From Leucobacter sp. Psy1 (GTDB taxonomy: Bacteria; Actinomycetota; Actinomycetes; Actinomycetales; Microbacteriaceae), in NCBI RefSeq assembly GCF_020096995.1, contig NZ_CP083692.1, positions 2,046,001-2,110,000 on the forward strand: a stretch of DNA of 64,000 nt, read 5' to 3'. The notes below the pieces were generated by a model, which saw nothing but the letters and a program-made list of their open reading frames with translations, was not told the origin of the DNA and made no database searches. This document shows, piece after piece, positions 1 through 64,000 of the stretch (positions are counted from its first letter, which is position 1; each line of letters starts with the position of its first letter). The position numbers and the translations under genes were made by a program.

Positions 1-455
1 TCGCCGTCGCGCAGCAGCGAAACCGCAGCCGGGGGCTCAGCCTCGCGGTACTGCAGCGACACCTCAGGCGCCTCCGTGCCGAGGGCGCGCATCATCGCGG
101 GCACGATGGTCGCCGAAGCGGAGGGGAACCCCACCAGACGCAGGGTGCCGGCGCGCTCGCCGCGCAGGTCGTCGATCGCCGCGAGGGCGGCATCGATCTC
201 CGTGACGACGGTGCGGCCGTGATCGGCGAGGATACGACCGGCAGGTGTGAGTCGGATCCCTCGTCCGTTGCGTTCGATGAGCGGCACCGCGAGGCGGGTC
301 TCGACGCGCTTGATGCGCTGGCTGACGGCGGGCTGGCTCAGTCCGAGCGAGGCCGCCGCAGCGGTCAGCGAGCCCGTCGTGTCGAGGGCGTAGAGTATAC
401 GGAGTTCCGTCGAGTCGATGGAGCCGAGCGGATCGGCGTGACGTTGAGCGCTCAT
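1..455 (-). CDS. LysR-family transcriptional regulator (3' end outside window)
   Basis: The reverse strand from the ATG at 455 is open to the window edge (151 codons). It reads as a LysR regulator: an N-terminal winged helix-turn-helix over roughly residues 15-70, including TGSLTAAAASLGLSQPAVSQ and the recognition-helix tail RIKRVETRL, followed by the start of the periplasmic-binding-like effector domain (LRLVGFPSASATIVPAMM). LysR proteins usually have about 300 residues, so half is missing. It is divergent from the aminotransferase gene at 537 across an 81-bp AT-richer spacer, the usual arrangement for a LysR regulator and its target. The ligand cannot be inferred. Confidence 0.9.
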   Translation of the reverse strand, partial: MSAQRHADPLGSIDSTELRILYALDTTGSLTAAAASLGLSQPAVSQRIKRVETRLAVPLIERNGRGIRLTPAGRILADHGRTVVTEIDAALAAIDDLRGERAGTLRLVGFPSASATIVPAMMRALGTEAPEVSLQYREAEPPAAVSLLRDG

Positions 456-536
456 GCGCACATTATAAGCATAGATGAAGTAAATCATCACAAGCATTCT
501 CTTCAGTTATGCCCTGCGCTGCCCTAGTCTGGCGGC
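456..536. promoter_or_regulatory. Divergent promoter/operator region, LysR regulator - aminotransferase
   Basis: This 81-bp spacer between the divergent starts at 455 and 537 is clearly more AT-rich than its surroundings (for example TTATAAGCATAGATGAAG near 464). That is where promoters and a LysR-type T-N11-A operator would be expected. No single operator can be assigned with confidence. Confidence 0.4.
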
Positions 537-1598
537 ATGCACGCAGCAGCCACCCTTGCCACCCCCGCACCGGCCTCGGCGTTCGACCGCGTCCCCGGGT
601 ACCTCGCCGCCTGCACCGCCGGGCTCCCCACGCGCGAGACGGTCGACGCCATGCGGTCCGCCGTCGACGTCTGGGCAGCGGGCAGACTCGACGCGAGCGA
701 GGCCGGGGCTCAGCTGGAACGCTGTCGCGCGCTCTTCGCGACCATCGCCCGCGTGGACCCCGCGCAGGTCGCGACGGGCTCGCAGGCTTCGCAGCTCGTC
801 TCCGTAATCGCGACCGCGGTACCCGACGGCGCCGAAGTGCTGTGCGTCGAGCAGGACTTCGCATCTTTGACGCACCCATTCGAGCAGCTCAGCGGCCGCG
901 GCGTCCGCGTGCGCTACGCACCGCTCGATTCGCTCGCCGAGGAGATCGGACCCGACACCGCCCTCGTTGCGTTCTCCGCCGTCCAGTCCGCGTCTGGAGC
1001 GGTCGCCGACGTCGACGCGATCTGCGCAGCGGCCGCCCGCGCCGGCGCCCTCACGCTGGCCGATCTCACTCAGTCCCTCGGCTGGCTCCCCGTCGGCGCC
1101 GACCGATTCGACTTCACCGTCTGTCACGCGTACAAGTGGCTGTGCGCGCCGCGCGGCGTCGCGTTCCTCACGGTCCGGGCTGGGCTCGAGGATCGCCTGA
1201 CCCCGCTCGCCGCCGGATGGTACTCGGCCGACGATGTCTGGTCTTCGTGCTACGCGGGCCACACCCCGCTCGCCGTCGGAGCGGGACGCTTCGACGTTTC
1301 ACCGGCCTGGCAGGCCGTCGCGGGCACCGAACCAGCGCTTCGCCTCTTCGCCGAGCTCGACCCCCGCGCGGCCCACGCGCACGCCATCGCGCTCTCTCAC
1401 GCCGCGAGCGACGCGCTCGAACTCCCGCGGCGGGATTCCGCGATTCTCACCTGGTCCGATCCCGAGGGCGCCGATCTCGCGGCGATGCGCGCGCACGGGA
1501 TCGTCGCGTCCGGGCGCGCCGGGAACGCGAGAGTCGCGTTCCACCTCTGGAACACTCTCGAAGATGTCGACATGCTCGCGGAGGCGCTGCGACGCTGA
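537..1598 (+). CDS. Class V aminotransferase-fold PLP-dependent enzyme
   Basis: This 353-residue protein has the fold-type I PLP enzyme pattern of the class V aminotransferase / cysteine desulfurase / kynureninase group. An Asp (ALTLADLTQSLGWLPVGA, around residue 183) would contact the PLP pyridine nitrogen. The sequence HAYKWLCAPRG contains the presumed Schiff-base lysine (Lys200). The C-terminal part carries the small domain, ending with an HLWNTLEDVD segment typical of this group. It is slightly short for the family. It is divergent from a LysR gene that probably controls it. Substrate is unknown: it could be a selenocysteine lyase-like, isopenicillin epimerase-like or other amino-acid enzyme. 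Confidence 0.85.
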   Translation: MHAAATLATPAPASAFDRVPGYLAACTAGLPTRETVDAMRSAVDVWAAGRLDASEAGAQLERCRALFATIARVDPAQVATGSQASQLVSVIATAVPDGAEVLCVEQDFASLTHPFEQLSGRGVRVRYAPLDSLAEEIGPDTALVAFSAVQSASGAVADVDAICAAAARAGALTLADLTQSLGWLPVGADRFDFTVCHAYKWLCAPRGVAFLTVRAGLEDRLTPLAAGWYSADDVWSSCYAGHTPLAVGAGRFDVSPAWQAVAGTEPALRLFAELDPRAAHAHAIALSHAASDALELPRRDSAILTWSDPEGADLAAMRAHGIVASGRAGNARVAFHLWNTLEDVDMLAEALRR

Positions 1599-1617
1599 GC
1601 GCCCCTCGCCCGCGGGG

Positions 1618-2937
1618 CTAGTGGACCTCGGCGTAGGCCTCGGCCTCGCGCTTGTCCTCTTCGGTCGCCACGAGCTGGCCGCAGGCTCCGTCGATCTCCT
1701 TGCCGCGAGTATCGCGGAGCGTCGTCGGCACCCCGGCCGCGTTCAACCGGTCGACGAACTCGCGGGTCACCTCGCGCGTCGAAGACGTCCAAATGGAACC
1801 CGGCGTCGGGTTCAGCGGGATCGGGTTCACGTGCACCCAGCCGCGGCCGCGTTCGTTGAGCCGCTGCGCGAGCAGGTCAGCGCGCCACGCGTGATCATTC
1901 ATGTCTTTGATGAGGGCGTACTCGATCGAGACCCGTCTGCCGGTCGTCTCGTAGTAGTGATACGCCGCGTCGAGCACCTCGTCGACCTTCCAGCGACTGT
2001 TCACCGGGATCAGGTCGTTGCGGAGCTCATCGTCTGGAGCGTGCAGCGAGAGCGCGAAGGTGATCGGGATGTCCTCGTCAGCGAGCTTCCGGATCGCCGG
2101 GGCGAGGCCGACCGTTGACACCGTGATGCCGCGGGCCGACATGCCGAGCCCCTCGGGCGCCGGATCGATCATCCGGTGGACGGCGTTCATCACGCGCTTG
2201 TAGTTGGCGAGCGGCTCGCCCATGCCCATGAACACGATGTTGTTCACGCGCTCGGGCTCCGCTCCGTTGCCGACGGTGCGCTGGTGCCCGAGACCGCCCT
2301 CTGCGATGACGCGGTTTGCCTGCACCACCTGGTCGAGGATCTCGGCCGTCGACATATTCCGCGTGAGGCCGGCCTGACCCGTTGCACAGAACGGGCAGTT
2401 CATGCCGCACCCGCACTGACTCGACACGCACAGCGTGATGCGCCCGGGATACCGCATGAGCACCGACTCGACCAGGGCCCCGTCGAACAGGCGCCACAGG
2501 AACTTGATGGTCGCGCCGTCGTCCGTCACGAGTCGCTTCACCTCGGAGAGGAGCGGCGGGAAGAACGTCTCGGCGATCTCGTCGCGCCGGTCCTTCGGCA
2601 GGTCGGTCATCGCCTCGGGGTCGGTGGTGTGGTGCTCGAAGTAGTGCTTCGAGATCTGTCGCGCGCGGAACTTCGGGAGCCCCATTTCGACGACCTTCGC
2701 CTCGCGCTCGGCGAGCGTGAGGTCGGCGAGATGCGTCGCCGGCTGCTTCACCCGCGGCGAGGCGAACTGGAGCGTCGGCCGACCGTCCGGGTTGGTGATC
2801 TGCTGCCAGCCCTCGGCCTTCGGACGCACCTGCGGGCGCGTTTTAGCTGCGCCGGGACGCGTCTTGATGAGGCGCGGTTGCTCGCCGGCGCGATCGCCGC
2901 GGTCGCCGTCCGGGTGATTCAGTCTCGAGGGATCCAC
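1618..2937 (-). CDS. rlmN: 23S rRNA (adenine2503-C2)-methyltransferase RlmN
   Basis: RlmN is a dual-specificity radical-SAM enzyme that methylates A2503 of 23S rRNA and A37 of some tRNAs. The radical SAM cluster motif CxxxCxxC is visible as CGMNCPFC (Cys177, 181, 184). The GMGEPLANY motif and the catalytic C-terminal Cys region ([16 protein letters not shown]) are also present. The protein has 439 residues, longer than the roughly 370 of Escherichia coli RlmN because of a basic, Pro/Arg-rich N-terminal extension of about 60 residues, common in Actinobacteria. The start at 2937 is the furthest upstream ATG; a shorter start inside the extension is possible. It lies at the end of the leftward leuB-ilvE run. 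Confidence 0.95.
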
Positions 2938-2991
2938 CCCGATATTCTCTCACGCCGACCGCGACGAACCTGGGCCGCCCGTCGCGCGGGG

Positions 2992-3783
2992 TTACCGCAC
3001 GGGGTTGCGCAGGATCCCGATCCCCTCGATCTCCACTTCGACCGAGTCTCCCGCTTCGAGCCTGCCGACACCGGCCGGGGTGCCCGTGAGGATCACGTCG
3101 CCCGGCAGCAGCGTGAACGCCTGCGACGCGTGCGCGATGATCTTCGGGATGTCGTGGATGAAGAGCGCAGTCGACGTCCGCTGCTTCTCGTCGCCGTTCA
3201 CCCGCGTCGCGAGCTCCACGTCTGCGAGGTCGAGATCCGTCTCGATGACCGGCCCTAGCGGGCAGAAGGTGTCGAATCCCTTTGCGCGCGCCCACTGGCC
3301 GTCGGAGAACTGCAGATCGCGAGCCGTCACATCGTTCGCGCAGGTGAAACCGAAGACGCGACTGAGCGCATCCTCCTCTGAGACGTTCTTCGTCACCGCA
3401 CCGATGACGACGGCGAGCTCGCCCTCGAATTCGACGCGCTCAGAGATCTCGGGCCGCACGATCGCGTCGTCCGGGCCGATGATCGAGGTGTTCGGCTTGA
3501 GGAAGAGCAGCGGCTCGGGCGGCGCAGTGCCGTCGCCCGTCTGCCCCGCCATCTCGGCGACGTGATCGGCGTAATTCTTGCCGACGCACACGATCTTCGA
3601 ACGCGGGATCACCGGAGCGAGCAGGCGCACCTGCTCGAGCGGGAGCCTCCGGCCGGTCGTCTCGTACCCGGCCATCATCGGGTCGCCCGTGAGCTCGACG
3701 ACCTCGATGCCGTCTCCGCTCTCGGCGGCGTCCAGAACGCCGTATGAGATCTCGTCGTCGATCTGGAATCGTGCGACCTTCAT
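2992..3783 (-). CDS. Fumarylacetoacetate hydrolase-family protein
   Basis: This 263-residue protein has the FAH fold. A short N-terminal domain (MKVARFQIDDEISYGVLD) is followed by the catalytic core, with KIVCVGKNYADH, the metal-ligand pattern RVEFEGELAVVIG and the C-terminal PGDVILTGTPAGVG signature. The family includes acylpyruvases, oxaloacetate decarboxylases and ring-cleavage hydrolases; the exact substrate cannot be read from sequence. The ATG overlaps the stop of ilvE by four bases (ATGA), so the two genes are translationally coupled. Confidence 0.92.
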   Translation of the reverse strand: MKVARFQIDDEISYGVLDAAESGDGIEVVELTGDPMMAGYETTGRRLPLEQVRLLAPVIPRSKIVCVGKNYADHVAEMAGQTGDGTAPPEPLLFLKPNTSIIGPDDAIVRPEISERVEFEGELAVVIGAVTKNVSEEDALSRVFGFTCANDVTARDLQFSDGQWARAKGFDTFCPLGPVIETDLDLADVELATRVNGDEKQRTSTALFIHDIPKIIAHASQAFTLLPGDVILTGTPAGVGRLEAGDSVEVEIEGIGILRNPVR

Positions 3784-4895
3784 CGTGCGGGGCTCCCCTC
3801 GAGTGCTGGAACGATCTCGGTCAACCAGCCGAAGCGATCGGGCCGGGTGCCGAACTGGATGCCGGTGAGCTCCTCGCGCAGCGACATGGTGAGCGAACCG
3901 GGTGCGTGGTCACCGAAGTCGATGTCCCTGCCGTCGGCGGTGCGGAGCTGCCCGATCGGTGTGATGACCGCGGCGGTACCGCACGCGAACGCCTCGGTGA
4001 TGGTGCCCTGGGCCACGCCCTCGCGCCACTCGGACACGGTGAGGGGGCGCTCTTCGATCGCGTGGCCGCGATCCTGAGCGAGCTCGATCAGGCTCTTGCG
4101 GGTGATGCCGGCGAGGATGTTCCCGTTCAGCTCCGGGGTCACGAGCGTCCCGTCGGAGCGCACCAGGAAGAGGTTCATGCCCCCCAGCTCGTCGATCGTG
4201 TCATCGGTCTCCGAGTCGGTGAAGAGCACCTGGGCGCAGCCGTGCTCTGCGGCCTCGTTCTGCGGCAGCAGCGAAGCGGCGTAGTTGCCACCGCACTTGG
4301 CGGCACCGGTGCCGCCGTGTCCGGCGCGCGCCCAGTGCTCGGACAGCCAGATCGACACGGGCTTGACCCCACCGGTGAAGTACGGTCCTGCCGGGCTCGC
4401 GATCACGAGGAACCGGGCCCGCCGTGCCGAGCGCACCCCGAGGAACACCTCGTCAGCGATCATGAATGGACGCAGGTAGAGGCTCTGGTCGGCTGCCGTC
4501 GGCACCCAGTCTGCGTCGATCGCGACGAGCTCCTGGACGGAGCGCACGAACAGCTCCTGCGGCAGCTCGGGCAGCGCGAGCCGCCTCGCCGAGTCGTTGA
4601 GGCGCTGGGCATTCGCCTCCGGCCGGAAGGTCACGATCGAGCCGTCAGGGCGTCGGTACGCCTTCAGCCCCTCGAAGATCTCCTGCCCGTAGTGCAGCAC
4701 GGACGAGGCGGGGTCGATCTGCAGCGGCCCGTATGGCAGGACCTGCGCATCGTGCCAGCCGTCCTCCTCGGTCCAGGTGATCGAGACCATGTGATCGGTG
4801 AAGTGGGTGCCGAAGCCGGGGTCGGCGAGGATGCGCTGCCGATCCTCGGCCGGCAGGCGCGAGGCTTCGGTGCGGGTGAATGCGAGGTCGGTCAT
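3780..4895 (-). CDS. ilvE: Branched-chain amino acid aminotransferase
   Basis: This 371-residue fold-type IV PLP transaminase catalyses the last step of leucine, isoleucine and valine synthesis (2-oxoacid + glutamate). The segment GGTGAAKCGGNYAAS holds the PLP lysine (Lys200). The N-terminal LADPGFGTHFTDHM and C-terminal EAFACGTAAVITPIG are characteristic of the actinobacterial/eukaryotic-type BCAT. It lies 12 bp downstream of leuB and overlaps the next gene by four bases. The cluster therefore pairs the third leucine-specific step with the terminal transamination. Confidence 0.95.
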   Translation of the reverse strand: MTDLAFTRTEASRLPAEDRQRILADPGFGTHFTDHMVSITWTEEDGWHDAQVLPYGPLQIDPASSVLHYGQEIFEGLKAYRRPDGSIVTFRPEANAQRLNDSARRLALPELPQELFVRSVQELVAIDADWVPTAADQSLYLRPFMIADEVFLGVRSARRARFLVIASPAGPYFTGGVKPVSIWLSEHWARAGHGGTGAAKCGGNYAASLLPQNEAAEHGCAQVLFTDSETDDTIDELGGMNLFLVRSDGTLVTPELNGNILAGITRKSLIELAQDRGHAIEERPLTVSEWREGVAQGTITEAFACGTAAVITPIGQLRTADGRDIDFGDHAPGSLTMSLREELTGIQFGTRPDRFGWLTEIVPALEGSPAR

Positions 4896-4907
4896 GTGTC
4901 GTGCTTC

Positions 4908-5990
4908 CTAGTCGTTCCGGGAATCCCGGTCGCTTCCGGCGGAGAGGTGGGCGATGATGCGGTCACCGATCTCAGCGGTGGATCGCCGATCGGCACCGCG
5001 GTCGACCAGATCGGCCCGTACCGCGTCGCGCACCCTTTCCGCCTCAGCGGTGAGTGAGAGGTGATCGAGCATGATCGCGGCCGAGAGAATCGCCGCGGTC
5101 GGGTCCGCCTTCTGCTTCCCCGCGATGTCGGGAGCAGAACCGTGAACGGGCTCGAACATGCTCGGGAACGCACCGTCGGGATTGATGTTCCCTGACGCCG
5201 CGAGCCCGATGCCGCCGCCGATAGCGCCGGCCAGGTCCGTGAGGATATCGCCAAACAGGTTATCAGTCACGATGACGTCGAAGCGAGCGGGATCCTGCAC
5301 CATGTAGATCGTCGCCGCGTCGACGTGCATGTAGTCGACCGTCACATCGGGATACTCAGCAGCGACCGCCTGCACGATGCCCTGCCACGTCGCCCCCGAG
5401 TGGACGAGCACGTTCGTCTTGTGCACCCACGTGAGCTTCTGACGCTCGCGGTGCTGCGCCGTCTCGAAGGCGTAGCGCACGACCCGCTCGATCCCGAACG
5501 CCGTGTTCACCGACACCTCGGTCGCGACCTCGGCGGGCGTGCCCGCGCGGAGGCGACCGCCGTTGCCGGCGTACGGCCCCTCGGTGCCCTCACGGACGAC
5601 CACGAAGTCGACCTCGCCGGGATCGCGGAGCGTCGACTCCACCCCGGGGAAGAGTGTGCACGGGCGGACGTTGGCGTAGTGCTCGAAGTCAAAGCGCAGC
5701 TTCAGCAGCAGCCCGCGCTCGATGTTCGCACCCGCGAGGCGCGGGTCACCGGGAACGCCCCCGACCGCACCGAACAGGATCGCGTCGTGCTCGGCGATGG
5801 CCGCCTGCTCGATCTCGGGCAGCGTCTCCCCCGTCTCGAGGAACCGGTCGGCGCCGAGCTTGAACTCCGTACGCTCCAGCGCGACATCACTGCCGACGAG
5901 CGCCGCGTCGAGCACGCGATTCGCCTCCGCGATCACCTCGGGTCCGATCCCGTCACCGGGAATCACTGCAAGCTTGATCGTGCGGGTCAC
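4908..5990 (-). CDS. leuB: 3-isopropylmalate dehydrogenase
   Basis: This enzyme oxidatively decarboxylates 3-isopropylmalate to 2-oxoisocaproate with NAD. The protein opens with [20 protein letters not shown]. It contains GAVGG, the substrate-binding [13 protein letters not shown], the [12 protein letters not shown] segment and the metal-binding region [19 protein letters not shown], then [15 protein letters not shown] chose the GTG at 5990 because AGGAG precedes it by 5 bases and the protein then has the normal length (360 residues). The longer open frame to 6110 has no family-like sequence. Confidence 0.95.
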
Positions 5991-6120
5991 TGATGCTCCT
6001 CGTGTGCTGTCCATGCGTCTCTGCCGCGTACCCCACCAGCCTACTCCGCCGAGGGGCGCGGGAGGTGCCGTGTCACCCCGTGGGCCCGCTAAGCTGATAT
6101 CCGGCCGCAACGGCCGTCAC

Positions 6121-6203
<83 letters not shown>

Positions 6204-6367
6204 GGTAGATAGACAAAGGCCAGGAGGGCGATACGGTTCCCTCGCTTCTCTGCCGGTGCACCCTTATCTTGCACCTCAAGATTTGTTTCGAGTCGAGAGG
6301 ACGGGGACGAGCTTGCTCTCCCGCGCAAGTTCCTCAACCGCCTCCTACCCTCTGCCACCATCGCAGC

Positions 6368-6669
6368 ATGGACGATTCAATCACCTCCGCGATCAGGCGA
6401 CTCGCTGAGAAAGAGGTCGCCCGCTCACGCGCGCGCTGCCCCGAGCCTCCGAAAACGCCTCGCGTACTCGTAGTGTCGACCGAGGTTCTCCCGGGGGCAG
6501 GCTGCTTCCGATTACCGAAATCGTCCGCCTGCTGGGTAGGTCCAGGGACTGGGTCTACGACCGGATCACGACAGGTGAGCTCGCGACAGTGAATCTCGGA
6601 TCCGCGAAAGCGAAGCGACGAATTGAGGCCGCCGAGCTTGCTCGCTCTGTGAGGGCCATCGCCGATTAG
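6368..6669 (+). pseudogene. Excisionase-like HTH protein, frameshifted
   Basis: The ATG at 6368 opens a frame starting MDDSITSAIRRLAEKEVAR. A second frame, shifted by one base, then reads RLLPITEIVRLLGRSRDWVY and runs to a TAG at 6667. Together they look like one approximately 100-residue protein with an HTH_17/excisionase-type DNA-binding domain, the kind found in actinobacterial integrative elements. The shift must lie between about 6440 and 6510. Neither half alone makes a complete domain, so it is probably inactive. It ends in a 4-bp tail-to-tail overlap with the dehydrogenase gene. Confidence 0.65.
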
Positions 6670-7364
6670 AAGCGTTCGTCGGCGATCGGGGGGAGTACGA
6701 TCTCGCGCACGAACGATGCATCTGAGATCGCGAGCACGAACCTGACGGTGTCGACGACGTCATGAACTGGGATGAGAGCCCCGTCCCCATTCCTGGCGGC
6801 CTGTTCTCGAGGCACGGCGAGCGCATCATCCGTGTTGAGATCGCCGAGCTGCAGAACCGTCACCGCGAGTCGCTGATCACGATACTGCTCTCGAAGCGCG
6901 TCAGCGATACCGTTCAAGGCCATCTTGGTCGCCCCGAAGGCTACCTCAGGCCGTCCGCTGCGTGCCAACGCGGAGGTGGATCCCGTGAGAATCACCTTCG
7001 GTGCGGAGGAGCGGAATAGTCGCGGTACAAGCGCTCGCAACGCGAGCAGCGGACCCGTTACATTCGTCGCCACCATCGACTCGGTGAGGGCGTCGGACTG
7101 CGCTGCGAAATCGTAGTCCGCGGTGAATGCCGTCGGCTCCCAAACACCCAAATTCCAGATCACCACGTCTAGCGATTCGGGCACGCGTGCACGCAGCGCC
7201 GCTGTACCTGCGACCGGGTCGGAGAAGTCGGCGGAGATCCATGGAACAGGCAGTTCGGCGGGAACTCGACGCGACACCCCGATCACCTCGTGACCGTCGG
7301 CATGTAGACCATCGATGAACGCTCGTCCCAGTCCGGCGCTGGCTCCGACGATCAATATGCGCAT
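6666..7364 (-). CDS. Short-chain dehydrogenase/reductase-family protein with altered active site
   Basis: This 232-residue Rossmann-fold protein starts MRILIVGASAGLGRAFIDGL, with the SDR nucleotide-binding glycine pattern GASAGLG (residues 7-13). Asn and Ser positions follow (VIWNLGVWEP; ILTGSTSALA). The catalytic YxxxK is replaced by Phe143-xxx-Lys147 (AFGATK), so the general-acid tyrosine is missing. I use the ATG at 7364; the 14 codons upstream in frame do not resemble the family. It lies inside the att-bounded mini-island. Substrate is unknown, and it may act as a binding protein rather than a standard reductase. Confidence 0.8.
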   Translation of the reverse strand: MRILIVGASAGLGRAFIDGLHADGHEVIGVSRRVPAELPVPWISADFSDPVAGTAALRARVPESLDVVIWNLGVWEPTAFTADYDFAAQSDALTESMVATNVTGPLLALRALVPRLFRSSAPKVILTGSTSALARSGRPEVAFGATKMALNGIADALREQYRDQRLAVTVLQLGDLNTDDALAVPREQAARNGDGALIPVHDVVDTVRFVLAISDASFVREIVLPPIADERF

Positions 7365-7738
7365 GAGTTCAGTATGTCCGATAGGCGGATCCAAGCATGG
7401 AGGCACGCTCTAGCTCTTACAGCGTCCGCCGAGTTCCGCGGCCGCTGGGTCCGCTCGACGTGGGGAACGAACGGGCACGCGAAGAGTCCGCGCGCGAGTG
7501 CCCAACTTATCGACAGGGCGTGTGCGAACATTCGTTCACTGAGAACTGAATAGCTCGAGCAGGGATCACCGGGCCGAGGCCCAGAGCCCCGTAGTGCGCC
7601 AGAGCCACACCGTCGAGCCTGCAACCCGCACTGGTGCGGGGCCGGAGATACTAGTTCCAGTGTCCTCGGACGTGGGGGTTCAAGTCCCCCCTCGCGCACA
7701 ATATATGGAGACTGGCTCTCGGCCCGACGGGCAGTGAT
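7365..7738. other. Gene-poor stretch at right end of mini-island
   Basis: These 374 bases contain the right att repeat (7654-7699) and otherwise nothing that I can support as a gene. A reverse-strand open frame across it is built partly from the tRNA repeat and has no protein-like features. Confidence 0.6.
7654..7699 (+). repeat. Attachment-site repeat, right copy (partial tRNA-Leu)
   Basis: This is a perfect 46-bp copy of the tRNA-Leu 3' portion at 6158-6203. The flanks differ immediately on both sides (A at 7653 against G at 6157; A at 7700 against G at 6204). No 5' half is present, so it is not a functional tRNA gene but the distal attachment site. Confidence 0.85.
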
Positions 7739-8119
7739 TCAATCACAGACGACCGGATGAATCTCGGTGATCGGGTGCCACGGTGGATCCAACCATCCCA
7801 CCGGCTCCTCCAGTCCCGTCAATGTTCGCTCCCACGGGTAGTTTCGAATCTGCCCAGGCCCTGAGGGGCCGATGATCTCGTTGACGATCACCGCGTCGGC
7901 GATGTCGGCGGGCGTGCGAGGGTCGAACAGCGCGGCGAACGCGGTGTAGTCGTACATGCGTCCCACCAGCGGTGCGTCCTCATCTGCTCGGAACACAACG
8001 ATCGCCGTCCCGTCCCCGGTCACAGCGGTCGCGATCAGCGGGAACGGAAACATATCCTCCATACGCGATTGCCGGTGCAGTTCGCGGAGGAACTCCACCA
8101 CGTCGGTATCGTCACTCAT
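7739..8119 (-). CDS. Hypothetical protein (126 aa)
   Basis: I do not recognise this family. The 126-residue acidic protein (MSDDTDVVEFLRELHR at the start) has no signal peptide or membrane segment. It mixes a predicted helical N-terminus with a tryptophan- and proline-rich C-terminus (LDPPWHPITEIHPVVCD). It overlaps the upstream gene by 8 bp, so the two are probably co-transcribed and may work together. Its position next to the tRNA-Leu island raises the possibility of acquired DNA, but base composition is like that of the neighbours. Confidence 0.65.
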   Translation of the reverse strand: MSDDTDVVEFLRELHRQSRMEDMFPFPLIATAVTGDGTAIVVFRADEDAPLVGRMYDYTAFAALFDPRTPADIADAVIVNEIIGPSGPGQIRNYPWERTLTGLEEPVGWLDPPWHPITEIHPVVCD

Positions 8120-8330
8120 CTGGGATGTATGTGAAGTAGCGGCTCGCCTGGTCGATGTGGCGGTAGCCGATGGGGAATGCTGAATAAATCACACCATCCT
8201 CGAACTGATCTTGAATCTCCTCGGCGTACGCGCTCGCCTCGTCCTCAGTGAGAAATACGCCGAGAACAGTATCGTCTGGAGTCTCATCGTGGCACACGAT
8301 CCAGACGTGATCGACGCTCCCTGATCCCAT
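8112..8330 (-). CDS. Hypothetical small protein (72 aa)
   Basis: The likely product starts MGSGSVDHVWIVCHDETPDD and ends SRYFTYIPDE. A longer frame to 8459 exists, but its N-terminal 43 codons look non-coding (Cys/Arg-rich). The sequence FLTEDEASAYAEEIQDQFED suggests a small alpha/beta domain that reads input events, but no family is recognised. It overlaps the 126-residue gene downstream by 8 bp. Confidence 0.55.
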   Translation of the reverse strand: MGSGSVDHVWIVCHDETPDDTVLGVFLTEDEASAYAEEIQDQFEDGVIYSAFPIGYRHIDQASRYFTYIPDE

Positions 8331-8495
8331 GCGCCCAGCATAGTTAGTGCGTCTCTCACAGCAGACGAGCGCAGTACCCCCGGTTGCAGCAGCACGCCAC
8401 ACCACCCCCAGGCTTTCGTGCATGGTTTCGCTCTCCGTCCTGTATGCCGACCCGCTCATCGTGGTCGCGGGCGTGTACCTCGCGGGGGTGACCTC

Positions 8496-8903
8496 TCAGC
8501 GCTGATTCATCCGCACGAGGTTGCCGGAGGGGTCGCGGAACGCGCAGTCTCGCACTCCGTAGTCCTGGTCGGTGGGCTCCTGCACGACATCGGCACCCGC
8601 CCCCTCGAGTTTCGCGAAGACTGCGTCGAGGTCGTCCGAGGCGAGCGTGATGGCGCCGTAGGCGCCCTTGGCGATGAGGTTCAGGATCGTCTCCCGCTCC
8701 TCGTCCGTGATGCCGGGATCCACCGCAGGCGGGTGCAGCACGATGGCGGTTTCGGCGCGATCCGCGGGCCCGACCGTGAGCCAGCGCATGTTCTCGTACC
8801 CGACGTCCTGGCGGACCTCGAATCCGAGCAGGTCGCGGTAGAACCGCAGGGCGGCTTCGGCGTCGGTGTGCGGCAGGAAGGTGTAGTGAATGCTGATGTC
8901 CAT
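8496..8903 (-). CDS. VOC-family (glyoxalase/bleomycin-resistance fold) protein
   Basis: This 135-residue protein is a single VOC domain of paired beta-alpha-beta-beta-beta modules: HYTFLPHTDAEAALRFYRDL with LGFEVR in the first, and GAYGAITLASDDLDAVFAKL ending in VRDCAFRDPSGNLVRM in the second. The family covers glyoxalases, dioxygenases and drug-binding proteins; the activity here is not identifiable. The ATG at 8903 is preferred over one three codons upstream. It starts 10 bp downstream of the AraC gene and is probably its operon partner and target. Confidence 0.88.
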   Translation of the reverse strand: MDISIHYTFLPHTDAEAALRFYRDLLGFEVRQDVGYENMRWLTVGPADRAETAIVLHPPAVDPGITDEERETILNLIAKGAYGAITLASDDLDAVFAKLEGAGADVVQEPTDQDYGVRDCAFRDPSGNLVRMNQR

Positions 8904-8913
8904 GAGGATCACG

Positions 8914-9372
8914 CTACGCCGATGATTCCCCGCCCACTTCTCGATTCCTGATCGGTCTCGTGATCTGCTTCGCGAGGCACGGCGGGATCCCCTCGACGAC
9001 GTGACCGGGGTTGCGGCGGTATGCGCTCGGAGACACTCCGGCGAGTTCGGAGAACCGTGTGCTGAAGGTGCCGAGCGAGGAGAACCCGACTGCGAAGCAG
9101 ACCTCGGTGACGGAGAGGTCGCCGCGGCGCAGCAGGGTCATGGCGCGCTCGATGCGACGGGTCATGAGGTACGAGTATGGCGATTCCCCGTAGACCCGGC
9201 GGAACTCTCGGCTCAGGTGTCCCGCCGACACGTGAACGCCGCGCGCCAGCTCCTCGAGATTGAGCGGCGAGGCGAACTCGCGGTCGATCCGGTCGCGCAC
9301 CCGGCGCATCGTCACGAGGGCGGCGCGGTCGGACGGCGCGGCCGGATCGGACGGAGCGGACAGGGCGGTCAT
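8914..9372 (-). CDS. AraC-family transcriptional regulator
   Basis: This 152-residue protein is little more than a DNA-binding domain with two HTH motifs (LNLEELARGVHVSAGHLSREF and LSVTEVCFAVGFSSLGTFST), followed by FSELAGVSPSAYRR. It lacks a separate ligand-binding domain, so it resembles the short MarA/SoxS-type members. The ATG at 9372 gives a clean domain; upstream in-frame sequence is not family-like. It is followed at once by the VOC gene, and the pair resembles small regulator-detoxification operons. Confidence 0.9.
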   Translation of the reverse strand: MTALSAPSDPAAPSDRAALVTMRRVRDRIDREFASPLNLEELARGVHVSAGHLSREFRRVYGESPYSYLMTRRIERAMTLLRRGDLSVTEVCFAVGFSSLGTFSTRFSELAGVSPSAYRRNPGHVVEGIPPCLAKQITRPIRNREVGGESSA

Positions 9373-9469
9373 GCAGTGATTCTCGCAGGTGAGGCGGTGT
9401 TCCGATCCCGCACGCAAATAATTGAACAACATTGGTCGGAATGTCAGAGGTGCCGGGAAGAATAGGGGC

Positions 9470-10927
9470 ATGAGAGATCTTCCGTTCGATGCACGCAGCC
9501 CCCAGCGGGCGGCGCTGCAGCGCGCGGTCGATCGGCTCCGCTCTCTCGACCGTGAGGCCAGGCGCATCGAAGCTGATCGACTGTCAGTCCTGGCAGAGAT
9601 CGATCAGCTCGCCGCCGCCGAAGCCGACCGGTTCGCGACTGATAGCCGCTCCGAAGCGATGCCGCGGCGCGCCGCTGCCATCGAGACCGGGCACGCACTC
9701 GCGACTTCTGATCGCGCCGCGGCCGGGCTTCTCGCGCACGCCGCCTCGCTCATCGCCGACTATCCCAGCGTCCACGCCGCTATGACTGCGGGGTCGATCG
9801 CCGGCGGCCACGCGCACGCGATCCTCCACCACGGCACCGACGTGACCGAAGACGAGGCCCGAACCGCGTATACGCGCGAGATCCTCGAGATCGCCATGCA
9901 CGAGACCGTCGGCCGCACCTGGCATCTCGCGAAGATCCTCGCCCACAAGTACGCGGACGCCACTCGGGCCGACCGGCAAGCGGACGCGCTCGCCCGTCGC
10001 GGAACCACGCTCACCCCACTCGACGACGGCGTCGCCGAGTACCGAGTCATCATGGACGCCGCATACGCTCTCGCGATCGACGACCGCGTCCGCCGGCAGG
10101 CGCGCCTCGTCCAGGACGCCGAACGCGCCGCACTCGATGCCGCTCGGCGAGAGCAGGCCGATGCGGATCTGCCCCTGGTGCGCCCGCTGGCGCAGATCCG
10201 CGCGGACATCGCCACGAACCTGCTGCTCAACGGAACTCCGGCGAACACCGACGAGCACCGCGTCACCGGCCATGCGGAGGGGACCATCGACCTCGCGGGT
10301 ATACGGGCACGCATCCAGGTGACGGTGCCCGTGCTCACGCTGATCCCCGACGATGATCACCGGCCTCGCCGCGACCTGAGGACTGCAGGACTCCAGGGGG
10401 CGGCCACGCTCGCCGGCTACGGGCCGATCCACCCGACGACGGCACGGCTGCTCACCGACCTCCAGGCGGGCTGGGACCGGATCAGCTGCCACCCCACCAC
10501 CGGACAGGTGCTCGCCGTCGACCGCTACCGGCCCTCGGCGGAGATCACGCGGTTCATCCATGCCAGGGACCAGCACTGCCGGGCACCCGGGTGCACCGTT
10601 CCTGCGCATCGCGGAGACCTCGACCACACGCTCGACGCCGCGCACGGAGGGCCCACCTCCACCGACAACCTCACTGCCTTGTGCAGGCACCACCACACGA
10701 ACAAGCACCACGCCGGCATCCGCATGCGTCTGGACCCCGATGGGGAGATCCGGTGGACCACCCCGCTCGGCGCCGTCATCCACGACCGGCCCACATCGCC
10801 GACGGTGCACCGACCGCGAGACGACGGCTCCGACACGGGCCCGCCAGGCTCAAGCGCACGGCGCCGCAGCCGCGTGAAATTCAGGCGCCACCCGCGCGAC
10901 ACCGATGACACCCGTCACCCGTTCTGA
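9470..10927 (+). CDS. DUF222 / HNH endonuclease signature protein
   Basis: This 485-residue protein has the two-part build common in Actinobacteria. The long N-terminal DUF222 region is helical (for example FDARSPQRAALQRAVDRL, SIAGGHAHAIL). The C-terminal HNH nuclease domain has CRAPGCTVPAHRGDLDHT, the GG...N motif and LCRHHHTNKH. These genes occur in many copies per genome and their role is poorly understood; mobile-DNA links have been suggested. The ATG at 9470, preceded by AGGGGC, was chosen over an upstream one that adds 16 unrelated residues. Confidence 0.9.
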   Translation: MRDLPFDARSPQRAALQRAVDRLRSLDREARRIEADRLSVLAEIDQLAAAEADRFATDSRSEAMPRRAAAIETGHALATSDRAAAGLLAHAASLIADYPSVHAAMTAGSIAGGHAHAILHHGTDVTEDEARTAYTREILEIAMHETVGRTWHLAKILAHKYADATRADRQADALARRGTTLTPLDDGVAEYRVIMDAAYALAIDDRVRRQARLVQDAERAALDAARREQADADLPLVRPLAQIRADIATNLLLNGTPANTDEHRVTGHAEGTIDLAGIRARIQVTVPVLTLIPDDDHRPRRDLRTAGLQGAATLAGYGPIHPTTARLLTDLQAGWDRISCHPTTGQVLAVDRYRPSAEITRFIHARDQHCRAPGCTVPAHRGDLDHTLDAAHGGPTSTDNLTALCRHHHTNKHHAGIRMRLDPDGEIRWTTPLGAVIHDRPTSPTVHRPRDDGSDTGPPGSSARRRSRVKFRRHPRDTDDTRHPF

Positions 10928-10959
10928 GCGGGCGAGCCGGCGAGCCGGTCGACCGGTTG

Positions 10960-11694
10960 CTACGTCGCGTCCCAGAGCGCCCGATAGAAGGCGATGCGCT
11001 CAGCATCGGGCTCCACGCCATAGGTTCGCCAGAAAAGCTCCTCGGAGAAGTGGTCGTAGTTCCACGCGAACGACATCGTCACGACGGCGAGGTCCGCCCA
11101 ACGATCCGCGAGACCGAGACGCCCGAGATCCACCGTCGCAAGGAAGCGCCCTCGAGAGTCGATGAGCGTGTTCGGGGCACACGCGTCGCCGTGCGCCACG
11201 ACCAGGCGGTCGATCGGGGGTGCAGCGGCGTACTCAGCAGGCACCTCCCGCCCCGCCCGCTCGGCCTCGGCGATGCGCGTCGCGACGCTCCACGAGAACG
11301 GGCACGTCTCCGGAGGCACGGCGTGCAGCGCGCGGAGCCCCACGGCGAGTGCGCGCACCGCATCATCCGGCCTTTCCCGCCACCGAGGATCGACCGCTGA
11401 ACGCCCCGCGAGCGCACGCGTGACGAGCGTCTCCCCCGCATCGCTCATGGTGTATTGCAGGACCACCGGAGTCGGGTGCCTGCCGGCGATCCACGCCAGG
11501 CGATCCGCCTCGGCGCGAAGGGACTCGCTCGACCCAGGCGGGTTCCACTTGACGAACACCCCGTCGGACCCCGCCGTGCGGCCAGTCAGTCCGCCAGCCT
11601 GGTTCAGCCACACCAGCTCAACGGGTTCCCCTGCGACGCGCGCCATCTCGGCCGGCACCGGCACGTCGGGGCCTGGGACGCTGGCGACGGGCAT
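10960..11694 (-). CDS. APH(3')-type aminoglycoside/other phosphotransferase
   Basis: This 244-residue protein has the protein-kinase-like APH fold. It has a small N-lobe with GVFVKWNPP (likely ATP-binding lysine), then the catalytic loop VVAHGDACAPNTLID and the metal-binding VDLGRLGLADRWADLA, both as in APH(3') enzymes. Such proteins phosphorylate aminoglycosides or, in many chromosomal cases, unknown small hydroxylated compounds. No resistance context is present, so drug resistance is not proven. It is convergent with the DUF222-HNH gene. Confidence 0.88.
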   Translation of the reverse strand: MPVASVPGPDVPVPAEMARVAGEPVELVWLNQAGGLTGRTAGSDGVFVKWNPPGSSESLRAEADRLAWIAGRHPTPVVLQYTMSDAGETLVTRALAGRSAVDPRWRERPDDAVRALAVGLRALHAVPPETCPFSWSVATRIAEAERAGREVPAEYAAAPPIDRLVVAHGDACAPNTLIDSRGRFLATVDLGRLGLADRWADLAVVTMSFAWNYDHFSEELFWRTYGVEPDAERIAFYRALWDAT

Positions 11695-11795
11695 GCCGCC
11701 AGTCTAAAGCGGCGACGCGCCACCACCCGCGAATCGAACCGACCTCAACCCAACCGATACCGTAGGGGCACACGGGTACGAGCGCAGGGAGCCGC

Positions 11796-12560
11796 ATGGA
11801 ACGCACGGGAGAGGTGAGCGTCTCGGTGGTGATCCCGGTGAAGGATGACGCGGCGCTCCTAGAGCGATGCCTCACCGCCCTCGCCGAGCAGCATCGAGCA
11901 GCTGACGAGGTGATCGTCGTCGACAACGGTTCCGTCGACGATTCCGTGGCGGTCGCGAAGCAGTGGGGCGCCAGGGTGGTCCCGTGCGCGAAGCGGGGTA
12001 TCGCTGCGGCGAGCGCCGCCGGGTACGACGCCGCGGTCGGTGGGGTGGTGCTGCGCCTGGATGCGGATTGCGTCCCTTCCCCGGACTGGGTGCGCACGAT
12101 GGTGCTGGCGCTCGGCGACGATCCCGAGACCGCTGTGGTGTCGGGCGGGGCGCGGTTCATCGACGGGCCGCGGCTGCTGCGCGGGGTCCTGGCGGCGGCG
12201 TACCTGGGGGCGTACACCGCGGCGACGCTGCCGGCGCTCGGCCATCGCCCGGTCTTCGGGTCGAATCTCGGGTTCAGGCGGAGCGTCTGGCTGGAAGCCA
12301 GGGGTCGCGTGCACGCCGCGCGGTGGGTGCACGACGACCTCGATCTCGCGTTCCACTTCGGGGAGCGCACGCGTATCGGTGTAGTCGACGGGAACGTGAT
12401 GGGCATGTCGATGCGCCCCTTCTCGCATCCTGGGGCGTTCGCGAGGCGTGTGGCCCGCGGGGTGCGCACGGTGCTCACGCACTGGCCCCGCGACTTCCCT
12501 CCGGTGCGATGGGTGCACCTCGCGGTCAGACAGCAGTTGAGGCGGGGGAAGCGCTCGTGA
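11796..12560 (+). CDS. Family 2 glycosyltransferase
   Basis: This 254-residue GT-A-fold protein opens with VSVVIPVKDDAALLERCLTA and VIVVDNGSVDDSV, has the DxD-like LRLDADCVPSPDW, and has a presumed acceptor-site region with WVHDDLDLAFHF. It lacks clear transmembrane helices except a hydrophobic segment near residues 130-150, so it is probably membrane-associated. It is the first gene of a three-gene unit in which each start overlaps the previous stop. GGGAG precedes the ATG. Confidence 0.9.
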   Translation: MERTGEVSVSVVIPVKDDAALLERCLTALAEQHRAADEVIVVDNGSVDDSVAVAKQWGARVVPCAKRGIAAASAAGYDAAVGGVVLRLDADCVPSPDWVRTMVLALGDDPETAVVSGGARFIDGPRLLRGVLAAAYLGAYTAATLPALGHRPVFGSNLGFRRSVWLEARGRVHAARWVHDDLDLAFHFGERTRIGVVDGNVMGMSMRPFSHPGAFARRVARGVRTVLTHWPRDFPPVRWVHLAVRQQLRRGKRS

Positions 12561-13357
12561 GCACAGTGCACGTGATGACGCTGAACGTCCGCCGTCCGCT
12601 CGGGTGCTGGTCCTGGCGTGCGGCGGACCGCTGGTCGGTGCGGAAGCCCCGGTTGGAGGCGCTGATCCGGGCCGAGCGGCCGCTCATCCTGGGCGCGCAG
12701 GAGGTCGTTCCGGAGCAGGGCCGGGTCCTGCTGGCCGCGCTCGGCGACGGGTATCGGTTCATCGGACGGGGGCGAGGGCGATCCGGATCGGGCGAGGCCT
12801 GTCCGATCTTCTTCGACGAGCGCCGACTCGAGTTGGTGGACTGGCAGCAAGGGGCGCTGTCCGACACCCCGGATCGACCGGGGTCGCGATCCTGGGGCAA
12901 CCCGTTCCCCCGGATCGCGGTGTCGGCGGTGTTCGAGGATCGTGCATCGTCCGTCCGGTTCCAGGTCGTCAACACGCACCTCGACCCGTTCTCCCCCACG
13001 TCGCGGGTGCGGTCCGCCGCGCTGATCCGAGACTGGACGCTCCAGGCCGGGCTGCCGGGCATCGTGCTCGGGGACGCCAATGACGGCCCCCACTCCCCCG
13101 CCGCCGCGGAGCTGCTCGGCGACGGCGCCATCGTCGACGCCTGGCGCACGGCCCGGGCATGGGAGAGCCCAGAGCTCGGCACCTACGCCGGATACCGCGC
13201 ACCCCGCCCGGGTCGTCGAATCGACTGGATCATGGTGACGCCTGATGTCGCCGTGGAGCGTATCGGTATCGCATTCCGCCCGGTCGGGGGCGGGTGGGCT
13301 TCAGATCATCTGCCGGTGCACGCCCGCATCGCGCTTCCGGAAGGGACGGACGCATGA
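12557..13357 (+). CDS. Endonuclease/exonuclease/phosphatase-family protein
   Basis: This 266-residue protein of the EEP (DNase I-like) fold has HVMTLNVRRP, GAQEVVPEQ (metal-binding Glu), VVNTHLDPFSPTSR, LGDANDGPHS, RIDWIMV and the C-terminal SDHLPV. Family members act as nucleases, sphingomyelinases or phosphodiesterases. Coupling to a glycosyltransferase suggests a lipid or phosphodiester substrate at the envelope, but no signal peptide is seen. The GTG at 12557 overlaps the upstream stop (GTGA), preceded by GGGGGA. Confidence 0.85.
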   Translation: MSTVHVMTLNVRRPLGCWSWRAADRWSVRKPRLEALIRAERPLILGAQEVVPEQGRVLLAALGDGYRFIGRGRGRSGSGEACPIFFDERRLELVDWQQGALSDTPDRPGSRSWGNPFPRIAVSAVFEDRASSVRFQVVNTHLDPFSPTSRVRSAALIRDWTLQAGLPGIVLGDANDGPHSPAAAELLGDGAIVDAWRTARAWESPELGTYAGYRAPRPGRRIDWIMVTPDVAVERIGIAFRPVGGGWASDHLPVHARIALPEGTDA

Positions 13358-13980
13358 CTGCACCGCCGACGATGACCGCGCCGAAGACCATGCGCGCGCG
13401 ATTCCTGCGCCGACCGAGCGGAGTCGGCGACTGGATCGCCGACGGGCTGCGTGCGCTGGGCGTGCTCGGTGTCGGCGCCGCAGCCGTCTGGGGTTCTGCG
13501 ACCGACGCGGGGATTCTCGCGTTCATCCTCCCGGCGCTCATGCTGCCCCGCTTCGTCGGCGCACGCGCCGGATTCGACATCGTGTTCTCGGTGACGGTGC
13601 TCGTCGCCGCGTGGAGCAATGTCGCCGACCTGTACCGGACGTTCATCGGCTGGGACACGGTCGTGCACCTGGTGTGCACAGGGGTGCTCGCACCGATGGC
13701 CTACCTGCTGCTCGCGCGCCTGCGCATCGTGCCCGCTCCAGGAGACGAGGCGTTCCTGCGTCGCACCGCGATCGTCCACAGCGCGCTCATCGGTCTCGCG
13801 GTGAGCGCGCTGTGGGAGCTCGTCGAGTGGGTCGGCTTCGCGTACGTCACGGAGGACATCTACACGACTTACGACGACACGATCGGCGACATGGCGGCAG
13901 GAGGGCTCGGGGCCCTCCTCGTCGGGATCGTGTTCGCCGTGCGGCCATTCGCGTTCGAGCGCTACCCCAGTTCCGCCTGA
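13354..13980 (+). CDS. Membrane protein (DUF2238-like)
   Basis: This 208-residue integral membrane protein has about five hydrophobic segments and a Trp/Asp-rich conserved loop (IGWDTVVHL, WELVEWVGFAYV, TYDDTIGDMAAGGLGALL). That motif pattern resembles the DUF2238/YjdF-like family of unknown function. The ATG overlaps the upstream stop by four bases, so it is translated with the glycosyltransferase and EEP proteins. Its last 19 bp overlap the convergent mtlD gene. Confidence 0.75.
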   Translation: MTAPPTMTAPKTMRARFLRRPSGVGDWIADGLRALGVLGVGAAAVWGSATDAGILAFILPALMLPRFVGARAGFDIVFSVTVLVAAWSNVADLYRTFIGWDTVVHLVCTGVLAPMAYLLLARLRIVPAPGDEAFLRRTAIVHSALIGLAVSALWELVEWVGFAYVTEDIYTTYDDTIGDMAAGGLGALLVGIVFAVRPFAFERYPSSA

Positions 13981-15107
13981 CGCGCAGCCACGGCATCTCG
14001 CACGGCACCGAACAGGGGGTGGGCTGCGCCGAGACCCGTGATCGTGGCGGTGACCTCCTCAGCGGATTCGGCGCGGAGCAGCGCCTGCAGTTCGACCGCC
14101 TGCTCATCGTCGGCGTCCTCGAAGGCGAGTGCGGCGCGCACCGCACCCACCAGTGCCTCCGTCGGCAGCTCGCGCTCCGCGGCCATCGCCGCCGGACCGA
14201 TGAACCGGTCGTTCCGCGAGAGCTTGCGCAGGGGCTGGCGACCGACCCGGTGGACCGTATCGGGCAGCTCGGGATTGCGGAAGCGCTCCAGAATCGTCGC
14301 CCGATAGTCGGCGAGTTCGCGGTCGGAGAAGCCATGGACGGCGCTCAGCACCGCCGACGTCTCGCGCAGAGCGGCCTCGACGGCCGACGCTACCGCCTCG
14401 TCGCCCAGTGCTTCGGCGATTCGCTCGTACCCGCGGAGGGCTCCGAGGTACGCCGTCGCAGCGTGACCGGTGTTCACCGTGAACAGCTTGCGTTCGATGT
14501 ACGGCCCGAGCTCATCGACGAAGTGCGCCCCGGGAATGTGCACCGAGACATCGGCGAGCGGCCCGGACTCGATCGCCCACTCGAAGTAGGGCTCGACCGT
14601 CACGTCGATGCCTGAACCGCCCTGCGGGGCAGGCACAATCCGATCAACGGCGGTGTTGGCGAAGCGCACCCGGTCGAGCAGAGCCACGTCGCTGATCGCT
14701 CCGGCGACCTCGTCGCGGAGCTGGTCGGTGGCGCGGATCGCGTTCTCGCAGGCCATCACGACGAGCGGTGCCGCATCGGACGCGCGCCGCTCGATCCCGG
14801 CCGCGATGAGCGGCGCCACGAAGCGGAGCACCGTCACGCCTACCGCGGTCGTCACGATGTCCGCGGTCGCGATGGACTCGATGACGGCCTCCGGATCCTC
14901 GGCGCTGTTGAGCGCGCGGAACCCCGTGACCTCGTGATCGACGCCGCCGGGTCCCGCCTCACGGACGGTGTACCGGTCAGCGGCGTTGACGGCGTCCACC
15001 AGGGGGCCGGCGACGTCGGAGAAGACGAGGTCGTACCCGCCCTGGTGGAGCAGCAGGCCGACGAAGCCTCGGCCGATGTTCCCGGCCCCGAAGTGGACGG
15101 CGTGCAT
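13962..15107 (-). CDS. mtlD: Mannitol-1-phosphate 5-dehydrogenase
   Basis: This 381-residue enzyme converts mannitol 1-phosphate to fructose 6-phosphate with NAD. The N-terminus HAVHFGAGNIGRGFVG carries the NAD-binding glycine motif. The family catalytic segment with Lys and His follows in the middle (PYIERKLFTVNTGHAATAYLG). Length matches the 382-residue E. coli enzyme. It overlaps the mtlF stop by one base and closes the leftward mannitol operon. Confidence 0.96.
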   Translation of the reverse strand: MHAVHFGAGNIGRGFVGLLLHQGGYDLVFSDVAGPLVDAVNAADRYTVREAGPGGVDHEVTGFRALNSAEDPEAVIESIATADIVTTAVGVTVLRFVAPLIAAGIERRASDAAPLVVMACENAIRATDQLRDEVAGAISDVALLDRVRFANTAVDRIVPAPQGGSGIDVTVEPYFEWAIESGPLADVSVHIPGAHFVDELGPYIERKLFTVNTGHAATAYLGALRGYERIAEALGDEAVASAVEAALRETSAVLSAVHGFSDRELADYRATILERFRNPELPDTVHRVGRQPLRKLSRNDRFIGPAAMAAERELPTEALVGAVRAALAFEDADDEQAVELQALLRAESAEEVTATITGLGAAHPLFGAVRDAVAARQAELG

Positions 15108-15538
15108 CAGTCGTTCACCGCCGAGAGCAGCGCGAACAACTCGTCTGGCGTGGCCGCCGCGTTGAGCTTCGCGACCTCGTCCTCCTCGGAGAAGAGGACG
15201 GCGATCTGGGAGAGGATCTCGAGGTGCTCGTCACCCTTCCCCGCGATGCCGACGACGAACGTGGCGCGCTCCCCGCCCCAGTCGACGCCGCCGTCATACC
15301 GGACGACGGACAGGGCGGAGGCCAGGATCGCGTCCTTCGCGTCGTTGGTGCCGTGGGGAATGGCGAGGCCGTTCCCCATGAACGTCGAGACCGTCTCCTC
15401 ACGCTGGCGCATGGCGTCCAGGTACTCGGGGGTCACGGCGCCGGCGGCGACGAGGAGGTCGGAGGCCTCTTTCAGCGCCTCCTCACGGGTCGCGCTGCCC
15501 TCGTGGATCTTGATGCGGTCGAGATCGAGTACGCTCAC
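15107..15538 (-). CDS. mtlF: Mannitol-specific PTS enzyme IIA
   Basis: This 143-residue cytoplasmic EIIA of the mannitol/fructose family accepts phosphate from HPr on the His of the segment GNGLAIPHGTND and passes it to EIIB. Its start overlaps the mtlA stop (ATGA), and mtlD follows directly. The EIIA domain is thus separate rather than fused to EIICB as in E. coli MtlA. Confidence 0.95.
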   Translation of the reverse strand: MSVLDLDRIKIHEGSATREEALKEASDLLVAAGAVTPEYLDAMRQREETVSTFMGNGLAIPHGTNDAKDAILASALSVVRYDGGVDWGGERATFVVGIAGKGDEHLEILSQIAVLFSEEDEVAKLNAAATPDELFALLSAVND

Positions 15539-17118
15539 TGCTGTTCCTCCCGGTTCTTGCGGACCATTTCCACGACCTCATCGTACTTCGGCGAGTTCAT
15601 GAAGTTGTCGACGGACACGTGGATCGCGTCCGGAGTCTTCTCCTGCGCCCGATCCGTCAGCTGCTGCTGCGTGATGACCAGGTCGACGTCGGTCGTGAGA
15701 TTCGCAATCGCGCTGTTCGTCACACTGACGTCGGTGACGCCCGCCTTCTTCAGTTTGTTGCGGAGCACGCTCGCCCCCATGGCGGAGGAGCCCATACCCG
15801 CGTCGCACGCGAAGATGATGGTGTCGATCGGCGTGTCGGCGGTGACGGTCGCCGTGGACGCGGCGGGGGCTGCGGTCGGTTCGCCCGACTCGGTGCGGAG
15901 ACCGCTGAGCGCCGACGAGGATTTGCCCTTGTTCCGCTCCGTCTGGCTGATCGCCGCACCGAACGCGTCTCCCCCTGCCGACGCGGCGGCAAGATCGCGC
16001 TTGCGGGAGGCCCGCAAGATGATCGAGGCGATGATGAAGGTCACGGCCGCCGAGAGGATCACCGACAGGATCACCGCGAAGTACGAGCCGCTCGCCGTCT
16101 GCGCGAGCACCGCGATGATGCTGCCGGGGGCCGCAGGCGCGCGGAGCGCACCGCCGAGGAGCATGTTCGTGGTCACTCCCGTCATTCCGCCGAAGATCAG
16201 CGCGATGATGAGGGTCGGCTTCATGAGGGCGTACGGGAAGTAGACCTCGTGGATACCGCCGACGAACTGGATGAGCGCCGCACCGGGTGCCGAGGCACGG
16301 GCCGCGCCGATCCCGAAGATCGCGAACGCGAGGAGCAGTCCGAGGCCGGGACCTGGGTTCGCCTCGAGGAGGAACAGGATCGACGAGCCGGAGTCCGCTG
16401 CCTCCTGCGTGCCGAGCGGGGTGAGCACCCCGTGGTTCACGGCGTTGTTCAGGAAGAGCACCTTCGCGGGCTCGATAAGGATGCTCGTGAGCGGGAGCAG
16501 GTTGCTCGCCACCAGCCACTCGACAGCGGTGCTGAGCGCGCTCATGAGCCCGTTCACGACCCAGGCGATCGGGTAGAACCCGACGATCGCGAGCACGAAG
16601 CCCCAGATGCCGGCCGAGAACATGTTCACGAGCATCTCGAAGCCCGACTTGATCTTGTCTGCCCAGAGCTTGTCGAGCCACTTCATGGTGAAGCCGGCGA
16701 GCGGGGCGAGCATCATCGCGCCGATGAACATGTGCACCTCGCCGAGCGGGGCGGCATTCGGATCTGCGGCGAGCAGCTCCGCGTTGAAGTCGGCGATCAG
16801 CAGGTCGGAGCCCGCGATGGCTCCCATGGTCGCGATCGTCGCAACAACGCCGCCGCGCTGCTGGTACACCATGTATCCGCCCGTGTATGCGATGATGAGC
16901 GGCAGCAGGTAGTGGATGAACGGGCCGACGATCGTCGCGAGTCCCTCATTCGGGGTCCACCCCACGTCGATGAAGAACGCCGTGAAGATGCCCCAGGCGA
17001 TGAGTGCGGGAATGTTCGGCATGATCATGCCGGAGAGGAAGGTGCCGAAGCGCTGCACGCGCACACGGACCCCTCCGGTGCGCGGGTGCGCCTCCTCCGA
17101 CGCGGACGTCGTTGTCAT
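15535..17118 (-). CDS. mtlA: Mannitol-specific PTS enzyme IICB
   Basis: This 527-residue transporter has an N-terminal membrane EIIC domain (about residues 20-350, opening VQRFGTFLSGMIMPNIPALI, with the GGIHEVYFPY motif). A linker and a C-terminal EIIB domain follow, with the phospho-cysteine in FACDAGMGSSAMG (Cys438). It imports and phosphorylates mannitol. The ATG at 17118 is preceded by AGGAG; the longer upstream frame is Arg-rich non-coding sequence. There is no EIIA domain; mtlF supplies it. Confidence 0.95.
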   Translation of the reverse strand: MTTTSASEEAHPRTGGVRVRVQRFGTFLSGMIMPNIPALIAWGIFTAFFIDVGWTPNEGLATIVGPFIHYLLPLIIAYTGGYMVYQQRGGVVATIATMGAIAGSDLLIADFNAELLAADPNAAPLGEVHMFIGAMMLAPLAGFTMKWLDKLWADKIKSGFEMLVNMFSAGIWGFVLAIVGFYPIAWVVNGLMSALSTAVEWLVASNLLPLTSILIEPAKVLFLNNAVNHGVLTPLGTQEAADSGSSILFLLEANPGPGLGLLLAFAIFGIGAARASAPGAALIQFVGGIHEVYFPYALMKPTLIIALIFGGMTGVTTNMLLGGALRAPAAPGSIIAVLAQTASGSYFAVILSVILSAAVTFIIASIILRASRKRDLAAASAGGDAFGAAISQTERNKGKSSSALSGLRTESGEPTAAPAASTATVTADTPIDTIIFACDAGMGSSAMGASVLRNKLKKAGVTDVSVTNSAIANLTTDVDLVITQQQLTDRAQEKTPDAIHVSVDNFMNSPKYDEVVEMVRKNREEQQ

Positions 17119-17161
17119 GTCAGTCTCCTGATTCGATGGTGTGCGTGGATGGGGAGAGCGG

Positions 17162-17464
17162 TCATGCCGTTCCTCGCAGCAGCGTGCGCACCCAGCCCAG
17201 CGTGCGCGAACCGTCGAGGTCGGAGTAAACGTCCGACTCGAGCACGGCGAAGCGCGCGCTCGAGCCGGACGGCTGCAGCTCGGCTGCGCGATCCGCGAGG
17301 TGCGGTCCGAGCAGCACGAGATCGGCGTCTGGATGATCCCGGATGATGAGCTCGCCGCCGGCGACCGTGCTCCAGTCGAGGCCGGCGGCCTCGGCGGCGC
17401 GGCGCAGTCGCTGCGCGATGAACGTGCTCGACGCACCGGCGCCGCACATCACCAGGATCTTCAT
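17162..17464 (-). CDS. Stand-alone PTS enzyme IIB (lactose/cellobiose-type)
   Basis: This 100-residue protein starts MKILVMCGAGASSTFIAQRL, the P-loop of lactose/chitobiose-type EIIB proteins with phospho-Cys7. It ends after a helix with an Asp-rich turn. GAGAGG precedes the ATG. It is first in the mannitol operon, 43 bp before mtlA, although MtlA already has its own EIIB domain. It may have a sensory role toward the divergent PRD regulator or serve another permease. Confidence 0.85.
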   Translation of the reverse strand: MKILVMCGAGASSTFIAQRLRRAAEAAGLDWSTVAGGELIIRDHPDADLVLLGPHLADRAAELQPSGSSARFAVLESDVYSDLDGSRTLGWVRTLLRGTA

Positions 17465-17523
17465 TGATGCCTCTCCCACGGTACCCATTGTGGGAATCGC
17501 GGGCCGTCGCCGCCACCACATTC

Positions 17524-17562
17524 CCTTCCGCCCCCGCGGAAACCCCTCGCAGGGGCGGAAGG
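17524..17562. promoter_or_regulatory. 11-bp inverted repeat in the mtl divergent control region
   Basis: CCTTCCGCCCC (17524-17534) and GGGGCGGAAGG (17552-17562) are perfect inverted arms around a 17-base loop. The repeat lies between the two divergent starts (17464 and 17597). It could be an operator for the PRD regulator or an RNA hairpin in the mtlR leader. Confidence 0.5.
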
Positions 17563-17596
17563 ATGAGAGGATAGAGGGGATGCCGGGAGGGGGCTC

Positions 17597-19516
17597 ATGT
17601 CGCGCAGACGCCAGGATCAGCTGCTCGCGGATCTCCTGCGACGCGACGGTTGGGCGACGGCGGGACAGCTCGCAGACGTGATGGGCGTGACGCCCCGCAG
17701 CATCCGCTCCTACGTCTCAGCGGTGAACGCGCGCGTCCCCTCTGGCGACGCCGTCCTCTCCGGTCCTGCAGGCTACCGCGCCGGTCCCGCAGCGCACCGA
17801 GCGCTCGACACCCGCACCGAGGCCACGCCGCGCGACCGCCTGCACCGCATCGTCCGCGAACTGTTGCACACGCCCGACGGTATCCGCGTCCACGAGACGG
17901 CCGCGCAGCTCCACGTCAGCGATGCGACGCTCGACGCCGACCTCTCGCGCGTCCGCTCACTGCTGGAGGGCACCGAGCTCGCACTCGAGCGCGAGCGCGA
18001 CCTGGTGCGCCTGCGCGGCAGCGAGGAAGCCGAGCGCGCGCTGCTCAGCAAGCTCGTCCACGACGAGATCGAGGCGGGATCGCTCCTCCCCTCCGCCGTG
18101 CCGAGGGTGCTCGTCGACAGCTCGATCCCGCACGCGGCGGTCGCACCGTTCAAGACGGCCCTCGTGCGTGAGCTGCAGGAACTCGACTACTTCGTCAACG
18201 AGCTCGCGATCACCGACGTGCTGCTGCACATCGTGATCGCCGCAGACCGCGTCGCGTCGGGCCGCGCCCTCGACGTCGAGAGCGGCGACGACACCGCGCC
18301 GCCCGAAGTCAGGGAACTGGGCCTGCTCGTCGGACGACTGTGCACCGATCACCTCGGCATCACGCTCGGCGCCGGGGACCGCGACCACCTCGCAGCGCTC
18401 CTGCTCACGCGCGTCGTCACCCCCGATCGCGACACCACTGGTGTCGCACGGGAGGGCATCACATCACCCGTACTCGAAGCCGTCCGCACCACGGTCGAAC
18501 GCGCGTCGCGCGACTACGGGGTGGACCTCGTCGACGACGCCTTCGTGCTGCGCCTCGCCCTGCACGTGCAGAATCTGCAGCGGCGCATCGCCCAGCAGTC
18601 GTGGTCGCGGAACCCGCTCACCCGATCGCTGAAGACCTCGTACCCCATGATCTTCGAGATCGCCGTCGCCATGGCCAGCGGGCTCAGGGAGCGGCTCGGC
18701 GTCGGACTCCACGACGACGAGATCGCGTACATCGCGATGCACGTCGGAGGCCGGCTCGAACGGAGCCGCGCGGCCGACACCGCCCTCACGGCGACCATCA
18801 TCTGCCCGGGATACTCCGAGATGCGCGAACTGCTCAGGGCGAGCGTCGACCGTTCGCTCGGCACCACCATCGAGATCACCCGCGTCGACACCCGCGTCGA
18901 TCCGGACTGGGAGTCCATCGACACCGACCTCGTTCTCTCGACCATCGATCCAGGCCGAGCCTCCGACCGGGTGGTGCGGATCCCTCCGTTCCTCACGGAG
19001 TCAGACGTCGACCGCATCCAGGTCGCCGCAGCCAGGAGGCGCCGCGCACGTCGCCTCGCTCGCCTCCGCGACGAGCTCTCACGCTACTTCTCCCCCGAGG
19101 CGTTCGTCGTGCCGCTCCCCGACGCCGGGGACGAAGAGATCATCCGCCGGCTCGCCGCTCCGCTCCGCGCCGCTGACCTCATCGATGACGCGTACGTCGA
19201 CCGGACCATCGCCAGGGAGCGGATGTCGTCGACGGCGTTCACGGAGGCGCTCGCCGTGCCCCACGCGCTCCGCATGACCGCGAAGCGCACCGCCATCAGC
19301 ATCGGGATCGCCCACGGCTCCGTCGCCTGGGGCCCGTCGCGCGTGCAGGTCGTCGCCCTCGTCGCATTCAGCGAGAGTGACCGCGGAGCATTCCAGACCG
19401 TCTTCGAGCAGCTGGTCGAGGTCTTCAGCGAGCCCGAGAGCGCGCAGCGCATCGTGCGCGCCGCCACGAGCTTCGAGCGGTTCCTCGACGAGCTCGTGGC
19501 CGTGATCGACGGCTAG
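17597..19516 (+). CDS. mtlR: PRD-containing transcriptional regulator (MtlR/BglG-type activator)
   Basis: This 639-residue regulator has N-terminal HTH domains (QLLADLLRRDGWATAGQLAD and VTPRSIRSYVSAVN), then two PRD domains (about residues 170-400). An EIIB-like segment (TATIICPGYSEMRELL, with the Cys near residue 406) and a C-terminal EIIA-like domain with EALAVPHALRMT follow. This is the domain order of MtlR/ManR activators controlled by PTS phosphorylation. It is divergent from the mannitol operon and is the likely activator of it. The stop overlaps that of the convergent MFS gene. Confidence 0.9.
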   Translation: MSRRRQDQLLADLLRRDGWATAGQLADVMGVTPRSIRSYVSAVNARVPSGDAVLSGPAGYRAGPAAHRALDTRTEATPRDRLHRIVRELLHTPDGIRVHETAAQLHVSDATLDADLSRVRSLLEGTELALERERDLVRLRGSEEAERALLSKLVHDEIEAGSLLPSAVPRVLVDSSIPHAAVAPFKTALVRELQELDYFVNELAITDVLLHIVIAADRVASGRALDVESGDDTAPPEVRELGLLVGRLCTDHLGITLGAGDRDHLAALLLTRVVTPDRDTTGVAREGITSPVLEAVRTTVERASRDYGVDLVDDAFVLRLALHVQNLQRRIAQQSWSRNPLTRSLKTSYPMIFEIAVAMASGLRERLGVGLHDDEIAYIAMHVGGRLERSRAADTALTATIICPGYSEMRELLRASVDRSLGTTIEITRVDTRVDPDWESIDTDLVLSTIDPGRASDRVVRIPPFLTESDVDRIQVAAARRRRARRLARLRDELSRYFSPEAFVVPLPDAGDEEIIRRLAAPLRAADLIDDAYVDRTIARERMSSTAFTEALAVPHALRMTAKRTAISIGIAHGSVAWGPSRVQVVALVAFSESDRGAFQTVFEQLVEVFSEPESAQRIVRAATSFERFLDELVAVIDG

Positions 19517-20709
19517 TTCGGCGAACGCCTCGTCCGCGTCGCCGGGGACATGAACACCGCGATGAGCACCACGATCATCGGCGCGAGCAGGGCGGTCCGT
19601 AACCCCACGTGCTCGCCGATGAAGCCGAGCGCCGGCGGCCCCACGAGGAACGCGAGGTAGCCCATGACCGTCACCAGAGCGACGCGCGCGGTCGGGCGCT
19701 CCCCCGAGGCTCCCGCAGCGGAGATCGCCACTGGGAACCCGAGCGACGCTCCGAGCCCCCAGAGCACTACAGCGACCCCGGCCACGACCTCGTGGTCGAC
19801 GAGGGACACGAGCAGCAGACCGGCGACCGCGCTCGACGCGCTCACCGCGAGCACCGGAGCTCGCCCGAACCGGTGCACGATCGGCCCGCCGCAGAAGCGG
19901 CCGATCGTCATCGAGGCCGCGAACACGGCGAAGACGGCGGAGCCGAGCGCCGCATCGAGTCCATGCCCGTCGACCATGATGAGCGGAAGCCAATCGGTCG
20001 CGGTGCCCTCGGCGAGCGCCATCGCCAGCACGATGAATCCGATGCAGAGCAGACGCGTGTCTCGCCAGACCGGCACGGGGCGCTCGATCGAGACTCCCGG
20101 CTCTGGAGCTGCGCGACGCCCCGTGTGCGAGGGCAGGTGACGCACGCTCGCGAGCGCGGCGACGAGCGCCAGAACGCCGACCGCGATCAGGTGCACGATC
20201 ACGGAGAACCCCACTGCGGTGGCGACGATGCCGAGCACCGCGCCGATGAAAGTGCCGAGGCTGAAGCAACCGTGCAGCAGCGGAAGGAACGTCCGACCCG
20301 ACTGCACTTCCACGTCTGCGCCCTCGACGTTCAGCGCCACCTCGGAGCCGCCCATCCCGAGCCCGAACAGCGCGAGACCGACGGCTACGGCGACGTTCAC
20401 CTGCAGCGCCGCCCCGAACGCGATGACCGGCATGCTCGCGATGATCCCGACCATGCCGATGGCAATGAGCGGTCGCGCGCCCCACCTGCCGAGGAGGGGT
20501 CCGGAGGCCAGGATCCCGACCATGGAACCGGTCGATAGGCCGAACAGCACGAGCCCCATCTCGGCCGTGGACGCCCCGAGCAGGTCGCGGATCGCCGGGG
20601 TGCGGGTCACCCAAGAAGCCAGCGCGACGCCCGGCACCATGAAGAGAATGCACAGCGCCCAGCGGCGACGGGACAGCGACGGCGAGACGGATGAGGCGAA
20701 AGGCGGCAC
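19513..20709 (-). CDS. Major facilitator superfamily transporter
   Basis: This 398-residue protein is predicted to have 12 membrane helices in two six-helix halves; MFS-like loops include ATDWLPLIMVDGHGL. It belongs to the drug/sugar efflux-like MFS group, but substrate is not inferable. The GTG at 20709 (VPPFASSVSPSLSRRRWALC) fits the family start. The 58 codons further upstream are Arg-rich and overlap the ABC permease gene. It is convergent with the mtl regulator. Confidence 0.88.
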   Translation of the reverse strand: MPPFASSVSPSLSRRRWALCILFMVPGVALASWVTRTPAIRDLLGASTAEMGLVLFGLSTGSMVGILASGPLLGRWGARPLIAIGMVGIIASMPVIAFGAALQVNVAVAVGLALFGLGMGGSEVALNVEGADVEVQSGRTFLPLLHGCFSLGTFIGAVLGIVATAVGFSVIVHLIAVGVLALVAALASVRHLPSHTGRRAAPEPGVSIERPVPVWRDTRLLCIGFIVLAMALAEGTATDWLPLIMVDGHGLDAALGSAVFAVFAASMTIGRFCGGPIVHRFGRAPVLAVSASSAVAGLLLVSLVDHEVVAGVAVVLWGLGASLGFPVAISAAGASGERPTARVALVTVMGYLAFLVGPPALGFIGEHVGLRTALLAPMIVVLIAVFMSPATRTRRSPN

Positions 20710-20729
20710 AACCGCTGAGTCTATCGGGG

Positions 20730-21959
20730 CTATCCGACGTCCCGCAGTGCGTCGACGGGTTCGATGCGTGCGGCCTTGAGCGCGGGGTAGGTGCCAGCGG
20801 CCCAGCCGACGACAGCTCCAAGCAGCACCCCGGCGGGCGCAGCCCACGGCGCGAGCACCGGCGTCCACTGCTGCACGAGGCACACCGCGAGAAGTCCGAA
20901 GAGACCGACCGCGACGCCGATGAGGCCGCCGAGCAGACCCGTAGTCACTGACTCGAGCATGAATTGCCGTGCGATCTCCCGGGTTCTCGCCCCGAGTGCG
21001 CGTCTGAGACCGATTTCGCCTCGCCGCTCAGAGACCGAGAGCAGCGTCACATTGGCGATCCCGATTCCGCCGCCGAGCAGTGCGACTGCTCCGATGACCA
21101 CGAACAGCACGTTGATGTCGGACTCGATGCCCTCCCGGAGCGCCCCTCCGGAGCTCGGGGCCGACACCTTGTAGCCATCGGGATTGTTCGGGTCGACCGC
21201 GATCGGCGCCTGCCGCGCGACGACCGACCCCGCGCCGACATCGATGCGAATGTCGAGACTGGACGGTGCTCGCAGTCCGAGCTGCTCGCGCGCGGTCGAC
21301 ACCGGCATGATCACGGTGTCGAGCAGCGTTTTGCGCGCGCCGACGTCGCCGAGGATGCCGAGGACGGTGTACGCACGGTCGTCGATGAAGATCGCCGGCT
21401 GGCTCGACACCCGGTTGATCCCGAGCTTCTCCGCCGCGTTCGCGCCGAGCACGACCACACGATCCGCGCGGGCCTCGTGCCCCGAGTCGAACCAGCGGCC
21501 CGTCGCGATCGATCCCTGCACCACGTCGATGAGGTCGGCGGATCCCGCGACGACGGGCGGCGGCGCCGCAGGTGCCTCGGCCGGATCGTGCACCCGCACG
21601 GCCTCGACTCGTACCCCCTCGGGAAGCTGCCCGACGAGCGCCGCATCTGCAACGCCCGCCAAGCCGGCGACGCGCTCAGGCGCGTCCCACGGAACCCTGG
21701 CCTTCGGTTTGCCCTCGGTCTCGCCCTTGTCCCCGGAGGTCCCCGGCTCCACCGTCACGCGAGTCGCAGCCACGGCGTCGAATTGGCTCGAGATCTGCCC
21801 CGCTGCGGTCTGCGCCATGCCGATCGTCATGATCAGCGAGGCGATACCCAGTACGGTCCCCGCGAGCGTGATGAAGAGTCGGGACGGCCGGGATCCCACG
21901 CCCTCGAGGGACTCGCGGACGAGGTCCCCGAGCGTGAAGCCCCGCGCGCCGCGTTTCAT
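20730..21959 (-). CDS. MacB/FtsX-type ABC transporter permease
   Basis: This 409-residue permease has one N-terminal membrane helix (FITLAGTVLGIASLIMTIGM), a large extracellular MacB-periplasmic-core domain, and three C-terminal helices. A conserved FtsX motif follows the second helix (LLSVSERRGEIGLRRALGAR). It works with the ATPase encoded immediately upstream (4-bp overlap) and the membrane-fusion-like protein before that. Confidence 0.92.
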   Translation of the reverse strand: MKRGARGFTLGDLVRESLEGVGSRPSRLFITLAGTVLGIASLIMTIGMAQTAAGQISSQFDAVAATRVTVEPGTSGDKGETEGKPKARVPWDAPERVAGLAGVADAALVGQLPEGVRVEAVRVHDPAEAPAAPPPVVAGSADLIDVVQGSIATGRWFDSGHEARADRVVVLGANAAEKLGINRVSSQPAIFIDDRAYTVLGILGDVGARKTLLDTVIMPVSTAREQLGLRAPSSLDIRIDVGAGSVVARQAPIAVDPNNPDGYKVSAPSSGGALREGIESDINVLFVVIGAVALLGGGIGIANVTLLSVSERRGEIGLRRALGARTREIARQFMLESVTTGLLGGLIGVAVGLFGLLAVCLVQQWTPVLAPWAAPAGVLLGAVVGWAAGTYPALKAARIEPVDALRDVG

Positions 21960-22708
21960 ACGAGCTCCGAGAGCACGCCGTCGTTGATGCTGACCCGACG
22001 AGCAGCGGCCTCCGCGACCCCGTGGTCGTGAGTGATCATCACGATCGTCAACCCTCCGGCGCCCAGGTCGCTGAACAGCTCCATCACGGCCTCGGAGTTC
22101 TTTCGGTCGAGGTTGCCCGTCGGCTCATCGGCGAGCAGGAGTCGGGGCTCCGTGCTCACGGCGCGCGCGATGGCGACGCGCTGCCGCTCACCCCCGGAGA
22201 GCGTGCCGGGGAAGAAACCGGTGCGATGCGCGAGACCCACGCGTTCGAGCGCCGACCGCGCGCGTTCCTCGCGCTCCTCGCGCGGAACACCGGCGTAGGC
22301 CGCAGCGAGCATGACGTTGCCGAGCACGTCTCGGGTGGCGAGCAGATGAAACGACTGGAACACGAACCCGATCGCCCCGCCGCGCAGTGCCGCACGATCG
22401 TCGTCGTCGAGCTCCCCCGTATCGATCCCCTCGAACTCGAAGGTGCCCGTGCTCGGGCGGTCGAGGAGACCGAGCGTGTTGAGCATCGTCGACTTCCCGG
22501 AACCTGAGGGCCCAACGATCGCGAGGTAGTCGCCGCGTCCGACGGAGAGGTCGACGCCGCGCAGCGCGTGGACGGCCGGGGCACCGGGGAAGATCCGGGT
22601 GACGTCGTCCAACCGGATGATGGGTCCTGAGTACTCGGGATCGCCGATCGGACGCGTGCCGTCAGCTGACGGGGACCTGTGGCGGCGCGGGCGGAACCGC
22701 AGCCTCAC
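21956..22708 (-). CDS. ABC transporter ATP-binding protein (MacB/LolD-type)
   Basis: This 250-residue ATPase has the Walker [11 protein letters not shown]-loop FVFQSFHLL, signature [14 protein letters not shown], Walker [13 protein letters not shown] and the switch His ([12 protein letters not shown]). These motifs and its neighbours place it with MacB/LolD-type mechanotransmission transporters. Start and stop overlap the flanking genes, so the three components are made together. Confidence 0.95.
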
Positions 22709-24141
22709 GTGCCCACCACGACCTTCGCCCCGACGATCACGCGGTCGTCGTCGGAGGCGATCTCGACAAATCCGTCGGCGGCGAGCCCCGCCTGCACGTC
22801 GATCGTCACGGTATCGGCTCCCTCGGCCTTGCGGTCGGCCTCGTCGAGGGCGAGCTCGATGCGGTCCTCCCCACCGGGACCTGCTGAGAGCGCCGCGATC
22901 GGTACCGCGAGCACCGCACCGTCGGTCGACTCCACAGGCACGCGAAGGCGCACGTTGGTGTCGCGCAACACGTCGACCTGCTCCGGACTCAGATCCTCGG
23001 GGATCAGCGTCACGGTGAACCGCGACGCATCGGTTGACTCACCGCCGCCGTCGCCACCGGAACCGTCCTCACCGTCTTCACCGTCTTCACCACCCTGATC
23101 CGGTTTCTTGCCCTTCTCGGGTGCTGCGACGGACTGCACTTTCGCGGGCAGTTCTTGACCGTCAGGACCGGTGAAGGTCGCGGCTTGTCCCTCTTTCATC
23201 AGGTCTGCGTCCTGCTTGCCGACGGTGCCCGTGATAGCGAGCGTCGCCCCGGAGACCTGCATCGCCGACCCCTGCAGTACATCCCCGCGCGCGACACTCA
23301 CGTCGTCGACGCGCCGCGGGAGTTCGCTGAGCACGAGCACCTCGCTCGCGGGCAGCGACGGCAGCACGTCGGATTGCGCCTTCGCCAGCGCTTCCTGCGC
23401 GTCGAAGAGCGCGTCGTTCGCCGCGGTGACCTCTGCTCCGCTCCGATTGCCGAGCCCGCCCAGCGTCACCTCGGCATCTCGCACACCGCGCTCGGCCGTC
23501 CGCAACGCCTCCTGCGCTTCGTCTCCACCGGTCTGAGCGGCGTACCCGACACGGTCGTAGAGCGCCCCGACCGCGATCGCCGTATCGGCGTCGTAGACAT
23601 CGGTGCCGGGGTCCCCGGCCCAGAGGTCGAAGCCCGCAAGCGCCTTCTTGAGTTCGGTGACGTCCGGACCGCGCAGCCCGACGCGCAGGTCACGGTACGC
23701 GGGCAATGCGCCCGGGAGCACGATCACCGGTCGGCCCGCGACCTCGAGAGCAACATCGCCGGCTTTCAGCTCATCGCCGGCTTCCGGCACGCGTCCCGTG
23801 ACGACGGGGCGCTCCTCCATACCCGCGACCTCGATCTGCGCGTCGACCGCTCCCGCGTAGGTGACTTCACCCCGGGTTACGACGGTGTTCTCGATGACCC
23901 GTTCCTCGACCGGGGCCGTCACCGGGCCGGCCTCGGGGGCTGCCGTCCGCGCGGCGAGTTCAGCCGGTGAGACGATGAACTGCATGATGACGATTCCGAG
24001 GAGCAGTGAGACGATCGCCACGGCAGCGATCAGGGCGACGAGGCGCGTCCCCCTCCACCCCGGTTTCGGCGCGGTCGTGGCGTCAGCGTCCTCAAGCTCG
24101 TTGTGCTCGGTCGCGCCGCGGTTCGTGAACCAGCGAGCCAT
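22705..24141 (-). CDS. HlyD/MacA-like periplasmic adaptor protein with peptidoglycan-binding domain
   Basis: This 478-residue protein has one N-terminal membrane anchor (about residues 33-55) and then an extracytoplasmic chain. The chain includes a peptidoglycan-binding-like segment (YRDLRVGLRGPDVTELKKAL), a helical hairpin (about 200-250) and a barrel-sandwich region (SGATLAITGTVGKQDADLMK). An acidic low-complexity linker of repeated Gly-Glu-Asp lies near residues 345-365. In a monoderm cell it cannot bridge to an outer membrane and probably docks the ABC pump to the wall. Confidence 0.88.
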   Translation of the reverse strand: MARWFTNRGATEHNELEDADATTAPKPGWRGTRLVALIAAVAIVSLLLGIVIMQFIVSPAELAARTAAPEAGPVTAPVEERVIENTVVTRGEVTYAGAVDAQIEVAGMEERPVVTGRVPEAGDELKAGDVALEVAGRPVIVLPGALPAYRDLRVGLRGPDVTELKKALAGFDLWAGDPGTDVYDADTAIAVGALYDRVGYAAQTGGDEAQEALRTAERGVRDAEVTLGGLGNRSGAEVTAANDALFDAQEALAKAQSDVLPSLPASEVLVLSELPRRVDDVSVARGDVLQGSAMQVSGATLAITGTVGKQDADLMKEGQAATFTGPDGQELPAKVQSVAAPEKGKKPDQGGEDGEDGEDGSGGDGGGESTDASRFTVTLIPEDLSPEQVDVLRDTNVRLRVPVESTDGAVLAVPIAALSAGPGGEDRIELALDEADRKAEGADTVTIDVQAGLAADGFVEIASDDDRVIVGAKVVVGT

Positions 24142-24153
24142 TGCGGCCGGCCC

Positions 24154-25164
24154 CTAGCTCTGCGAGCCGTACTTGGCGACGAGCGCGTCCAGCTGATCGC
24201 GGTGCGCCTCGACGAACTTCTCCTGCGATTTCAGGTCGGCGGCCGTCCAGGCGTCGTCGATACCCGCCTGCTCCTGGCACTCGTAATCCGCTACGGCAGT
24301 CTCAATCTCCTTCTTCTGGAACGCCTGCTCGGTCTCGGGATCAAGCTCGATGATCTCCCCGCCCGATTCGTCATCCCAGCCCATGAGCTCGGCGTACTCG
24401 GCGTTCAGCTCCTCCATCGGCTCCGTGGAATTGGTGTAGCCGCCGAACCCGCGATCGTCCATGCAGCTGGCCCACTCGCGCTGGATTTCGACCAGCTCGG
24501 GCGCCGATTCGACCTCCTCGTAACGGTTGTCGATGGCGGTCATCAGGTCGGTGAACTCGGGATCCTCGTAGACCTCGCTTCCGGCATCCATGCCCCCGCC
24601 GACCGTCTCCTCGGCCTCACCCTGGCAGCCGGAGGGCTCCCAGTTCGTCCACTCCTCCTCGTCGGCGTCGTCGGCGGGCATCGGGCCGCTCAGTGCCTCC
24701 TGATACGCCATCATGTCCGACTCGCTGAGTGACTCGAGGTAGTCGCCGTTCGGGTCCACCCAGGTATCTTCCTCGATGTCGAGGGCCTCCTCCGAGTCGT
24801 CGTACATGAATGAGATGCCGTACCCGGTCTTCTTCGCATCCTCGACCGGATTCCACTCCACTTCCGCATCTGCGTCATCGTCGGCGGAACCGAAGCCGAA
24901 ATCCTCCTCGGTGTACTCGTAGGGGATGTACTCGAAGCCCTGCTCGGTCATGCACTCCGCGACGACCTTCTCGACGTCGTTCTGCCGCTGCATCTCGGTC
25001 TTCGCCCAGTTTTCACCGTCGAAGTCTCCCCAGAGCGACTGCTCGAGGTAGGCGTCGAGCGGGCCGAGCTCATCGTCGCCACCTCCCTGCCCCGCGCATC
25101 CGGTCAGAGCAAGCCCCAACGTCATCGTCAGGGCCGTCACCGTCATCGTGCGGGCGTTCTTCAT
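24154..25164 (-). CDS. Acidic lipoprotein of the efflux operon
   Basis: This 336-residue protein has a lipoprotein signal peptide ending in the lipobox LTGC. The mature part is very acidic (many Asp/Glu) and contains several Cys (for example VVAECMTEQGFEYIPY, EWASCMDDRGFGGY, VADYECQEQAGIDDAW), suggesting two or three disulfide-bearing repeats. GAGGA precedes the ATG at 25164. It is the promoter-proximal gene of the MacAB-like operon and may be the substrate-capture or accessory subunit. Similar secreted proteins exist in Microbacteriaceae but without known function. Confidence 0.8.
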   Translation of the reverse strand: MKNARTMTVTALTMTLGLALTGCAGQGGGDDELGPLDAYLEQSLWGDFDGENWAKTEMQRQNDVEKVVAECMTEQGFEYIPYEYTEEDFGFGSADDDADAEVEWNPVEDAKKTGYGISFMYDDSEEALDIEEDTWVDPNGDYLESLSESDMMAYQEALSGPMPADDADEEEWTNWEPSGCQGEAEETVGGGMDAGSEVYEDPEFTDLMTAIDNRYEEVESAPELVEIQREWASCMDDRGFGGYTNSTEPMEELNAEYAELMGWDDESGGEIIELDPETEQAFQKKEIETAVADYECQEQAGIDDAWTAADLKSQEKFVEAHRDQLDALVAKYGSQS

Positions 25165-25396
25165 ACTGTTATCCTCAGTGTGCTCTGACCCGGAGACGGG
25201 CAGCCGACATAGAGGTTCCGTGGCATCACGTAACCTGCGCATAATCTATCCCGAAACTCCCCCGGGCGGACGCGAAGGACGCCTCTTTCTCGGGCTTCGT
25301 AACAAGAACGGTACCCAAGTACCACGCAAACGTGACACCTTGGCTCAGTTCTCAAGATCAGGACGCCGATGCCACAGCCCGCGCTACCCTGAAGGC
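25165..25396. promoter_or_regulatory. Divergent intergenic region
   Basis: This 232-bp spacer between the lipoprotein start (25164) and the monooxygenase-like start (25397) should hold both promoters. No conserved operator is obvious. Confidence 0.3.
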
Positions 25397-25723
25397 ATGT
25401 ACTTCATCGTGGTCAAGTATCAAGCCAAGCCCGAGATCGCTGAAAGCTTCATCGAGCGAAATGCCGAGTTCACCGCCGCTACCCGGGCAGAGCCGGGCAA
25501 CCTGTGGTTCGAGTGGTCGCGCAGCGTCGAGGACCCGAACGAGTTCGTGCTCGTCGAAGCATTCGCCGACGATGACGCGGCTGCGGCGCACGTGGGTTCG
25601 GATCACTTCGCTCGCGGCATCGAGACGCTGCGCCCGCTCATCACGGAGACGCCGCGCATCGTGTCGCGGAAGGTCGAGGGGTCGGGGTGGGACGAGATGG
25701 GCGAACTCAAGATCGAAAACTGA
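25397..25723 (+). CDS. ABM-domain (putative quinol monooxygenase) protein
   Basis: This 108-residue protein has the ferredoxin-like antibiotic biosynthesis monooxygenase fold: MYFIVVKYQAKPEIAESFIE, then TRAEPGNLWFEWSRS, FVLVEAFADDDAAAAH and HFARGIETLRPLI. The YgiN-like group oxidises quinols or simply guards against redox stress. It stands alone, facing the MBL-hydrolase gene. AAGGC precedes the ATG. Confidence 0.9.
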   Translation: MYFIVVKYQAKPEIAESFIERNAEFTAATRAEPGNLWFEWSRSVEDPNEFVLVEAFADDDAAAAHVGSDHFARGIETLRPLITETPRIVSRKVEGSGWDEMGELKIEN

Positions 25724-25741
25724 CCCGCCCCAGCACGCGAG

Positions 25742-26398
25742 CTACCAGCCCCGTCGCTCCCACTCCGGGAGGGCGGGGCGTTCCTCTGCCAGCGTGGTGC
25801 CGTCGCCGTGGCCCGGGTAGACGATCGCATCGTCGAACCGCTCGAAGAGGCGAGAGCGGACGTCGCCGAGCAGCTGCGCGAAACGCGCAGGATCCTTCCA
25901 CGTATTGCCGATGCCGCCGGGGAACAGGCTGTCACCGGTGAACAGGAGCACCGGGGTCTCATCAGGAGTCGCGAGCGCGATCGAGCCGGCCGTGTGCCCG
26001 CGCAGGGCGATCACCTCGAGTTCGACGCCTGCCACGCCGATGCGATCACCGTGCGCGAGGCGCTGAGCCGTGACCCCGCGTTCCTCGGCCAGCTGCTCCG
26101 CATCGGCATCGCCGATCGCGACGTCGGCGCCCGTGCGCTCGGCGAGTTCCGAGGTGGCGCGGGTGTGATCCCAGTGCGCGTGCGTGGTGACGATCAGTTT
26201 GAGGGATGCCGGCTGCTCGGCATCTTCCGCCCCCGCTCTCAGAAGCGTCTCCAAAGCTTCGACGTCGTCCGCTGCGTCGATGAGGATCTGCTCCCCCGAC
26301 GCCTTCGCGGTGATGAGGTACACGGCATTGTCCATGTCCGAGACGTGCGTCCTGCGGACGGTGAAGGTCTCTCGGTCGTGCAGCAGTTCGGCGGCCAT
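25742..26398 (-). CDS. MBL-fold metallo-hydrolase (glyoxalase II-like)
   Basis: This 218-residue protein has the metallo-beta-lactamase motif THAHWDHTR (the HxHxDH zinc site). Further metal ligands follow (LRGHTAGSIAL; FTGDSLFPGGIGN; YPGHGDGTT). It resembles glyoxalase II-like hydrolases of thioesters, possibly of mycothiol adducts. The substrate is not determined. Confidence 0.92.
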   Translation of the reverse strand: MAAELLHDRETFTVRRTHVSDMDNAVYLITAKASGEQILIDAADDVEALETLLRAGAEDAEQPASLKLIVTTHAHWDHTRATSELAERTGADVAIGDADAEQLAEERGVTAQRLAHGDRIGVAGVELEVIALRGHTAGSIALATPDETPVLLFTGDSLFPGGIGNTWKDPARFAQLLGDVRSRLFERFDDAIVYPGHGDGTTLAEERPALPEWERRGW

Positions 26399-26431
26399 GC
26401 CCTCACCCTACCCGCACGACGAGCGATCACG

Positions 26432-26953
26432 TCACCTCACGGCGACCGGTGCGGGCTCATGCTGAGGAACTGGTAGCCGCGGCGTCCAGTACGACAGCAG
26501 GAAGACGCAGATGAGGCCGCCGATGATCGCCAGGAGACCGATCGGCGTACGCACCGCCATCGCGATGTGTCCGAGCACGGGAATCGTGAGCACGTGCGTG
26601 CCCGCCTCGGTCACGAGGTACGGCGCCGCGTCATTGCTCTCGTTCGCGTCGCCGCGCAACGTGAGTGCGAATGGACCATCATCCGGGCGATCGATGTCCA
26701 CCACTCGGTGCGTCACGAGCGTGCCATCGTCGCGCGGTACCGTGACGATGGCACCGACATCGACCTGTGATGCGGCCGTCGCCTGCGTGAGAATCAGCGA
26801 CCCGACCGGCAGCGTCGGTTCCATCGAACCGGAGATCACCACGGCCGGTTTCAGTCCGAAGAGCATGACCACCGCGAAGGCGAGGATACTGATGACGCCG
26901 ACGACGGCTGAGCACCAGAGTACAGCGCTACGAATGATGCGGAGAACAGTCAT
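26432..26953 (-). CDS. SipW-type signal peptidase I
   Basis: This 173-residue membrane protein has an N-terminal helix, the catalytic SGSMEP motif (Ser43) and, in place of the Lys dyad of LepB, His82 in LVTHRVVD. It has the RGDANESND box and a C-terminal helix. The Ser/His arrangement is that of SipW and ER-type peptidases that process TasA-like fibre proteins. I use the ATG at 26953 (preceded by GAGAGG); an in-frame ATG at 26986 overlaps the upstream stop and is an alternative. As the last gene of the export operon it very likely processes its products. A separate canonical lepB lies at 38105-38800. Confidence 0.9.
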   Translation of the reverse strand: MTVLRIIRSAVLWCSAVVGVISILAFAVVMLFGLKPAVVISGSMEPTLPVGSLILTQATAASQVDVGAIVTVPRDDGTLVTHRVVDIDRPDDGPFALTLRGDANESNDAAPYLVTEAGTHVLTIPVLGHIAMAVRTPIGLLAIIGGLICVFLLSYWTPRLPVPQHEPAPVAVR

Positions 26954-26982
26954 AATGAGCCTCTCGGAGGTGTCTCTCACGG

Positions 26983-28683
26983 TCATTTCACTCGGACGGT
27001 ACCGGTGGCAGCGTCCGCAATCGGACTGCCGAACGGTTGGTCGATCGTCGCCTTGTTGGCCTCGTAGATCTTGTAGCCGGCCGCCGCACCCCCGGGGACG
27101 CTGCAGCGGTTGAATAGATACCCGCTCACCAATCCCCCGCCCCAGGCATACTCGGCTCCGTCGGCGGTCGATGCCCAGGTGCTGCACGCGGCCGAGCTGA
27201 TAGCCGTCACACGGACGCCTGCCGGGATGTCGGCGACGGGCATCGGTTGCTGCACCCAGTATCGGGTGTTCGCCGCACCGACGTTCGAGACACTCGCGCA
27301 GGTTCCGCCGGTCACCGCACCGTTGATGGTCGGCGCTCCGACTGCCTGACACGCATTGTTGTCGCCCCACCCGTAGACGACTCCGTCGGCGCCGAGCGCG
27401 ACCATCGAGCTCACTCCAGCAGCGACTCGGTCGATCTTCAGATCACCCGCGACGGGAGCCGGCACCTCCTCAGGCGTCGTCTCAGACGGTGTCCGCCCCA
27501 GGAACTTGGTGCCGTACCCGTTGCGCGCGCCAGTCATCCAGGTGAGCAATTCGCCCTGCGACGTCAGCATTCGGTAGTGCCGGGCATCGACACCGAACTG
27601 GCGCACCGGGCACCCAGAGTCGTCGATCTGGGAGACCCCCAGCGATCCGTCGCACGAGGGGATCACAGACCCTCGCATGTCTGAGACGATCTCGAGGTAT
27701 CGCTGCGTTCGCGCTTCCTCCGTGCTGAGTGAGCTTTCATCGTAGACCGCGCCGTTCGCGGTGCGGTAAACATCCGGATAACGCTGAAAGAGCGCACGAT
27801 TCGCTCCCTCGTTCAAGGCGGGGCAACGGGTGTGCACATATGTCGAGCCGGGTGTGCCAGCCGAGGAGTCGAAACCCCAGGAGTAGACCAGACCATCTCG
27901 CCCGACCCCTGCCGCGCCGTTCGAGCCGCCCCAGATCGATCGCCAGGCCACCTCGCCCGCATTGGCTCGGCTTCCACTTGCGGTGTGGCAACCCGAGTTT
28001 CCCATCCGCTCCCCGCTCTCACGCACCGGGAATGGCAGAGGTTGACTGATCGCCCCCTTGCTGTAGGGAAGGTTCTCACCCCCGTACCCCCAAGCCCAGA
28101 GCGTGCCGGTTGCGTCAAGCGCCAGGAACTGGTTCTCAATGCGCGCCATCGATACGATCGGCGGGAGCGCCTCCCCGGTCGTCGTCTGCGTCACGCGGCC
28201 GGCACGCGCCGAATCTCCGACCGAGAGCGATCCTCGACCGAGCAGGTTGCGTCCACCGTACGGCGCACCCCATGTCCAGACGCCTCCGTCGCTGTCGAGC
28301 GCCATGAAGGATGTCGTGCCAGGGAACGTCGCCTCACTGAAGTCGTTCGTGGATCCACCCGCGTCGACGATGCGCACGCCAGAAGGGAACTTCACGCGGG
28401 TGGGGTCGGCGGTGGGCGCGGTGTTGACGTTGCCATTCCCGTCGCCCGTGCCACGATAGCCGGTGACGTACAGCTCTCCGGCCTCGCTGAGTTCCAGCGC
28501 GGAAGCCGACGACAGGTCGGATGCGGAGTGCGACCTCTCCGGAATGGCCGCGGTGCTCAGCGAGCTCCGAGCAAAGGTCGAGTCGGTGTATCCCGCGGAT
28601 GTGAGGTCGGGAGCGAGCAGCGCTCCCACCAGCGCGAGGGAGCCCAGTCCCATCGCGGCGCTGAGCGCACGAGTCCGTTTCAT
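26983..28683 (-). CDS. Exported RCC1-repeat (beta-propeller) protein
   Basis: This 566-residue protein has a SipW-type signal region (LSAAMGLGSLALVGALLAPD followed by SAGYTDSTFA). It then has at least six RCC1-like blades, each marked by a V-x-W-G core (GGVWTWGAPYGGRN; GTLWAWGYGGENL; GLVYSWGFDSS; GVVYGWGDNNAC; GAEYAWGGG). RCC1 propellers serve protein-protein contacts. Bacterial secreted ones occur in surface or effector proteins. The ATG overlaps the previous stop, so it is coupled to the rest of the operon. Confidence 0.85.
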   Translation of the reverse strand: MKRTRALSAAMGLGSLALVGALLAPDLTSAGYTDSTFARSSLSTAAIPERSHSASDLSSASALELSEAGELYVTGYRGTGDGNGNVNTAPTADPTRVKFPSGVRIVDAGGSTNDFSEATFPGTTSFMALDSDGGVWTWGAPYGGRNLLGRGSLSVGDSARAGRVTQTTTGEALPPIVSMARIENQFLALDATGTLWAWGYGGENLPYSKGAISQPLPFPVRESGERMGNSGCHTASGSRANAGEVAWRSIWGGSNGAAGVGRDGLVYSWGFDSSAGTPGSTYVHTRCPALNEGANRALFQRYPDVYRTANGAVYDESSLSTEEARTQRYLEIVSDMRGSVIPSCDGSLGVSQIDDSGCPVRQFGVDARHYRMLTSQGELLTWMTGARNGYGTKFLGRTPSETTPEEVPAPVAGDLKIDRVAAGVSSMVALGADGVVYGWGDNNACQAVGAPTINGAVTGGTCASVSNVGAANTRYWVQQPMPVADIPAGVRVTAISSAACSTWASTADGAEYAWGGGLVSGYLFNRCSVPGGAAAGYKIYEANKATIDQPFGSPIADAATGTVRVK

Positions 28684-29387
28684 TCTGCTGATCTTCCTTC
28701 GAGAGTCATATCAAGAGTCCAAGCCGCGGAGCTCAACGCCCGGAGCGATGCGTCGTCGGCGAGGTGCGCAAGAACGAGGTAGTTGCGGCATGCGGCGTCG
28801 CCACCGGAGTACGAGGCGCCGACCTGCTGCCGGCCACCGCTCCGAGCCGGCATCTGAGTCCCGGAGAGCGATTCGATCCCGGCGAGACCCACGCCCTGCG
28901 CAGGTTTCGACGGATCGCCGATCAACGTTCGGGCCGGCTGTTCACCCGGCACGCAGGCGGACTGCTCGACGACAGTGAGCCGCACGAGCTCAGCGATACT
29001 GTCAACCTCGTTCGACTCGACGCTGAACCCCAGGCTCGGTGCCACGTTGAACGGCCCGTTGTTCGCAACCGTCACTGGGATCTGAACCGTCGAACCGGGA
29101 ACGATGTCCGCTGCCGGGGTGAACGAAATCGTCTCGGCGCCATCGCTGACGACCGAACGAATACGCCCGGAGTCATCGAGGAGAGCGAGCTCGAAGTGGC
29201 TCGCGCCCCAGTCGGATACGAGCGCTGCCCGGTCCTGAAAACCGGGTGCGGCGAGCGCCTGCGCACCTGCCAGAACACCCACCAGCACACTGAACGCGGC
29301 GCTCGCAGCGATGCCTTTGCGCACAACCCGCTGACGTGCGGTAACTCGTCGGCGCTGAGCACGCCGGCGCAATGGCGGTTCCGTCAT
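28680..29387 (-). CDS. Exported protein with SipW-type leader
   Basis: This 235-residue protein has a basic N-terminus, one hydrophobic segment (about residues 25-46, GIAASAAFSVLVGVLAGAQA) and an Ig-like mature part with repeated strand signatures (VQIPVTVANNGPFNVAPSLG). Two Cys in the second half may pair (QSACVPG; DAACRNYLV). No known domain is recognised. ATGA overlap links it to the upstream LAxTG protein. Confidence 0.75.
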   Translation of the reverse strand: MTEPPLRRRAQRRRVTARQRVVRKGIAASAAFSVLVGVLAGAQALAAPGFQDRAALVSDWGASHFELALLDDSGRIRSVVSDGAETISFTPAADIVPGSTVQIPVTVANNGPFNVAPSLGFSVESNEVDSIAELVRLTVVEQSACVPGEQPARTLIGDPSKPAQGVGLAGIESLSGTQMPARSGGRQQVGASYSGGDAACRNYLVLAHLADDASLRALSSAAWTLDMTLEGRSAE

Positions 29388-29992
29388 GCGAGATTCCTCT
29401 CCGTCTCACGAGCGGACCGACGACGACCGAGCAGAGTGCCGAGCCCGATACCGACAGCGGCCGCGATGATGACCCAGACCGTCATCGGGGCCTGGCCGGT
29501 CATTGCGAGATTCCGGTCCACTTCCCCGCTGAAGGTGAATCGCAGCGTTGCCCCTGTCCCGCCGTATTCGTTACCCGCCCCGCTGGGGAGCGTCGCCCTC
29601 CCCTGCACCGTGATCCAACCCGCCTCGACAGCGGTTGCTGCCTCGGGCTGATCCAACGGCACGAGGCGATCGAGCAAGTCATCCGCGGTTCCGTGTGCGA
29701 GTACCGTTCTCTCGCGCTCCGAGTTGTGTCGCCCCGGGGCCACGACCTCGAGTTCCAGCGGGTGTGGCCCCTCGAGCGCATCTCCGGATGCTTCTCGCAG
29801 GGTGATGCCCGGCCGCGCGAGGCCAGTGCTGTCTGCACGCACACGCATCGTCCACTCAGAGGTGTGGCCGGGCGCAGGTGTCTCGACACGCACAACATGC
29901 TCCTGCGGGTCCAGACGAGGCGCCGCGGTAGCGGGTTCGGCGAGACACAGCAGAGCGAGCACGGCGCATGCCGCAACCCACAATGGTTTCAC
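29384..29992 (-). CDS. Cell-wall-anchored exported protein with LAxTG sorting signal
   Basis: This 202-residue protein has a signal peptide (VKPLWVAACAVLALLCLAEP, cleaving near ATAA). An extracellular domain follows, then the sorting signal LAMTG (residues 162-166), a hydrophobic helix (about 171-190) and an Arg-rich tail. LAxTG is the motif used by class E sortases of Actinobacteria. The GTG at 29992 overlaps the upstream TGA (GTGA) and has AAGGA ahead of it; a TTG two codons upstream is also open. It may attach the fibre proteins of this operon to peptidoglycan. Confidence 0.82.
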   Translation of the reverse strand: MKPLWVAACAVLALLCLAEPATAAPRLDPQEHVVRVETPAPGHTSEWTMRVRADSTGLARPGITLREASGDALEGPHPLELEVVAPGRHNSERERTVLAHGTADDLLDRLVPLDQPEAATAVEAGWITVQGRATLPSGAGNEYGGTGATLRFTFSGEVDRNLAMTGQAPMTVWVIIAAAVGIGLGTLLGRRRSARETERNLA

Positions 29993-30639
29993 TTCCAAAT
30001 TCCTTCCACGAGGACCGGTTCGTCGCCGGCCCGGGTTTCTCCGACAACTTCGAGTTCAAGCTCAAGTTCCTGGCCCAGCATCCCGTCCGGAGCATCGCTC
30101 GCGAGCCACACACTGACGGTTACCGAGTGGTTGGCCTCCGCCGACCACGACTCCGCCAGCTGCAGACCGTCAGGGTGCTGATCGAACCACGCCGCAGTCA
30201 CCGGAGCATCGATCACGGGTGTTCCATCCACGCTTGCGCCGAACAGGAGGAAGTCAGCGAGTTGTCCGGGCGCCTGAGCTACCGCGATGCGCACCCGAGA
30301 CGAGATCGACCCATCCGAGCGATTGTGCACTGGAATCTCTATCGTCGCCGTATCGCGGGCGGGCCAACCCGAGGTTGCCGACGCCACCTGCGCGATCGCC
30401 AGACCGTTGCTCTCCAGCTCACTCGCCGACTCCGCAGTGGCGTGCTGCCCCGCATCGCCGATCTTCGTCTGCGCGATGTCGATCGCCCCAGACGCACCGA
30501 CCGCCCCGGAGAAACCGGCACTGAACTGTGCAACGGTGAGCGGGATGCAGATCGCGAGCACGAGTGCTCCGACCAGGACGCCCATCGGGAGACCCGTCTT
30601 CCAGAGCATCCTGAATGACCGCGTATTCTCTGTACTCAT
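29989..30639 (-). CDS. Exported protein, TasA/alternate-signal type
   Basis: This 216-residue protein has a short basic N-terminus and one hydrophobic leader (LPMGVLVGALVLAICIPLTV) ending in the Q-F-S-A-G-F pattern seen after SipW-type leaders. The mature part is beta-rich (VRIAVAQAPGQLADFLLFGA; SVTVSVWLASDAP). It has no Cys. Its ATG overlaps the upstream stop. It is probably a structural or accessory part of the surface assembly. Confidence 0.72.
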   Translation of the reverse strand: MSTENTRSFRMLWKTGLPMGVLVGALVLAICIPLTVAQFSAGFSGAVGASGAIDIAQTKIGDAGQHATAESASELESNGLAIAQVASATSGWPARDTATIEIPVHNRSDGSISSRVRIAVAQAPGQLADFLLFGASVDGTPVIDAPVTAAWFDQHPDGLQLAESWSAEANHSVTVSVWLASDAPDGMLGQELELELEVVGETRAGDEPVLVEGIWK

Positions 30640-31214
30640 CGCTGTGCTCCGTCAATTCGAAGGCGGACGAACGTTTCGGCAGCCGCCGGATCCCCACCGG
30701 CGATGCGCAACGCGAACGCCGCTGTACCACCGGGTGTGATCTCCTCATCACTGCAGACTCGTGGCCGCTCGACTCCCTGAGCGTCAACGAGCTGGCCCTC
30801 GGTACCGACGAGCGTGAGTCGCAGATCGTCGAACTGCGAGGCGTTCTCCGCGGCATCGAGCGACAGGCACAGGGCGGAGGAAAGCTGAGGACTGGCGTTG
30901 CGTACGGCAACCGCATACACACGTGTCTGCTGGTCTGCAGCTGGAGCGCCGACCTCGACGGGGATCGGATTCCCTTCCTGCCAGGCACTCGCCTCCGGTG
31001 TCCACGCGAGCGCGAGGTCGGCGGAATTCGAGAACCACTCGACGGGTACCTCTGCGGCTGCCACCTGGATGTTGAAGTCGTGACCGTCGCCCGCGCGAAT
31101 CTCCGCAATGACGTCTGCGGTGAGGATGCTGAGCGCGGCGGTTGCGAGTGCCGCCGCGCTCAGCAGTACCCCGAGACTCGCAGTTCTGCGAATACGGGAG
31201 GGAGTTGATCTCAC
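30636..31214 (-). CDS. Exported protein, TasA/alternate-signal type
   Basis: This 192-residue protein starts at the GTG at 31214 (GAGGA upstream), giving VRSTPSRIRRTASLGVLLSA with a leader ending ADVIAEIRAG. The mature region contains strand motifs and two Cys (SSALCLSLDAA; RPRVCSDEEITPGGTAAF). The longer frame upstream overlaps the TasA-like gene and is Ser/Arg/Pro-rich. It sits between the TasA-like gene and the rest of the coupled operon. Confidence 0.72.
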   Translation of the reverse strand: MRSTPSRIRRTASLGVLLSAAALATAALSILTADVIAEIRAGDGHDFNIQVAAAEVPVEWFSNSADLALAWTPEASAWQEGNPIPVEVGAPAADQQTRVYAVAVRNASPQLSSALCLSLDAAENASQFDDLRLTLVGTEGQLVDAQGVERPRVCSDEEITPGGTAAFALRIAGGDPAAAETFVRLRIDGAQR

Positions 31215-31245
31215 AGTGAGGTTCCTCGTTCGAGACCGTGCCGGA

Positions 31246-31989
31246 CTACTGCTTGTCGAGGCTGGAGGCGTCCAGGCGAGCCTGGACGACGGCGCGGCCG
31301 CCGTTCGCAGCATTGGTGGCATCCTGGTCCGCCCCGTTTTCGAGCTGGACCCTGACGACGAGCACGTGCCCGCCGTCCGCCGGGAACGAGCCGAGGTTCA
31401 CCTGAGAGGTCTCCCCTCCCTTGGTGTTCGCGAAGTTCCCCTTCGGAACGCGAGTGAAGCCGCTCGGAACAGAGTCGACGCTGCCCGGAAGTGCAGCGGG
31501 GAGCTCAGTTGCGTCGTCGACAATCGTGTAATCGAAGCGCATGAGGTCCGCGTACGCAGCATCGGCCGCAGAGCCATCGGTCGTATTCTGGAACGTCAAC
31601 TTGATGTTCGCGTCGACGCTCTCGGTGACGTTCTTCACGGGAATGCGGATGTAGCGAGCCTTGCCGCCGGGCACGAGCCCCGCGGCATCGGGGATCTCGA
31701 GCGTCTCCGCCTGCGGGTTCGCCTGCACCCAGGTCTTCACCTCTTCGAGCTTGTTCTCCTGCTGCTTCGACACCTGAATGTCGAACTTCTCGCCGCCGGC
31801 ACCGCCTGCGCCGAACAGGTCGAGGATCGCGAAGTCACTCATCGAAGCGGCGGTGAACAGTGCTCCAGCAACCAGCAGCGAACCGGTCGCGAGCATCGCC
31901 CGCTTCTTGCTCTTGCGCCGCCGAGTCTGGAGCGCATCGACGGGTTCGGTCGAGCCGTTGTCCACGCTGATGTCTTGCGAGTCGTTCAT
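31246..31989 (-). CDS. TasA/CalY-like exported fibre protein candidate
   Basis: This 247-residue protein starts at the ATG at 31989 (AAGGGA upstream). It has a basic N-terminus (RRRKSKKR), a hydrophobic leader (AMLATGSLLVAGALFTAASM) and then SDFAILDLFG, resembling SipW-processed leaders of actinobacterial alternate-signal proteins. The mature chain is beta-rich with repeated Val-Lys-Asn strands (YIRIPVKNVTESVDANIKLT), as in TasA/camelysin. It is the first gene of the operon, so probably the most abundant product. Confidence 0.78.
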   Translation of the reverse strand: MNDSQDISVDNGSTEPVDALQTRRRKSKKRAMLATGSLLVAGALFTAASMSDFAILDLFGAGGAGGEKFDIQVSKQQENKLEEVKTWVQANPQAETLEIPDAAGLVPGGKARYIRIPVKNVTESVDANIKLTFQNTTDGSAADAAYADLMRFDYTIVDDATELPAALPGSVDSVPSGFTRVPKGNFANTKGGETSQVNLGSFPADGGHVLVVRVQLENGADQDATNAANGGRAVVQARLDASSLDKQ

Positions 31990-32090
31990 GAAAATCCCTT
32001 GCTGTTGAGACGTCATCGCGGCTCGATCGACGCCGCAGACGGCAGCACTGAAGAGCGCCGCATCACCCAGCGTGGATGCGTGTCAGGTAG

Positions 32091-32138
32091 TTGAGTACCT
32101 GCTCAAGGGCAGTACATATCGACCTGAGTAGTCACTAC
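32091..32138. promoter_or_regulatory. Palindromes upstream of the export operon
   Basis: TTGAG-TACCTG-CTCAA (32091-32106) is an inverted repeat with 5-bp arms. GTAGTCACTAC (32128-32138) is a second palindrome. TGAGTA recurs at about 32092, 32125 and 32147. They lie in the only sizeable gap upstream of the operon and directly after the LuxR regulator gene, so they are candidate operator sites. Confidence 0.45.
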
Positions 32139-32205
32139 GAGAGAAATGAGTACGTGGGACGCACATGCGTGCATGTTCCGCCTCGAGCGCATGATCCCGC
32201 CCTGG

Positions 32206-34686
32206 TCAGCTGCCGGACTCCACGATCCTGAATAGCTCCGAGCGCGTGCGCACATCGGTCTTCCGCATCGCGTGCGTCAGGTGGTTGTCCACGGTTCTCA
32301 CGCTCAACCCGAGTCGCGCGGCGATCTCGCGGTTCGTCAGCGTCCCGGCGAGCAGCGCAACCTCGCGCTCGCGCGGGGTCAGGTGCACGGAGTCCGCCCG
32401 TTCGATCGGACGGACCACCTCCGCTGACGCGAGGAACACGTTGCTGAAGGCTCGCTGCGAGAGTTCCTCGAGACGGTCGCCCCGCTCATCGTCTCCCGAC
32501 GACCGCGCGTAGCGGACGGCGCCGCGAAGGATGAGGCGCAGTTGGCTGTCGTGCGGGCCCGCACCCAGACGCCCGAGCGTTACCGCCAACTTCTCGATCG
32601 TTGCCTCCGATTCGAGCAGTCCGACGATCTCGGCCGCGGCGCGATAGGCCGGAATCGACTGAATGTCCATCGCCTCGCGGAACACGGCCGCGAGCTGCGG
32701 CCCGTAGCCGATGACCAACGAAGCAACGGCGGTCTGCGTCGCAGCCGTGATGTACCCGAGATCGATGCGCAGGCGGGCTACTTCAGCTGCCGCACGGTCG
32801 AACTGCGCGCTCGGAACGGTCTGATCGATGATCGCCTGGAACGAGTCGACACCCATCCCGAGGTACCCACCCGGTTTCGGCATGAGCAGCATCGACTCGC
32901 TGAGAAAGGTATCCTTCGCTTCGGAACGCCCGCTGAAGACGGCGATCAGGCCCTGAATGTTCAGGCACGCAGCGTAGAGCGGGGTGTACTCGAGCACCGG
33001 CCGCCCCACGAGCACCGCTGCATCGACGTAGTGCTGCACGGCACGATAGTCGCCGAGGTGGTGCCAGCACATCGCTGCGGTGTAGGCGGCCGCAGCGAAT
33101 CGAGTGCGATCGAGCTTGTGCTCCGCAGCCGCCATCTCCGCCAGAGCGGTCTGCAGCGCACCACGGGGATCCCCCTCGAGGAACTGCAGCATCTGCCAGG
33201 ACCACACCACCGAGCGTCGCTGCTGCCCCTGTATCGTGTCCACATACGTCCGTGCGTCGGCGATCCGTCCGCTGATGAGGAGGTACTGCAGAGCGACCGC
33301 ACTCCGAATTCCGGTCGGATCATCGCGGGGTTCGAGGACCGAGTCGTACCCGTCGGTGAGCGCGCCACCCGCCGTCATGACGATCAGCAGTTCGGCGGCC
33401 TCCGTAGACGGCGCCCAGTCCGGATGCCGCGTCCCGTACTCGCGCATCACGTCGACGGCCGCGTCGACTCGATGCTCCTGAATCGCCAACCACTGTGCCC
33501 GCGCCATGACGAAGAAGAAGTCATCGATGCTCCCCTCATCGCTGAATGCCGTCGTTGCGAGCACCCGATGCAGCTGCTCCTGCTGCCGAATGTCACCGGA
33601 TGCCGCAGCGTAGTATGCGACGGCATTGCGAGGTGTCTGCTGCTCCGACCATCGATGATAGGCCTCGCGCGCGTCCTGCACGGCGCGGTCAACGAACCTT
33701 CGTGTGTGCGCAGCGAGGACCTCGGTATCCCCGCTCGGCAGGTACCCTTCCTTCGATGCCGGCCCGCTGAGCAGCGCTTGCGCGCCCTGCCGATGGTAGC
33801 GGTCCCCGAGAATCGGCGGCCACACCATCATCTCCGTGTGCCCGGTCGAGGTTCTCGGGCGGATGAAACCGCGTCGCTGCGCACGAGCCACGGTACGCGT
33901 TCCGAAGCGGTCCTCGAGGGCGAACACCGCGCAGATCCCCTCGACCGCCAGATACTCCACCAGCGCCCTGACATCGTCCCCCGCCTCGCTCACGAACTCG
34001 TCGATGAGCGGGCCGAGATCGTCGTTCCAGAGCGAATAGTTCACAGGTGTCCACATGCCGGATCGCAATTCGAGCAATTCCCGTTCGCGCGCACTCTGGA
34101 GGAGCGCCGTGACGAGCAGAGGTGAACCTCCGGTCTTGCTGAACACGCGCGTCACGGCGGCGGGAGCCAGCGGCCCGTCCAGCACGTCTCTCGCGAACGC
34201 TCCGGTCGACACGAGGTCGAGTGGGCGGAGCGTGATGACGCGTTCCGGCCAGTGCATCGGCATCACCCGATACTCCTCTCCCCCGGTCACCTCGGTGATG
34301 ATCGCACGAAGATTCAGCCGCTCCCGCAAGGTGGCGTACGCTCGAACCGAAAGCGCATCCATGCGGTGCGCGTCATCGATCACCAGCACCGCGGTCGGTT
34401 GGATCCGCCTGGCGATCTCATCGATCAGCACATCGAGGGGAAGCTCGGGATCCCGGGGGCGCATCGCTACCCCGAGCTCAGCGGCGAGACGTCTGAACGT
34501 GTACAGCGGCTGGTCTCGTGCGATGCGTTCACCGGCGGAGCGCAGCACGGTCACTCCGGTGTGTTCGAGGAAAGTGGCGACTTCGTTCGCCACGAGAGAC
34601 TTCCCACCCCCGCGATCACCGATGAGGCGGACACTCCATCCGTTCCTCAGCGTAGCCTTTGCTGCAGCGATCTCGTCGGCGAACAT
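32206..34686 (-). CDS. AAA+/LuxR-family (LAL-type) transcriptional regulator
   Basis: This 826-residue protein has an N-terminal NTPase domain with Walker A GDRGGGKS (residues 23-30) and Walker B VLVIDDAH (100-107). A long helical, TPR-like middle is followed by a C-terminal LuxR HTH (LTPREREVALLAGTLTNREI then LSVRTVDNHLTHAM). Large ATP-binding LuxR regulators (MalT/LAL family) sense small molecules or protein partners. It is transcribed toward the surface-export operon and is its most likely activator. Confidence 0.9.
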   Translation of the reverse strand: MFADEIAAAKATLRNGWSVRLIGDRGGGKSLVANEVATFLEHTGVTVLRSAGERIARDQPLYTFRRLAAELGVAMRPRDPELPLDVLIDEIARRIQPTAVLVIDDAHRMDALSVRAYATLRERLNLRAIITEVTGGEEYRVMPMHWPERVITLRPLDLVSTGAFARDVLDGPLAPAAVTRVFSKTGGSPLLVTALLQSARERELLELRSGMWTPVNYSLWNDDLGPLIDEFVSEAGDDVRALVEYLAVEGICAVFALEDRFGTRTVARAQRRGFIRPRTSTGHTEMMVWPPILGDRYHRQGAQALLSGPASKEGYLPSGDTEVLAAHTRRFVDRAVQDAREAYHRWSEQQTPRNAVAYYAAASGDIRQQEQLHRVLATTAFSDEGSIDDFFFVMARAQWLAIQEHRVDAAVDVMREYGTRHPDWAPSTEAAELLIVMTAGGALTDGYDSVLEPRDDPTGIRSAVALQYLLISGRIADARTYVDTIQGQQRRSVVWSWQMLQFLEGDPRGALQTALAEMAAAEHKLDRTRFAAAAYTAAMCWHHLGDYRAVQHYVDAAVLVGRPVLEYTPLYAACLNIQGLIAVFSGRSEAKDTFLSESMLLMPKPGGYLGMGVDSFQAIIDQTVPSAQFDRAAAEVARLRIDLGYITAATQTAVASLVIGYGPQLAAVFREAMDIQSIPAYRAAAEIVGLLESEATIEKLAVTLGRLGAGPHDSQLRLILRGAVRYARSSGDDERGDRLEELSQRAFSNVFLASAEVVRPIERADSVHLTPREREVALLAGTLTNREIAARLGLSVRTVDNHLTHAMRKTDVRTRSELFRIVESGS

Positions 34687-34866
34687 GCGGTTCCTCTCTC
34701 GTTATTGCGCACTACCCCCGGCGGGGCTGATCACCTCCCTCACTACTCATTCTCACCCATCAGAAAACTGCACCACACCCGTTGCGCAATGGCGGCGATC
34801 TGCAGTAGTTGCGCACGACCGGCGACCACGGGAAACCTGCATGCTGGAGCGGTGTTCGAGAGCCAC
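34687..34866. other. Intergenic region without recognised features
   Basis: These 180 bases separate the LuxR regulator start from a LysE remnant. I see no gene. The regulator promoter should be here. Confidence 0.3.
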
Positions 34867-35126
34867 ATGACCACCGCCGCATGGCTGTCCCCGATGATCG
34901 CGTGGATCGTCGCTGTGGCAAGCCCAGGCCCCGACATGTTCCTGCTGCTGAGACTCGGCGTGCGCGCACGGCGGCCCGCGGTGCTCGGCGCACTCGGCAT
35001 CATGACCGGGAATGCGCTCTGGATCGTCACCTCGGTGCGAATCCGAGAGCGCTCATCTTCTTCACCGCGCTGCTCAGCCAGTTCCTTCCGGCCGGGGCGA
35101 CATCCGCCGACCGCCGGGTCGTGATC
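34867..35126 (+). pseudogene. LysE/RhtB-family translocator remnant
   Basis: The ATG at 34867 opens a typical RhtB start (WLSPMIAWIVAVASPGPDMF and LGIMTGNALWIVTSV). The sequence then jumps, in another frame, to the family segment NPRALIFFTALLSQFLP, which normally lies about 60 residues further on. The intervening membrane helices are missing and the frame is lost. The remnant is therefore the product of an internal deletion and cannot encode a working exporter. Confidence 0.75.
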
Positions 35127-35196
35127 GTGGTCGCCTGTTCATCACGTCCGTTCCGCCACCGGTTCAAGCGCGCAGCACCCTGGCCGGCTGATCGCA

Positions 35197-35799
35197 CTAC
35201 TCCCCCACGCGGGCGAGGATCTCCGGAGCGAGCGCGGTGAACGCGCGTGTGCGATGCGAGACCGCGTCCTTTTCGGCTGGGCTGAGCTCGGCAGCGGACC
35301 TGGTCTCCCCGTCCGGCCGGAAGATCGGATCGTACCCGAACCCGCCTGCACCTGCGGGAGCCCGCAGGACGGACCCCGGCCAGACGCCCAGCACGCTCGT
35401 CTCGGGATCGGCAGCCCCGGGGACCACGAGTGCAGCGGCGCAGACGAACTGCGCCGCACGATGCTCGTCGGCGAGATCGGAGAGCTGCCACAGCAGCAGA
35501 TCTACATTGGCCGTGTCGCTGCGAGCGGGACCGCCCCAGCGCGCCGAGAAGATGCCGGGGCAGCCGCCCAGCACGTCGACCGCGATTCCGGAATCGTCGG
35601 CGATGGCGGGGAGGCCCGTGTGCTCAGCCGCCGCCCGCGCCTTGATGAGCGCGTTGGCGGCGAACGTCACGCCGTTCTCCACGGGCTCGGGCCCGTCGTA
35701 CCCGACGAGTTCGATTCCCGGGAGCGCGGGGCCGACGATCCTGCGGAGCTCCTCGAGCTTGTGCGCGTTGTGGCTCGCGAGGACGACGCGCTGGGTCAC
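35197..35799 (-). CDS. rdgB: RdgB/HAM1 non-canonical purine NTP pyrophosphatase
   Basis: This 200-residue house-cleaning enzyme hydrolyses dITP/XTP. It has the N-terminal substrate loop [16 protein letters not shown], the acidic ADDSGIAVD region, the GVWPGSVL segment and the FGYDPIF motif, then [16 protein letters not shown]. Length matches the family. It overlaps the end of rph by four bases. Confidence 0.95.
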
Positions 35800-36554
35800 G
35801 CGAGACCCCCCGGCTCGAGCGCGTCCGCGAGCGCGGTGCGCTGGAGGTCGGCGAGCTCCGTCCCGCTGACGAGGGCGAGGTCGAGCAGCTGGTTCAGTTC
35901 ATCGCGGCTGAACGGCGCTCCCTCCGCGGTGCCCTGCACCTCGATGAAGTCACCGGACCCGGCGATGACGACGTTCATGTCGGTTCCGGCGCGGGAGTCC
36001 TCCACGTAGGCGAGGTCGGTCATCGGCACGCCGCCGACGATGCCCACCGAGACCGCGGCAACGCTGTCCTTCAGCGGCTGCGCCTTCTTCGCGATGTGGC
36101 CGTGCGCGCGGGCCCAGTCGATCGCGTCGGCGAGTGCGACGTACGCTCCGGTGATGGCCGCCGTGCGCGTGCCACCGTCGGCCTGGAGCACGTCGCAGTC
36201 GATCACGATCGTGTTCTCGCCCAGCGCCTTCGTGTCGATGACGGCGCGCAGACTGCGCCCGATCAGCCGAGAGATCTCGTGCGTGCGCCCACCGATCTTG
36301 CCCTTGACGGACTCGCGCTGCGAACGGTCGTTCGTGGCGCGCGGCAGCATCGCGTACTCGGCGGTGACCCAGCCTGTGCCCTTGCCGTTCAGCCAGCGCG
36401 GAACGCCAGGGGTGAACGAGGCGGTGCAGAGCACGCGCGTCTGGCCGAATGAGATGAGGGCGCTGCCCTCGGCCTGCGCGCTCCACCCGCGCTCGATCGT
36501 CACGGGCCGCAGGTCTGCCGCCGTGCGGCCGTCCGCTCGCTTCGTCTCAGTCAT
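35796..36554 (-). CDS. rph: Ribonuclease PH
   Basis: This 252-residue phosphorolytic exoribonuclease trims the 3' ends of tRNA precursors. It has [19 protein letters not shown], the [12 protein letters not shown] region, [15 protein letters not shown] and phosphate-binding Arg-rich [18 protein letters not shown] precedes the ATG. The order murI-rph-rdgB is a standard actinobacterial arrangement. Confidence 0.97.
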
Positions 36555-36598
36555 GATGCTCCTCTCGTGCGCGTACCGCGCATCGTGGTCGCCCGGAG

Positions 36599-37437
<839 letters not shown>

Positions 37438-37441
<4 letters not shown>

Positions 37442-38115
37442 CGTGCCAGCCTACTCTCCCTGATCCAGGTCGCGCGGTGGAGCTCGGTGAGGCCGTGCTC
37501 GGCGATACCGGCGTAGTGAGCCTGCGAACCGTACCCCTTGTTCGCTGCCCAGGCGTAGTGCGGGTGGAGCTCGTCGACCTCGCGCATCAGGCGATCCCTC
37601 GCCACCTTCGCCCGCACCGAGGCGGCGGAGACGCTCGCGCAGGCGCGATCCGCCCCCACCCGCGTCTGCACGCGCAGAGGCGACCGGAGCACCGGGGTCA
37701 ACCAGTCATGGGCGCCATCGAGCAGGATCAAGGCGCGATCCACCGGCACCCCGGCCTCGTGGAGGCGCAGCAGCGCGCGGCGAGCGGCCTGGCCGAGCAT
37801 GGCGGTGATGCCGTGCGCGTCGATCTCCTCGGCGCTCGCGTACCCGACCGCACCAGAACCCCACTCCTCAACAAGCGGAGCAATCGCCTCGCGGCGCTTC
37901 TCGCTCAGCAGCTTGGAATCCCGCAGACCCTCGGGGAACGGCACACCGTCTCCGAGCACCACGTGCGCTCCGACGGCGACCGGGCCGGCGATGGCTCCGC
38001 GTCCGACCTCGTCGATGCCGATGACGCACACCGCTCCTCCGGAGAAATACTCCCGCTCCACGTCGAGCGTCGGCTCCTTCGAGACCGGCGCAGCCGCGAT
38101 CTGCTCAGCCGGCAC
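37438..38115 (-). CDS. rnhB: Ribonuclease HII
   Basis: This 225-residue enzyme cuts RNA in RNA-DNA hybrids. The metal site begins with [15 protein letters not shown] (Asp35, Glu36). [14 protein letters not shown] and the C-terminal [17 protein letters not shown] complete the family signature. It overlaps the 3' end of lepB by 11 bp. Confidence 0.97.
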
Positions 38116-38800
38116 TCTCGACTCCCGTGAAGGTGCTCTCCGGGTTGTGCAGCACCCCGAACCGGCTCAGCGGCCAGTTCAGCAGGAATGCGCGCCCGAC
38201 GATCTCCTCCTCGGGCACGAAGCCACCGCCAGGCTGGTCCTGGTTGTACCGGGAGTCCTTGCTCGCGTTCCGGTTGTCGCCCATCACCCACACGGACCCC
38301 TCGGGCACCGTCACGTCGAACTCGAGCTCGGACGCGGGCGCCCCCTCGGGCAGCTTCAGGTACGGTTCGTCGATCGGCACCCCGTTGACCGTGATCTTCC
38401 CGTTCGCGTCGCAGCAGGCGACATGGTCGCCCCCCACACCGATGACGCGCTTCACTACGTACTCGTGACTCGTGTCCGCTGCAAGGCCGACGGACTGCAG
38501 GACCCACTCGAAGCCGGTCGGCGGCTCGGACGGCGGCGCGTTCAACCACCCGCCAGGATCCTGGAAGACGACGATGTCGCCCCGCTTCACATCCATCACA
38601 CCCGGCACCAGCTGATTCACCAGGATCCGGTCGTCGACCTGCAGCGTGTCCTCCATCGAGCTCGACGGGATGAAGAAGCTGCGCACCAGGAACGTCTTCA
38701 GCAGGAACGAGATGAGGAACGCGAGGAGCAGGATCACCACGAGGTCGCGGAGGAAGCCCAGCACCCCACCGCGACGCTTCTCGGACCGTGCTGCACTCAT
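38105..38800 (-). CDS. lepB: Signal peptidase I
   Basis: This 231-residue membrane protease has one N-terminal helix (about residues 18-36), the catalytic FFIPSSSMEDTL (Ser48) and the Lys general base in the YVVKRVIGVGGDHV box, then WVMGDNRNASKDSR. It is the general (Ser/Lys) enzyme, distinct from the SipW-type peptidase. AGGAG precedes the ATG at 38800. Confidence 0.96.
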   Translation of the reverse strand: MSAARSEKRRGGVLGFLRDLVVILLLAFLISFLLKTFLVRSFFIPSSSMEDTLQVDDRILVNQLVPGVMDVKRGDIVVFQDPGGWLNAPPSEPPTGFEWVLQSVGLAADTSHEYVVKRVIGVGGDHVACCDANGKITVNGVPIDEPYLKLPEGAPASELEFDVTVPEGSVWVMGDNRNASKDSRYNQDQPGGGFVPEEEIVGRAFLLNWPLSRFGVLHNPESTFTGVESAG

Positions 38801-38866
38801 GGAAGGCTCCTGTCGGCTCACGGCACTGACCGGAGCAAGAGATCGTAATGTATCGGGGTGAGACAC

Positions 38867-38901
38867 TTCAGGCTCCCACCCGTGGCCGGGGGGAGCCTGA
38901 A
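38867..38901 (-). terminator. Strong hairpin downstream of rplS
   Basis: TTCAGGCTCCC (38867-38877) and GGGAGCCTGAA (38891-38901) form a perfect 11-bp stem with a 13-base loop, immediately after the rplS stop on the reverse strand. It lacks a U-tract, but its position suits a terminator or processing stem. Confidence 0.6.
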
Positions 38902-38939
38902 AGCGTCACAGGCTCGGATCGAGCCTATCGAAGCGGGGA

Positions 38940-39287
38940 TTAGACCTCGCGCTTCTCCTTGATCTTCGCCTTCTTGCCGGTGAGACCGCGCAAGTAGTAC
39001 AGCTTCGCGCGACGCACGTCACCGCGCGAGACGAGTTCGATCTTGTCGATCGCCGGCGAGTGGACGGGGAACTTGCGCTCCACACCGACCTGGAAGCTGA
39101 TCTTGCGGACGGTGAACGTCTCGCGGACGCCCTCACCGTGACGGGCGATGACGACGCCCTGGAACACCTGCACGCGGGAGCGGTTGCCCTCGACGATGTT
39201 CACGTGCACCTTGACGGTGTCGCCGGCGCGGAAATCGGGAATGTCGCTCTTGAGCGACGCGGCATCGACGTGGTCGAGCTTCTGCAT
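38940..39287 (-). CDS. rplS: 50S ribosomal protein L19
   Basis: This 115-residue protein has [49 protein letters not shown] and the basic C-terminus [15 protein letters not shown]. The longer upstream frame is not coding. L19 lies at the 30S-50S interface. The gene is followed by lepB and rnhB, as in many Actinobacteria. Confidence 0.98.
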
Positions 39288-39411
39288 GATCGTCTTCTCT
39301 CTGCGCCCGCCGCAAGTCGGAACGCGGATATCGTGTTCAAAAGTATGAGTCGTGCCTTCACGGACAGTGCGAAACCCTCGCGGCAGCGTCGCGCCGTGGC
39401 ACAAGGATCAA

Positions 39412-39953
39412 TTATGCCATACGCGGGCGCTGCGCTCCTACAACGCGATGGCGGGCGTCGATGAACGCACCGTTCGGCAGCATCCCCAGCAGTTCGAGGT
39501 CGAGTCGGCGCGGGAGCAGCGGACGCCCCTCGCCCAGCGTGACCGGGGCGATCGAGGTCACGACCTCGTCAAGGAGACCCGCGTCGGCGAACTGCCTCGC
39601 CAAGTCCCCTCCCCCGAGGACCCACACCTGCCGCTCCCCCGCTGCACGCAGGAGCTCAGCGTGGAGATCGGTGACGGGTCCGCTCGCGAATCGAACACCT
39701 GGCCGCTCGGGCAGCGTTCGGTGCGTCATGACCCATGTGGGCTGCGTGTACGGCCACCCGTCCGTGAGATGCTCGAGCACCCACTCATAGGTGGTCGACC
39801 CATCACGAGCGCGCCGACGCCCGCCATGAAGGTCTCGAAGCGCGCCTCGCCTTCGGGCGACTGCGGTTGCCTGAGCAGCCAGTCGAGCGAGTCGGAGGGG
39901 TCGGCGATGAAGCCGTCGAGCGTGGTGGCGGTGCGGTACACGATCTGCGTCAT
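39412..39953 (-). pseudogene. Dihydrofolate reductase-family protein (RibD C-terminal fold), frameshifted
   Basis: The ATG at 39953 opens the usual start of this family (MTQIVYRTATTLDGFIADPS, then GVGALVMG). The continuation STTYEWVLEHLTDGWPYTQP with VWVLGGGDLARQFADAGLLD is in another frame. The break lies at about 39791-39802, where one base appears to be missing between GALVMG and STTYEW. Once joined, the protein would be about 180 residues. It is either a real inactivation or a base-calling error. Confidence 0.85.
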
Positions 39954-39991
39954 GCGCGCAGTGTCTCACCGACCTCTGACATCGGCACCGG

Positions 39992-40987
39992 TCAGTGCTG
40001 GCAGCCCGGGCACCAGTAGAGCTTGCGGGCGCCGAACTCCTCGAGCACGATATTCGTGCCGCACCGTTTACACGGTGTGCCCTCGAGCTTGTACACCCAG
40101 TGGCGTTCGTCGCGCTCCGCGAGCGCCCGCTGGTAGGCCTCGCCCTCGAGCCCGTCGATCGTGATCATCTGGCCGACGGTGATGCCGATCTCGAGGAGGT
40201 GCGCCCAGTCGTCCCAGAGCGCCTCGAGCACGGCGCGGTCGAGGGTGTTCGCCGGGGCGTGCGGGTCGAGCTCGGCGCGGAACAGCATCTCCGCCCGGTA
40301 GACGTTACCGATGCCGGCGACGACCGACTGGTCCATGAGCACGAGGCCGATGGGGGTGCGCTTCTTCCCGGCGCGCGCGACGAACCGCGCACGCTCCTCA
40401 GGCGTGTTCGCGTTCGCGGGGTCGGGGCCGAGCTTCTGCACGACGGCGTCGACCTCGCCAGCAGTCAACACTTCGCAGGCCGTCGGCCCTCGCAGGTCGG
40501 CGCAGACGTCGTCAGTGAGCAGGCGCACGCGCACCTGACCCACCGGGTCGGGCGGAAACGCCTCGGCGATCTCGCCCGCGCGATCGTGCTCCGCCATATT
40601 CAGCCTGGCACGGCGCGGCGCACCGATCGACGCGACCGAGTCCTCACCCTCGCGATCCACGGCCTCCACGACACCGGCCATGCCGGTCTGGCCGAGCCGG
40701 CCTCGGCCGAACTTCGACGCGTGCAACTGGATGCTCGGGTCGATCCTCACGTCTCCGGCAAAATCCCATGCCCCGTAGATGCCGAGGTGCACTCGCAACC
40801 AGTCGCTGCCGTCGAACTCGAGGAACATCTGCTTGCCGACGGCTCGGGCGTCGGTCATCTCGCGACCGCTGATCCGCGCCGCCCCTTCGGTGAACCGGCC
40901 CTGGGGGCTCGTGACCTCGGGCGCCTGCCCGACGAAGTTCACCGCGAACTGGCGCGCGATGCGGTGGACGGAATGCCCCTCTGGCAT
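39992..40987 (-). CDS. Nei2-type DNA glycosylase/AP lyase
   Basis: This 331-residue Fpg/Nei-family enzyme starts MPEGHSVHRIARQF, with the N-terminal Pro2 nucleophile and Glu3 next to the His typical of Nei2. The H2TH domain contains the QSVVAGIGNVYRAE motif. The C-terminal zinc finger has CKRCGTNIV and YWCPGCQ. It removes oxidised pyrimidines. It overlaps rpiB by one base. Confidence 0.95.
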   Translation of the reverse strand: MPEGHSVHRIARQFAVNFVGQAPEVTSPQGRFTEGAARISGREMTDARAVGKQMFLEFDGSDWLRVHLGIYGAWDFAGDVRIDPSIQLHASKFGRGRLGQTGMAGVVEAVDREGEDSVASIGAPRRARLNMAEHDRAGEIAEAFPPDPVGQVRVRLLTDDVCADLRGPTACEVLTAGEVDAVVQKLGPDPANANTPEERARFVARAGKKRTPIGLVLMDQSVVAGIGNVYRAEMLFRAELDPHAPANTLDRAVLEALWDDWAHLLEIGITVGQMITIDGLEGEAYQRALAERDERHWVYKLEGTPCKRCGTNIVLEEFGARKLYWCPGCQH

Positions 40988-41478
40988 TACGGGCGATCCA
41001 CGTGGCGATCGGTGATCGCGCCGGTGCGCTCGAACTCGCCCAGCTGCCCGATACGCCGCACGTGCCGCTCGTCACCCGAGAACGGGGTGGCGATGAAGCG
41101 GTCGATGAAGCGGATCGCGTCCTCCACCGGGTGCTGGCGCGCGCCGATGGAAATCACGTTCGCGTCGTTGTGCTCGCGCGCGAGCTCTGCGGTCGCGTCA
41201 CTCCACACGAGAGCCGCGCGGATTCCCTCGACCTTGTTCGCCGCCATCTGCTCGCCGTTGCCCGACCCGCCGAACACGACACCGAGCGCTTCCGTGCCGT
41301 CCCGCTGATCCCGAGCGACCCCGAGCGCCGCGTTGATGCAGAACGCGGGGTAGTCATCGAGCGCGTCGTATTCCGCTGGACCGTGATCGATGACTTCGTG
41401 ACCCTGCTCGCTCAGGTGCCGCTGCAACTGCTGACTGAACTCGAGGCCTGCATGGTCGGTGGCGATGTGAATGCGCAT
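40987..41478 (-). CDS. rpiB: Ribose-5-phosphate isomerase B
   Basis: This 163-residue RpiB/LacA-type isomerase has IATDHAGLEFSQQL, the VVFGGSGNGEQMAANKVEGI phosphate loop (the actinobacterial GGSGNGEQ form instead of CGTGIG), and RHVRRIGQL at the end. It interconverts ribose and ribulose 5-phosphate. Confidence 0.95.
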   Translation of the reverse strand: MRIHIATDHAGLEFSQQLQRHLSEQGHEVIDHGPAEYDALDDYPAFCINAALGVARDQRDGTEALGVVFGGSGNGEQMAANKVEGIRAALVWSDATAELAREHNDANVISIGARQHPVEDAIRFIDRFIATPFSGDERHVRRIGQLGEFERTGAITDRHVDRP

Positions 41479-41504
41479 GAGTCCCTAGCTTAGCGCCGAA
41501 CGAC

Positions 41505-42107
41505 TCAGAACTCGGGGCCCTTCGTCCTGCCTCGCTTGAGCTCGTAGAAGCCGGGAACTGCGGCTGCCGCGGCGATGCCGTCCCAGAGCTGGAGCGCCGC
41601 GTCGCCGGTCGGCGCAGGCGTCACGACAGGACCGAAGAAGGCGACCCCGTCGATCGAGATGATCGGCACCCCCACGTCGGGTCCGGCGATCTCCATCGCG
41701 TGATCGGTGTTCTCTCGCAGCTGCGCGTCGTACTGCTCATCGTCAGCGGCCTCCGCGAAGGATGCTTCGAGTCCCACGGCCGCGAGCGACTCCGCGATCA
41801 CGCCGTCGGCGTCGCTACGACCGCCCGGGTGGACCCGCGTGCCGAACTCAGTGTAGAGCTGGCCGACGACGCCTTCTCCGTGCTCGCGACGCGCCGCCTC
41901 GATCACGCGGCCCATGCGCAGGCCCTTCAGGTGGGAGTCGGCGTGACTGCCGGTGTCCTGCCCCTCGTTCAGGATCTTCAGGCTGATGGGGTGCCATTCG
42001 ACGGTGAAACCGCGCAGCTCGGCGACCTCGGCGGCCCATCGACTGGTCATCCAGCACCAGGGGCAGATGGTATCGAAATAGAACTCGACCTTCGGCGTGC
42101 TACTCAT
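41505..42107 (-). CDS. Mycothiol-dependent DsbA-family oxidoreductase (Rv2466c-like)
   Basis: This 200-residue thioredoxin-fold protein with a helical insert has the active site CPWC (Cys15, Cys18). The segments WMTSRWAAEVAELRGFTVEW, LKILNEGQD, DVGVPIISIDGVAFFGPV and the C-terminal FYELKRGRTKGPEF closely follow Mycobacterium tuberculosis Rv2466c. That enzyme uses mycoredoxin/mycothiol to reduce substrates, including nitro prodrugs. This supports an actinobacterial host. Confidence 0.92.
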   Translation of the reverse strand: MSSTPKVEFYFDTICPWCWMTSRWAAEVAELRGFTVEWHPISLKILNEGQDTGSHADSHLKGLRMGRVIEAARREHGEGVVGQLYTEFGTRVHPGGRSDADGVIAESLAAVGLEASFAEAADDEQYDAQLRENTDHAMEIAGPDVGVPIISIDGVAFFGPVVTPAPTGDAALQLWDGIAAAAAVPGFYELKRGRTKGPEF

Positions 42108-42140
42108 GCCGCCAGTGTAGACCCGCCGCGAATACCGGAG

Positions 42141-43109
42141 TCAAGCCCCCGTGCCCGGCGGAGGGAACAGGGCGTCGATGGCGGCGCGCTGCTCGGCGGT
42201 CGGCCGGAAAGCGTCGCCGGCGGCGGCGTTCTGCGCGACCTGATCGGGCGTGGTCGCACCGGCGATCACACTCGCGATGGGTTCGTGGGTGAGCAGGAAG
42301 CCGAAGGTCGCCTCGAGCATGGTGACGCCCCACTCGTCGCAGAGCGCACGGTACCCGTCGAGGGCGTCCCAGTCGGCTCCCTCGGCGACGTGGGGCCGCT
42401 GCCGCATGATGCGGGTGTTTGCGGGGAACCGATCCCGGGAGAACTTGCCGGTGAGCAGTCCGTTCGCGAGCGGGAAGAAGGGCAGCAGGCCGAGCCCGAA
42501 ATGGCGTGCCGCCGGGACGACTTCGCGGTCGCTCTCGCGCTGCACGAGGCTGAACTCGTTCTGCGCCGAGATGAAGGCGGAGCACCCGAGCTCCCGCGCG
42601 ACGAAGTGGGCCTCGGCGATCTGCCACCCCGACAGGTTGGAGTGCCCGAGGTAGCGCACCTTGCCCTCGCGCACGAGTTCGTCGAGCACGACGACGGTCT
42701 CGGCGATCGGCGTCAGGGGGTCAGGCATGTGCAGCTGGTACAGATCGATCCAGTCGGTGCGCAATCGAGTGAGCGAGCCCTCGACGGCCTGACGCACATA
42801 CCGGCGCGATCCACGTGCCTCGCCGTTCGCATACGGCGAGTCGACCCCTGGGTGCCCGAACTTCGTCGCGAGGACGATCCGGTCGCGGCGCGACCCGAGG
42901 GCGTCGCCCATCATGCTCTCGCTGCGACCGAAGGCGTACCCGTACATGTCTGCTGTATCGAAGAGCGTGATCCCGGCATCGATCGCGGCTCCGATCACGG
43001 CATCGGTTGCGCCCTGGTCCTCCGTCGGAGACCCCGGCCGCCCGAAGTTGTTGCAGCCGAGGCCGACTGTGGAGACCACGAGTCCTGAGTGTCCGAGGGT
43101 GCGCGTCAT
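42141..43109 (-). CDS. Aldo/keto reductase
   Basis: This 322-residue TIM-barrel NADPH oxidoreductase starts MTRTLGHSGLVVSTVGLG. The catalytic pattern is FDTADMYGYAFGRSE (Asp/Tyr), the Lys in IVLATKFGHPG and the His in YLGHSNLSGWQ. YQLHMPD marks the YhdN/aldehyde-reductase group. The substrate is unknown. I use the ATG at 43109; a longer frame adds 19 non-family residues. Confidence 0.92.
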   Translation of the reverse strand: MTRTLGHSGLVVSTVGLGCNNFGRPGSPTEDQGATDAVIGAAIDAGITLFDTADMYGYAFGRSESMMGDALGSRRDRIVLATKFGHPGVDSPYANGEARGSRRYVRQAVEGSLTRLRTDWIDLYQLHMPDPLTPIAETVVVLDELVREGKVRYLGHSNLSGWQIAEAHFVARELGCSAFISAQNEFSLVQRESDREVVPAARHFGLGLLPFFPLANGLLTGKFSRDRFPANTRIMRQRPHVAEGADWDALDGYRALCDEWGVTMLEATFGFLLTHEPIASVIAGATTPDQVAQNAAAGDAFRPTAEQRAAIDALFPPPGTGA

Positions 43110-43233
43110 GACCTTCACCCTATGTGTTCCCGTCGCGCATGCTGCGAGTTCTGAGGCGAGAGGCATAGGCTGTTCGGGTCTATCGTGCAGCAGTCACATC
43201 GAAGTCGACCCGAAGTCGTCCGTAAGGAGCATC

Positions 43234-45813
43234 GTGCCCGGAGAAAACCTGACCCGCGTGGAGGCGCAGGAGCGCGCCTCGACCGTCACCGTCGACAGCT
43301 ACGAGGTGGCACTCGACCTCGCCCGCGGGCCCGAGCGGTTCGGAGCAGAGACGACCGTCCGCTTCTCGGCGACTGCCGGAGCATCGACCTTCATCGACCT
43401 CATCGCCGCAGAGGTGAGCCGGATCGATCTGAACGGCACAGAGCTCGACCCCGCCGAGGCGTTCGCCGACTCCCGCATCGCGTTGCCCGACCTCGCCGCG
43501 GAGAATACGTTGACCGTCGTGTCCGAGCAGCTCTACACGAACACCGGTGAGGGCCTGCACCGCTTCGTCGACCCTGCAGATGACGAGGTCTACCTCTACT
43601 CCCAGTTCGAGGTTCCCGATTCACGACGCGTGTTCGCGGTGTTCGAGCAGCCCGATCTCAAGGCCACCTTCCGGTTCGCCGTCACCGCGCCTGCCCGCTG
43701 GCAGGTCGTGAGCAACCAGGCGACGCCAGAGCCCGTTCCCGCCGGCGAGCGCGACGGAGCGGCGCTCGCGACGTGGACGTTCGCCCCCACTCCTGTCATG
43801 TCGAGCTACATCACGGCGCTCATCGCTGGTCCGTACCACGTGGAGCGGAGCGAGCTGACGAGCCGCGACGGCCGCACGATTCCGCTCGGCGTGTTCTGCC
43901 GGGAGTCGCTCGCCCCCCACCTCGATGCCGAGTACGTGTTCGAGAAGACCCGCGAGGGCTTCGCGTTCTTCGAGGAGCAGTTCGACTACCCATACCCGTT
44001 CGAGAAGTACGATCAGCTCTTCGTCCCCGAGTTCAACGCCGGGGCGATGGAGAACGCCGGCGCGATCACGTTCACCGAGGCGTACGTTTTCCGCAGCCAG
44101 GTGACCGATGCGATGCGCGAGCGCCGCGTCGTCACGATCCTGCACGAACTCGCGCACATGTGGTTCGGCGACCTCGTCACGATGCGCTGGTGGAACGACC
44201 TGTGGCTCAACGAATCGTTCGCCGAGTACATGTCGACGCTCGCCGTCGCCGAGGCCACCGAGTGGACCGAGTGCTGGACGACCTTCGTCGCCTCCGAGAA
44301 GTCGTGGGCGTACCGTCAGGATCAGCTCCCCTCCACCCACCCGATCGTCGCGGAGATCCGCGACCTCGAGGACGTGCTCGTGAACTTCGACGGGATCACG
44401 TACGCGAAGGGCGCATCGGTGCTCAAGCAGCTCGTCGCCTGGGTCGGGCGCGAACCGTTCATGCAGGGCGTGCACGACTACTTCGTGAAGCACCACCACG
44501 GCAACACCGAGCTGCCCGACCTCATGACCGAGCTCGAGGCGCGCAGCGGCCGTGACCTCTCGGACTGGAGGAAGCTCTGGCTCGAGACCGCCGGCGTCAA
44601 CACGCTCCGCCCGGCGTTCGGCGTCGACGCGGATGGACGCTTCACGTCGTTCACGATCGAGCAGTCGGCTGCGGACTCCCACCCGACGCTCCGCCCGCAC
44701 CGCATCGCGGTCGGACTCTACGAACTGCAGAAGGACCGCGACCGCGACCGGGTCTCCCTGGGCCGAGTGAAGCGGGTCGAGCTCGACATCGACGGCGCCT
44801 CGACCTCCGTCGACGAGCTCGTCGGCGAGCGCCGCCCGGCGCTCGTGATCCTGAACGACGACGACCTCACCTACGCGAAGATCCGTCTCGACGACCGTTC
44901 GCTCGAGACGGTGGCCGAGCACCTCGGCGATCTCGACGACTCGCTCCCCCGCTCGCTCATGTGGGGCGCGCTCTGGGACGCGACGCGCGACGGCGAGTTC
45001 CCGCCCTCGCACTTCGTCGACCTCGTGCTGCGCCACGTCGCCGCCGAGTCCGCCTCGACGACGCTGCGCACCCTGCTCGGTCAGCTGGTGCTCGCCGCCT
45101 CCTCGTACGTCGCGCGGGACCGGCGCACCCCGACGCTCGAGCGCGTCGCCGATGCGCTGTGGCAGCTCGCGATCGATGCCGAGCCGGGATCGGACCGCCA
45201 GTTCCAGTTCGTCAAGACGTTCGCGCAGGTCGCCGGCACCGAGGAGCAGCTCGACGCCGTGGCGCGCCTGCTCGACGGCAGCTCGCTGATCGACGGACTC
45301 GACATCGACACGGACCTCGGCTGGGAGCTGCTCATCGCGCTGGCCGCAGGGGGCCGCGTCGACGGGGATGCGATCGACGCCAGGCTGGCGGAGGATCGCA
45401 CCGCCAGCGGCCAGCAGTCCGCAGCGCACGCGCGGGCCGCGCTGCCCGCCGCCGCGGACAAGCAGGCCGCCTGGGACTCGGTGTTCGCCGACGCGAGCGC
45501 GCCGAACCTCATCGTGCGCGCGACGGGCCTCGGGTTCACCCGAGCCCACGACCTGACCGTGCTCGAGCCCTTCGTCGACCGCTACTTCTCGGCGCTCGAG
45601 GACGTGTGGGCATCGCGCAGCTACGCCATAGCCGACGAGCTCATCGACGGTTTCTTCCCGTCACCGCTCGCCGACGAGCGGTTGCAGCAGGCCACGCGCG
45701 AGTGGCTCGACGCGCACGGCGACGCCCCCGCGGCGCTCCGCCGGCTCGTCAGCGAGCACCTCGCGGGCGTCGAGCGAGCGCTCGCGGCGCAGCGCGCGGA
45801 TCAGGAGGTGTGA
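43234..45813 (+). CDS. pepN: Aminopeptidase N (M1 family)
   Basis: This 859-residue metallo-aminopeptidase has the substrate motif GAMENAG and the zinc site HELAHMWFGD with downstream Glu (His304, Glu305, His308, Glu327). The N-terminal beta-saddle (PDSRRVFAVFEQPDLKATFR) and a long C-terminal helical domain are present. It removes N-terminal residues from peptides. The GTG at 43234 has AAGGAG upstream and gives the usual actinobacterial length; the longer upstream frame does not look coding. Confidence 0.96.
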   Translation: MPGENLTRVEAQERASTVTVDSYEVALDLARGPERFGAETTVRFSATAGASTFIDLIAAEVSRIDLNGTELDPAEAFADSRIALPDLAAENTLTVVSEQLYTNTGEGLHRFVDPADDEVYLYSQFEVPDSRRVFAVFEQPDLKATFRFAVTAPARWQVVSNQATPEPVPAGERDGAALATWTFAPTPVMSSYITALIAGPYHVERSELTSRDGRTIPLGVFCRESLAPHLDAEYVFEKTREGFAFFEEQFDYPYPFEKYDQLFVPEFNAGAMENAGAITFTEAYVFRSQVTDAMRERRVVTILHELAHMWFGDLVTMRWWNDLWLNESFAEYMSTLAVAEATEWTECWTTFVASEKSWAYRQDQLPSTHPIVAEIRDLEDVLVNFDGITYAKGASVLKQLVAWVGREPFMQGVHDYFVKHHHGNTELPDLMTELEARSGRDLSDWRKLWLETAGVNTLRPAFGVDADGRFTSFTIEQSAADSHPTLRPHRIAVGLYELQKDRDRDRVSLGRVKRVELDIDGASTSVDELVGERRPALVILNDDDLTYAKIRLDDRSLETVAEHLGDLDDSLPRSLMWGALWDATRDGEFPPSHFVDLVLRHVAAESASTTLRTLLGQLVLAASSYVARDRRTPTLERVADALWQLAIDAEPGSDRQFQFVKTFAQVAGTEEQLDAVARLLDGSSLIDGLDIDTDLGWELLIALAAGGRVDGDAIDARLAEDRTASGQQSAAHARAALPAAADKQAAWDSVFADASAPNLIVRATGLGFTRAHDLTVLEPFVDRYFSALEDVWASRSYAIADELIDGFFPSPLADERLQQATREWLDAHGDAPAALRRLVSEHLAGVERALAAQRADQEV

Positions 45814-46728
45814 TTGGACGAGGTCGAGCAGATGACGGACGGAGTGTGGGGCGCGATCCTCGCGTTCATCGATGAGTTCCAGGTGCCGATCCGGATCGCC
45901 GTGATCCTGATCCTCGCCTTCGTCATCCACTGGGTGCTGCGGAGGCTGCTGAAGCGCTTCATCGATGGCGTCGTCACCGGCGTCAAGAAGAACCAGAACG
46001 TCGAGGCGACGACGGAGATCCGGGCGTCGCCGCTCGTGAAGGCGCGCGCCGTGCAGCGGACCCGCACCCTCGGGGGCATCGGTCGCAGTCTGATCACCTG
46101 GGTGATCGTCATCATCACGGCGGTCATGGTGCTCGGACAGCTGAACTTCAACCTCACCGCGATCCTCGCATCGGCGGGCGTCGCGGCCGCCGGTCTCGCA
46201 TTCGGCGCGCAGAACGTCATCAAGGACATCCTCAACGGCGTCTTCATGGTGTTCGAGGATCAGCTCGGCGTCGGCGACCTCGTCACCATCGGCGAGATCA
46301 CCGGCACGGTCGAAGACGTCGGAATCCGCGTCACGCAGCTCCGCGCGCTCGACGGCACGCTGTGGTTCGTCCGCAACGGCGAGGTCCTCACCCTCGGCAA
46401 CGCCTCGCAGGGCTGGGGTCGCGCCCTCGTCGACATCACGATCGACGCGGACAACGACCTCGAACTCGCGGAGCGCGTCGCCACCGAGGCCGCCCACGAG
46501 GTCGCGCACGATCCTGAGTACATCCGCAAGATCACCGGAGAGCCCGAGATCTGGGGTCTCGAGAGCGTGTACGGCGACCGCGCCACGCTCCGCATGGTCA
46601 TGATGACCAGGCCGGAGGCGCAGTGGGGCGTGCAGCGCGCGCTCCGCGCCCGCATCAAGTCGAAGTTCTCCGAGGCCGGCATCACGCTCGCCGCCGAGCT
46701 TCCGAACTACCCGGGAGGTGCGCAGTGA
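45814..46728 (+). CDS. MscS-family mechanosensitive ion channel
   Basis: This 304-residue protein has three hydrophobic segments (about residues 20-40, 85-105, 112-130). The pore-lining Gly/Ala-rich helix is LASAGVAAAGLAFGAQNVIK, followed by the cytoplasmic beta-domain (VGDLVTIGEITGTVEDVGIR and TLWFVRNGEVLTLGN). It opens under hypo-osmotic stress. The TTG at 45814 is preceded by AGGAGG at ideal spacing; an ATG six codons later is possible. It abuts pepN and overlaps the globin gene. Confidence 0.93.
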   Translation: MDEVEQMTDGVWGAILAFIDEFQVPIRIAVILILAFVIHWVLRRLLKRFIDGVVTGVKKNQNVEATTEIRASPLVKARAVQRTRTLGGIGRSLITWVIVIITAVMVLGQLNFNLTAILASAGVAAAGLAFGAQNVIKDILNGVFMVFEDQLGVGDLVTIGEITGTVEDVGIRVTQLRALDGTLWFVRNGEVLTLGNASQGWGRALVDITIDADNDLELAERVATEAAHEVAHDPEYIRKITGEPEIWGLESVYGDRATLRMVMMTRPEAQWGVQRALRARIKSKFSEAGITLAAELPNYPGGAQ

Positions 46729-47162
46729 CCGACGAACCGGCACGCCCGAACCTGACCCTGCGCCTCGGCGACCAGGGCCCGGCCGTCACCGATACGGTCT
46801 GGGCCCAGGTCGGCGGCACCGAGACGTTCGCGCGCATCGTGGGAGTCTTCTACGCCGGCGTGCGCGAAGACCCCGTGCTCGCCCCCATGTATCCGGCGGA
46901 CGACTGGGAGGGCGCCGAGTGGCGGCTCCGCGCATTCCTGGAGCAGTACTGGGGCGGGCCCACGACCTACTCCGAGCAGCGGGGTCACCCGCGGCTCCGC
47001 ATGCGGCATCAGCCGTTCGCCGTGACGCCAGAAGCGCGCGACCGGTGGCTGCACCACATGCACCACGCACTCGACGAGGCGGCGCTGCCGCCGATGCACG
47101 ATGCAGCGTTCCGCGACTACGTCGAGCGCGCAGCCCAGGCGATGGTGAACCGGCTGGAGTAG
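46725..47162 (+). CDS. Group II truncated haemoglobin (trHbO)
   Basis: This 145-residue two-on-two globin has the CD/E region YAGVREDPVLAPMYP, EWRLRAFLEQYWGGP, and the proximal His in PRLRMRHQPFAVT, with the trailing RWLHHMHHALD. The family binds oxygen or NO, and in mycobacteria helps respiration and NO defence. The GTG at 46725 overlaps the channel stop (GTGA), preceded by GGGAGG. Confidence 0.94.
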   Translation: MTDEPARPNLTLRLGDQGPAVTDTVWAQVGGTETFARIVGVFYAGVREDPVLAPMYPADDWEGAEWRLRAFLEQYWGGPTTYSEQRGHPRLRMRHQPFAVTPEARDRWLHHMHHALDEAALPPMHDAAFRDYVERAAQAMVNRLE

Positions 47163-47172
47163 ACCGCTCGGA

Positions 47173-47670
47173 CTAGAGCGCCTGGGCCTCCCATGCCTGC
47201 TCGCACCCGCGGTCGGAGATGTCGTTCCACGTGAGGGTGAGGTCGCTCCACCCGGTCGATCGGGCATCGAACGTCTCAGCCAGGCGATCGGTCAGCTTGT
47301 CCGGCTGATCGCAGCCCGTGACGTCGAGGACGAGGGTCTGCACGAAGCGCCCGCGATCCCGCTCGAGGTCGTTATGGATTTGGAGCGCAAGTCCACCAGG
47401 AACCCGCTTCACCGGTGCCAGCGGACGACTCGAGTCGTCAGGACGACGCCCCGCCACGCACACTCGGCGCACAGACGGGAACTCGTCGAGCGCCGCCCGA
47501 ATGCCGGCGACCGCCTTCCGCCACTCCGTCTTGGCCTCCTTGCGGGACGCGCACGCGTGCAGGTCGACCCCCCACAGCAACCCCGTAGGACGCTGCGGAT
47601 CGCCGCACTCCGATGCCAGCTCCGCGTACTGCGGCAGCACATCGCCCCGAACGATGACCGAGGATCTCAT
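47173..47670 (-). CDS. Hypothetical protein (165 aa)
   Basis: The ATG at 47670 follows GGAGAGGTG; the 26 extra codons upstream look non-coding. The protein opens MRSSVIVRGDVLPQYAELAS. It has four Cys in widely spaced pairs and no signal or membrane segment. I do not recognise a family. It is convergent with the globin gene and lies just before the tRNA-Arg/prophage junction. It is probably chromosomal because it is outside the att boundary. Confidence 0.6.
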   Translation of the reverse strand: MRSSVIVRGDVLPQYAELASECGDPQRPTGLLWGVDLHACASRKEAKTEWRKAVAGIRAALDEFPSVRRVCVAGRRPDDSSRPLAPVKRVPGGLALQIHNDLERDRGRFVQTLVLDVTGCDQPDKLTDRLAETFDARSTGWSDLTLTWNDISDRGCEQAWEAQAL

Positions 47671-47823
47671 CGGCACCTCTCCTGACGATCGACCTGATAT
47701 GTCGATCACAAAACCTGAAACAGCTGAAATCGCGCGGGTTCTCCGCACGACCGCACCATCCTACGACTCGTGAGGTCGCCGTGCAACGGGGGCGGGTCGC
47801 CGACGGTGTACCCTCGAATGGTC

Positions 47824-47869
47824 GCCTCCGTAGCTCAGTGGATAGAGCATCGGCCTTCTAATCCGTTGG
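47824..47869 (+). other. tRNA-Arg(UCU) 5' half; candidate prophage attL
   Basis: GCCTCCG TA GCTC AGTGGATA GAGC (47824-47848) is a complete acceptor 5' strand and D-arm. It continues through the anticodon stem and loop CTTCTAA (anticodon TCT). After about 47862 the expected anticodon-stem partner, T-arm and acceptor 3' strand are absent; the sequence enters the phage repressor gene. It is therefore a truncated tRNA at a prophage junction. The stop codon of the repressor lies in this loop (CTA on this strand). Confidence 0.82.
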
Positions 47870-48154
47870 GCGCAAATCCGGCGCTGCAGGGTTCGGGTCA
47901 TCGACGACGAGGAACCAGTCCGCGGGGATCCCCGTGAGGAGTTGCAGTCGCTTAGCGAGCCCCGGGGCATCTTTGAATCGTGGCGTAGAGCGCCCGGTCT
48001 CATATGCCGCGAGTGTGCTGGCCGTCAGTCCGACCTGCTCGGCGAACTCACGCTGGCCGAAACCAGCGATGTCGCGCGCTTTGCGGATCTTGTCACTGAA
48101 CTCCCACACGGGAATCATGCCCGGCTTCGGTGCGTGGTTTGCTTGTGCTCTCAT
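47858..48154 (-). CDS. Prophage XRE-family repressor, C-terminus at the att site
   Basis: This 98-residue protein has a clear XRE/Cro-like HTH (KIRKARDIAGFGQREFAEQV then LTASTLAAYETGRSTPRFKD). The tail ends PAAPDLRPTD. The TAG stop (47858-47860) lies inside the tRNA anticodon loop at the prophage boundary. The gene may therefore have lost its phage C-terminus on integration, as in mycobacteriophages BPs, Brujita and Charlie. The ATG at 48154 starts 7 bases after a well-placed -10, suggesting a leaderless message. An in-frame ATG at 48190 is upstream of that promoter. Confidence 0.88.
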   Translation of the reverse strand: MRAQANHAPKPGMIPVWEFSDKIRKARDIAGFGQREFAEQVGLTASTLAAYETGRSTPRFKDAPGLAKRLQLLTGIPADWFLVVDDPNPAAPDLRPTD

Positions 48155-48161
48155 GGTCTTT

Positions 48162-48190
48162 ATTATGCAGAGTTGGGCAAAGGTGCGCAA
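48162..48190 (-). promoter_or_regulatory. Repressor promoter (leaderless)
   Basis: On the reverse strand TTGCGC (48190-48185) is separated by 17 bases from CATAAT (48167-48162), which lies 7 bases before the ATG at 48154. This spacing would start transcription at or next to the start codon. Confidence 0.65.
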
Positions 48191-48255
48191 GTGTCGAAAA
48201 TAAAGACATTATGACTCAAAGTTGAGCTTGCGTAACTTTAACGATGTATGCATAC
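48186..48255. promoter_or_regulatory. Candidate operator array between divergent phage genes
   Basis: CGCAAG (48186-48191) and CTTGCG (48227-48232) are inverted copies overlapping the two -35 boxes. AAAGTT/AACTTT (48218-48239) is another inverted repeat, and GTATGCATAC (48246-48255) is a perfect palindrome over the rightward -10. These are likely binding sites for the repressor and its divergent partner. Confidence 0.55.
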
Positions 48256-48256
48256 T
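48228..48256 (+). promoter_or_regulatory. Rightward early promoter (leaderless)
   Basis: TTGCGT (48228-48233), 17-base spacer, CATACT (48251-48256), then 7 bases to the ATG at 48264. It mirrors the repressor promoter exactly in spacing and -10 distance to ATG. Confidence 0.65.
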
Positions 48257-48263
48257 TGACCGC

Positions 48264-48506
48264 ATGGAACTTACGCATTCTCAAGATGGTGACGAACTTC
48301 TCACCGTTGCGGAGGCCGCGAAGCTGCTCGGAGTCTCAGTAGACACCATACGTCGGTACTCGAGAGCGGGCACACTGGCCACCCGTCGAACCCCAACGAA
48401 TCATCGCCGCTTCAACCGCGGCGATGTCATCGCGCTGCTCCGCAAGGAAGTCTGTGGCGAGGTTGGTCCCCAGGAACTCCCGCGCCCCGGTGGGGGTGAA
48501 TCATGA
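48264..48506 (+). CDS. Excisionase/Cro-like HTH protein
   Basis: This 80-residue protein has a MerR/HTH_17-type domain (ELLTVAEAAKLLGVSVDTIR then RYSRAGTLATRRTPTNHRRF), as in excisionases. It is divergent from the repressor and is the first rightward gene, a position used by cro or xis in actinophages. The ATG is probably leaderless. Its end overlaps the convergent membrane-protein gene by 6 bp. Confidence 0.82.
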   Translation: MELTHSQDGDELLTVAEAAKLLGVSVDTIRRYSRAGTLATRRTPTNHRRFNRGDVIALLRKEVCGEVGPQELPRPGGGES

Positions 48507-49106
48507 CGCAGCCGTTATCCCGCGATCTCGGATCATCTTCTCGATCGCTCTCACTGGCGCATCGGTCTGACCAGTTGCGCGCACGAGAGAGGGATGAGTT
48601 TTCAGCTTCCGCGGCCTCCACACCCTCCAGAGGCCGAAGAATCGAGAGCGCCTCAGATCGAACACTTCAAAATTCGCTGTCTTGGGATCGAGAGCGAGAA
48701 GAAGCGCGAGTGGTCGAGGCTTCGCACCGATATGCGCTACCCAATAGCAAATCACCCTCGCGTAGCCCTTGTAAGGCTCAGGGAGCTCCTCTGGAAAGAG
48801 GATGAAACGCACTACCGGTTCCGAATTCGCGTCGAGATGCGCCTCCGGCGCGGTGCTGTCCATGTCGATATACGGGTTGGCCACGAAGTTCACATCACTG
48901 AGGACCGCATTGCCCATTGGCCGAACAACGAACATGAAGCTTACCGCGCCTTCTGGTAGCTCTCCCGCGTTCTCATCGGGGACTCGGCTGACCGACACCC
49001 CCACTTGACCGTGCTTCCTCGTGAAGGCAGCCACAGTTAGCTGGATGGTCACGCCGACGGCAGCAACTACCGAGGCTGCTGCACCCAAGATTGTCCAAAA
49101 ATCCAC
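48501..49106 (-). CDS. Single-pass membrane protein, lysogeny-strand gene
   Basis: This 201-residue protein has one N-terminal hydrophobic helix (ILGAAASVVAAVGVTIQLTV) followed by a mostly soluble, proline-rich domain (FPEELPEPYKGYARVICYWV). The family is not recognised. GGAGCG precedes the ATG. It is the only early-region gene on the repressor strand, the usual place for lysogenically expressed superinfection-exclusion or defence genes. GC content appears lower than in the neighbouring genes. Confidence 0.7.
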   Translation of the reverse strand: MDFWTILGAAASVVAAVGVTIQLTVAAFTRKHGQVGVSVSRVPDENAGELPEGAVSFMFVVRPMGNAVLSDVNFVANPYIDMDSTAPEAHLDANSEPVVRFILFPEELPEPYKGYARVICYWVAHIGAKPRPLALLLALDPKTANFEVFDLRRSRFFGLWRVWRPRKLKTHPSLVRATGQTDAPVRAIEKMIRDRGITAAS

Positions 49107-49227
49107 GCTCCGACTCTACTGGCCGCGAAAGCCCACCTGCTAGGGAATCACTCTCACTCGGAAGCCAGATCTCTCCCCCCCCAACTCGTCTACTCCTGGC
49201 TGCCGCATACCCGAAAACGGAGAAATT

Positions 49228-49455
49228 ATGTCGATTCACACGCTCCCAGCGCCGACGCGGCGCGAGCGCAACACCGACTGGTATGGCCGCATCGAGCGCA
49301 CTTGGGCGTTACTGGTCGTCGTCGTCGTGTTCACCCCCCTCGCCGCCGTCGTGATGTCGAGCGCGCTGTTGCTGGCCGCTGTCGTGATCCCGACCTTGGC
49401 ACTCGGTTTCCTGCGAGCGGTCGCAGCATTCGCCGATTGGAGCGCGCGCCGATGA
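49228..49455 (+). CDS. Small phage membrane protein
   Basis: This 75-residue protein has two adjacent hydrophobic helices (ALLVVVVVFTPLAAVVMSSA and LLLAAVVIPTLALGFLRAVA). The ATG is preceded by GGAG. The next gene starts in its stop codon (ATGA). It could be an exclusion or inner-membrane factor, but that is speculative. Confidence 0.7.
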   Translation: MSIHTLPAPTRRERNTDWYGRIERTWALLVVVVVFTPLAAVVMSSALLLAAVVIPTLALGFLRAVAAFADWSARR

Positions 49456-50501
49456 GCGGCGAGGAGATCAACCCGCTCGCGATCACTTATGTCGTGTGGT
49501 GGAAGGACCTCGGTGTGCTCAAGGTGGGGCGCGCGCACCGCATGAAGCGAGTGCGATCGCTCATCCGCCGGGGTGCGCGTCTGCTCATCCTTCGGCCTGA
49601 CCAGATCCGCGCCGCAGAGACAGGCGCGCTGCGCGCGCTGCGCGAGAGGTTCCTCCCCGCATTCAATGACGAGCGAGAGGCGGAGTGGTTGCTCCCGGGC
49701 GGCCGAGGGTTCAGCGAGTGCTTCCGAGTAGAGACGAACGATCAAATGTGGGACGCCCTGGCGGCGTTCTTCCGAGGAGTGGCCCCCTATGCCGATGAAT
49801 CGGCAGCGATTGCTGCCCGCAAACGACTTCACCGATCCGGAGATCGGTTCGCTCCCTCCGGAGGTGCGACTCACGGCGAGCGGCCTGAGGATGTACGCGG
49901 ACGACGAGGGTCGCGAGCAGGTACGTCCGCGGTTGATGGTCGGCGAGCTGTACGAGCACGACGAGTCGATGACCTCGGAGCGGATGCAGGAGCACCTACT
50001 GATGCTCGACGAGGCGAAATGGTTGCGGCTGTACGTCGCGGAGAAAATCACCCTGTTTCAGATCAGGATGTGGCCGCCGGTGCAGCACCCGAAGCCGTCG
50101 CGATTCCCACCCCCCGACGGCTTCACGAAGCCTTCACGAGGCTCTCACGAAACCTTCATGGCTGTAGAGAGAGGGCGAGTGTGGGCGGGCGAGAGCGCGA
50201 GCGAGCGGGAGCGCGCGGGCGGGGCGAGCACCGAGGGGGAACCTTCACGAACCTCTCACGAAGACGGACCGCTCCCCCCTTCCCCGTTCTGCTCTCGACA
50301 TCAACCGTTCGGCACGGAGAAGAAGTGCGGTCCCTGCGGAACTGCACGGATGGCACACGAGATCTGGCAGGAAGCCGCACGGCGCGTGCCGCTTCCCGAG
50401 CTCGGCGGAGAGCGAACGGACGACCGGGCGGACCCGGAGGAGTACGTGACCGACGACGGACGTATCGAGTGCACGTGAACAGCCATGGAGAGAGGAAGTA
50501 G
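49452..50501 (+). CDS. GIY-YIG-like phage protein with long out-of-frame overlap
   Basis: The first about 115 residues (ITYVVWWKDLGVLKVGRAHR, ... AETGALRALRERFLPAFNDE, EAEWLLPGGRGFSECFRVE) look like a GIY-YIG/MUG113-type domain. From about 49789 onward this frame overlaps the whole replication-initiator-like gene and reads as Arg-rich sequence, so only the N-terminal half is credible. The frame has no stop until 50501. Either the true stop was lost, or there is a frameshift at the CCCCC run at 49783-49787. Confidence 0.55.
   Translation: MSGEEINPLAITYVVWWKDLGVLKVGRAHRMKRVRSLIRRGARLLILRPDQIRAAETGALRALRERFLPAFNDEREAEWLLPGGRGFSECFRVETNDQMWDALAAFFRGVAPYADESAAIAARKRLHRSGDRFAPSGGATHGERPEDVRGRRGSRAGTSAVDGRRAVRARRVDDLGADAGAPTDARRGEMVAAVRRGENHPVSDQDVAAGAAPEAVAIPTPRRLHEAFTRLSRNLHGCRERASVGGRERERAGARGRGEHRGGTFTNLSRRRTAPPFPVLLSTSTVRHGEEVRSLRNCTDGTRDLAGSRTARAASRARRRANGRPGGPGGVRDRRRTYRVHVNSHGERK
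49789..50478 (+). CDS. Phage replication-initiator-like (replisome organiser) protein
   Basis: This 229-residue protein resembles N-terminal domains of actinophage replication proteins (LPPEVRLTASGLRMYADDEG; YEHDESMTSERMQEHLLMLD; WLRLYVAEKITLFQIRMWPP). A Pro/Ser-rich linker then leads to a Cys-containing tail (SRHQPFGTEKKCGPCGTARM). GGAG lies 9 bases before the ATG. It is placed early, as expected for phage DNA replication. Its partner helicase is not obvious here. Confidence 0.7.
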   Translation: MPMNRQRLLPANDFTDPEIGSLPPEVRLTASGLRMYADDEGREQVRPRLMVGELYEHDESMTSERMQEHLLMLDEAKWLRLYVAEKITLFQIRMWPPVQHPKPSRFPPPDGFTKPSRGSHETFMAVERGRVWAGESASERERAGGASTEGEPSRTSHEDGPLPPSPFCSRHQPFGTEKKCGPCGTARMAHEIWQEAARRVPLPELGGERTDDRADPEEYVTDDGRIECT

Positions 50502-50506
50502 AGCCG

Positions 50507-50824
50507 ATGGAAGCAATGCAGGTAATGACGGGAGCGGTAACCGCCCTCGCAGCGGCGGCGGCCGTCGCGAACCTCAGAGCCGCGCGCCGCGCTCGCCGCC
50601 GGGAACGACAGGCACAGGTGCAGATCGACGCCATGCTCCGCGAGCGGATCCGGCCGATGGTTGAGCAGAAGCTCGCAGCCGGTGAGACCGCCGGCGGGTT
50701 CTCGATCAATCTCGAGTCGGGAGAGATCGCTCCCCTGCCGCCAGGCGTGGCGACGATCGGAGAGTGGATCGACCAGGGTCTCGACAACCTCCGCGGCGAC
50801 GACAAGAACGAGGCGAAGAAATGA
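50507..50824 (+). CDS. Phage hypothetical protein (105 aa)
   Basis: The protein has an N-terminal hydrophobic Ala-rich helix (residues 5-25), an Arg-rich stretch and a helical body ending in LRGDDKNEAKK. It may be a membrane-attached protein. GAGGAAG precedes the ATG. The family is not recognised. The stop overlaps the next start (ATGA). Confidence 0.65.
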   Translation: MEAMQVMTGAVTALAAAAAVANLRAARRARRRERQAQVQIDAMLRERIRPMVEQKLAAGETAGGFSINLESGEIAPLPPGVATIGEWIDQGLDNLRGDDKNEAKK

Positions 50825-51150
50825 CCGCCGAGGGTCCGCTCCTCTCGTACAGGATCCTGCAGGTGGCGATTCCGCATGCAGAGTTCTCTCGACTGCGGGA
50901 GATCGCGGCGGAGTCGAATAAGGCGCCGGCCGAAGTGGTCGAGGGGATGGTCTCTCTCGGGCTGAGCCGTCCGGAGTGGTCCGAAGTGTCGGAGGAGACC
51001 GACATCGCCGAACTCCGGCGACAGCTCGAGAGCGCACGGTCGATCGCTGTGAGTCTCGAGCAGGAGCTCGCGCTCGCACGAGAGGTCATCGCCGCATCGA
51101 AGTTGATCGCCGCGATGATCGGGAACCTGGCGAGTAGGGGGAAGCCGTGA
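50821..51150 (+). CDS. Phage hypothetical protein with coiled coil (109 aa)
   Basis: A short beta-rich start (LLSYRILQVAIPHAEFSRLR) is followed by a helical coiled-coil region (about residues 60-95, DIAELRRQLESARSIAVSLE). The family is unknown. It is coupled to both neighbours by 4-bp overlaps. Confidence 0.65.
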   Translation: MTAEGPLLSYRILQVAIPHAEFSRLREIAAESNKAPAEVVEGMVSLGLSRPEWSEVSEETDIAELRRQLESARSIAVSLEQELALAREVIAASKLIAAMIGNLASRGKP

Positions 51151-51344
51151 GCGTGCTGCAGATCCGCCGGCCTCGTCGCGACGACGTACTCACTCTGACC
51201 GATGGGTCTCAGTGGCGCGTGCGCGCGCTGGCTGGCGACGACATCGAACTCGTGTCGTTGAAGTCGTCCGTGCGGAAGCCGTGGATTACGAAGTTGGAGC
51301 GCGTTCTGTCGCAGCTCGATCAGAAGAGGAGGCCGAGAGCATGA
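51147..51344 (+). CDS. Phage small basic protein (65 aa)
   Basis: The GTG at 51147 overlaps the previous stop (GTGA). The protein (LQIRRPRRDDVLTLTDGSQW, then VRALAGDDIELVSLKS) looks like a small beta-barrel of the SH3 type. Nothing more can be said. Confidence 0.6.
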   Translation: MSVLQIRRPRRDDVLTLTDGSQWRVRALAGDDIELVSLKSSVRKPWITKLERVLSQLDQKRRPRA

Positions 51345-51817
51345 TGACCTCGGAGCAGATGCTCGACCCGAGCGCGTGGCGCTATCAGGATGCGCGCGAG
51401 GCGGTCGATATGCGGGACCGTGATCGGTCTGCACTGTCGGACGTGCCGAAGCAGTCGGGGTTCGGCTGGTCTCACCATCATCGGAAGTTCCGCAGCCGAG
51501 GCGGTGACGACTCACCGGCGAATCTGGTGGGCCTCCTCGGCACGGGGACGACGCAGGAGCACAACTGGGTGCACACGAACATCCTGCAGGCGACGGTGCT
51601 GGGGTATGCGGTGCCGTCGTGGGCGGATCCGGCGACTACCCCGATCTTCCGGATCGACGCGTTCGGCATGGCCTATGGCTGGTTCCTGCAGACGGTAGAC
51701 GGTCAACTCGAACCGTGCGGGCCTCCGGACTACGAGCCAGAGCAGATCGCCGCCGCGCTCGACGCGTTCGAAGAGCTGCGGATCAAGTCCCGTTTGGAGG
51801 CGTCGAGGCACCTATGA
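51341..51817 (+). CDS. HNH endonuclease-like phage protein
   Basis: This 158-residue protein has an HNH-like core (GWSHHHRKFRSRGGDDSPAN and LVGLLGTGTTQEHNWVHTN). The remainder (DPATTPIFRIDAFGMAYGWF) carries conserved aromatic residues. It differs from the HNH gene near the terminase, so the phage carries at least two such genes. It is coupled to the previous gene by ATGA. Confidence 0.72.
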   Translation: MMTSEQMLDPSAWRYQDAREAVDMRDRDRSALSDVPKQSGFGWSHHHRKFRSRGGDDSPANLVGLLGTGTTQEHNWVHTNILQATVLGYAVPSWADPATTPIFRIDAFGMAYGWFLQTVDGQLEPCGPPDYEPEQIAAALDAFEELRIKSRLEASRHL

Positions 51818-52188
51818 GCGAGAACGAGACCACGGGCTCATTCCAAGAGGAGCAGCCTCGGTTCACTGCGCGCGAGTGGATTAAGCACCGCTCGCGTATC
51901 GCGAACCTCGTCGAGGGAGAGATGGCGAGGACCCCGGAAGAGATGAACCTCGCCACCAACATCGCGGAGACGCTCCTCTACAACGACCTCATTAACATCG
52001 CCAGCCTCGACGCCTTCGCTACCCACATCAGCATCGTCAGCATCGAAGGGGAAGTGATCCGCACGGCGACTGTCGAAGAGGAAACCCCCCTCTGTGACGA
52101 CACATCGTGCGGCGTCATCCGCCCCCACGAGCACGGCGGCGACTGTGACGGATCATGCGGATGCCAAGACAACCTCGGCGGCCGCTAA
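51814..52188 (+). CDS. Phage hypothetical protein with Cys-rich tail (124 aa)
   Basis: The N-terminal 85 residues are helical (ARTPEEMNLATNIAETLLYN). The C-terminus has a Cys cluster (LCDDTSCGVI ... CDGSCGCQDN) that may bind zinc. Overlaps both neighbours by four bases or fewer. The family is not recognised. Confidence 0.6.
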   Translation: MSENETTGSFQEEQPRFTAREWIKHRSRIANLVEGEMARTPEEMNLATNIAETLLYNDLINIASLDAFATHISIVSIEGEVIRTATVEEETPLCDDTSCGVIRPHEHGGDCDGSCGCQDNLGGR

Positions 52189-52394
52189 TGGCCACCACCT
52201 GCACACGCACCGACCGCGGCCGATGCCGCGGCAACGGCACCGGCCGCGCCTACTTCCACACCTGCACCCAAGGGCAAGCCCACACCGGCCCCCACCGCTG
52301 CACCTGCGGACACACCTGGCACCCACGACGCCACCCCAACCCCACCCCCACCACACAACGCCGCGGCGCTCGCCGCAGGACGGAGACGAGCTGA
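52188..52394 (+). CDS. Phage small Cys/His-rich protein (68 aa)
   Basis: The start ATG overlaps the previous TAA (TAATG). The protein has several Cys and His in the pattern of a zinc knuckle (HTCTQGQAHTGPHRCTCGHT), followed by a basic Arg-rich tail. It could be a small nucleic-acid-binding protein. Confidence 0.5.
   Translation: MATTCTRTDRGRCRGNGTGRAYFHTCTQGQAHTGPHRCTCGHTWHPRRHPNPTPTTQRRGARRRTETS
52361..52379 (+). repeat. Dispersed prophage repeat, copy 1
   Basis: The core CCGCGGCGCTCGCCGC, preceded by C-rich sequence, recurs at 57886 and in closely similar form at 54509. It contains an imperfect GCGGC/GCCGC hairpin and is followed by the ribosome-binding site of the next gene. Confidence 0.4.
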
Positions 52395-52738
52395 TGACTA
52401 CGGACGAAGCGACAGTGTTCTACGCACCAGTCGGCTCAGACCCCACGGATGCGAGCGCCTTCACACCGATCGGCTTCCACACGGGAATCGACTTCGGGGA
52501 TCCGCCCGTGGAACAGGCGTGGCGTCAGCCGTTCCCGGTGGGCGGCACTTACACGTTCAGGTTCGGGATGGGTCCGATTCCGCCTCGACTGTTCCGGATC
52601 CTGTTCGATCGCCGACCTCCGAAGCGCGCGCGAAAGGCGTGGGTTCAGGCGAAACGTCAGGACGAGAAGCGGGAACGGGATCTGTACCGAGAAGATCAAC
52701 GCCGCGCAATCGGCATTACGAAGTTGGGGAAACGATGA
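52394..52738 (+). CDS. Phage hypothetical protein (114 aa)
   Basis: The first half (FYAPVGSDPTDASAFTPIGF; VGGTYTFRFGMGPIPPRLFR) resembles proteins described as baseplate or upper-collar-like in actinophages, but the match is weak. The C-terminus is helical and basic. GGAG precedes the ATG. The gene overlaps its downstream neighbour. Confidence 0.6.
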   Translation: MTTDEATVFYAPVGSDPTDASAFTPIGFHTGIDFGDPPVEQAWRQPFPVGGTYTFRFGMGPIPPRLFRILFDRRPPKRARKAWVQAKRQDEKRERDLYREDQRRAIGITKLGKR

Positions 52739-52971
52739 AGGCGTTCGTGTTCGCCAACCCCGATGCCCGGGGCGGCGCGATCCTGATGGTCGGTGAGTCG
52801 ATCCGCGAAGCAGAGAGTGAGCTCGAGGAGCGTTCGGGATGGCGTCCTCTCATGGGCACCGCAGCATCGCCGGAGCACATCGCCGAGTGCGACGCGCAGC
52901 ACCTCACAGTCGGCGAGCGTTCGACGCTCTCCGAGATCGCGGCGGAGGGTCTGGCGGTGGATCGTGGCTGA
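52735..52971 (+). CDS. Phage hypothetical protein (78 aa)
   Basis: Starts MKAFVFANPDARGGAILMVG; GGGGAAACG precedes the ATG. It is predicted to be a small alpha/beta protein without a family. It overlaps the methyltransferase start by 8 bp. Confidence 0.6.
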   Translation: MKAFVFANPDARGGAILMVGESIREAESELEERSGWRPLMGTAASPEHIAECDAQHLTVGERSTLSEIAAEGLAVDRG

Positions 52972-54580
52972 TCTCAGAGCGGCGTCACTCTGCACCGGTG
53001 CGGGCGGGCTCGACCTCGCCGCTGAGGCGCTCCTGAACTCGCGCATGGTCTGGTGTGCCGAGTTCGACGATGCACCCTCCATGGTGATCGAGCAGCGGTT
53101 CCCGGGTGTACCGAACGTGCGAGACGTGAAGCGGATCCCGTGGTGGATCATGGCACCGATCGACGTGCTCACGGCCGGGTACCCATGTCAGCCGTTCTCC
53201 CTCGCCGGCGCGCGCAAGGGAGAGGACGACGAGCGCCACCTATGGCCGTCGATCGCTGAGGGTATCCAGGTCATGCGGCCCCGTCACGTGCTGCTCGAGA
53301 ACGTGCGCGGTCACCTCTCTCTCGGGTTCGATCAAGTGCTGCACGATCTCGACGGCATGGGCTACGCGGTCGCTTGGCGGATCCTGTCGGCTTCGGCCGT
53401 GGGCGCCTGCCATCGTCGAGAGCGCCTGTTCATTTACGCGCAGCCGGTCGAGCATGCTGCACCGGCGTCGGGTCGCGTGCTCGCCGTGGCGGGTGCTGAT
53501 GGGTGGCTCGAGGCTGACGAGGACCTGTTCGGGGATCGCCTGCCGTGGACGGAGAAGTTGCCGACCGCAGGAGTCATGCGGGATGGTGCGATTCGTTCGG
53601 TCACGTTGCCGCAGGCGGTCGCCGAGGGGGCACTGTTCCCCACTCCCGACGCGTCGGCTGCGAACGATGGGGAGGGCATAGAGACTTGGCGTGCTCGTCG
53701 CGAGCGCGTGAAGGCGCGCGGCATCAACGGGAACGGAATGGGGATGCCTCTCGCGATCGCGGTCCAGGAGCTCCCGACGCCGACCGCCAGTGACCACACC
53801 GGATCCGGTGGCAACCACGCGTCACATGTGACCCTGACCGATGCCGTCATTCGAACGGAGTTCGGCACGAAGCAGAACGAGCGTCACTTGCTCCCGACTC
53901 CGGAGGCGAAGCTCGCGACCTCTGGCCCGGACTACGCGCGCCAGGGCCGGGACCAGTCAGGCGGGCACGATCTCACGACCGCCGTCGCTCTCCTGCCAAC
54001 CCCTTACGCATACGAGGGCGCAAGGGGCGGCGTGCAGGATCCGGAGAAGCGTCGAGAGGGTGGGCACTCCGTGGCCCTCTCGGATGTTGTCGCATTCGAT
54101 CTGCTCCCCACTCCGTCGGCCGCGATCGCGACAGGCGGGCAGCGCAGCCGCAGCGGGGACCGTCAGGATGAACTCCTCCTCGGCGGTATCGCGATTGAGG
54201 CGCAGAGAGTCGCCCAGTGGGGGAAGTATGAGGCGGCGGTCGAACGCCACGCGCTCATGCTCGGCCGCACCCCTGCAGCGCCTACTCAGCCGAATACGAA
54301 GGGCAACCCGGAACTCGCCCCCAGGTTCGTCGAGTGGATGATGTGCCTCGCTGAGGGATGGGTCACCGACATCGACTACGGAGACCACCTGACCGCCCGG
54401 AAGACGAGAGAGGCGATCCTCCGCATCCTCGGTAACGGTGTCGTCCCACCCCAGGCACTCGCCGCGTACCGGACACTCCTCGCCGTCTCACAGACCCAAC
54501 CCCACGACACCGCCGCGCTCGCCGCAGAGGGTCAACTCGGAGCTGACGCTGAATCGCGAGAGGCGGTGAGCGCGGCATGA
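52964..54580 (+). CDS. DNA cytosine-5 methyltransferase
   Basis: This 538-residue enzyme has motif I (LCTGAGGLD), motif IV with the catalytic Cys75 (GYPCQPFS), motif VI (LLENVRG), motif VIII (RRERLF) and motif X (GNGVVPPQA), so it should methylate cytosine at C5. The region between motifs VIII and X is unusually long and contains five [LF]PTP repeats (about residues 225-390) that likely form the target-recognition domain. The GTG at 52964 was chosen for its match to the family start. It may protect phage DNA from host restriction. Confidence 0.9.
   Translation: MADLRAASLCTGAGGLDLAAEALLNSRMVWCAEFDDAPSMVIEQRFPGVPNVRDVKRIPWWIMAPIDVLTAGYPCQPFSLAGARKGEDDERHLWPSIAEGIQVMRPRHVLLENVRGHLSLGFDQVLHDLDGMGYAVAWRILSASAVGACHRRERLFIYAQPVEHAAPASGRVLAVAGADGWLEADEDLFGDRLPWTEKLPTAGVMRDGAIRSVTLPQAVAEGALFPTPDASAANDGEGIETWRARRERVKARGINGNGMGMPLAIAVQELPTPTASDHTGSGGNHASHVTLTDAVIRTEFGTKQNERHLLPTPEAKLATSGPDYARQGRDQSGGHDLTTAVALLPTPYAYEGARGGVQDPEKRREGGHSVALSDVVAFDLLPTPSAAIATGGQRSRSGDRQDELLLGGIAIEAQRVAQWGKYEAAVERHALMLGRTPAAPTQPNTKGNPELAPRFVEWMMCLAEGWVTDIDYGDHLTARKTREAILRILGNGVVPPQALAAYRTLLAVSQTQPHDTAALAAEGQLGADAESREAVSAA
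54494..54530 (+). repeat. Dispersed prophage repeat, copy 2
   Basis: These 37 bases match 57870-57906 at 30 of 37 positions without gaps, starting ACCCAACCC and ending CGCTCGCCGC-GAGG. This copy lies at the 3' end of the methyltransferase gene, 46 bp before the next start. Confidence 0.4.
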
Positions 54581-54828
54581 GCGTCGAAACCCCCGAGTTC
54601 ATGGCGATGTTGCGCCGGATGGTGCGCGCCGCCGGTCGTCGCGTAGCTGAGGGTGACGAGCCGGAGTTGCAGGCGCTGGTGGAGATCTCGGCGGAGGTCG
54701 ACGAGGCGATCAAAGCCGGCGTCCAGGGTATGCGCGCGTCGGGGTCGTCGTGGTCTGACATTGGCCGGGCGCTGGGTGTGACGAAGCAGGCAGCACAGAA
54801 GAGATTCCAGGAGAGGGGCGCGCAGTGA
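54577..54828 (+). CDS. Phage HTH protein (83 aa)
   Basis: A helical protein with a C-terminal HTH (SGSSWSDIGRALGVTKQAAQ) like those in small phage regulators and sigma-factor region 4. Its ATG overlaps the methyltransferase stop. It is a plausible DNA-binding regulator. Confidence 0.7.
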   Translation: MSVETPEFMAMLRRMVRAAGRRVAEGDEPELQALVEISAEVDEAIKAGVQGMRASGSSWSDIGRALGVTKQAAQKRFQERGAQ

Positions 54829-55135
54829 ATGAACAGGGGATGCGATACGTGCTGAAGCGAAGCGAGGAGTTCCCGAGGGCGGGCGTGACCGGGTTCCAGA
54901 TGACCGGGCACCAGGCCGCAGCGCTGCTGCTCGAGATGACTGATGGTGTGCCGGTGCTCTGCCAGCCCGAACACATCGGCGATGGCGACATGACCTCGTT
55001 CCAGATGACGGCGTACTTCTCGCTCGCCCGTTCACGTATGCGGCCACGTATGCGCAGGCGTGGGAGTGGCTCGATAAGTACGCCGTGAAGATCCTCGCGG
55101 CTCGCGCGAAACGAATGGAGATGAAGGACTCATGA
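54825..55135 (+). pseudogene. Phage hypothetical gene, apparent frameshift
   Basis: The frame from the GTG at 54825 (which overlaps the upstream stop) reads MRYVLKRSEEFPRAGVTGFQ and TDGVPVLCQPEHIGD, then after about residue 65 becomes Arg-rich and stops at 55088. The frame offset by one base continues with a sensible sequence (FTYAATYAQAWEWLDKYAVK ... RMEMKDS), and its TGA overlaps the next ATG (ATGA), as at the other junctions. The shift is at about 55005-55030. It could be a sequencing error, a real mutation or programmed. Confidence 0.6.
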
Positions 55136-56244
55136 CCACCGATGAGACCCGCGACCAGAGCGGGAACACACCCGAGCAGATCGACGCCGGAGCCCGCATC
55201 ATCCACGGCAACTACCGCGACGAGCCTTGGGGTGAGTACGGGGACAAGGTTTGGGCGCGGGGTACGTTTCGTGCCGCTCTCCGTGCGGCTGGTCTGCTCG
55301 TCGAGGGCGCACCCACCGACGTGCAGGTCGAACGGGCGCTGATCGCGTATGAGGCCCATGCTGGGTGCCGAGGGGACGAGTTCAGAGAGTACGTCTGCCC
55401 TGAATGCGGCCACCTCTATGCCACGGTCGAGGAACGTAGAGACGGATTGGACGCGGACGCCTTGTCTGAGGCTGTGCACAGACACCGAATGACCATGGCT
55501 CTCGCTGCTGCGGCCCCTCCGTCAGCGCCGGCGACGGTCCCGGAAGACACTGACGAGCACCGCGACCGCGAGAGCGAGGCCGAGGATGCTGAGTCCGAGT
55601 CCGAGGGTCATGCGGCAACGGTAACAGGCACCACGCCCGCACCGAGCGAGACGAAGTGTTGGTGCTTCGACCTCCCAAGCGGCGAGCATCACGCGGGCTG
55701 CGAGCCTGAGCCCGCTCCGAGCACCGACCGCGAGAAGCTGATCGCCGAGTGCGACCTCGCGGACGAGGAATTGCGGAAGTGGGTGCGTGTGCCGGTAAAG
55801 AACGTGCGCGCCGCTCTCGCCGCCCCGCCCGCACCGAGTGCCGATCGCGATGCTTGGCCCGAGCACTGGACGAAGGACGACATGCTGAGTGATCTCCACG
55901 CGCGGCATCACTCCGAGACCGGCAACATGCTCGCAATGGACGAGTGCGGGTCGCCTAGGTGCGAGTTCTGGTCTGTGGCCTCAGAGGTGTTCGATGCTCT
56001 CGCGGCCCCGGCCTCGGCGCACATCGCTGCGGAGGCGGTGCAGAAGCTCCGCGGTCTCGGTCTCGACGACTCGGCGATCCGCGAACGATTGGCACAGGCG
56101 ACCATGCTCGCCGCGGTCTCGGTCTCGGATGAGCTCGTGCAGGTGATCGTGAGGATCGCAGCGAAGGCGACCGTCACTTCCGAGGATCTGCACCAGATGG
56201 AGCACGGTTCATTCAACTGTGAGGAAGCACGGAGGTTGTTCTAG
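55132..56244 (+). CDS. Phage hypothetical protein with zinc-binding motifs (370 aa)
   Basis: A modular protein: an N-terminal domain (GARIIHGNYRDEPWGEYGDK), a CPEC pattern near residue 90 (YVCPECGHLY), an acidic low-complexity linker rich in Glu/Ser (about 140-170), a second Cys motif (CWCFDLPSGEHHAGC), and a helical C-terminus. The function is not recognised; the arrangement suggests a multi-domain adaptor or nucleic-acid-binding protein. It carries on the overlapping gene chain. Confidence 0.65.
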   Translation: MTTDETRDQSGNTPEQIDAGARIIHGNYRDEPWGEYGDKVWARGTFRAALRAAGLLVEGAPTDVQVERALIAYEAHAGCRGDEFREYVCPECGHLYATVEERRDGLDADALSEAVHRHRMTMALAAAAPPSAPATVPEDTDEHRDRESEAEDAESESEGHAATVTGTTPAPSETKCWCFDLPSGEHHAGCEPEPAPSTDREKLIAECDLADEELRKWVRVPVKNVRAALAAPPAPSADRDAWPEHWTKDDMLSDLHARHHSETGNMLAMDECGSPRCEFWSVASEVFDALAAPASAHIAAEAVQKLRGLGLDDSAIRERLAQATMLAAVSVSDELVQVIVRIAAKATVTSEDLHQMEHGSFNCEEARRLF

Positions 56245-56726
56245 TGGTTCAGGAAGAGAGAGAAGTGAGCGAGTCGGTGGAGGCGAGCATTGCTTCGAAA
56301 TATCGAGAGATCGGGACGGCACTAGCCCGCACTGCGAGTGTCGCCGCCGCAGCGATAAACGCTCTCGGTGAAGGCTTCAAGCTAGCGATCGATGCCGAAC
56401 GCAGATACACACGCGTGCTGGCATGCATTCGTGCTGGTCACGCGTCAGACATCACCGACGAGGAAGCACTCGAGGTGCTCTGGTCTCGCTATGGCAATGA
56501 CGCGACCGCGCTCGCCGCAGCGCTGGGTGACTGGTATACGGCTCGCGCTCATCGTGAACTCGACGAGCTTCGCGGGCGATACGGCATGTCTGCCTGGCCG
56601 CCTGATGGACAGACTGACGGCAGCCTTCCACCGGGCCAGATGACGCAGATCGGGACTGTACCTGCCCCCGGCCCGCACCTCCACTTCACGCAGCTACCGA
56701 AACCTGCGAGAGGCGGAATCTCATGA
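56244..56726 (+). CDS. Phage hypothetical protein (160 aa)
   Basis: The GTG at 56244 overlaps the previous TAG, with GGAGG upstream. The protein is mostly helical (IASKYREIGTALARTASVAA; GDWYTARAHRELDELRGRYG), with a flexible C-terminus. No family is recognised. The stop overlaps the next start (ATGA). Confidence 0.6.
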   Translation: MVQEEREVSESVEASIASKYREIGTALARTASVAAAAINALGEGFKLAIDAERRYTRVLACIRAGHASDITDEEALEVLWSRYGNDATALAAALGDWYTARAHRELDELRGRYGMSAWPPDGQTDGSLPPGQMTQIGTVPAPGPHLHFTQLPKPARGGIS

Positions 56727-57205
56727 GCGAGTTGGTGCCACGTAGCGAGATCGAGCAGATCGTCGGGGCGAATCGTCACGAGGTGATGCATATCGGCCGC
56801 CTGGTGCGGGCGGAACGTCGCGTGTTCGTGCTGCATTCGGAACACTGTGTGAAGACGCACGCAGATCTGCGGGAATGTGAGCATTCGCGTGCGCTGGATC
56901 GGCGGATCCGGCGTCGGGATTGGGCGGGCCTCCCGGATCGCCCTGTCGCGCTGCGCATCGTGGGCGGTCGGCTGGCGCCTGTGGTGCGGGGTGACGGGCT
57001 GTTGCGGATCCTCACCGATCAAGTGGCAGCGTTCGAGCGGACGCAATGCTCGGCGCCGGGCGTGGGTGTGCATCATCCGGGCACACACCGCCCTCCCCGG
57101 TACGACAACGGCGGCCCGCTCCCGGCGCCACCGATGAGGTTGGACCCTGCGACGGCACGTCCGCAGTTCTGGATCGAAGATGAGAGGAGACACGAAGGTG
57201 AGTAG
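56723..57205 (+). CDS. Phage hypothetical protein (160 aa)
   Basis: Starts MSELVPRSEIEQIVGANRHE. The core (RVFVLHSEHCVKTHADLREC; RPVALRIVGGRLAPVVRGDG) is Arg-rich with few Cys. The Pro-rich C-terminus (HHPGTHRPPRYDNGGPLPAP) looks disordered. No family is recognised. Confidence 0.6.
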   Translation: MSELVPRSEIEQIVGANRHEVMHIGRLVRAERRVFVLHSEHCVKTHADLRECEHSRALDRRIRRRDWAGLPDRPVALRIVGGRLAPVVRGDGLLRILTDQVAAFERTQCSAPGVGVHHPGTHRPPRYDNGGPLPAPPMRLDPATARPQFWIEDERRHEGE

Positions 57206-57608
57206 CACGAAGAGTGAAGTGCAGGCGCAGCTCGAGCGGGAGCGCCGCGCGAAGGAGAATGCGATCGCTGAGGCGCGAGCGTGGAAGGAGACCGCGCTGC
57301 TTTGCGAGAAGCAGCTCGAGCGATCGGAGGATCTCCGCCGGACTCTCGCGGCCGCCGCGGCGCGATCGACGCCGGCACCGGATGATGCGGATCCTCAGCC
57401 GGAGGAGTCGGGGCCGTGGACCTCGCACGGGCACCCGATCCCGGGTGTGACGGTCGTGGGTGCACGACCGACGGTTCCGGTGCAGCGCTGCGGCGGCGTC
57501 CGTCTCTGCGGCGCATGCAAGCGGGAGGCGATGAGCTATCCCGGCTTCACGGGCGCGATCTCGATGGGAGGGATGAACGGTGCACCACAGCATCCAGCCT
57601 TCCGTTGA
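57198..57608 (+). CDS. Phage protein with coiled coil and Cys pair (136 aa)
   Basis: The GTG at 57198 (GAGGAG upstream) is preferred to an ATG at 57180. The N-terminus is a coiled coil (VQAQLERERRAKENAIAEAR). The C-terminus carries a Cys cluster (RCGGVRLCGACKREA) that may bind zinc. The end overlaps the next gene by 29 bp. Confidence 0.6.
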   Translation: MSSTKSEVQAQLERERRAKENAIAEARAWKETALLCEKQLERSEDLRRTLAAAAARSTPAPDDADPQPEESGPWTSHGHPIPGVTVVGARPTVPVQRCGGVRLCGACKREAMSYPGFTGAISMGGMNGAPQHPAFR

Positions 57609-57870
57609 GGGAACCATCGTCACCCTCATCGACGGCGACGCCGAGCAACGCATCGACGATCTGCCCGCAGACGCATCCGTCATCAGGCTCCGGAACGTTC
57701 GCATCATCGGCTACGTCAACCCCGGCGCCACCATCCACACACAGAGCACGCACAGTGGCCACGCCCCCCAACCGTACCTCTCAGGCATAGCTGTCGCTCG
57801 CAACGCAGGCCCACACATGATGACCGTGGACTTCAACAAACCCATCGACCTCATCGTCATCACCGAATAA
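57580..57870 (+). CDS. Phage hypothetical beta-rich protein (96 aa)
   Basis: The GTG at 57580 has GGGAGG upstream. The product is predicted to be mostly beta (GTIVTLIDGDAEQRIDDLPA; NVRIIGYVNPGATIHTQSTH). No family is recognised. It starts inside the previous gene. Confidence 0.55.
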   Translation: MHHSIQPSVEGTIVTLIDGDAEQRIDDLPADASVIRLRNVRIIGYVNPGATIHTQSTHSGHAPQPYLSGIAVARNAGPHMMTVDFNKPIDLIVITE

Positions 57871-57906
57871 CCCAACCCACCACGACCGCGGCGCTCGCCG
57901 CCGAGG
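57870..57906 (+). repeat. Dispersed prophage repeat, copy 3
   Basis: ACCCAACCC...CCGCGGCGCTCGCCGCCGAGG, the best-preserved copy, ends directly in the Shine-Dalgarno GAGGAG of the gene at 57916. A 20-base identical core also occurs inside the portal gene at 63546. Confidence 0.4.
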
Positions 57907-57915
57907 AGAGAATCT

Positions 57916-58521
57916 ATGCAGAGCGCACTGGATCGGCCCGACTGGTTGATCGAGAACCTGGCCAAGGTGCCCGCCATCATCGGGCACCTCCGAAGAGAAG
58001 TAGTTCCCGGCCTGCAACCGAGAGCCGAAGGGCGGGTATCTGGGTCCAAAGACGTTGCGGCCGCCCCGCTGAACATCGACCCTCTCGACGAAGCGGATGA
58101 ACTGTGGGCAATGGTGTGCTCCCTCGTCGAGGAGTTCGCCGAGCGCAGTGGAGAGACTGCGCCGGCGCTGCTCCGTCGCCAGTGGATCGATCGAGTCGGA
58201 TCGGTGGCGAGGGTTCGCGGGTTCGCGACGAGCGACGAGCAGCGCATCTACGACGACGCCCTCGAGGTGTCACAATGGCTCATCCGTCATGCGTGGTCGC
58301 TCGCGCTCGGACCGAACTATGTGGATCCGGTTGATGAGCTCGTCGATCGCATCGAGTCGCTGTTCGGTCGGATTCCGCACGAGGTGGGTTATCGCTTCAA
58401 GGCTTATCGTCCTTGGCCGTGCGCGACCTGCTACGAGCGGACGATGATGCCTGAATGGGTAGATGACACGATTACCGGGTACGTGTGCGACTCCTGCGGT
58501 GATCGCGCGAAACGGGGATGA
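57916..58521 (+). CDS. Phage protein with C-terminal zinc ribbon (201 aa)
   Basis: The protein has a helical body (LDEADELWAMVCSLVEEFAE; IYDDALEVSQWLIRHAWSL) and a C-terminal zinc-ribbon motif (CATCYERTMM ... YVCDSCGDR). Several actinophages encode such proteins of unknown function. GAGGAG precedes the ATG. The stop overlaps the next ATG. Confidence 0.7.
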   Translation: MQSALDRPDWLIENLAKVPAIIGHLRREVVPGLQPRAEGRVSGSKDVAAAPLNIDPLDEADELWAMVCSLVEEFAERSGETAPALLRRQWIDRVGSVARVRGFATSDEQRIYDDALEVSQWLIRHAWSLALGPNYVDPVDELVDRIESLFGRIPHEVGYRFKAYRPWPCATCYERTMMPEWVDDTITGYVCDSCGDRAKRG

Positions 58522-58757
58522 CCGTGGCCGAGACCCGGTACACGTATGCGGGCGCTGCGCGCCGTGTCCGCCGCGATGAATCGACGATCAAGCGGTGGCG
58601 GCGGGAGGGCATGGCGATGAGCTGGGATGATGCCATACCTCCCCGCCGCGTTGTCGCCGAGGAGGTGCTGCTCGCCGAGTACCGCGAGCGACTCCGGAGG
58701 TGGCCGATTCATCAGCAACGACGCCCCGAGGGTTTGACGAAACCCGGCGCAGAGTAG
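58518..58757 (+). CDS. Phage HTH protein (79 aa)
   Basis: A short DNA-binding protein with an HTH like that of MerR/WhiA-type phage regulators (YTYAGAARRVRRDESTIKRW). The ATG overlaps the previous stop (ATGA). A role in late-gene or replication control is possible. Confidence 0.6.
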   Translation: MTVAETRYTYAGAARRVRRDESTIKRWRREGMAMSWDDAIPPRRVVAEEVLLAEYRERLRRWPIHQQRRPEGLTKPGAE

Positions 58758-58766
58758 GGTAAAGCT

Positions 58767-59324
58767 ATGCGAAAACTGATGGTTGCCGCTGCTGCGGCTG
58801 TGTTGCTGTTGACCGGGTGTGCTTCGGGCGATGAAGCCCCCGAGGCCACCGTCGAGCCGGAGCAGGAGGTCGTCGAGGAAGTCACGGCAACGCCCGAGGA
58901 GCCGGCCGAGGCTGATGTCGTCGCGCTCGGCACCGCGCAGAAGGTCGGCGACTGGGAGATCACGATCAACTCGTGGAACCCGAACGCCGACGACGAAGTG
59001 TTCGCAGCCTCCGGCGAGACGGATGTCCCGATGGAGGGCGGGCACTTCGCCATCCTCAACGTGACGATGAAGTACCTTGGCGAGGGGATCGGCGATAACT
59101 CCGAGGTCGAGGTCGACTACATCCCAGACAGCGCTGGTTCAGTCTCCTCGCTGTGGACCACGTTCGGCACGACGCCCGGCGAGAACAAGCTGACGTACGA
59201 AGAACTCACCACGGGCGGCGAGATCACTGGCGACGCACTGTACGAGATCGACGCCGACACCACCGGCGTCTTCTACGTATACGCACCCCCGGCTGAGGAA
59301 CCCGTCGAGTTCGCGACCGAATAG
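58767..59324 (+). CDS. Phage-encoded lipoprotein, DUF4352-like
   Basis: This 185-residue protein has a short signal peptide with lipobox LTGC (residues 15-18), an acidic Glu/Val-rich linker (about 20-45) and a single domain matching the DUF4352/immunoglobulin-like pattern (KVGDWEITINSWNPNADDEV; FAILNVTMKYLGEGIGD). Prophage lipoproteins commonly change the host surface or block superinfection. It precedes the strong terminator. Confidence 0.8.
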   Translation: MRKLMVAAAAAVLLLTGCASGDEAPEATVEPEQEVVEEVTATPEEPAEADVVALGTAQKVGDWEITINSWNPNADDEVFAASGETDVPMEGGHFAILNVTMKYLGEGIGDNSEVEVDYIPDSAGSVSSLWTTFGTTPGENKLTYEELTTGGEITGDALYEIDADTTGVFYVYAPPAEEPVEFATE

Positions 59325-59334
59325 TCAAGACCAG

Positions 59335-59364
59335 AGAGCCCCGCACGACGCCGTGCGGGGCTCT
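59335..59364 (+). terminator. Rho-independent terminator after the early region
   Basis: AGAGCCCCGCAC (59335-59346), six-base loop, GTGCGGGGCTCT (59353-59364), then CGTGCTTT. The stem is perfect for 12 bp. It lies 10 bp after the lipoprotein stop and separates the early block from the packaging genes. Confidence 0.85.
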
Positions 59365-59430
59365 CGTGCTTTGGCGAGTGTTTGACAAGGGCTCATCGCA
59401 CCACCTCAGAATGGAAAGTTTGCCCGCATC

Positions 59431-59459
59431 TTGACACTGCTCCATCGCACCCCCCTAAT
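59431..59459 (+). promoter_or_regulatory. Late-region promoter
   Basis: TTGACA (59431-59436), 17-base spacer, CCTAAT (59454-59459). It lies in the first gap after the terminator and about 75 bp before the next gene. A second TTGACA at 59382 lacks a good -10. Confidence 0.6.
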
Positions 59460-59477
59460 GTGTGTCCTGAATACTTA

Positions 59478-59503
59478 GGCCGGTACCGCTCAGCGGGCCG
59501 GCC
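59478..59503 (+). other. Hairpin in leader of late genes
   Basis: GGCCGG (59478-59483) pairs with CCGGCC (59498-59503) and encloses CCGCT-C-AGCGG, then TTT. It lies between the late promoter and the first late gene, so it may attenuate or protect the leader. The region may also include the cos site, which I cannot locate. Confidence 0.5.
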
Positions 59504-59534
59504 TTTCGCGTATCCGACGAGAGAACGGCGAACG

Positions 59535-59771
59535 ATGAAGCACACACGAGTAGCGCTGGTAGACAGCTCGGGCCACACGGTGAACCTGCCGAGTGGAACG
59601 ACGGGGTTCACGATCGGAGACGGACCGCACGCTGGAAGCTACCGCGTAGACGGACCGCTCGCTGTTCGAGACGAGCCCGGCGAAGAGCGGACCACGGAGA
59701 AGCAGGAGACCAAGCGCACCGCGACGCGTCGCGCGCCGTCGAAGGCTGACGCCACGAAGCCGAAGGAATAA
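59535..59771 (+). CDS. Phage small hypothetical protein (78 aa)
   Basis: The protein starts MKHTRVALVDSSGHTVNLPS and has a beta-rich N-terminus, then a Lys/Thr/Glu-rich tail (DEPGEERTTEKQETKRTATR). Similar short proteins precede HNH and terminase genes in several actinophages. It is the first gene after the late promoter. Confidence 0.65.
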   Translation: MKHTRVALVDSSGHTVNLPSGTTGFTIGDGPHAGSYRVDGPLAVRDEPGEERTTEKQETKRTATRRAPSKADATKPKE

Positions 59772-59774
59772 CCG

Positions 59775-60071
59775 GTGGCGGCTGGCATTCCCGGCCGCAC
59801 TACCGCGGCGCACCGCAGGAACCGCGCGAACCTCAAGCGCAAGACCGCCGAGCACAACCTGCCGTGCGCGCTATGCGGTCAGCCGATCGACACCACACTC
59901 AACTGGCGAGACCCCGAAGCCTTCGCATACGACCATAAGAAATCGATCGTCTCGCACCCGGAGTTGGCGGACGTGCCATCCAACGGGCAGCCTTCCCACA
60001 AGCGGTGCAACGAGAACAAGAGCTCAGGCGACGAACGCCCCGGACTCGGTGATCCTTCCGAGGTCTGGTGA
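59775..60071 (+). CDS. Phage HNH endonuclease (packaging-associated)
   Basis: This 98-residue HNH nuclease has PCALCGQPID, FAYDHKKSIVSH and SHKRCNENKSS, i.e. the HNH/CxxC zinc pattern. HNH genes next to terminase in cos phages assist DNA packaging. The GTG is at 59775 with the previous stop three bases before. Confidence 0.85.
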   Translation: MAAGIPGRTTAAHRRNRANLKRKTAEHNLPCALCGQPIDTTLNWRDPEAFAYDHKKSIVSHPELADVPSNGQPSHKRCNENKSSGDERPGLGDPSEVW

Positions 60072-60191
60072 CTCTCCCCATGGGGAGGGGGGTCTCAATC
60101 TCTACGCCCGACCGGCCGGCACCCCACCGGCAGTGATCTCTCCCCCCTTGGACGGCGATGTCCGCGGACATGTCCACGAGGAGGTGCGATC

Positions 60192-60692
60192 GTGCCGATC
60201 TCGGACGAGGAACGACGCCGGCGCGACCGCGAGCGAAAGCGGCAGAAGCGCGCGGGAGAACATGGCACGGAGACCGGCGACAAGATCCCCCGGATCGGTC
60301 TCGGGGCCGCGGACACTCCGCGGACAAACGAGGCGCCCGAAGACGCGCCAGAGACGCCGGACGAGTCCACCTCGAATGCCGCGGCCGCTCGCGCACTCAT
60401 CGCGGATCTCGAGGTGCCCGCGCGAGTGAAACCGCTCGTGCCGGTGCTCTACAGACTCGCGACGGATCTCGACGGCATGTTCAACGTCCCGCAGCGGGCG
60501 TCGATCACGACCAAGTACCTCGAGGTGCTCGATCGCATCCTCGAGGCAGCGAGGCCAGTGGAACGCGACGAACTCGATGAGATGCGCAAGGCGTTCTATC
60601 TCGGGGAGGTGCCGGGTGGCGAACCCCACGATCCGGAAGGCCCCGCGGAAGACGACAAACCGAAGCGCTCGCGGCAGCGCCGGAAAGCGTAG
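60192..60692 (+). CDS. Phage terminase small subunit
   Basis: This 166-residue protein has a basic N-terminus (SDEERRRRDRERKRQKRAGE), a helical core with RALIADLEVPARVKPLVPVL and KYLEVLDRILEAARP, and an acidic/basic tail. Position (before the large subunit) and composition fit a P27-like small terminase. The end overlaps the large subunit gene by 77 bp. The GTG at 60192 lies in GAGGAGG. Confidence 0.8.
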   Translation: MPISDEERRRRDRERKRQKRAGEHGTETGDKIPRIGLGAADTPRTNEAPEDAPETPDESTSNAAAARALIADLEVPARVKPLVPVLYRLATDLDGMFNVPQRASITTKYLEVLDRILEAARPVERDELDEMRKAFYLGEVPGGEPHDPEGPAEDDKPKRSRQRRKA

Positions 60693-62184
60693 TCGCCCGC
60701 CGGCGAAACGGGTCTACGGTCACGAGTGCCCCCGGGTCTACACCCGGCCAATGCGACCACTCACTCCCAAAACCTCGGCCGGGTTCTCCGCGATCCAGTT
60801 CGCCGAATGGCTGCACTCGCAGCTCAAGGGAACCCAGTTCGAGAAGTACGCGCCCCCGCTGCTCCCGTGGCAGCGGTGGTTCCTGATCCATGCGCTCGAA
60901 CTCATGCCCGACAACAGTTTCCGTTTCACGACGGTCCTGCTGTGGGTCGCTCGGCAGAACGGTAAGACGTTCCTCTCCGCTCTGCTGATCCTCTGGCGCA
61001 TGTACATCGACGCCGACTGCATCGCGATCGGAGTTGCGCAGAAACTCGCGACGGCCAAGAAGCCATACGAGCACGCCATGAAAATCATCTCGGTGATCCC
61101 GCGGCTCAAACAAGAACTTGAGCGCGAGTCACGGGTCGGCGGCGAGCTGTGGTTCGAACTCACCAACGGTCAACGCTACTGGGTGGATTCTGCTGAGAAC
61201 GGCGGCCGCGGCCTGACGTTCGACCTTGTGTTCGTGGACGAGATCCTCAAGCACAAGACATGGGCCGCGTGGTCGGCGCTCTCGAAAACGACGTTGGCGC
61301 GGCCGCGACCGCAGCTCATCGCCGCGTCGAACACGGGCGATGTCACGTCGATCGTGCAGAAGCACCTGCACGACGAAGCCATCAAGCACCTCGCCGATCC
61401 GACTACGCGCGTCGGCCTGTTCTGGTGGTCGCCTCCGGACGGGATGCCGCTCGATACCCCGGAGGCATGGGCCTACTCGAACCCGTCGATGGGCTACCTC
61501 ATCACCGAGGACGCGATCAAGAACGCGTGGTCAACGGACCCGGCGCCGGTCTTCCAATCCGAGGTCGGGAACCTGTTCATCGACGCCGCGTCGATGGGGC
61601 CGTTCCAGCCGGGCAAGTGGCAGGACGGGCTCGACATCCTGTCTCGGCGTGCCGAGGGTGCCGAGGTGTACATCTGCATCGAGGTGTCCCACAACCGGCA
61701 ACTCGCGCACATCGGGTTCGCGGCCTGGCGTGAGGACGGCAACGCCCACGTCGGCATCATGGCGTCGCGCCCCGGCACAGACTGGATCGTTCCGTGGCTC
61801 ACCGCCGACGAAAGAACGTTCACCCCGGCGGGGATCACCTTCCAGACGAAAGGCGCTCCGGTCTCGTCACTGGTCGGCGCATTCGACAAGGCCCGTCTCA
61901 ATGTCACGGAATGGGGCGGCCCGGATCTCGGACGAGCTACCGGTCAACTTCTCGACGGCGTGAACCTGGGGAAGGTCTTCCATCGCGAGCAGCCGCTCCT
62001 CGATGTCGCCGCTGGCAGCGCAGTGACGAAGCAACTCGGGGACGGGCACGTGATCGATCGCAAGAACTCGCCAGGTGACGCGTCTCCGATCTCAGCGGTC
62101 GCGGGCGCGTACTGGTTGCTCAACAACCCGCCGGCCAATTCGGTGCCCCGGGTACGCACACTCAGGAGGAGGTCACGTGGGTAG
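60616..62184 (+). CDS. Phage terminase large subunit
   Basis: This 522-residue protein has the Walker A ARQNGKT (Lys117) in the ATPase domain, Walker B LVFVDE (Asp208, Glu209), and conserved segments of the actinophage TerL C-terminal nuclease (YICIEVSHNRQLAHIGFAAW). The GTG at 60616 follows GGGGAGG and matches related starts (VANPTIRKAPRK). It packages DNA into proheads together with the small subunit. Confidence 0.93.
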   Translation: MANPTIRKAPRKTTNRSARGSAGKRSRPPAKRVYGHECPRVYTRPMRPLTPKTSAGFSAIQFAEWLHSQLKGTQFEKYAPPLLPWQRWFLIHALELMPDNSFRFTTVLLWVARQNGKTFLSALLILWRMYIDADCIAIGVAQKLATAKKPYEHAMKIISVIPRLKQELERESRVGGELWFELTNGQRYWVDSAENGGRGLTFDLVFVDEILKHKTWAAWSALSKTTLARPRPQLIAASNTGDVTSIVQKHLHDEAIKHLADPTTRVGLFWWSPPDGMPLDTPEAWAYSNPSMGYLITEDAIKNAWSTDPAPVFQSEVGNLFIDAASMGPFQPGKWQDGLDILSRRAEGAEVYICIEVSHNRQLAHIGFAAWREDGNAHVGIMASRPGTDWIVPWLTADERTFTPAGITFQTKGAPVSSLVGAFDKARLNVTEWGGPDLGRATGQLLDGVNLGKVFHREQPLLDVAAGSAVTKQLGDGHVIDRKNSPGDASPISAVAGAYWLLNNPPANSVPRVRTLRRRSRG

Positions 62185-64000
62185 GGTCAGCAACGCATTC
62201 CGCGCGCTCGTGACGCCGAGTGAGAAGCGCTCCCGCCGTCGGATGCCGTCTCTCGGCGGATCGCGCACTCTCGCCGGCGTCACGGTCACGCCGGAGCTCG
62301 CGCTGCAGGTGAACGCGGTTTACTCCGCGGTGCGCCTCGTCTCGGAGGCGATCGCCTGTCTCCCGGTCTCGGTCGTGAAGAAACAGGGCCGAAGCCGCCG
62401 AGCACCCTCGGGAGCGCACGCTCGGACAGCTCGACTGATCACTATCGCACCGAACCCCACCATGGACGCCGGGGAGTTCTGGCGACTCCTGACCGCCTGG
62501 ATGCTGCTCCGGGGCAACGCGTACGCGTACGTGCAGCGCGACGGCAACGGGGACGTTCAAGCCCTGTGGCCGATCCCCCCGACGATGGTGAAGGTCCTGC
62601 GCACGCCCACCGGAGTCCTTGCCTACAAGCTCTCGCACGACCAGCGCGACTGCTGGCTCCCCGTCGAACCTGGGTACGTCGCGACGCACCTCGAGGTGCT
62701 GCACTACCGGTGGTTCGGGCTCGGCACTGAGGGTCTCTCCCCCATCGGGGTAGCCCGTCAGACGATCGGGATCTCCCACGCCGCCACCGCGTACGTCGGC
62801 GGGTTCTTTGAGCGCGACGCGACGCCGGAGACAGTCGTCACGACGCAGGGCAACCTCACCGAAGAGCAATACGACCGGCTTCTCGATCAGCTCGAGGACC
62901 GTCACCAGGGGTTCGACAAGTCTCACAACCTCGCAGTGTTCGAGGGGGGCGCGAAGCTCGAGCGAGTCTCGCTCTCCCCCGCTGACGCGGCGTTCCTCGA
63001 CATCTACAAGCTCACCAGATCCGACATCGCATCGATCTATGGAGTTCCGCCGCACAAGATCGGCGACCTCGAGCACGCCACCTTCTCGAACATCGAACAC
63101 CAGTCGATCGAGTTCGTGCAGGACGGTCTCCTCCCGCCGATCCGGCGGCTCGAGCTCGTCACCGCGAGCCTGTTCGCGGACGACGACATGCAGATCAAGT
63201 TCGACACGAAGGGTCGGATGCGGGGCGACACCGCGACACAGGCGCAGTCGTACGCCACCGGGCGACAGTGGGGCTACCTCTCCGCGAACGACATCCGCGC
63301 ACTCGAGGACAAAGACCCGATCGAGGGCGGCGATGTCTACCTCGAGCCGATCAATATGATCCCTGCCGGACAGACCACCGTGCAACGCGCTGGCAATTCC
63401 CCCGCGCAGATCCCCACGCTCGCACCCACCGAATACCGCGCAGCGATCGAACGCCGAGCAGCACCCGCCGAGGAGTCGCCCACGTGGTCCGCCCGGATCA
63501 CGACCGTCCTCGTCGGCTACCTCGACGAGTTCCGGGACGAGGTAGCCGCGGCGCTCGCCGCCGAGCGGAACCTCCGATCCCTGGCGCAGATCGACGGCGA
63601 CGTGTGGGAGGAGCTGCTCGCCGAGCAGTTGCAACCCGTGTTCGCGGGCATCGTCAGCGAGTTCGGAGAGCGCGCGGCGTCGCAGGTAGGCGGCACATTC
63701 GCGAGCGGCAAGACGACCAACTGGGTACTCGCCGCCGCGCGCCGCCAAGCGCATTCCTACAACGTCTCGTTGTTCGAATCGCTCGAGCGGGTGTTGTCCG
63801 ACCTCGGTGAGACCTCCGTGCTCGATGCGCTCCGCACGTTTTTCGAGGGACGCGCCGCCGAGACTGCGCTCGTCGCCGCGACCGTGGTGAATGCCATCGG
63901 CGGATTCGGTCGCCACGAGGGCGCCGCGCAGAACGGCGCTCGCATGAAGACGTGGGTAGTCAATTCCAGTAACCCGAGACCCTCGCACGCCGCCATGGCT
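62177..64000 (+). CDS. Phage portal protein with C-terminal MuF-like domain (runs off window)
   Basis: The GTG at 62177 follows AGGAGG. At least 608 residues continue past the edge. Residues 1-420 are an HK97-type portal (VNAVYSAVRLVSEAIACLPV; PNPTMDAGEFWRLLTAWMLL; RSDIASIYGVPPHKIGD). From about 440 a new helical region leads to KTWVVNSSNPRPSHAAM, the signature of Mu gpF-like (MuF) minor head proteins. The frame is unbroken, so it is a portal-MuF fusion rather than two genes. Confidence 0.88.
   Translation, partial: MGRVSNAFRALVTPSEKRSRRRMPSLGGSRTLAGVTVTPELALQVNAVYSAVRLVSEAIACLPVSVVKKQGRSRRAPSGAHARTARLITIAPNPTMDAGEFWRLLTAWMLLRGNAYAYVQRDGNGDVQALWPIPPTMVKVLRTPTGVLAYKLSHDQRDCWLPVEPGYVATHLEVLHYRWFGLGTEGLSPIGVARQTIGISHAATAYVGGFFERDATPETVVTTQGNLTEEQYDRLLDQLEDRHQGFDKSHNLAVFEGGAKLERVSLSPADAAFLDIYKLTRSDIASIYGVPPHKIGDLEHATFSNIEHQSIEFVQDGLLPPIRRLELVTASLFADDDMQIKFDTKGRMRGDTATQAQSYATGRQWGYLSANDIRALEDKDPIEGGDVYLEPINMIPAGQTTVQRAGNSPAQIPTLAPTEYRAAIERRAAPAEESPTWSARITTVLVGYLDEFRDEVAAALAAERNLRSLAQIDGDVWEELLAEQLQPVFAGIVSEFGERAASQVGGTFASGKTTNWVLAAARRQAHSYNVSLFESLERVLSDLGETSVLDALRTFFEGRAAETALVAATVVNAIGGFGRHEGAAQNGARMKTWVVNSSNPRPSHAAMA

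Follow-up and report, generated by a model that had tools for sequence, protein, structure and literature searches.

Integration-dependent immunity has been reported for the phage BPs (PMC4557955), for Gordonia phages, Obliviate being predicted to work in this way (PMC4929511, with a further source in PMC5559632), for the Bifidobacterium prophages Bb423phi2 and 689b-1 (PMC6109161), and for prophages of M. abscessus (PMC9934374), all of these except PMC4929511 being cited here from the accessible part of the source. In BPs the long form of the repressor is broken down via its tag, where the penultimate Ala matters, the substitution A135E stabilises this long form, and the long and short forms bind DNA alike (PMC4557955). 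tRNA-dependent lysogeny has been described for Fionnbharth (K4), the cluster L phages, Gaia and the Gordonia phage Mollymur in PMC10865867, the accessible part of which treats the two as different systems and has in its Table 2 neither a tRNA-Arg nor a phage of Microbacterium or Leucobacter. In a literature search with most subscription journals outside its coverage, this is the only source, as far as the accessible texts go, that names both systems together; PMC12160441, in its accessible part, cites the paper that founded tRNA-dependent lysogeny for a method only.

The nearest, and partial, precedent for their combination is the M. abscessus prophage prophiT36-2b (MabB), where integration-dependent immunity goes with a tRNA-Thr suggested to compensate for an impaired host tRNA (PMC9934374, accessible part). 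It differs from the locus presented here in three ways: (i) the prophages are in tandem, with similar 40-bp cores; (ii) the tRNA at attL is formed, although mismatched owing to the other prophage; (iii) and finally, some 2 kb separate the phage tRNA from attR, and the other MabB prophages do not have it.

In Leucobacter sp. Psy1, comparison of both joints indicates that a prophage of 35,834 bp splits a host tRNA-Arg(UCU) gene; structural, endolysin, terminase and portal genes are carried by it (PHROG search). Its left joint lies in the window, by which we mean the whole stretch of 64,000 nt that was analysed (2046001-2110000 of a genome of 3.25 Mb in one contig), and its right joint, attR, 19.7 kb beyond the window end, with the 3′ half of the tRNA from G000:C1:2129693 onward. 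The features needed are the following, those marked L005 being given in the coordinates of that stretch:

47824..47865, plus strand: attL, the 5′ part of the host tRNA-Arg(UCU), matching the 5′ part of intact tRNA-Arg(UCU) genes
47859..47865: core TAATCCG, 7 bp, common to attL and attR, tRNA bases 36-42
47858..48154, minus strand: XRE repressor in its prophage form, 98 aa, ATG at 48154 (Pfam HTH_19, 1.2e-10; PHROG 2328 transcriptional repressor, 4.4e-12)
47858..47860, minus strand: stop codon TAG of the prophage repressor, antisense to tRNA C35, U36 and A37
60577..62184, plus strand: terminase large subunit (PHROG 9, 4e-70, 60718-62181 scanned); coordinates of the ORF as listed, whose true start may be further in
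62075..64000, plus strand: portal protein, cut by the window end (PHROG 2662, 9.3e-96, 62132-63998 scanned); coordinates likewise of the ORF as listed, the true start perhaps further in
L005:18411-19361, minus strand: tyrosine integrase, beside attR at the far end of the prophage
L005:18322-18395, minus strand: complete phage tRNA-Arg(tct), 15 bp past the integrase stop

The bases that flank the 7-bp core at attL and attR are unlike on either side, and when the outer flanks are joined in silico ARAGORN calls a tRNA-Arg(tct). The same program called no complete tRNA at attL in the window, and in the attR stretch it called the phage copy only; the host tRNA is not rebuilt there. The empty site can be seen in the syntenic genome G253, where the matches to the left flank (86.8% over 1565 bp) and to the right flank (81.8% over 1504 bp) abut at the core, and an intact tRNA-Arg(UCU) is present in the eight same-genus genomes searched, from which the genome G376 was left out. 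Two side observations belong here: the same-genus genome G208 (L080) has a second complete tRNA-Arg(UCU) besides its intact host-like copy, perhaps carried by another mobile element, and the prophage has, directly before its endolysin-like gene, an ORF of 184 aa (L005:14544-15098, plus strand) that consists mostly of Pro-Glu repeats.

No integrase was found beside the repressor in the window; it lies beyond the repressor end, on the same strand and at the opposite end of the prophage, outside the window. The sequence-only reading had noted the cut in the anticodon arm and the stop in the anticodon loop and had foreseen this placement, and its expectation that attR would hold the integrase, the 3′ half of the tRNA and the remainder of the repressor was borne out in all three respects. 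In this layout, that is, with an attP core in the repressor gene, a shorter repressor in the prophage and int past the end of the repressor gene on that strand, the locus is like BPs, Obliviate, Bb423phi2 and 689b-1. It is unlike them in that its core has 7 bp, the tRNA is not rebuilt and a phage tRNA compensates; Obliviate, UmaThurman and Guacamole are reported to encode no tRNAs (PMC4929511). These last properties, a short core in a host tRNA gene, no rebuilding and a phage tRNA of the same isotype, are those of the Fionnbharth group, which differs in turn because plaques stay turbid and immunity persists there when int is mutated, and for this reason the repressor of that group is independent of integration (PMC10865867, accessible part).

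The stop of the prophage repressor is supplied by the bacterial DNA. The attP codon is TAT and that of attL is TAG, of which T and A come from the core and G from the host, as the complement of the anticodon base C35, so that the repressor is shortened in the prophage. As had been supposed beforehand, the frame continues past the core in the reconstructed attP: the core lies inside it with no stop, the reading across is GAT-TAT, and the remnant at attR, which is in frame and starts with GAT TAT, stays open over 25 residues, until a TGA that shares bases with a possible GTG start of the following gene. The repressor of the free phage would have 123 aa. As it is the host tRNA that supplies the stop, no empty site can be without it, and therefore its presence in an uninfected strain, which had been named beforehand as grounds for dismissal, is no refutation of the switch. 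The same reading had held the repressor to be different from those of the known switches; this must be given up, as it is related in sequence to that of the Gordonia phage Obliviate, already predicted to work so, and on that evidence it is not of a new kind.

We propose, with a probability of roughly three in four and on the strength of these comparisons of sequence, that integration-dependent immunity of the BPs type is here joined to tRNA-dependent lysogeny of the Fionnbharth type. In the free phage the frame would be read through the core as GAT-TAT to give the repressor of 123 aa; the integrase would then recombine the 7-bp core with its counterpart in the host tRNA-Arg(UCU) gene (bases 36-42), where the host base C35 would turn TAT (Tyr) into TAG (stop) and leave a repressor of 98 aa. 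By analogy with BPs, the long form would probably be degraded via its C-terminus and the short form alone would keep immunity, which would thus follow integration. With so short a core, the host tRNA would be destroyed and not rebuilt, and the tRNA-Arg(UCU) beside int would replace the broken gene, with which the lysogen would read AGA codons. The joints, the frames, the identity of the tRNA and the recurrence of the layout are plain in the DNA, and from them we infer that the long form is broken down, that the lysogen depends on the phage tRNA, and in what order the steps take place. Each of the two devices has been described in other phages, and the present locus combines them; a regular pairing of the switch with a rescue tRNA seems to be undescribed as such in the literature searched. 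If the proposal is true, the stop codon of a phage switch depends on an anticodon base of the host, and any change made there by the host would also change the codon that its tRNA reads. On the wider view set out below, immunity and an essential host function would both be in the keeping of the prophage, whose loss would be safe only if excision restored the host gene exactly.

A stop in that phase would be met by chance in about one of three prophages, and as a single case it is weak; the comparison of 20 repressors is what makes the phase more than chance. An integrase match at E <= 1e-40 was found in 13 of 398 genomes of the family, and in five of these (our own, G376, G205, G271 and G370) a tRNA-Arg(UCU) lies at most 20 bp from int; the 14-kb stretches read in the other eight have none. 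All five prophages split the same tRNA loop, attR continuing as GAT TA(T/C) in each and attL ending in GAT TAG in the four where it is readable, that of G370 being at a contig end. The relative of the same genus, G376, has an integrase 70% identical to this one; a scan of the genome collection with the integrase alone gave one relative. In G271 the core is longer (15 bp), yet the tRNA is not rebuilt. Its attR (L058) presents the 3′ half of tRNA-Arg three times in a row, with Tpsi-loop matches at 6605, 6698 and 6765, perhaps the scars of repeated integrations.

Among viral contigs, a first scan gave six loci, five with a tRNA-Arg(UCU) and one cut at int, and a second scan 18, four of them on contigs already known, the other 14 having the tRNA in 11 cases and lacking it in three. 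These counts include viruses seen twice, as judged by the same integrase ends and tRNAs: L107 is that of G205, L108 that of G271, L118 that of G370 and L110 is Min1, while L120 repeats L119. Upstream of the core the frame is open for at least 91 residues in 20 of 20 cases, and all the readable repressors cross the core in the same phase. By E-value these 20 form one group, and regrouped by identity they make five groups at 40% or three at 30%.

It could be argued that attP and the repressor end are merely closely packed, that both forms repress and that the changed stop has no regulatory role. This is not without grounds, as the two forms of the BPs repressor bind DNA equally well (PMC4557955, accessible part), an open frame of 25 codons is not rare in GC-rich DNA, and the extension of our own repressor has no -AA end. 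However, the phase is the same in 20 of 20 repressors from five groups at 40% or three at 30%, and 15 of 18 extensions end in -AA, -TA or -VA, so that we hold such packing to be unlikely, although it is the more serious of the objections.

The ends of these extensions deserve to be considered one by one. Of the 18 read, 11 end in -AA, four in -TA or -VA and three in neither (our own in -ACS, G205 in -SGR and Min1 in -AAG), and further ones are mixed: -AAS in L105, -AHA in L113, -LAQ in L119, and, in the long-core loci, -RVS in L104 and -GIQ in L109. An -AA tag is thus not universal in these sequences. The host tmRNA tag is ANAKRTDFALAA, ending in -ALAA, and the integrase itself ends here in -RRRAA, with -AA also in the four prophage relatives, in Min1 and in the eight Arthrobacter phages of cluster FF discussed below, whereas other ends are seen in L103 and L105 (-VA), L111 (-AG), L112 (-VT) and L119 (-MA). 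The full end of our own extension is -EACS, while in G376, the relative with the closest integrase, it is -AAA, and it might be supposed that the switch is ancestral and has decayed in this prophage, the long repressor being no longer unstable. We consider this improbable: the end of BPs itself reads -DKAS in the primer printed in the accessible part of PMC4557955, where it is the penultimate Ala that matters, and the extension here is open as far as a stop that overlaps the possible start codon of the next gene. The -ACS end is compatible with a tag and is not evidence for one. Of the switch that had been proposed from the window, then, the layout stands, supported by its recurrence, in the same phase, in related prophages and free phages; the long form would be unstable by analogy with BPs, and the end for which a hydrophobic or Ala-rich tag had been expected is here -EACS and not -AA. 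The anatomy of the switch is real and recurrent, and its function is deduced from it.

The rescue tRNA, which the sequence-only reading had left out, is the other half of the system. A similarity search of the whole genome returned the phage tRNA, the two host halves and three tRNA genes with other anticodons, and a pattern search gave the phage tRNA as its sole tRNA-Arg(UCU), which is thus the only intact one found by both searches. The reading of AGA codons requires the UCU anticodon, and therefore the lysogen should be dependent on the phage copy. For the four relatives, ARAGORN called no tRNA-Arg(UCU) in the attL stretches, that of G370 stopping at the joint. A loose tRNA pattern run on the four genomes gave 83 rows, as many as the reversed control, and among its rows only the phage copies fall on a called tRNA-Arg. 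Other uses of phage tRNAs have been proposed, as recorded in the accessible part of PMC10865867, and the gene could serve lytic translation or counter tRNA-cutting defences, its match to the broken gene being incidental. This is the least credible of the explanations weighed here, since the UCU anticodon matches the cut gene in the five prophages read at the cut site, since no other tRNA-Arg(UCU) call was found in those five genomes besides the phage copy, and since the long-core loci L104 and L109 have no tRNA gene in the stretch read.

The phage tRNA contains the same 7 bp as attP and might itself be a target of the integrase. That rescue tRNAs have been altered to escape their own integrase is not claimed, since the tRNA and attP cores are identical in L105, in the IMG1/IMG6 type and in this phage itself. 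In eight of the 11 tRNA types whose attP core is also seen, the 6-bp core of the tRNA is unlike that of attP, and this needs no selection, because a survey of 150 genomes of the family gave mainly TAATCT or TAATCC in the tRNA-Arg(UCU) among the matches listed.

The long-core loci bear on how the two halves came together. The integrases of L104 and L109 are 54% and 53% identical to that of this prophage, and the whole 3′ half of the tRNA lies there within the repressor frame, reading ...SNLRPRD-Y, with no tRNA gene in the stretch read; L106, whose core is outside its contig, has none either, and the three form one group in the integrase tree. The four changes in that tree were not used, as IMG4 had been scored as lacking the tRNA though its contig stops at int. 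In the loci that show both the core and the int flank, a short, non-rebuilding core is accompanied by a phage tRNA and a long core is not, and the phase of the repressor is the same in both kinds. This fits a trade in which the tRNA would let the core shrink, or the reverse order, between which the tree does not decide. Loci of the long-core type, which share this kind of attB and lack a tRNA gene, offer a natural comparison for the origin of tRNA-dependent lysogeny. We are inclined, with some reserve, towards the wider view that an actinobacterial phage lineage set two gates to lysogeny in one recombination event, the anticodon writing the stop of the repressor and the carried tRNA freeing the repressor from encoding the 3′ half of the tRNA.

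The double layout recurs in the four other Microbacteriaceae prophages, in Min1 and in the eight cluster FF phages. Two separately described ties between integration and lysogeny occur together in this phage, and they recur in phages of Microbacteriaceae and of Arthrobacter. Min1, whose host is Microbacterium nematophilum, and the FF phages compared (QuinnAvery, Cole, Ryan, Nandita, Popper, Zaheer, Gusanita and Elesar) are like this prophage in having a tRNA-Arg(TCT) near a related integrase and the core within a gene of repressor type (named c1, immunity repressor, Cro or helix-turn-helix), again in the same phase, in the nine read. The FF phages except Elesar have, unlike this prophage, a second integrase. 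In Popper the core-bearing gene is named Cro and another gene immunity repressor; in Elesar our repressor is matched best by gene 32, and the core lies in another gene. The Min1 tRNA, called by ARAGORN, is missing from the annotation of its record, and a survey table lists the phage with 0 tRNAs (PMC7302621, accessible part); its integrase is in two reading frames in the deposited record (L014, about 3990-4010), either through a sequencing slip or through a real frame change. QuinnAvery is reported to have a tRNA, two integrases and lysogens at about 53% in PMC13097055, the accessible part of which mentions neither an attP in the repressor nor tRNA dependence. For lysogen-forming FF phages (Arthrobacter globiformis B-2979) the prediction is that int, the phage tRNA and the repressor would all be needed. 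Kiko, Obliviate, UmaThurman, Barebow and AGM1, considered for their related repressors, were set aside: they use other sites, with neither a GGATTA core in the stretch searched nor a tRNA at the locus.

On the other side of the repressor lie two further features:

48155..48263, no strand: divergent control region between the repressor and the excisionase-type gene, whose imperfect inverted repeats are candidate operators
48264..48506, plus strand: MerR-like excisionase-type gene, 80 aa (Pfam HTH_17, 6.1e-13; PHROG 66 excisionase and transcriptional regulator, 2.7e-10)

One inverted repeat is of 24 nt with 75% complementarity and the other of 17 nt with 82%, the latter extending to 48284, into the excisionase-type gene, and no promoter of sigma-70 type was found in a scan of 48155..48263. 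A candidate operator-repeat pattern was rejected, having seven matches against 4.5 expected, a number that 16 of 100 shuffles reach. Just beyond the excisionase-type gene, and opposing the early genes, there is an ORF of 201 aa (48501-49106, minus strand) with a hydrophobic start; Pfam and PHROGs searches gave no match for it, and its position would suit a gene expressed from the prophage.
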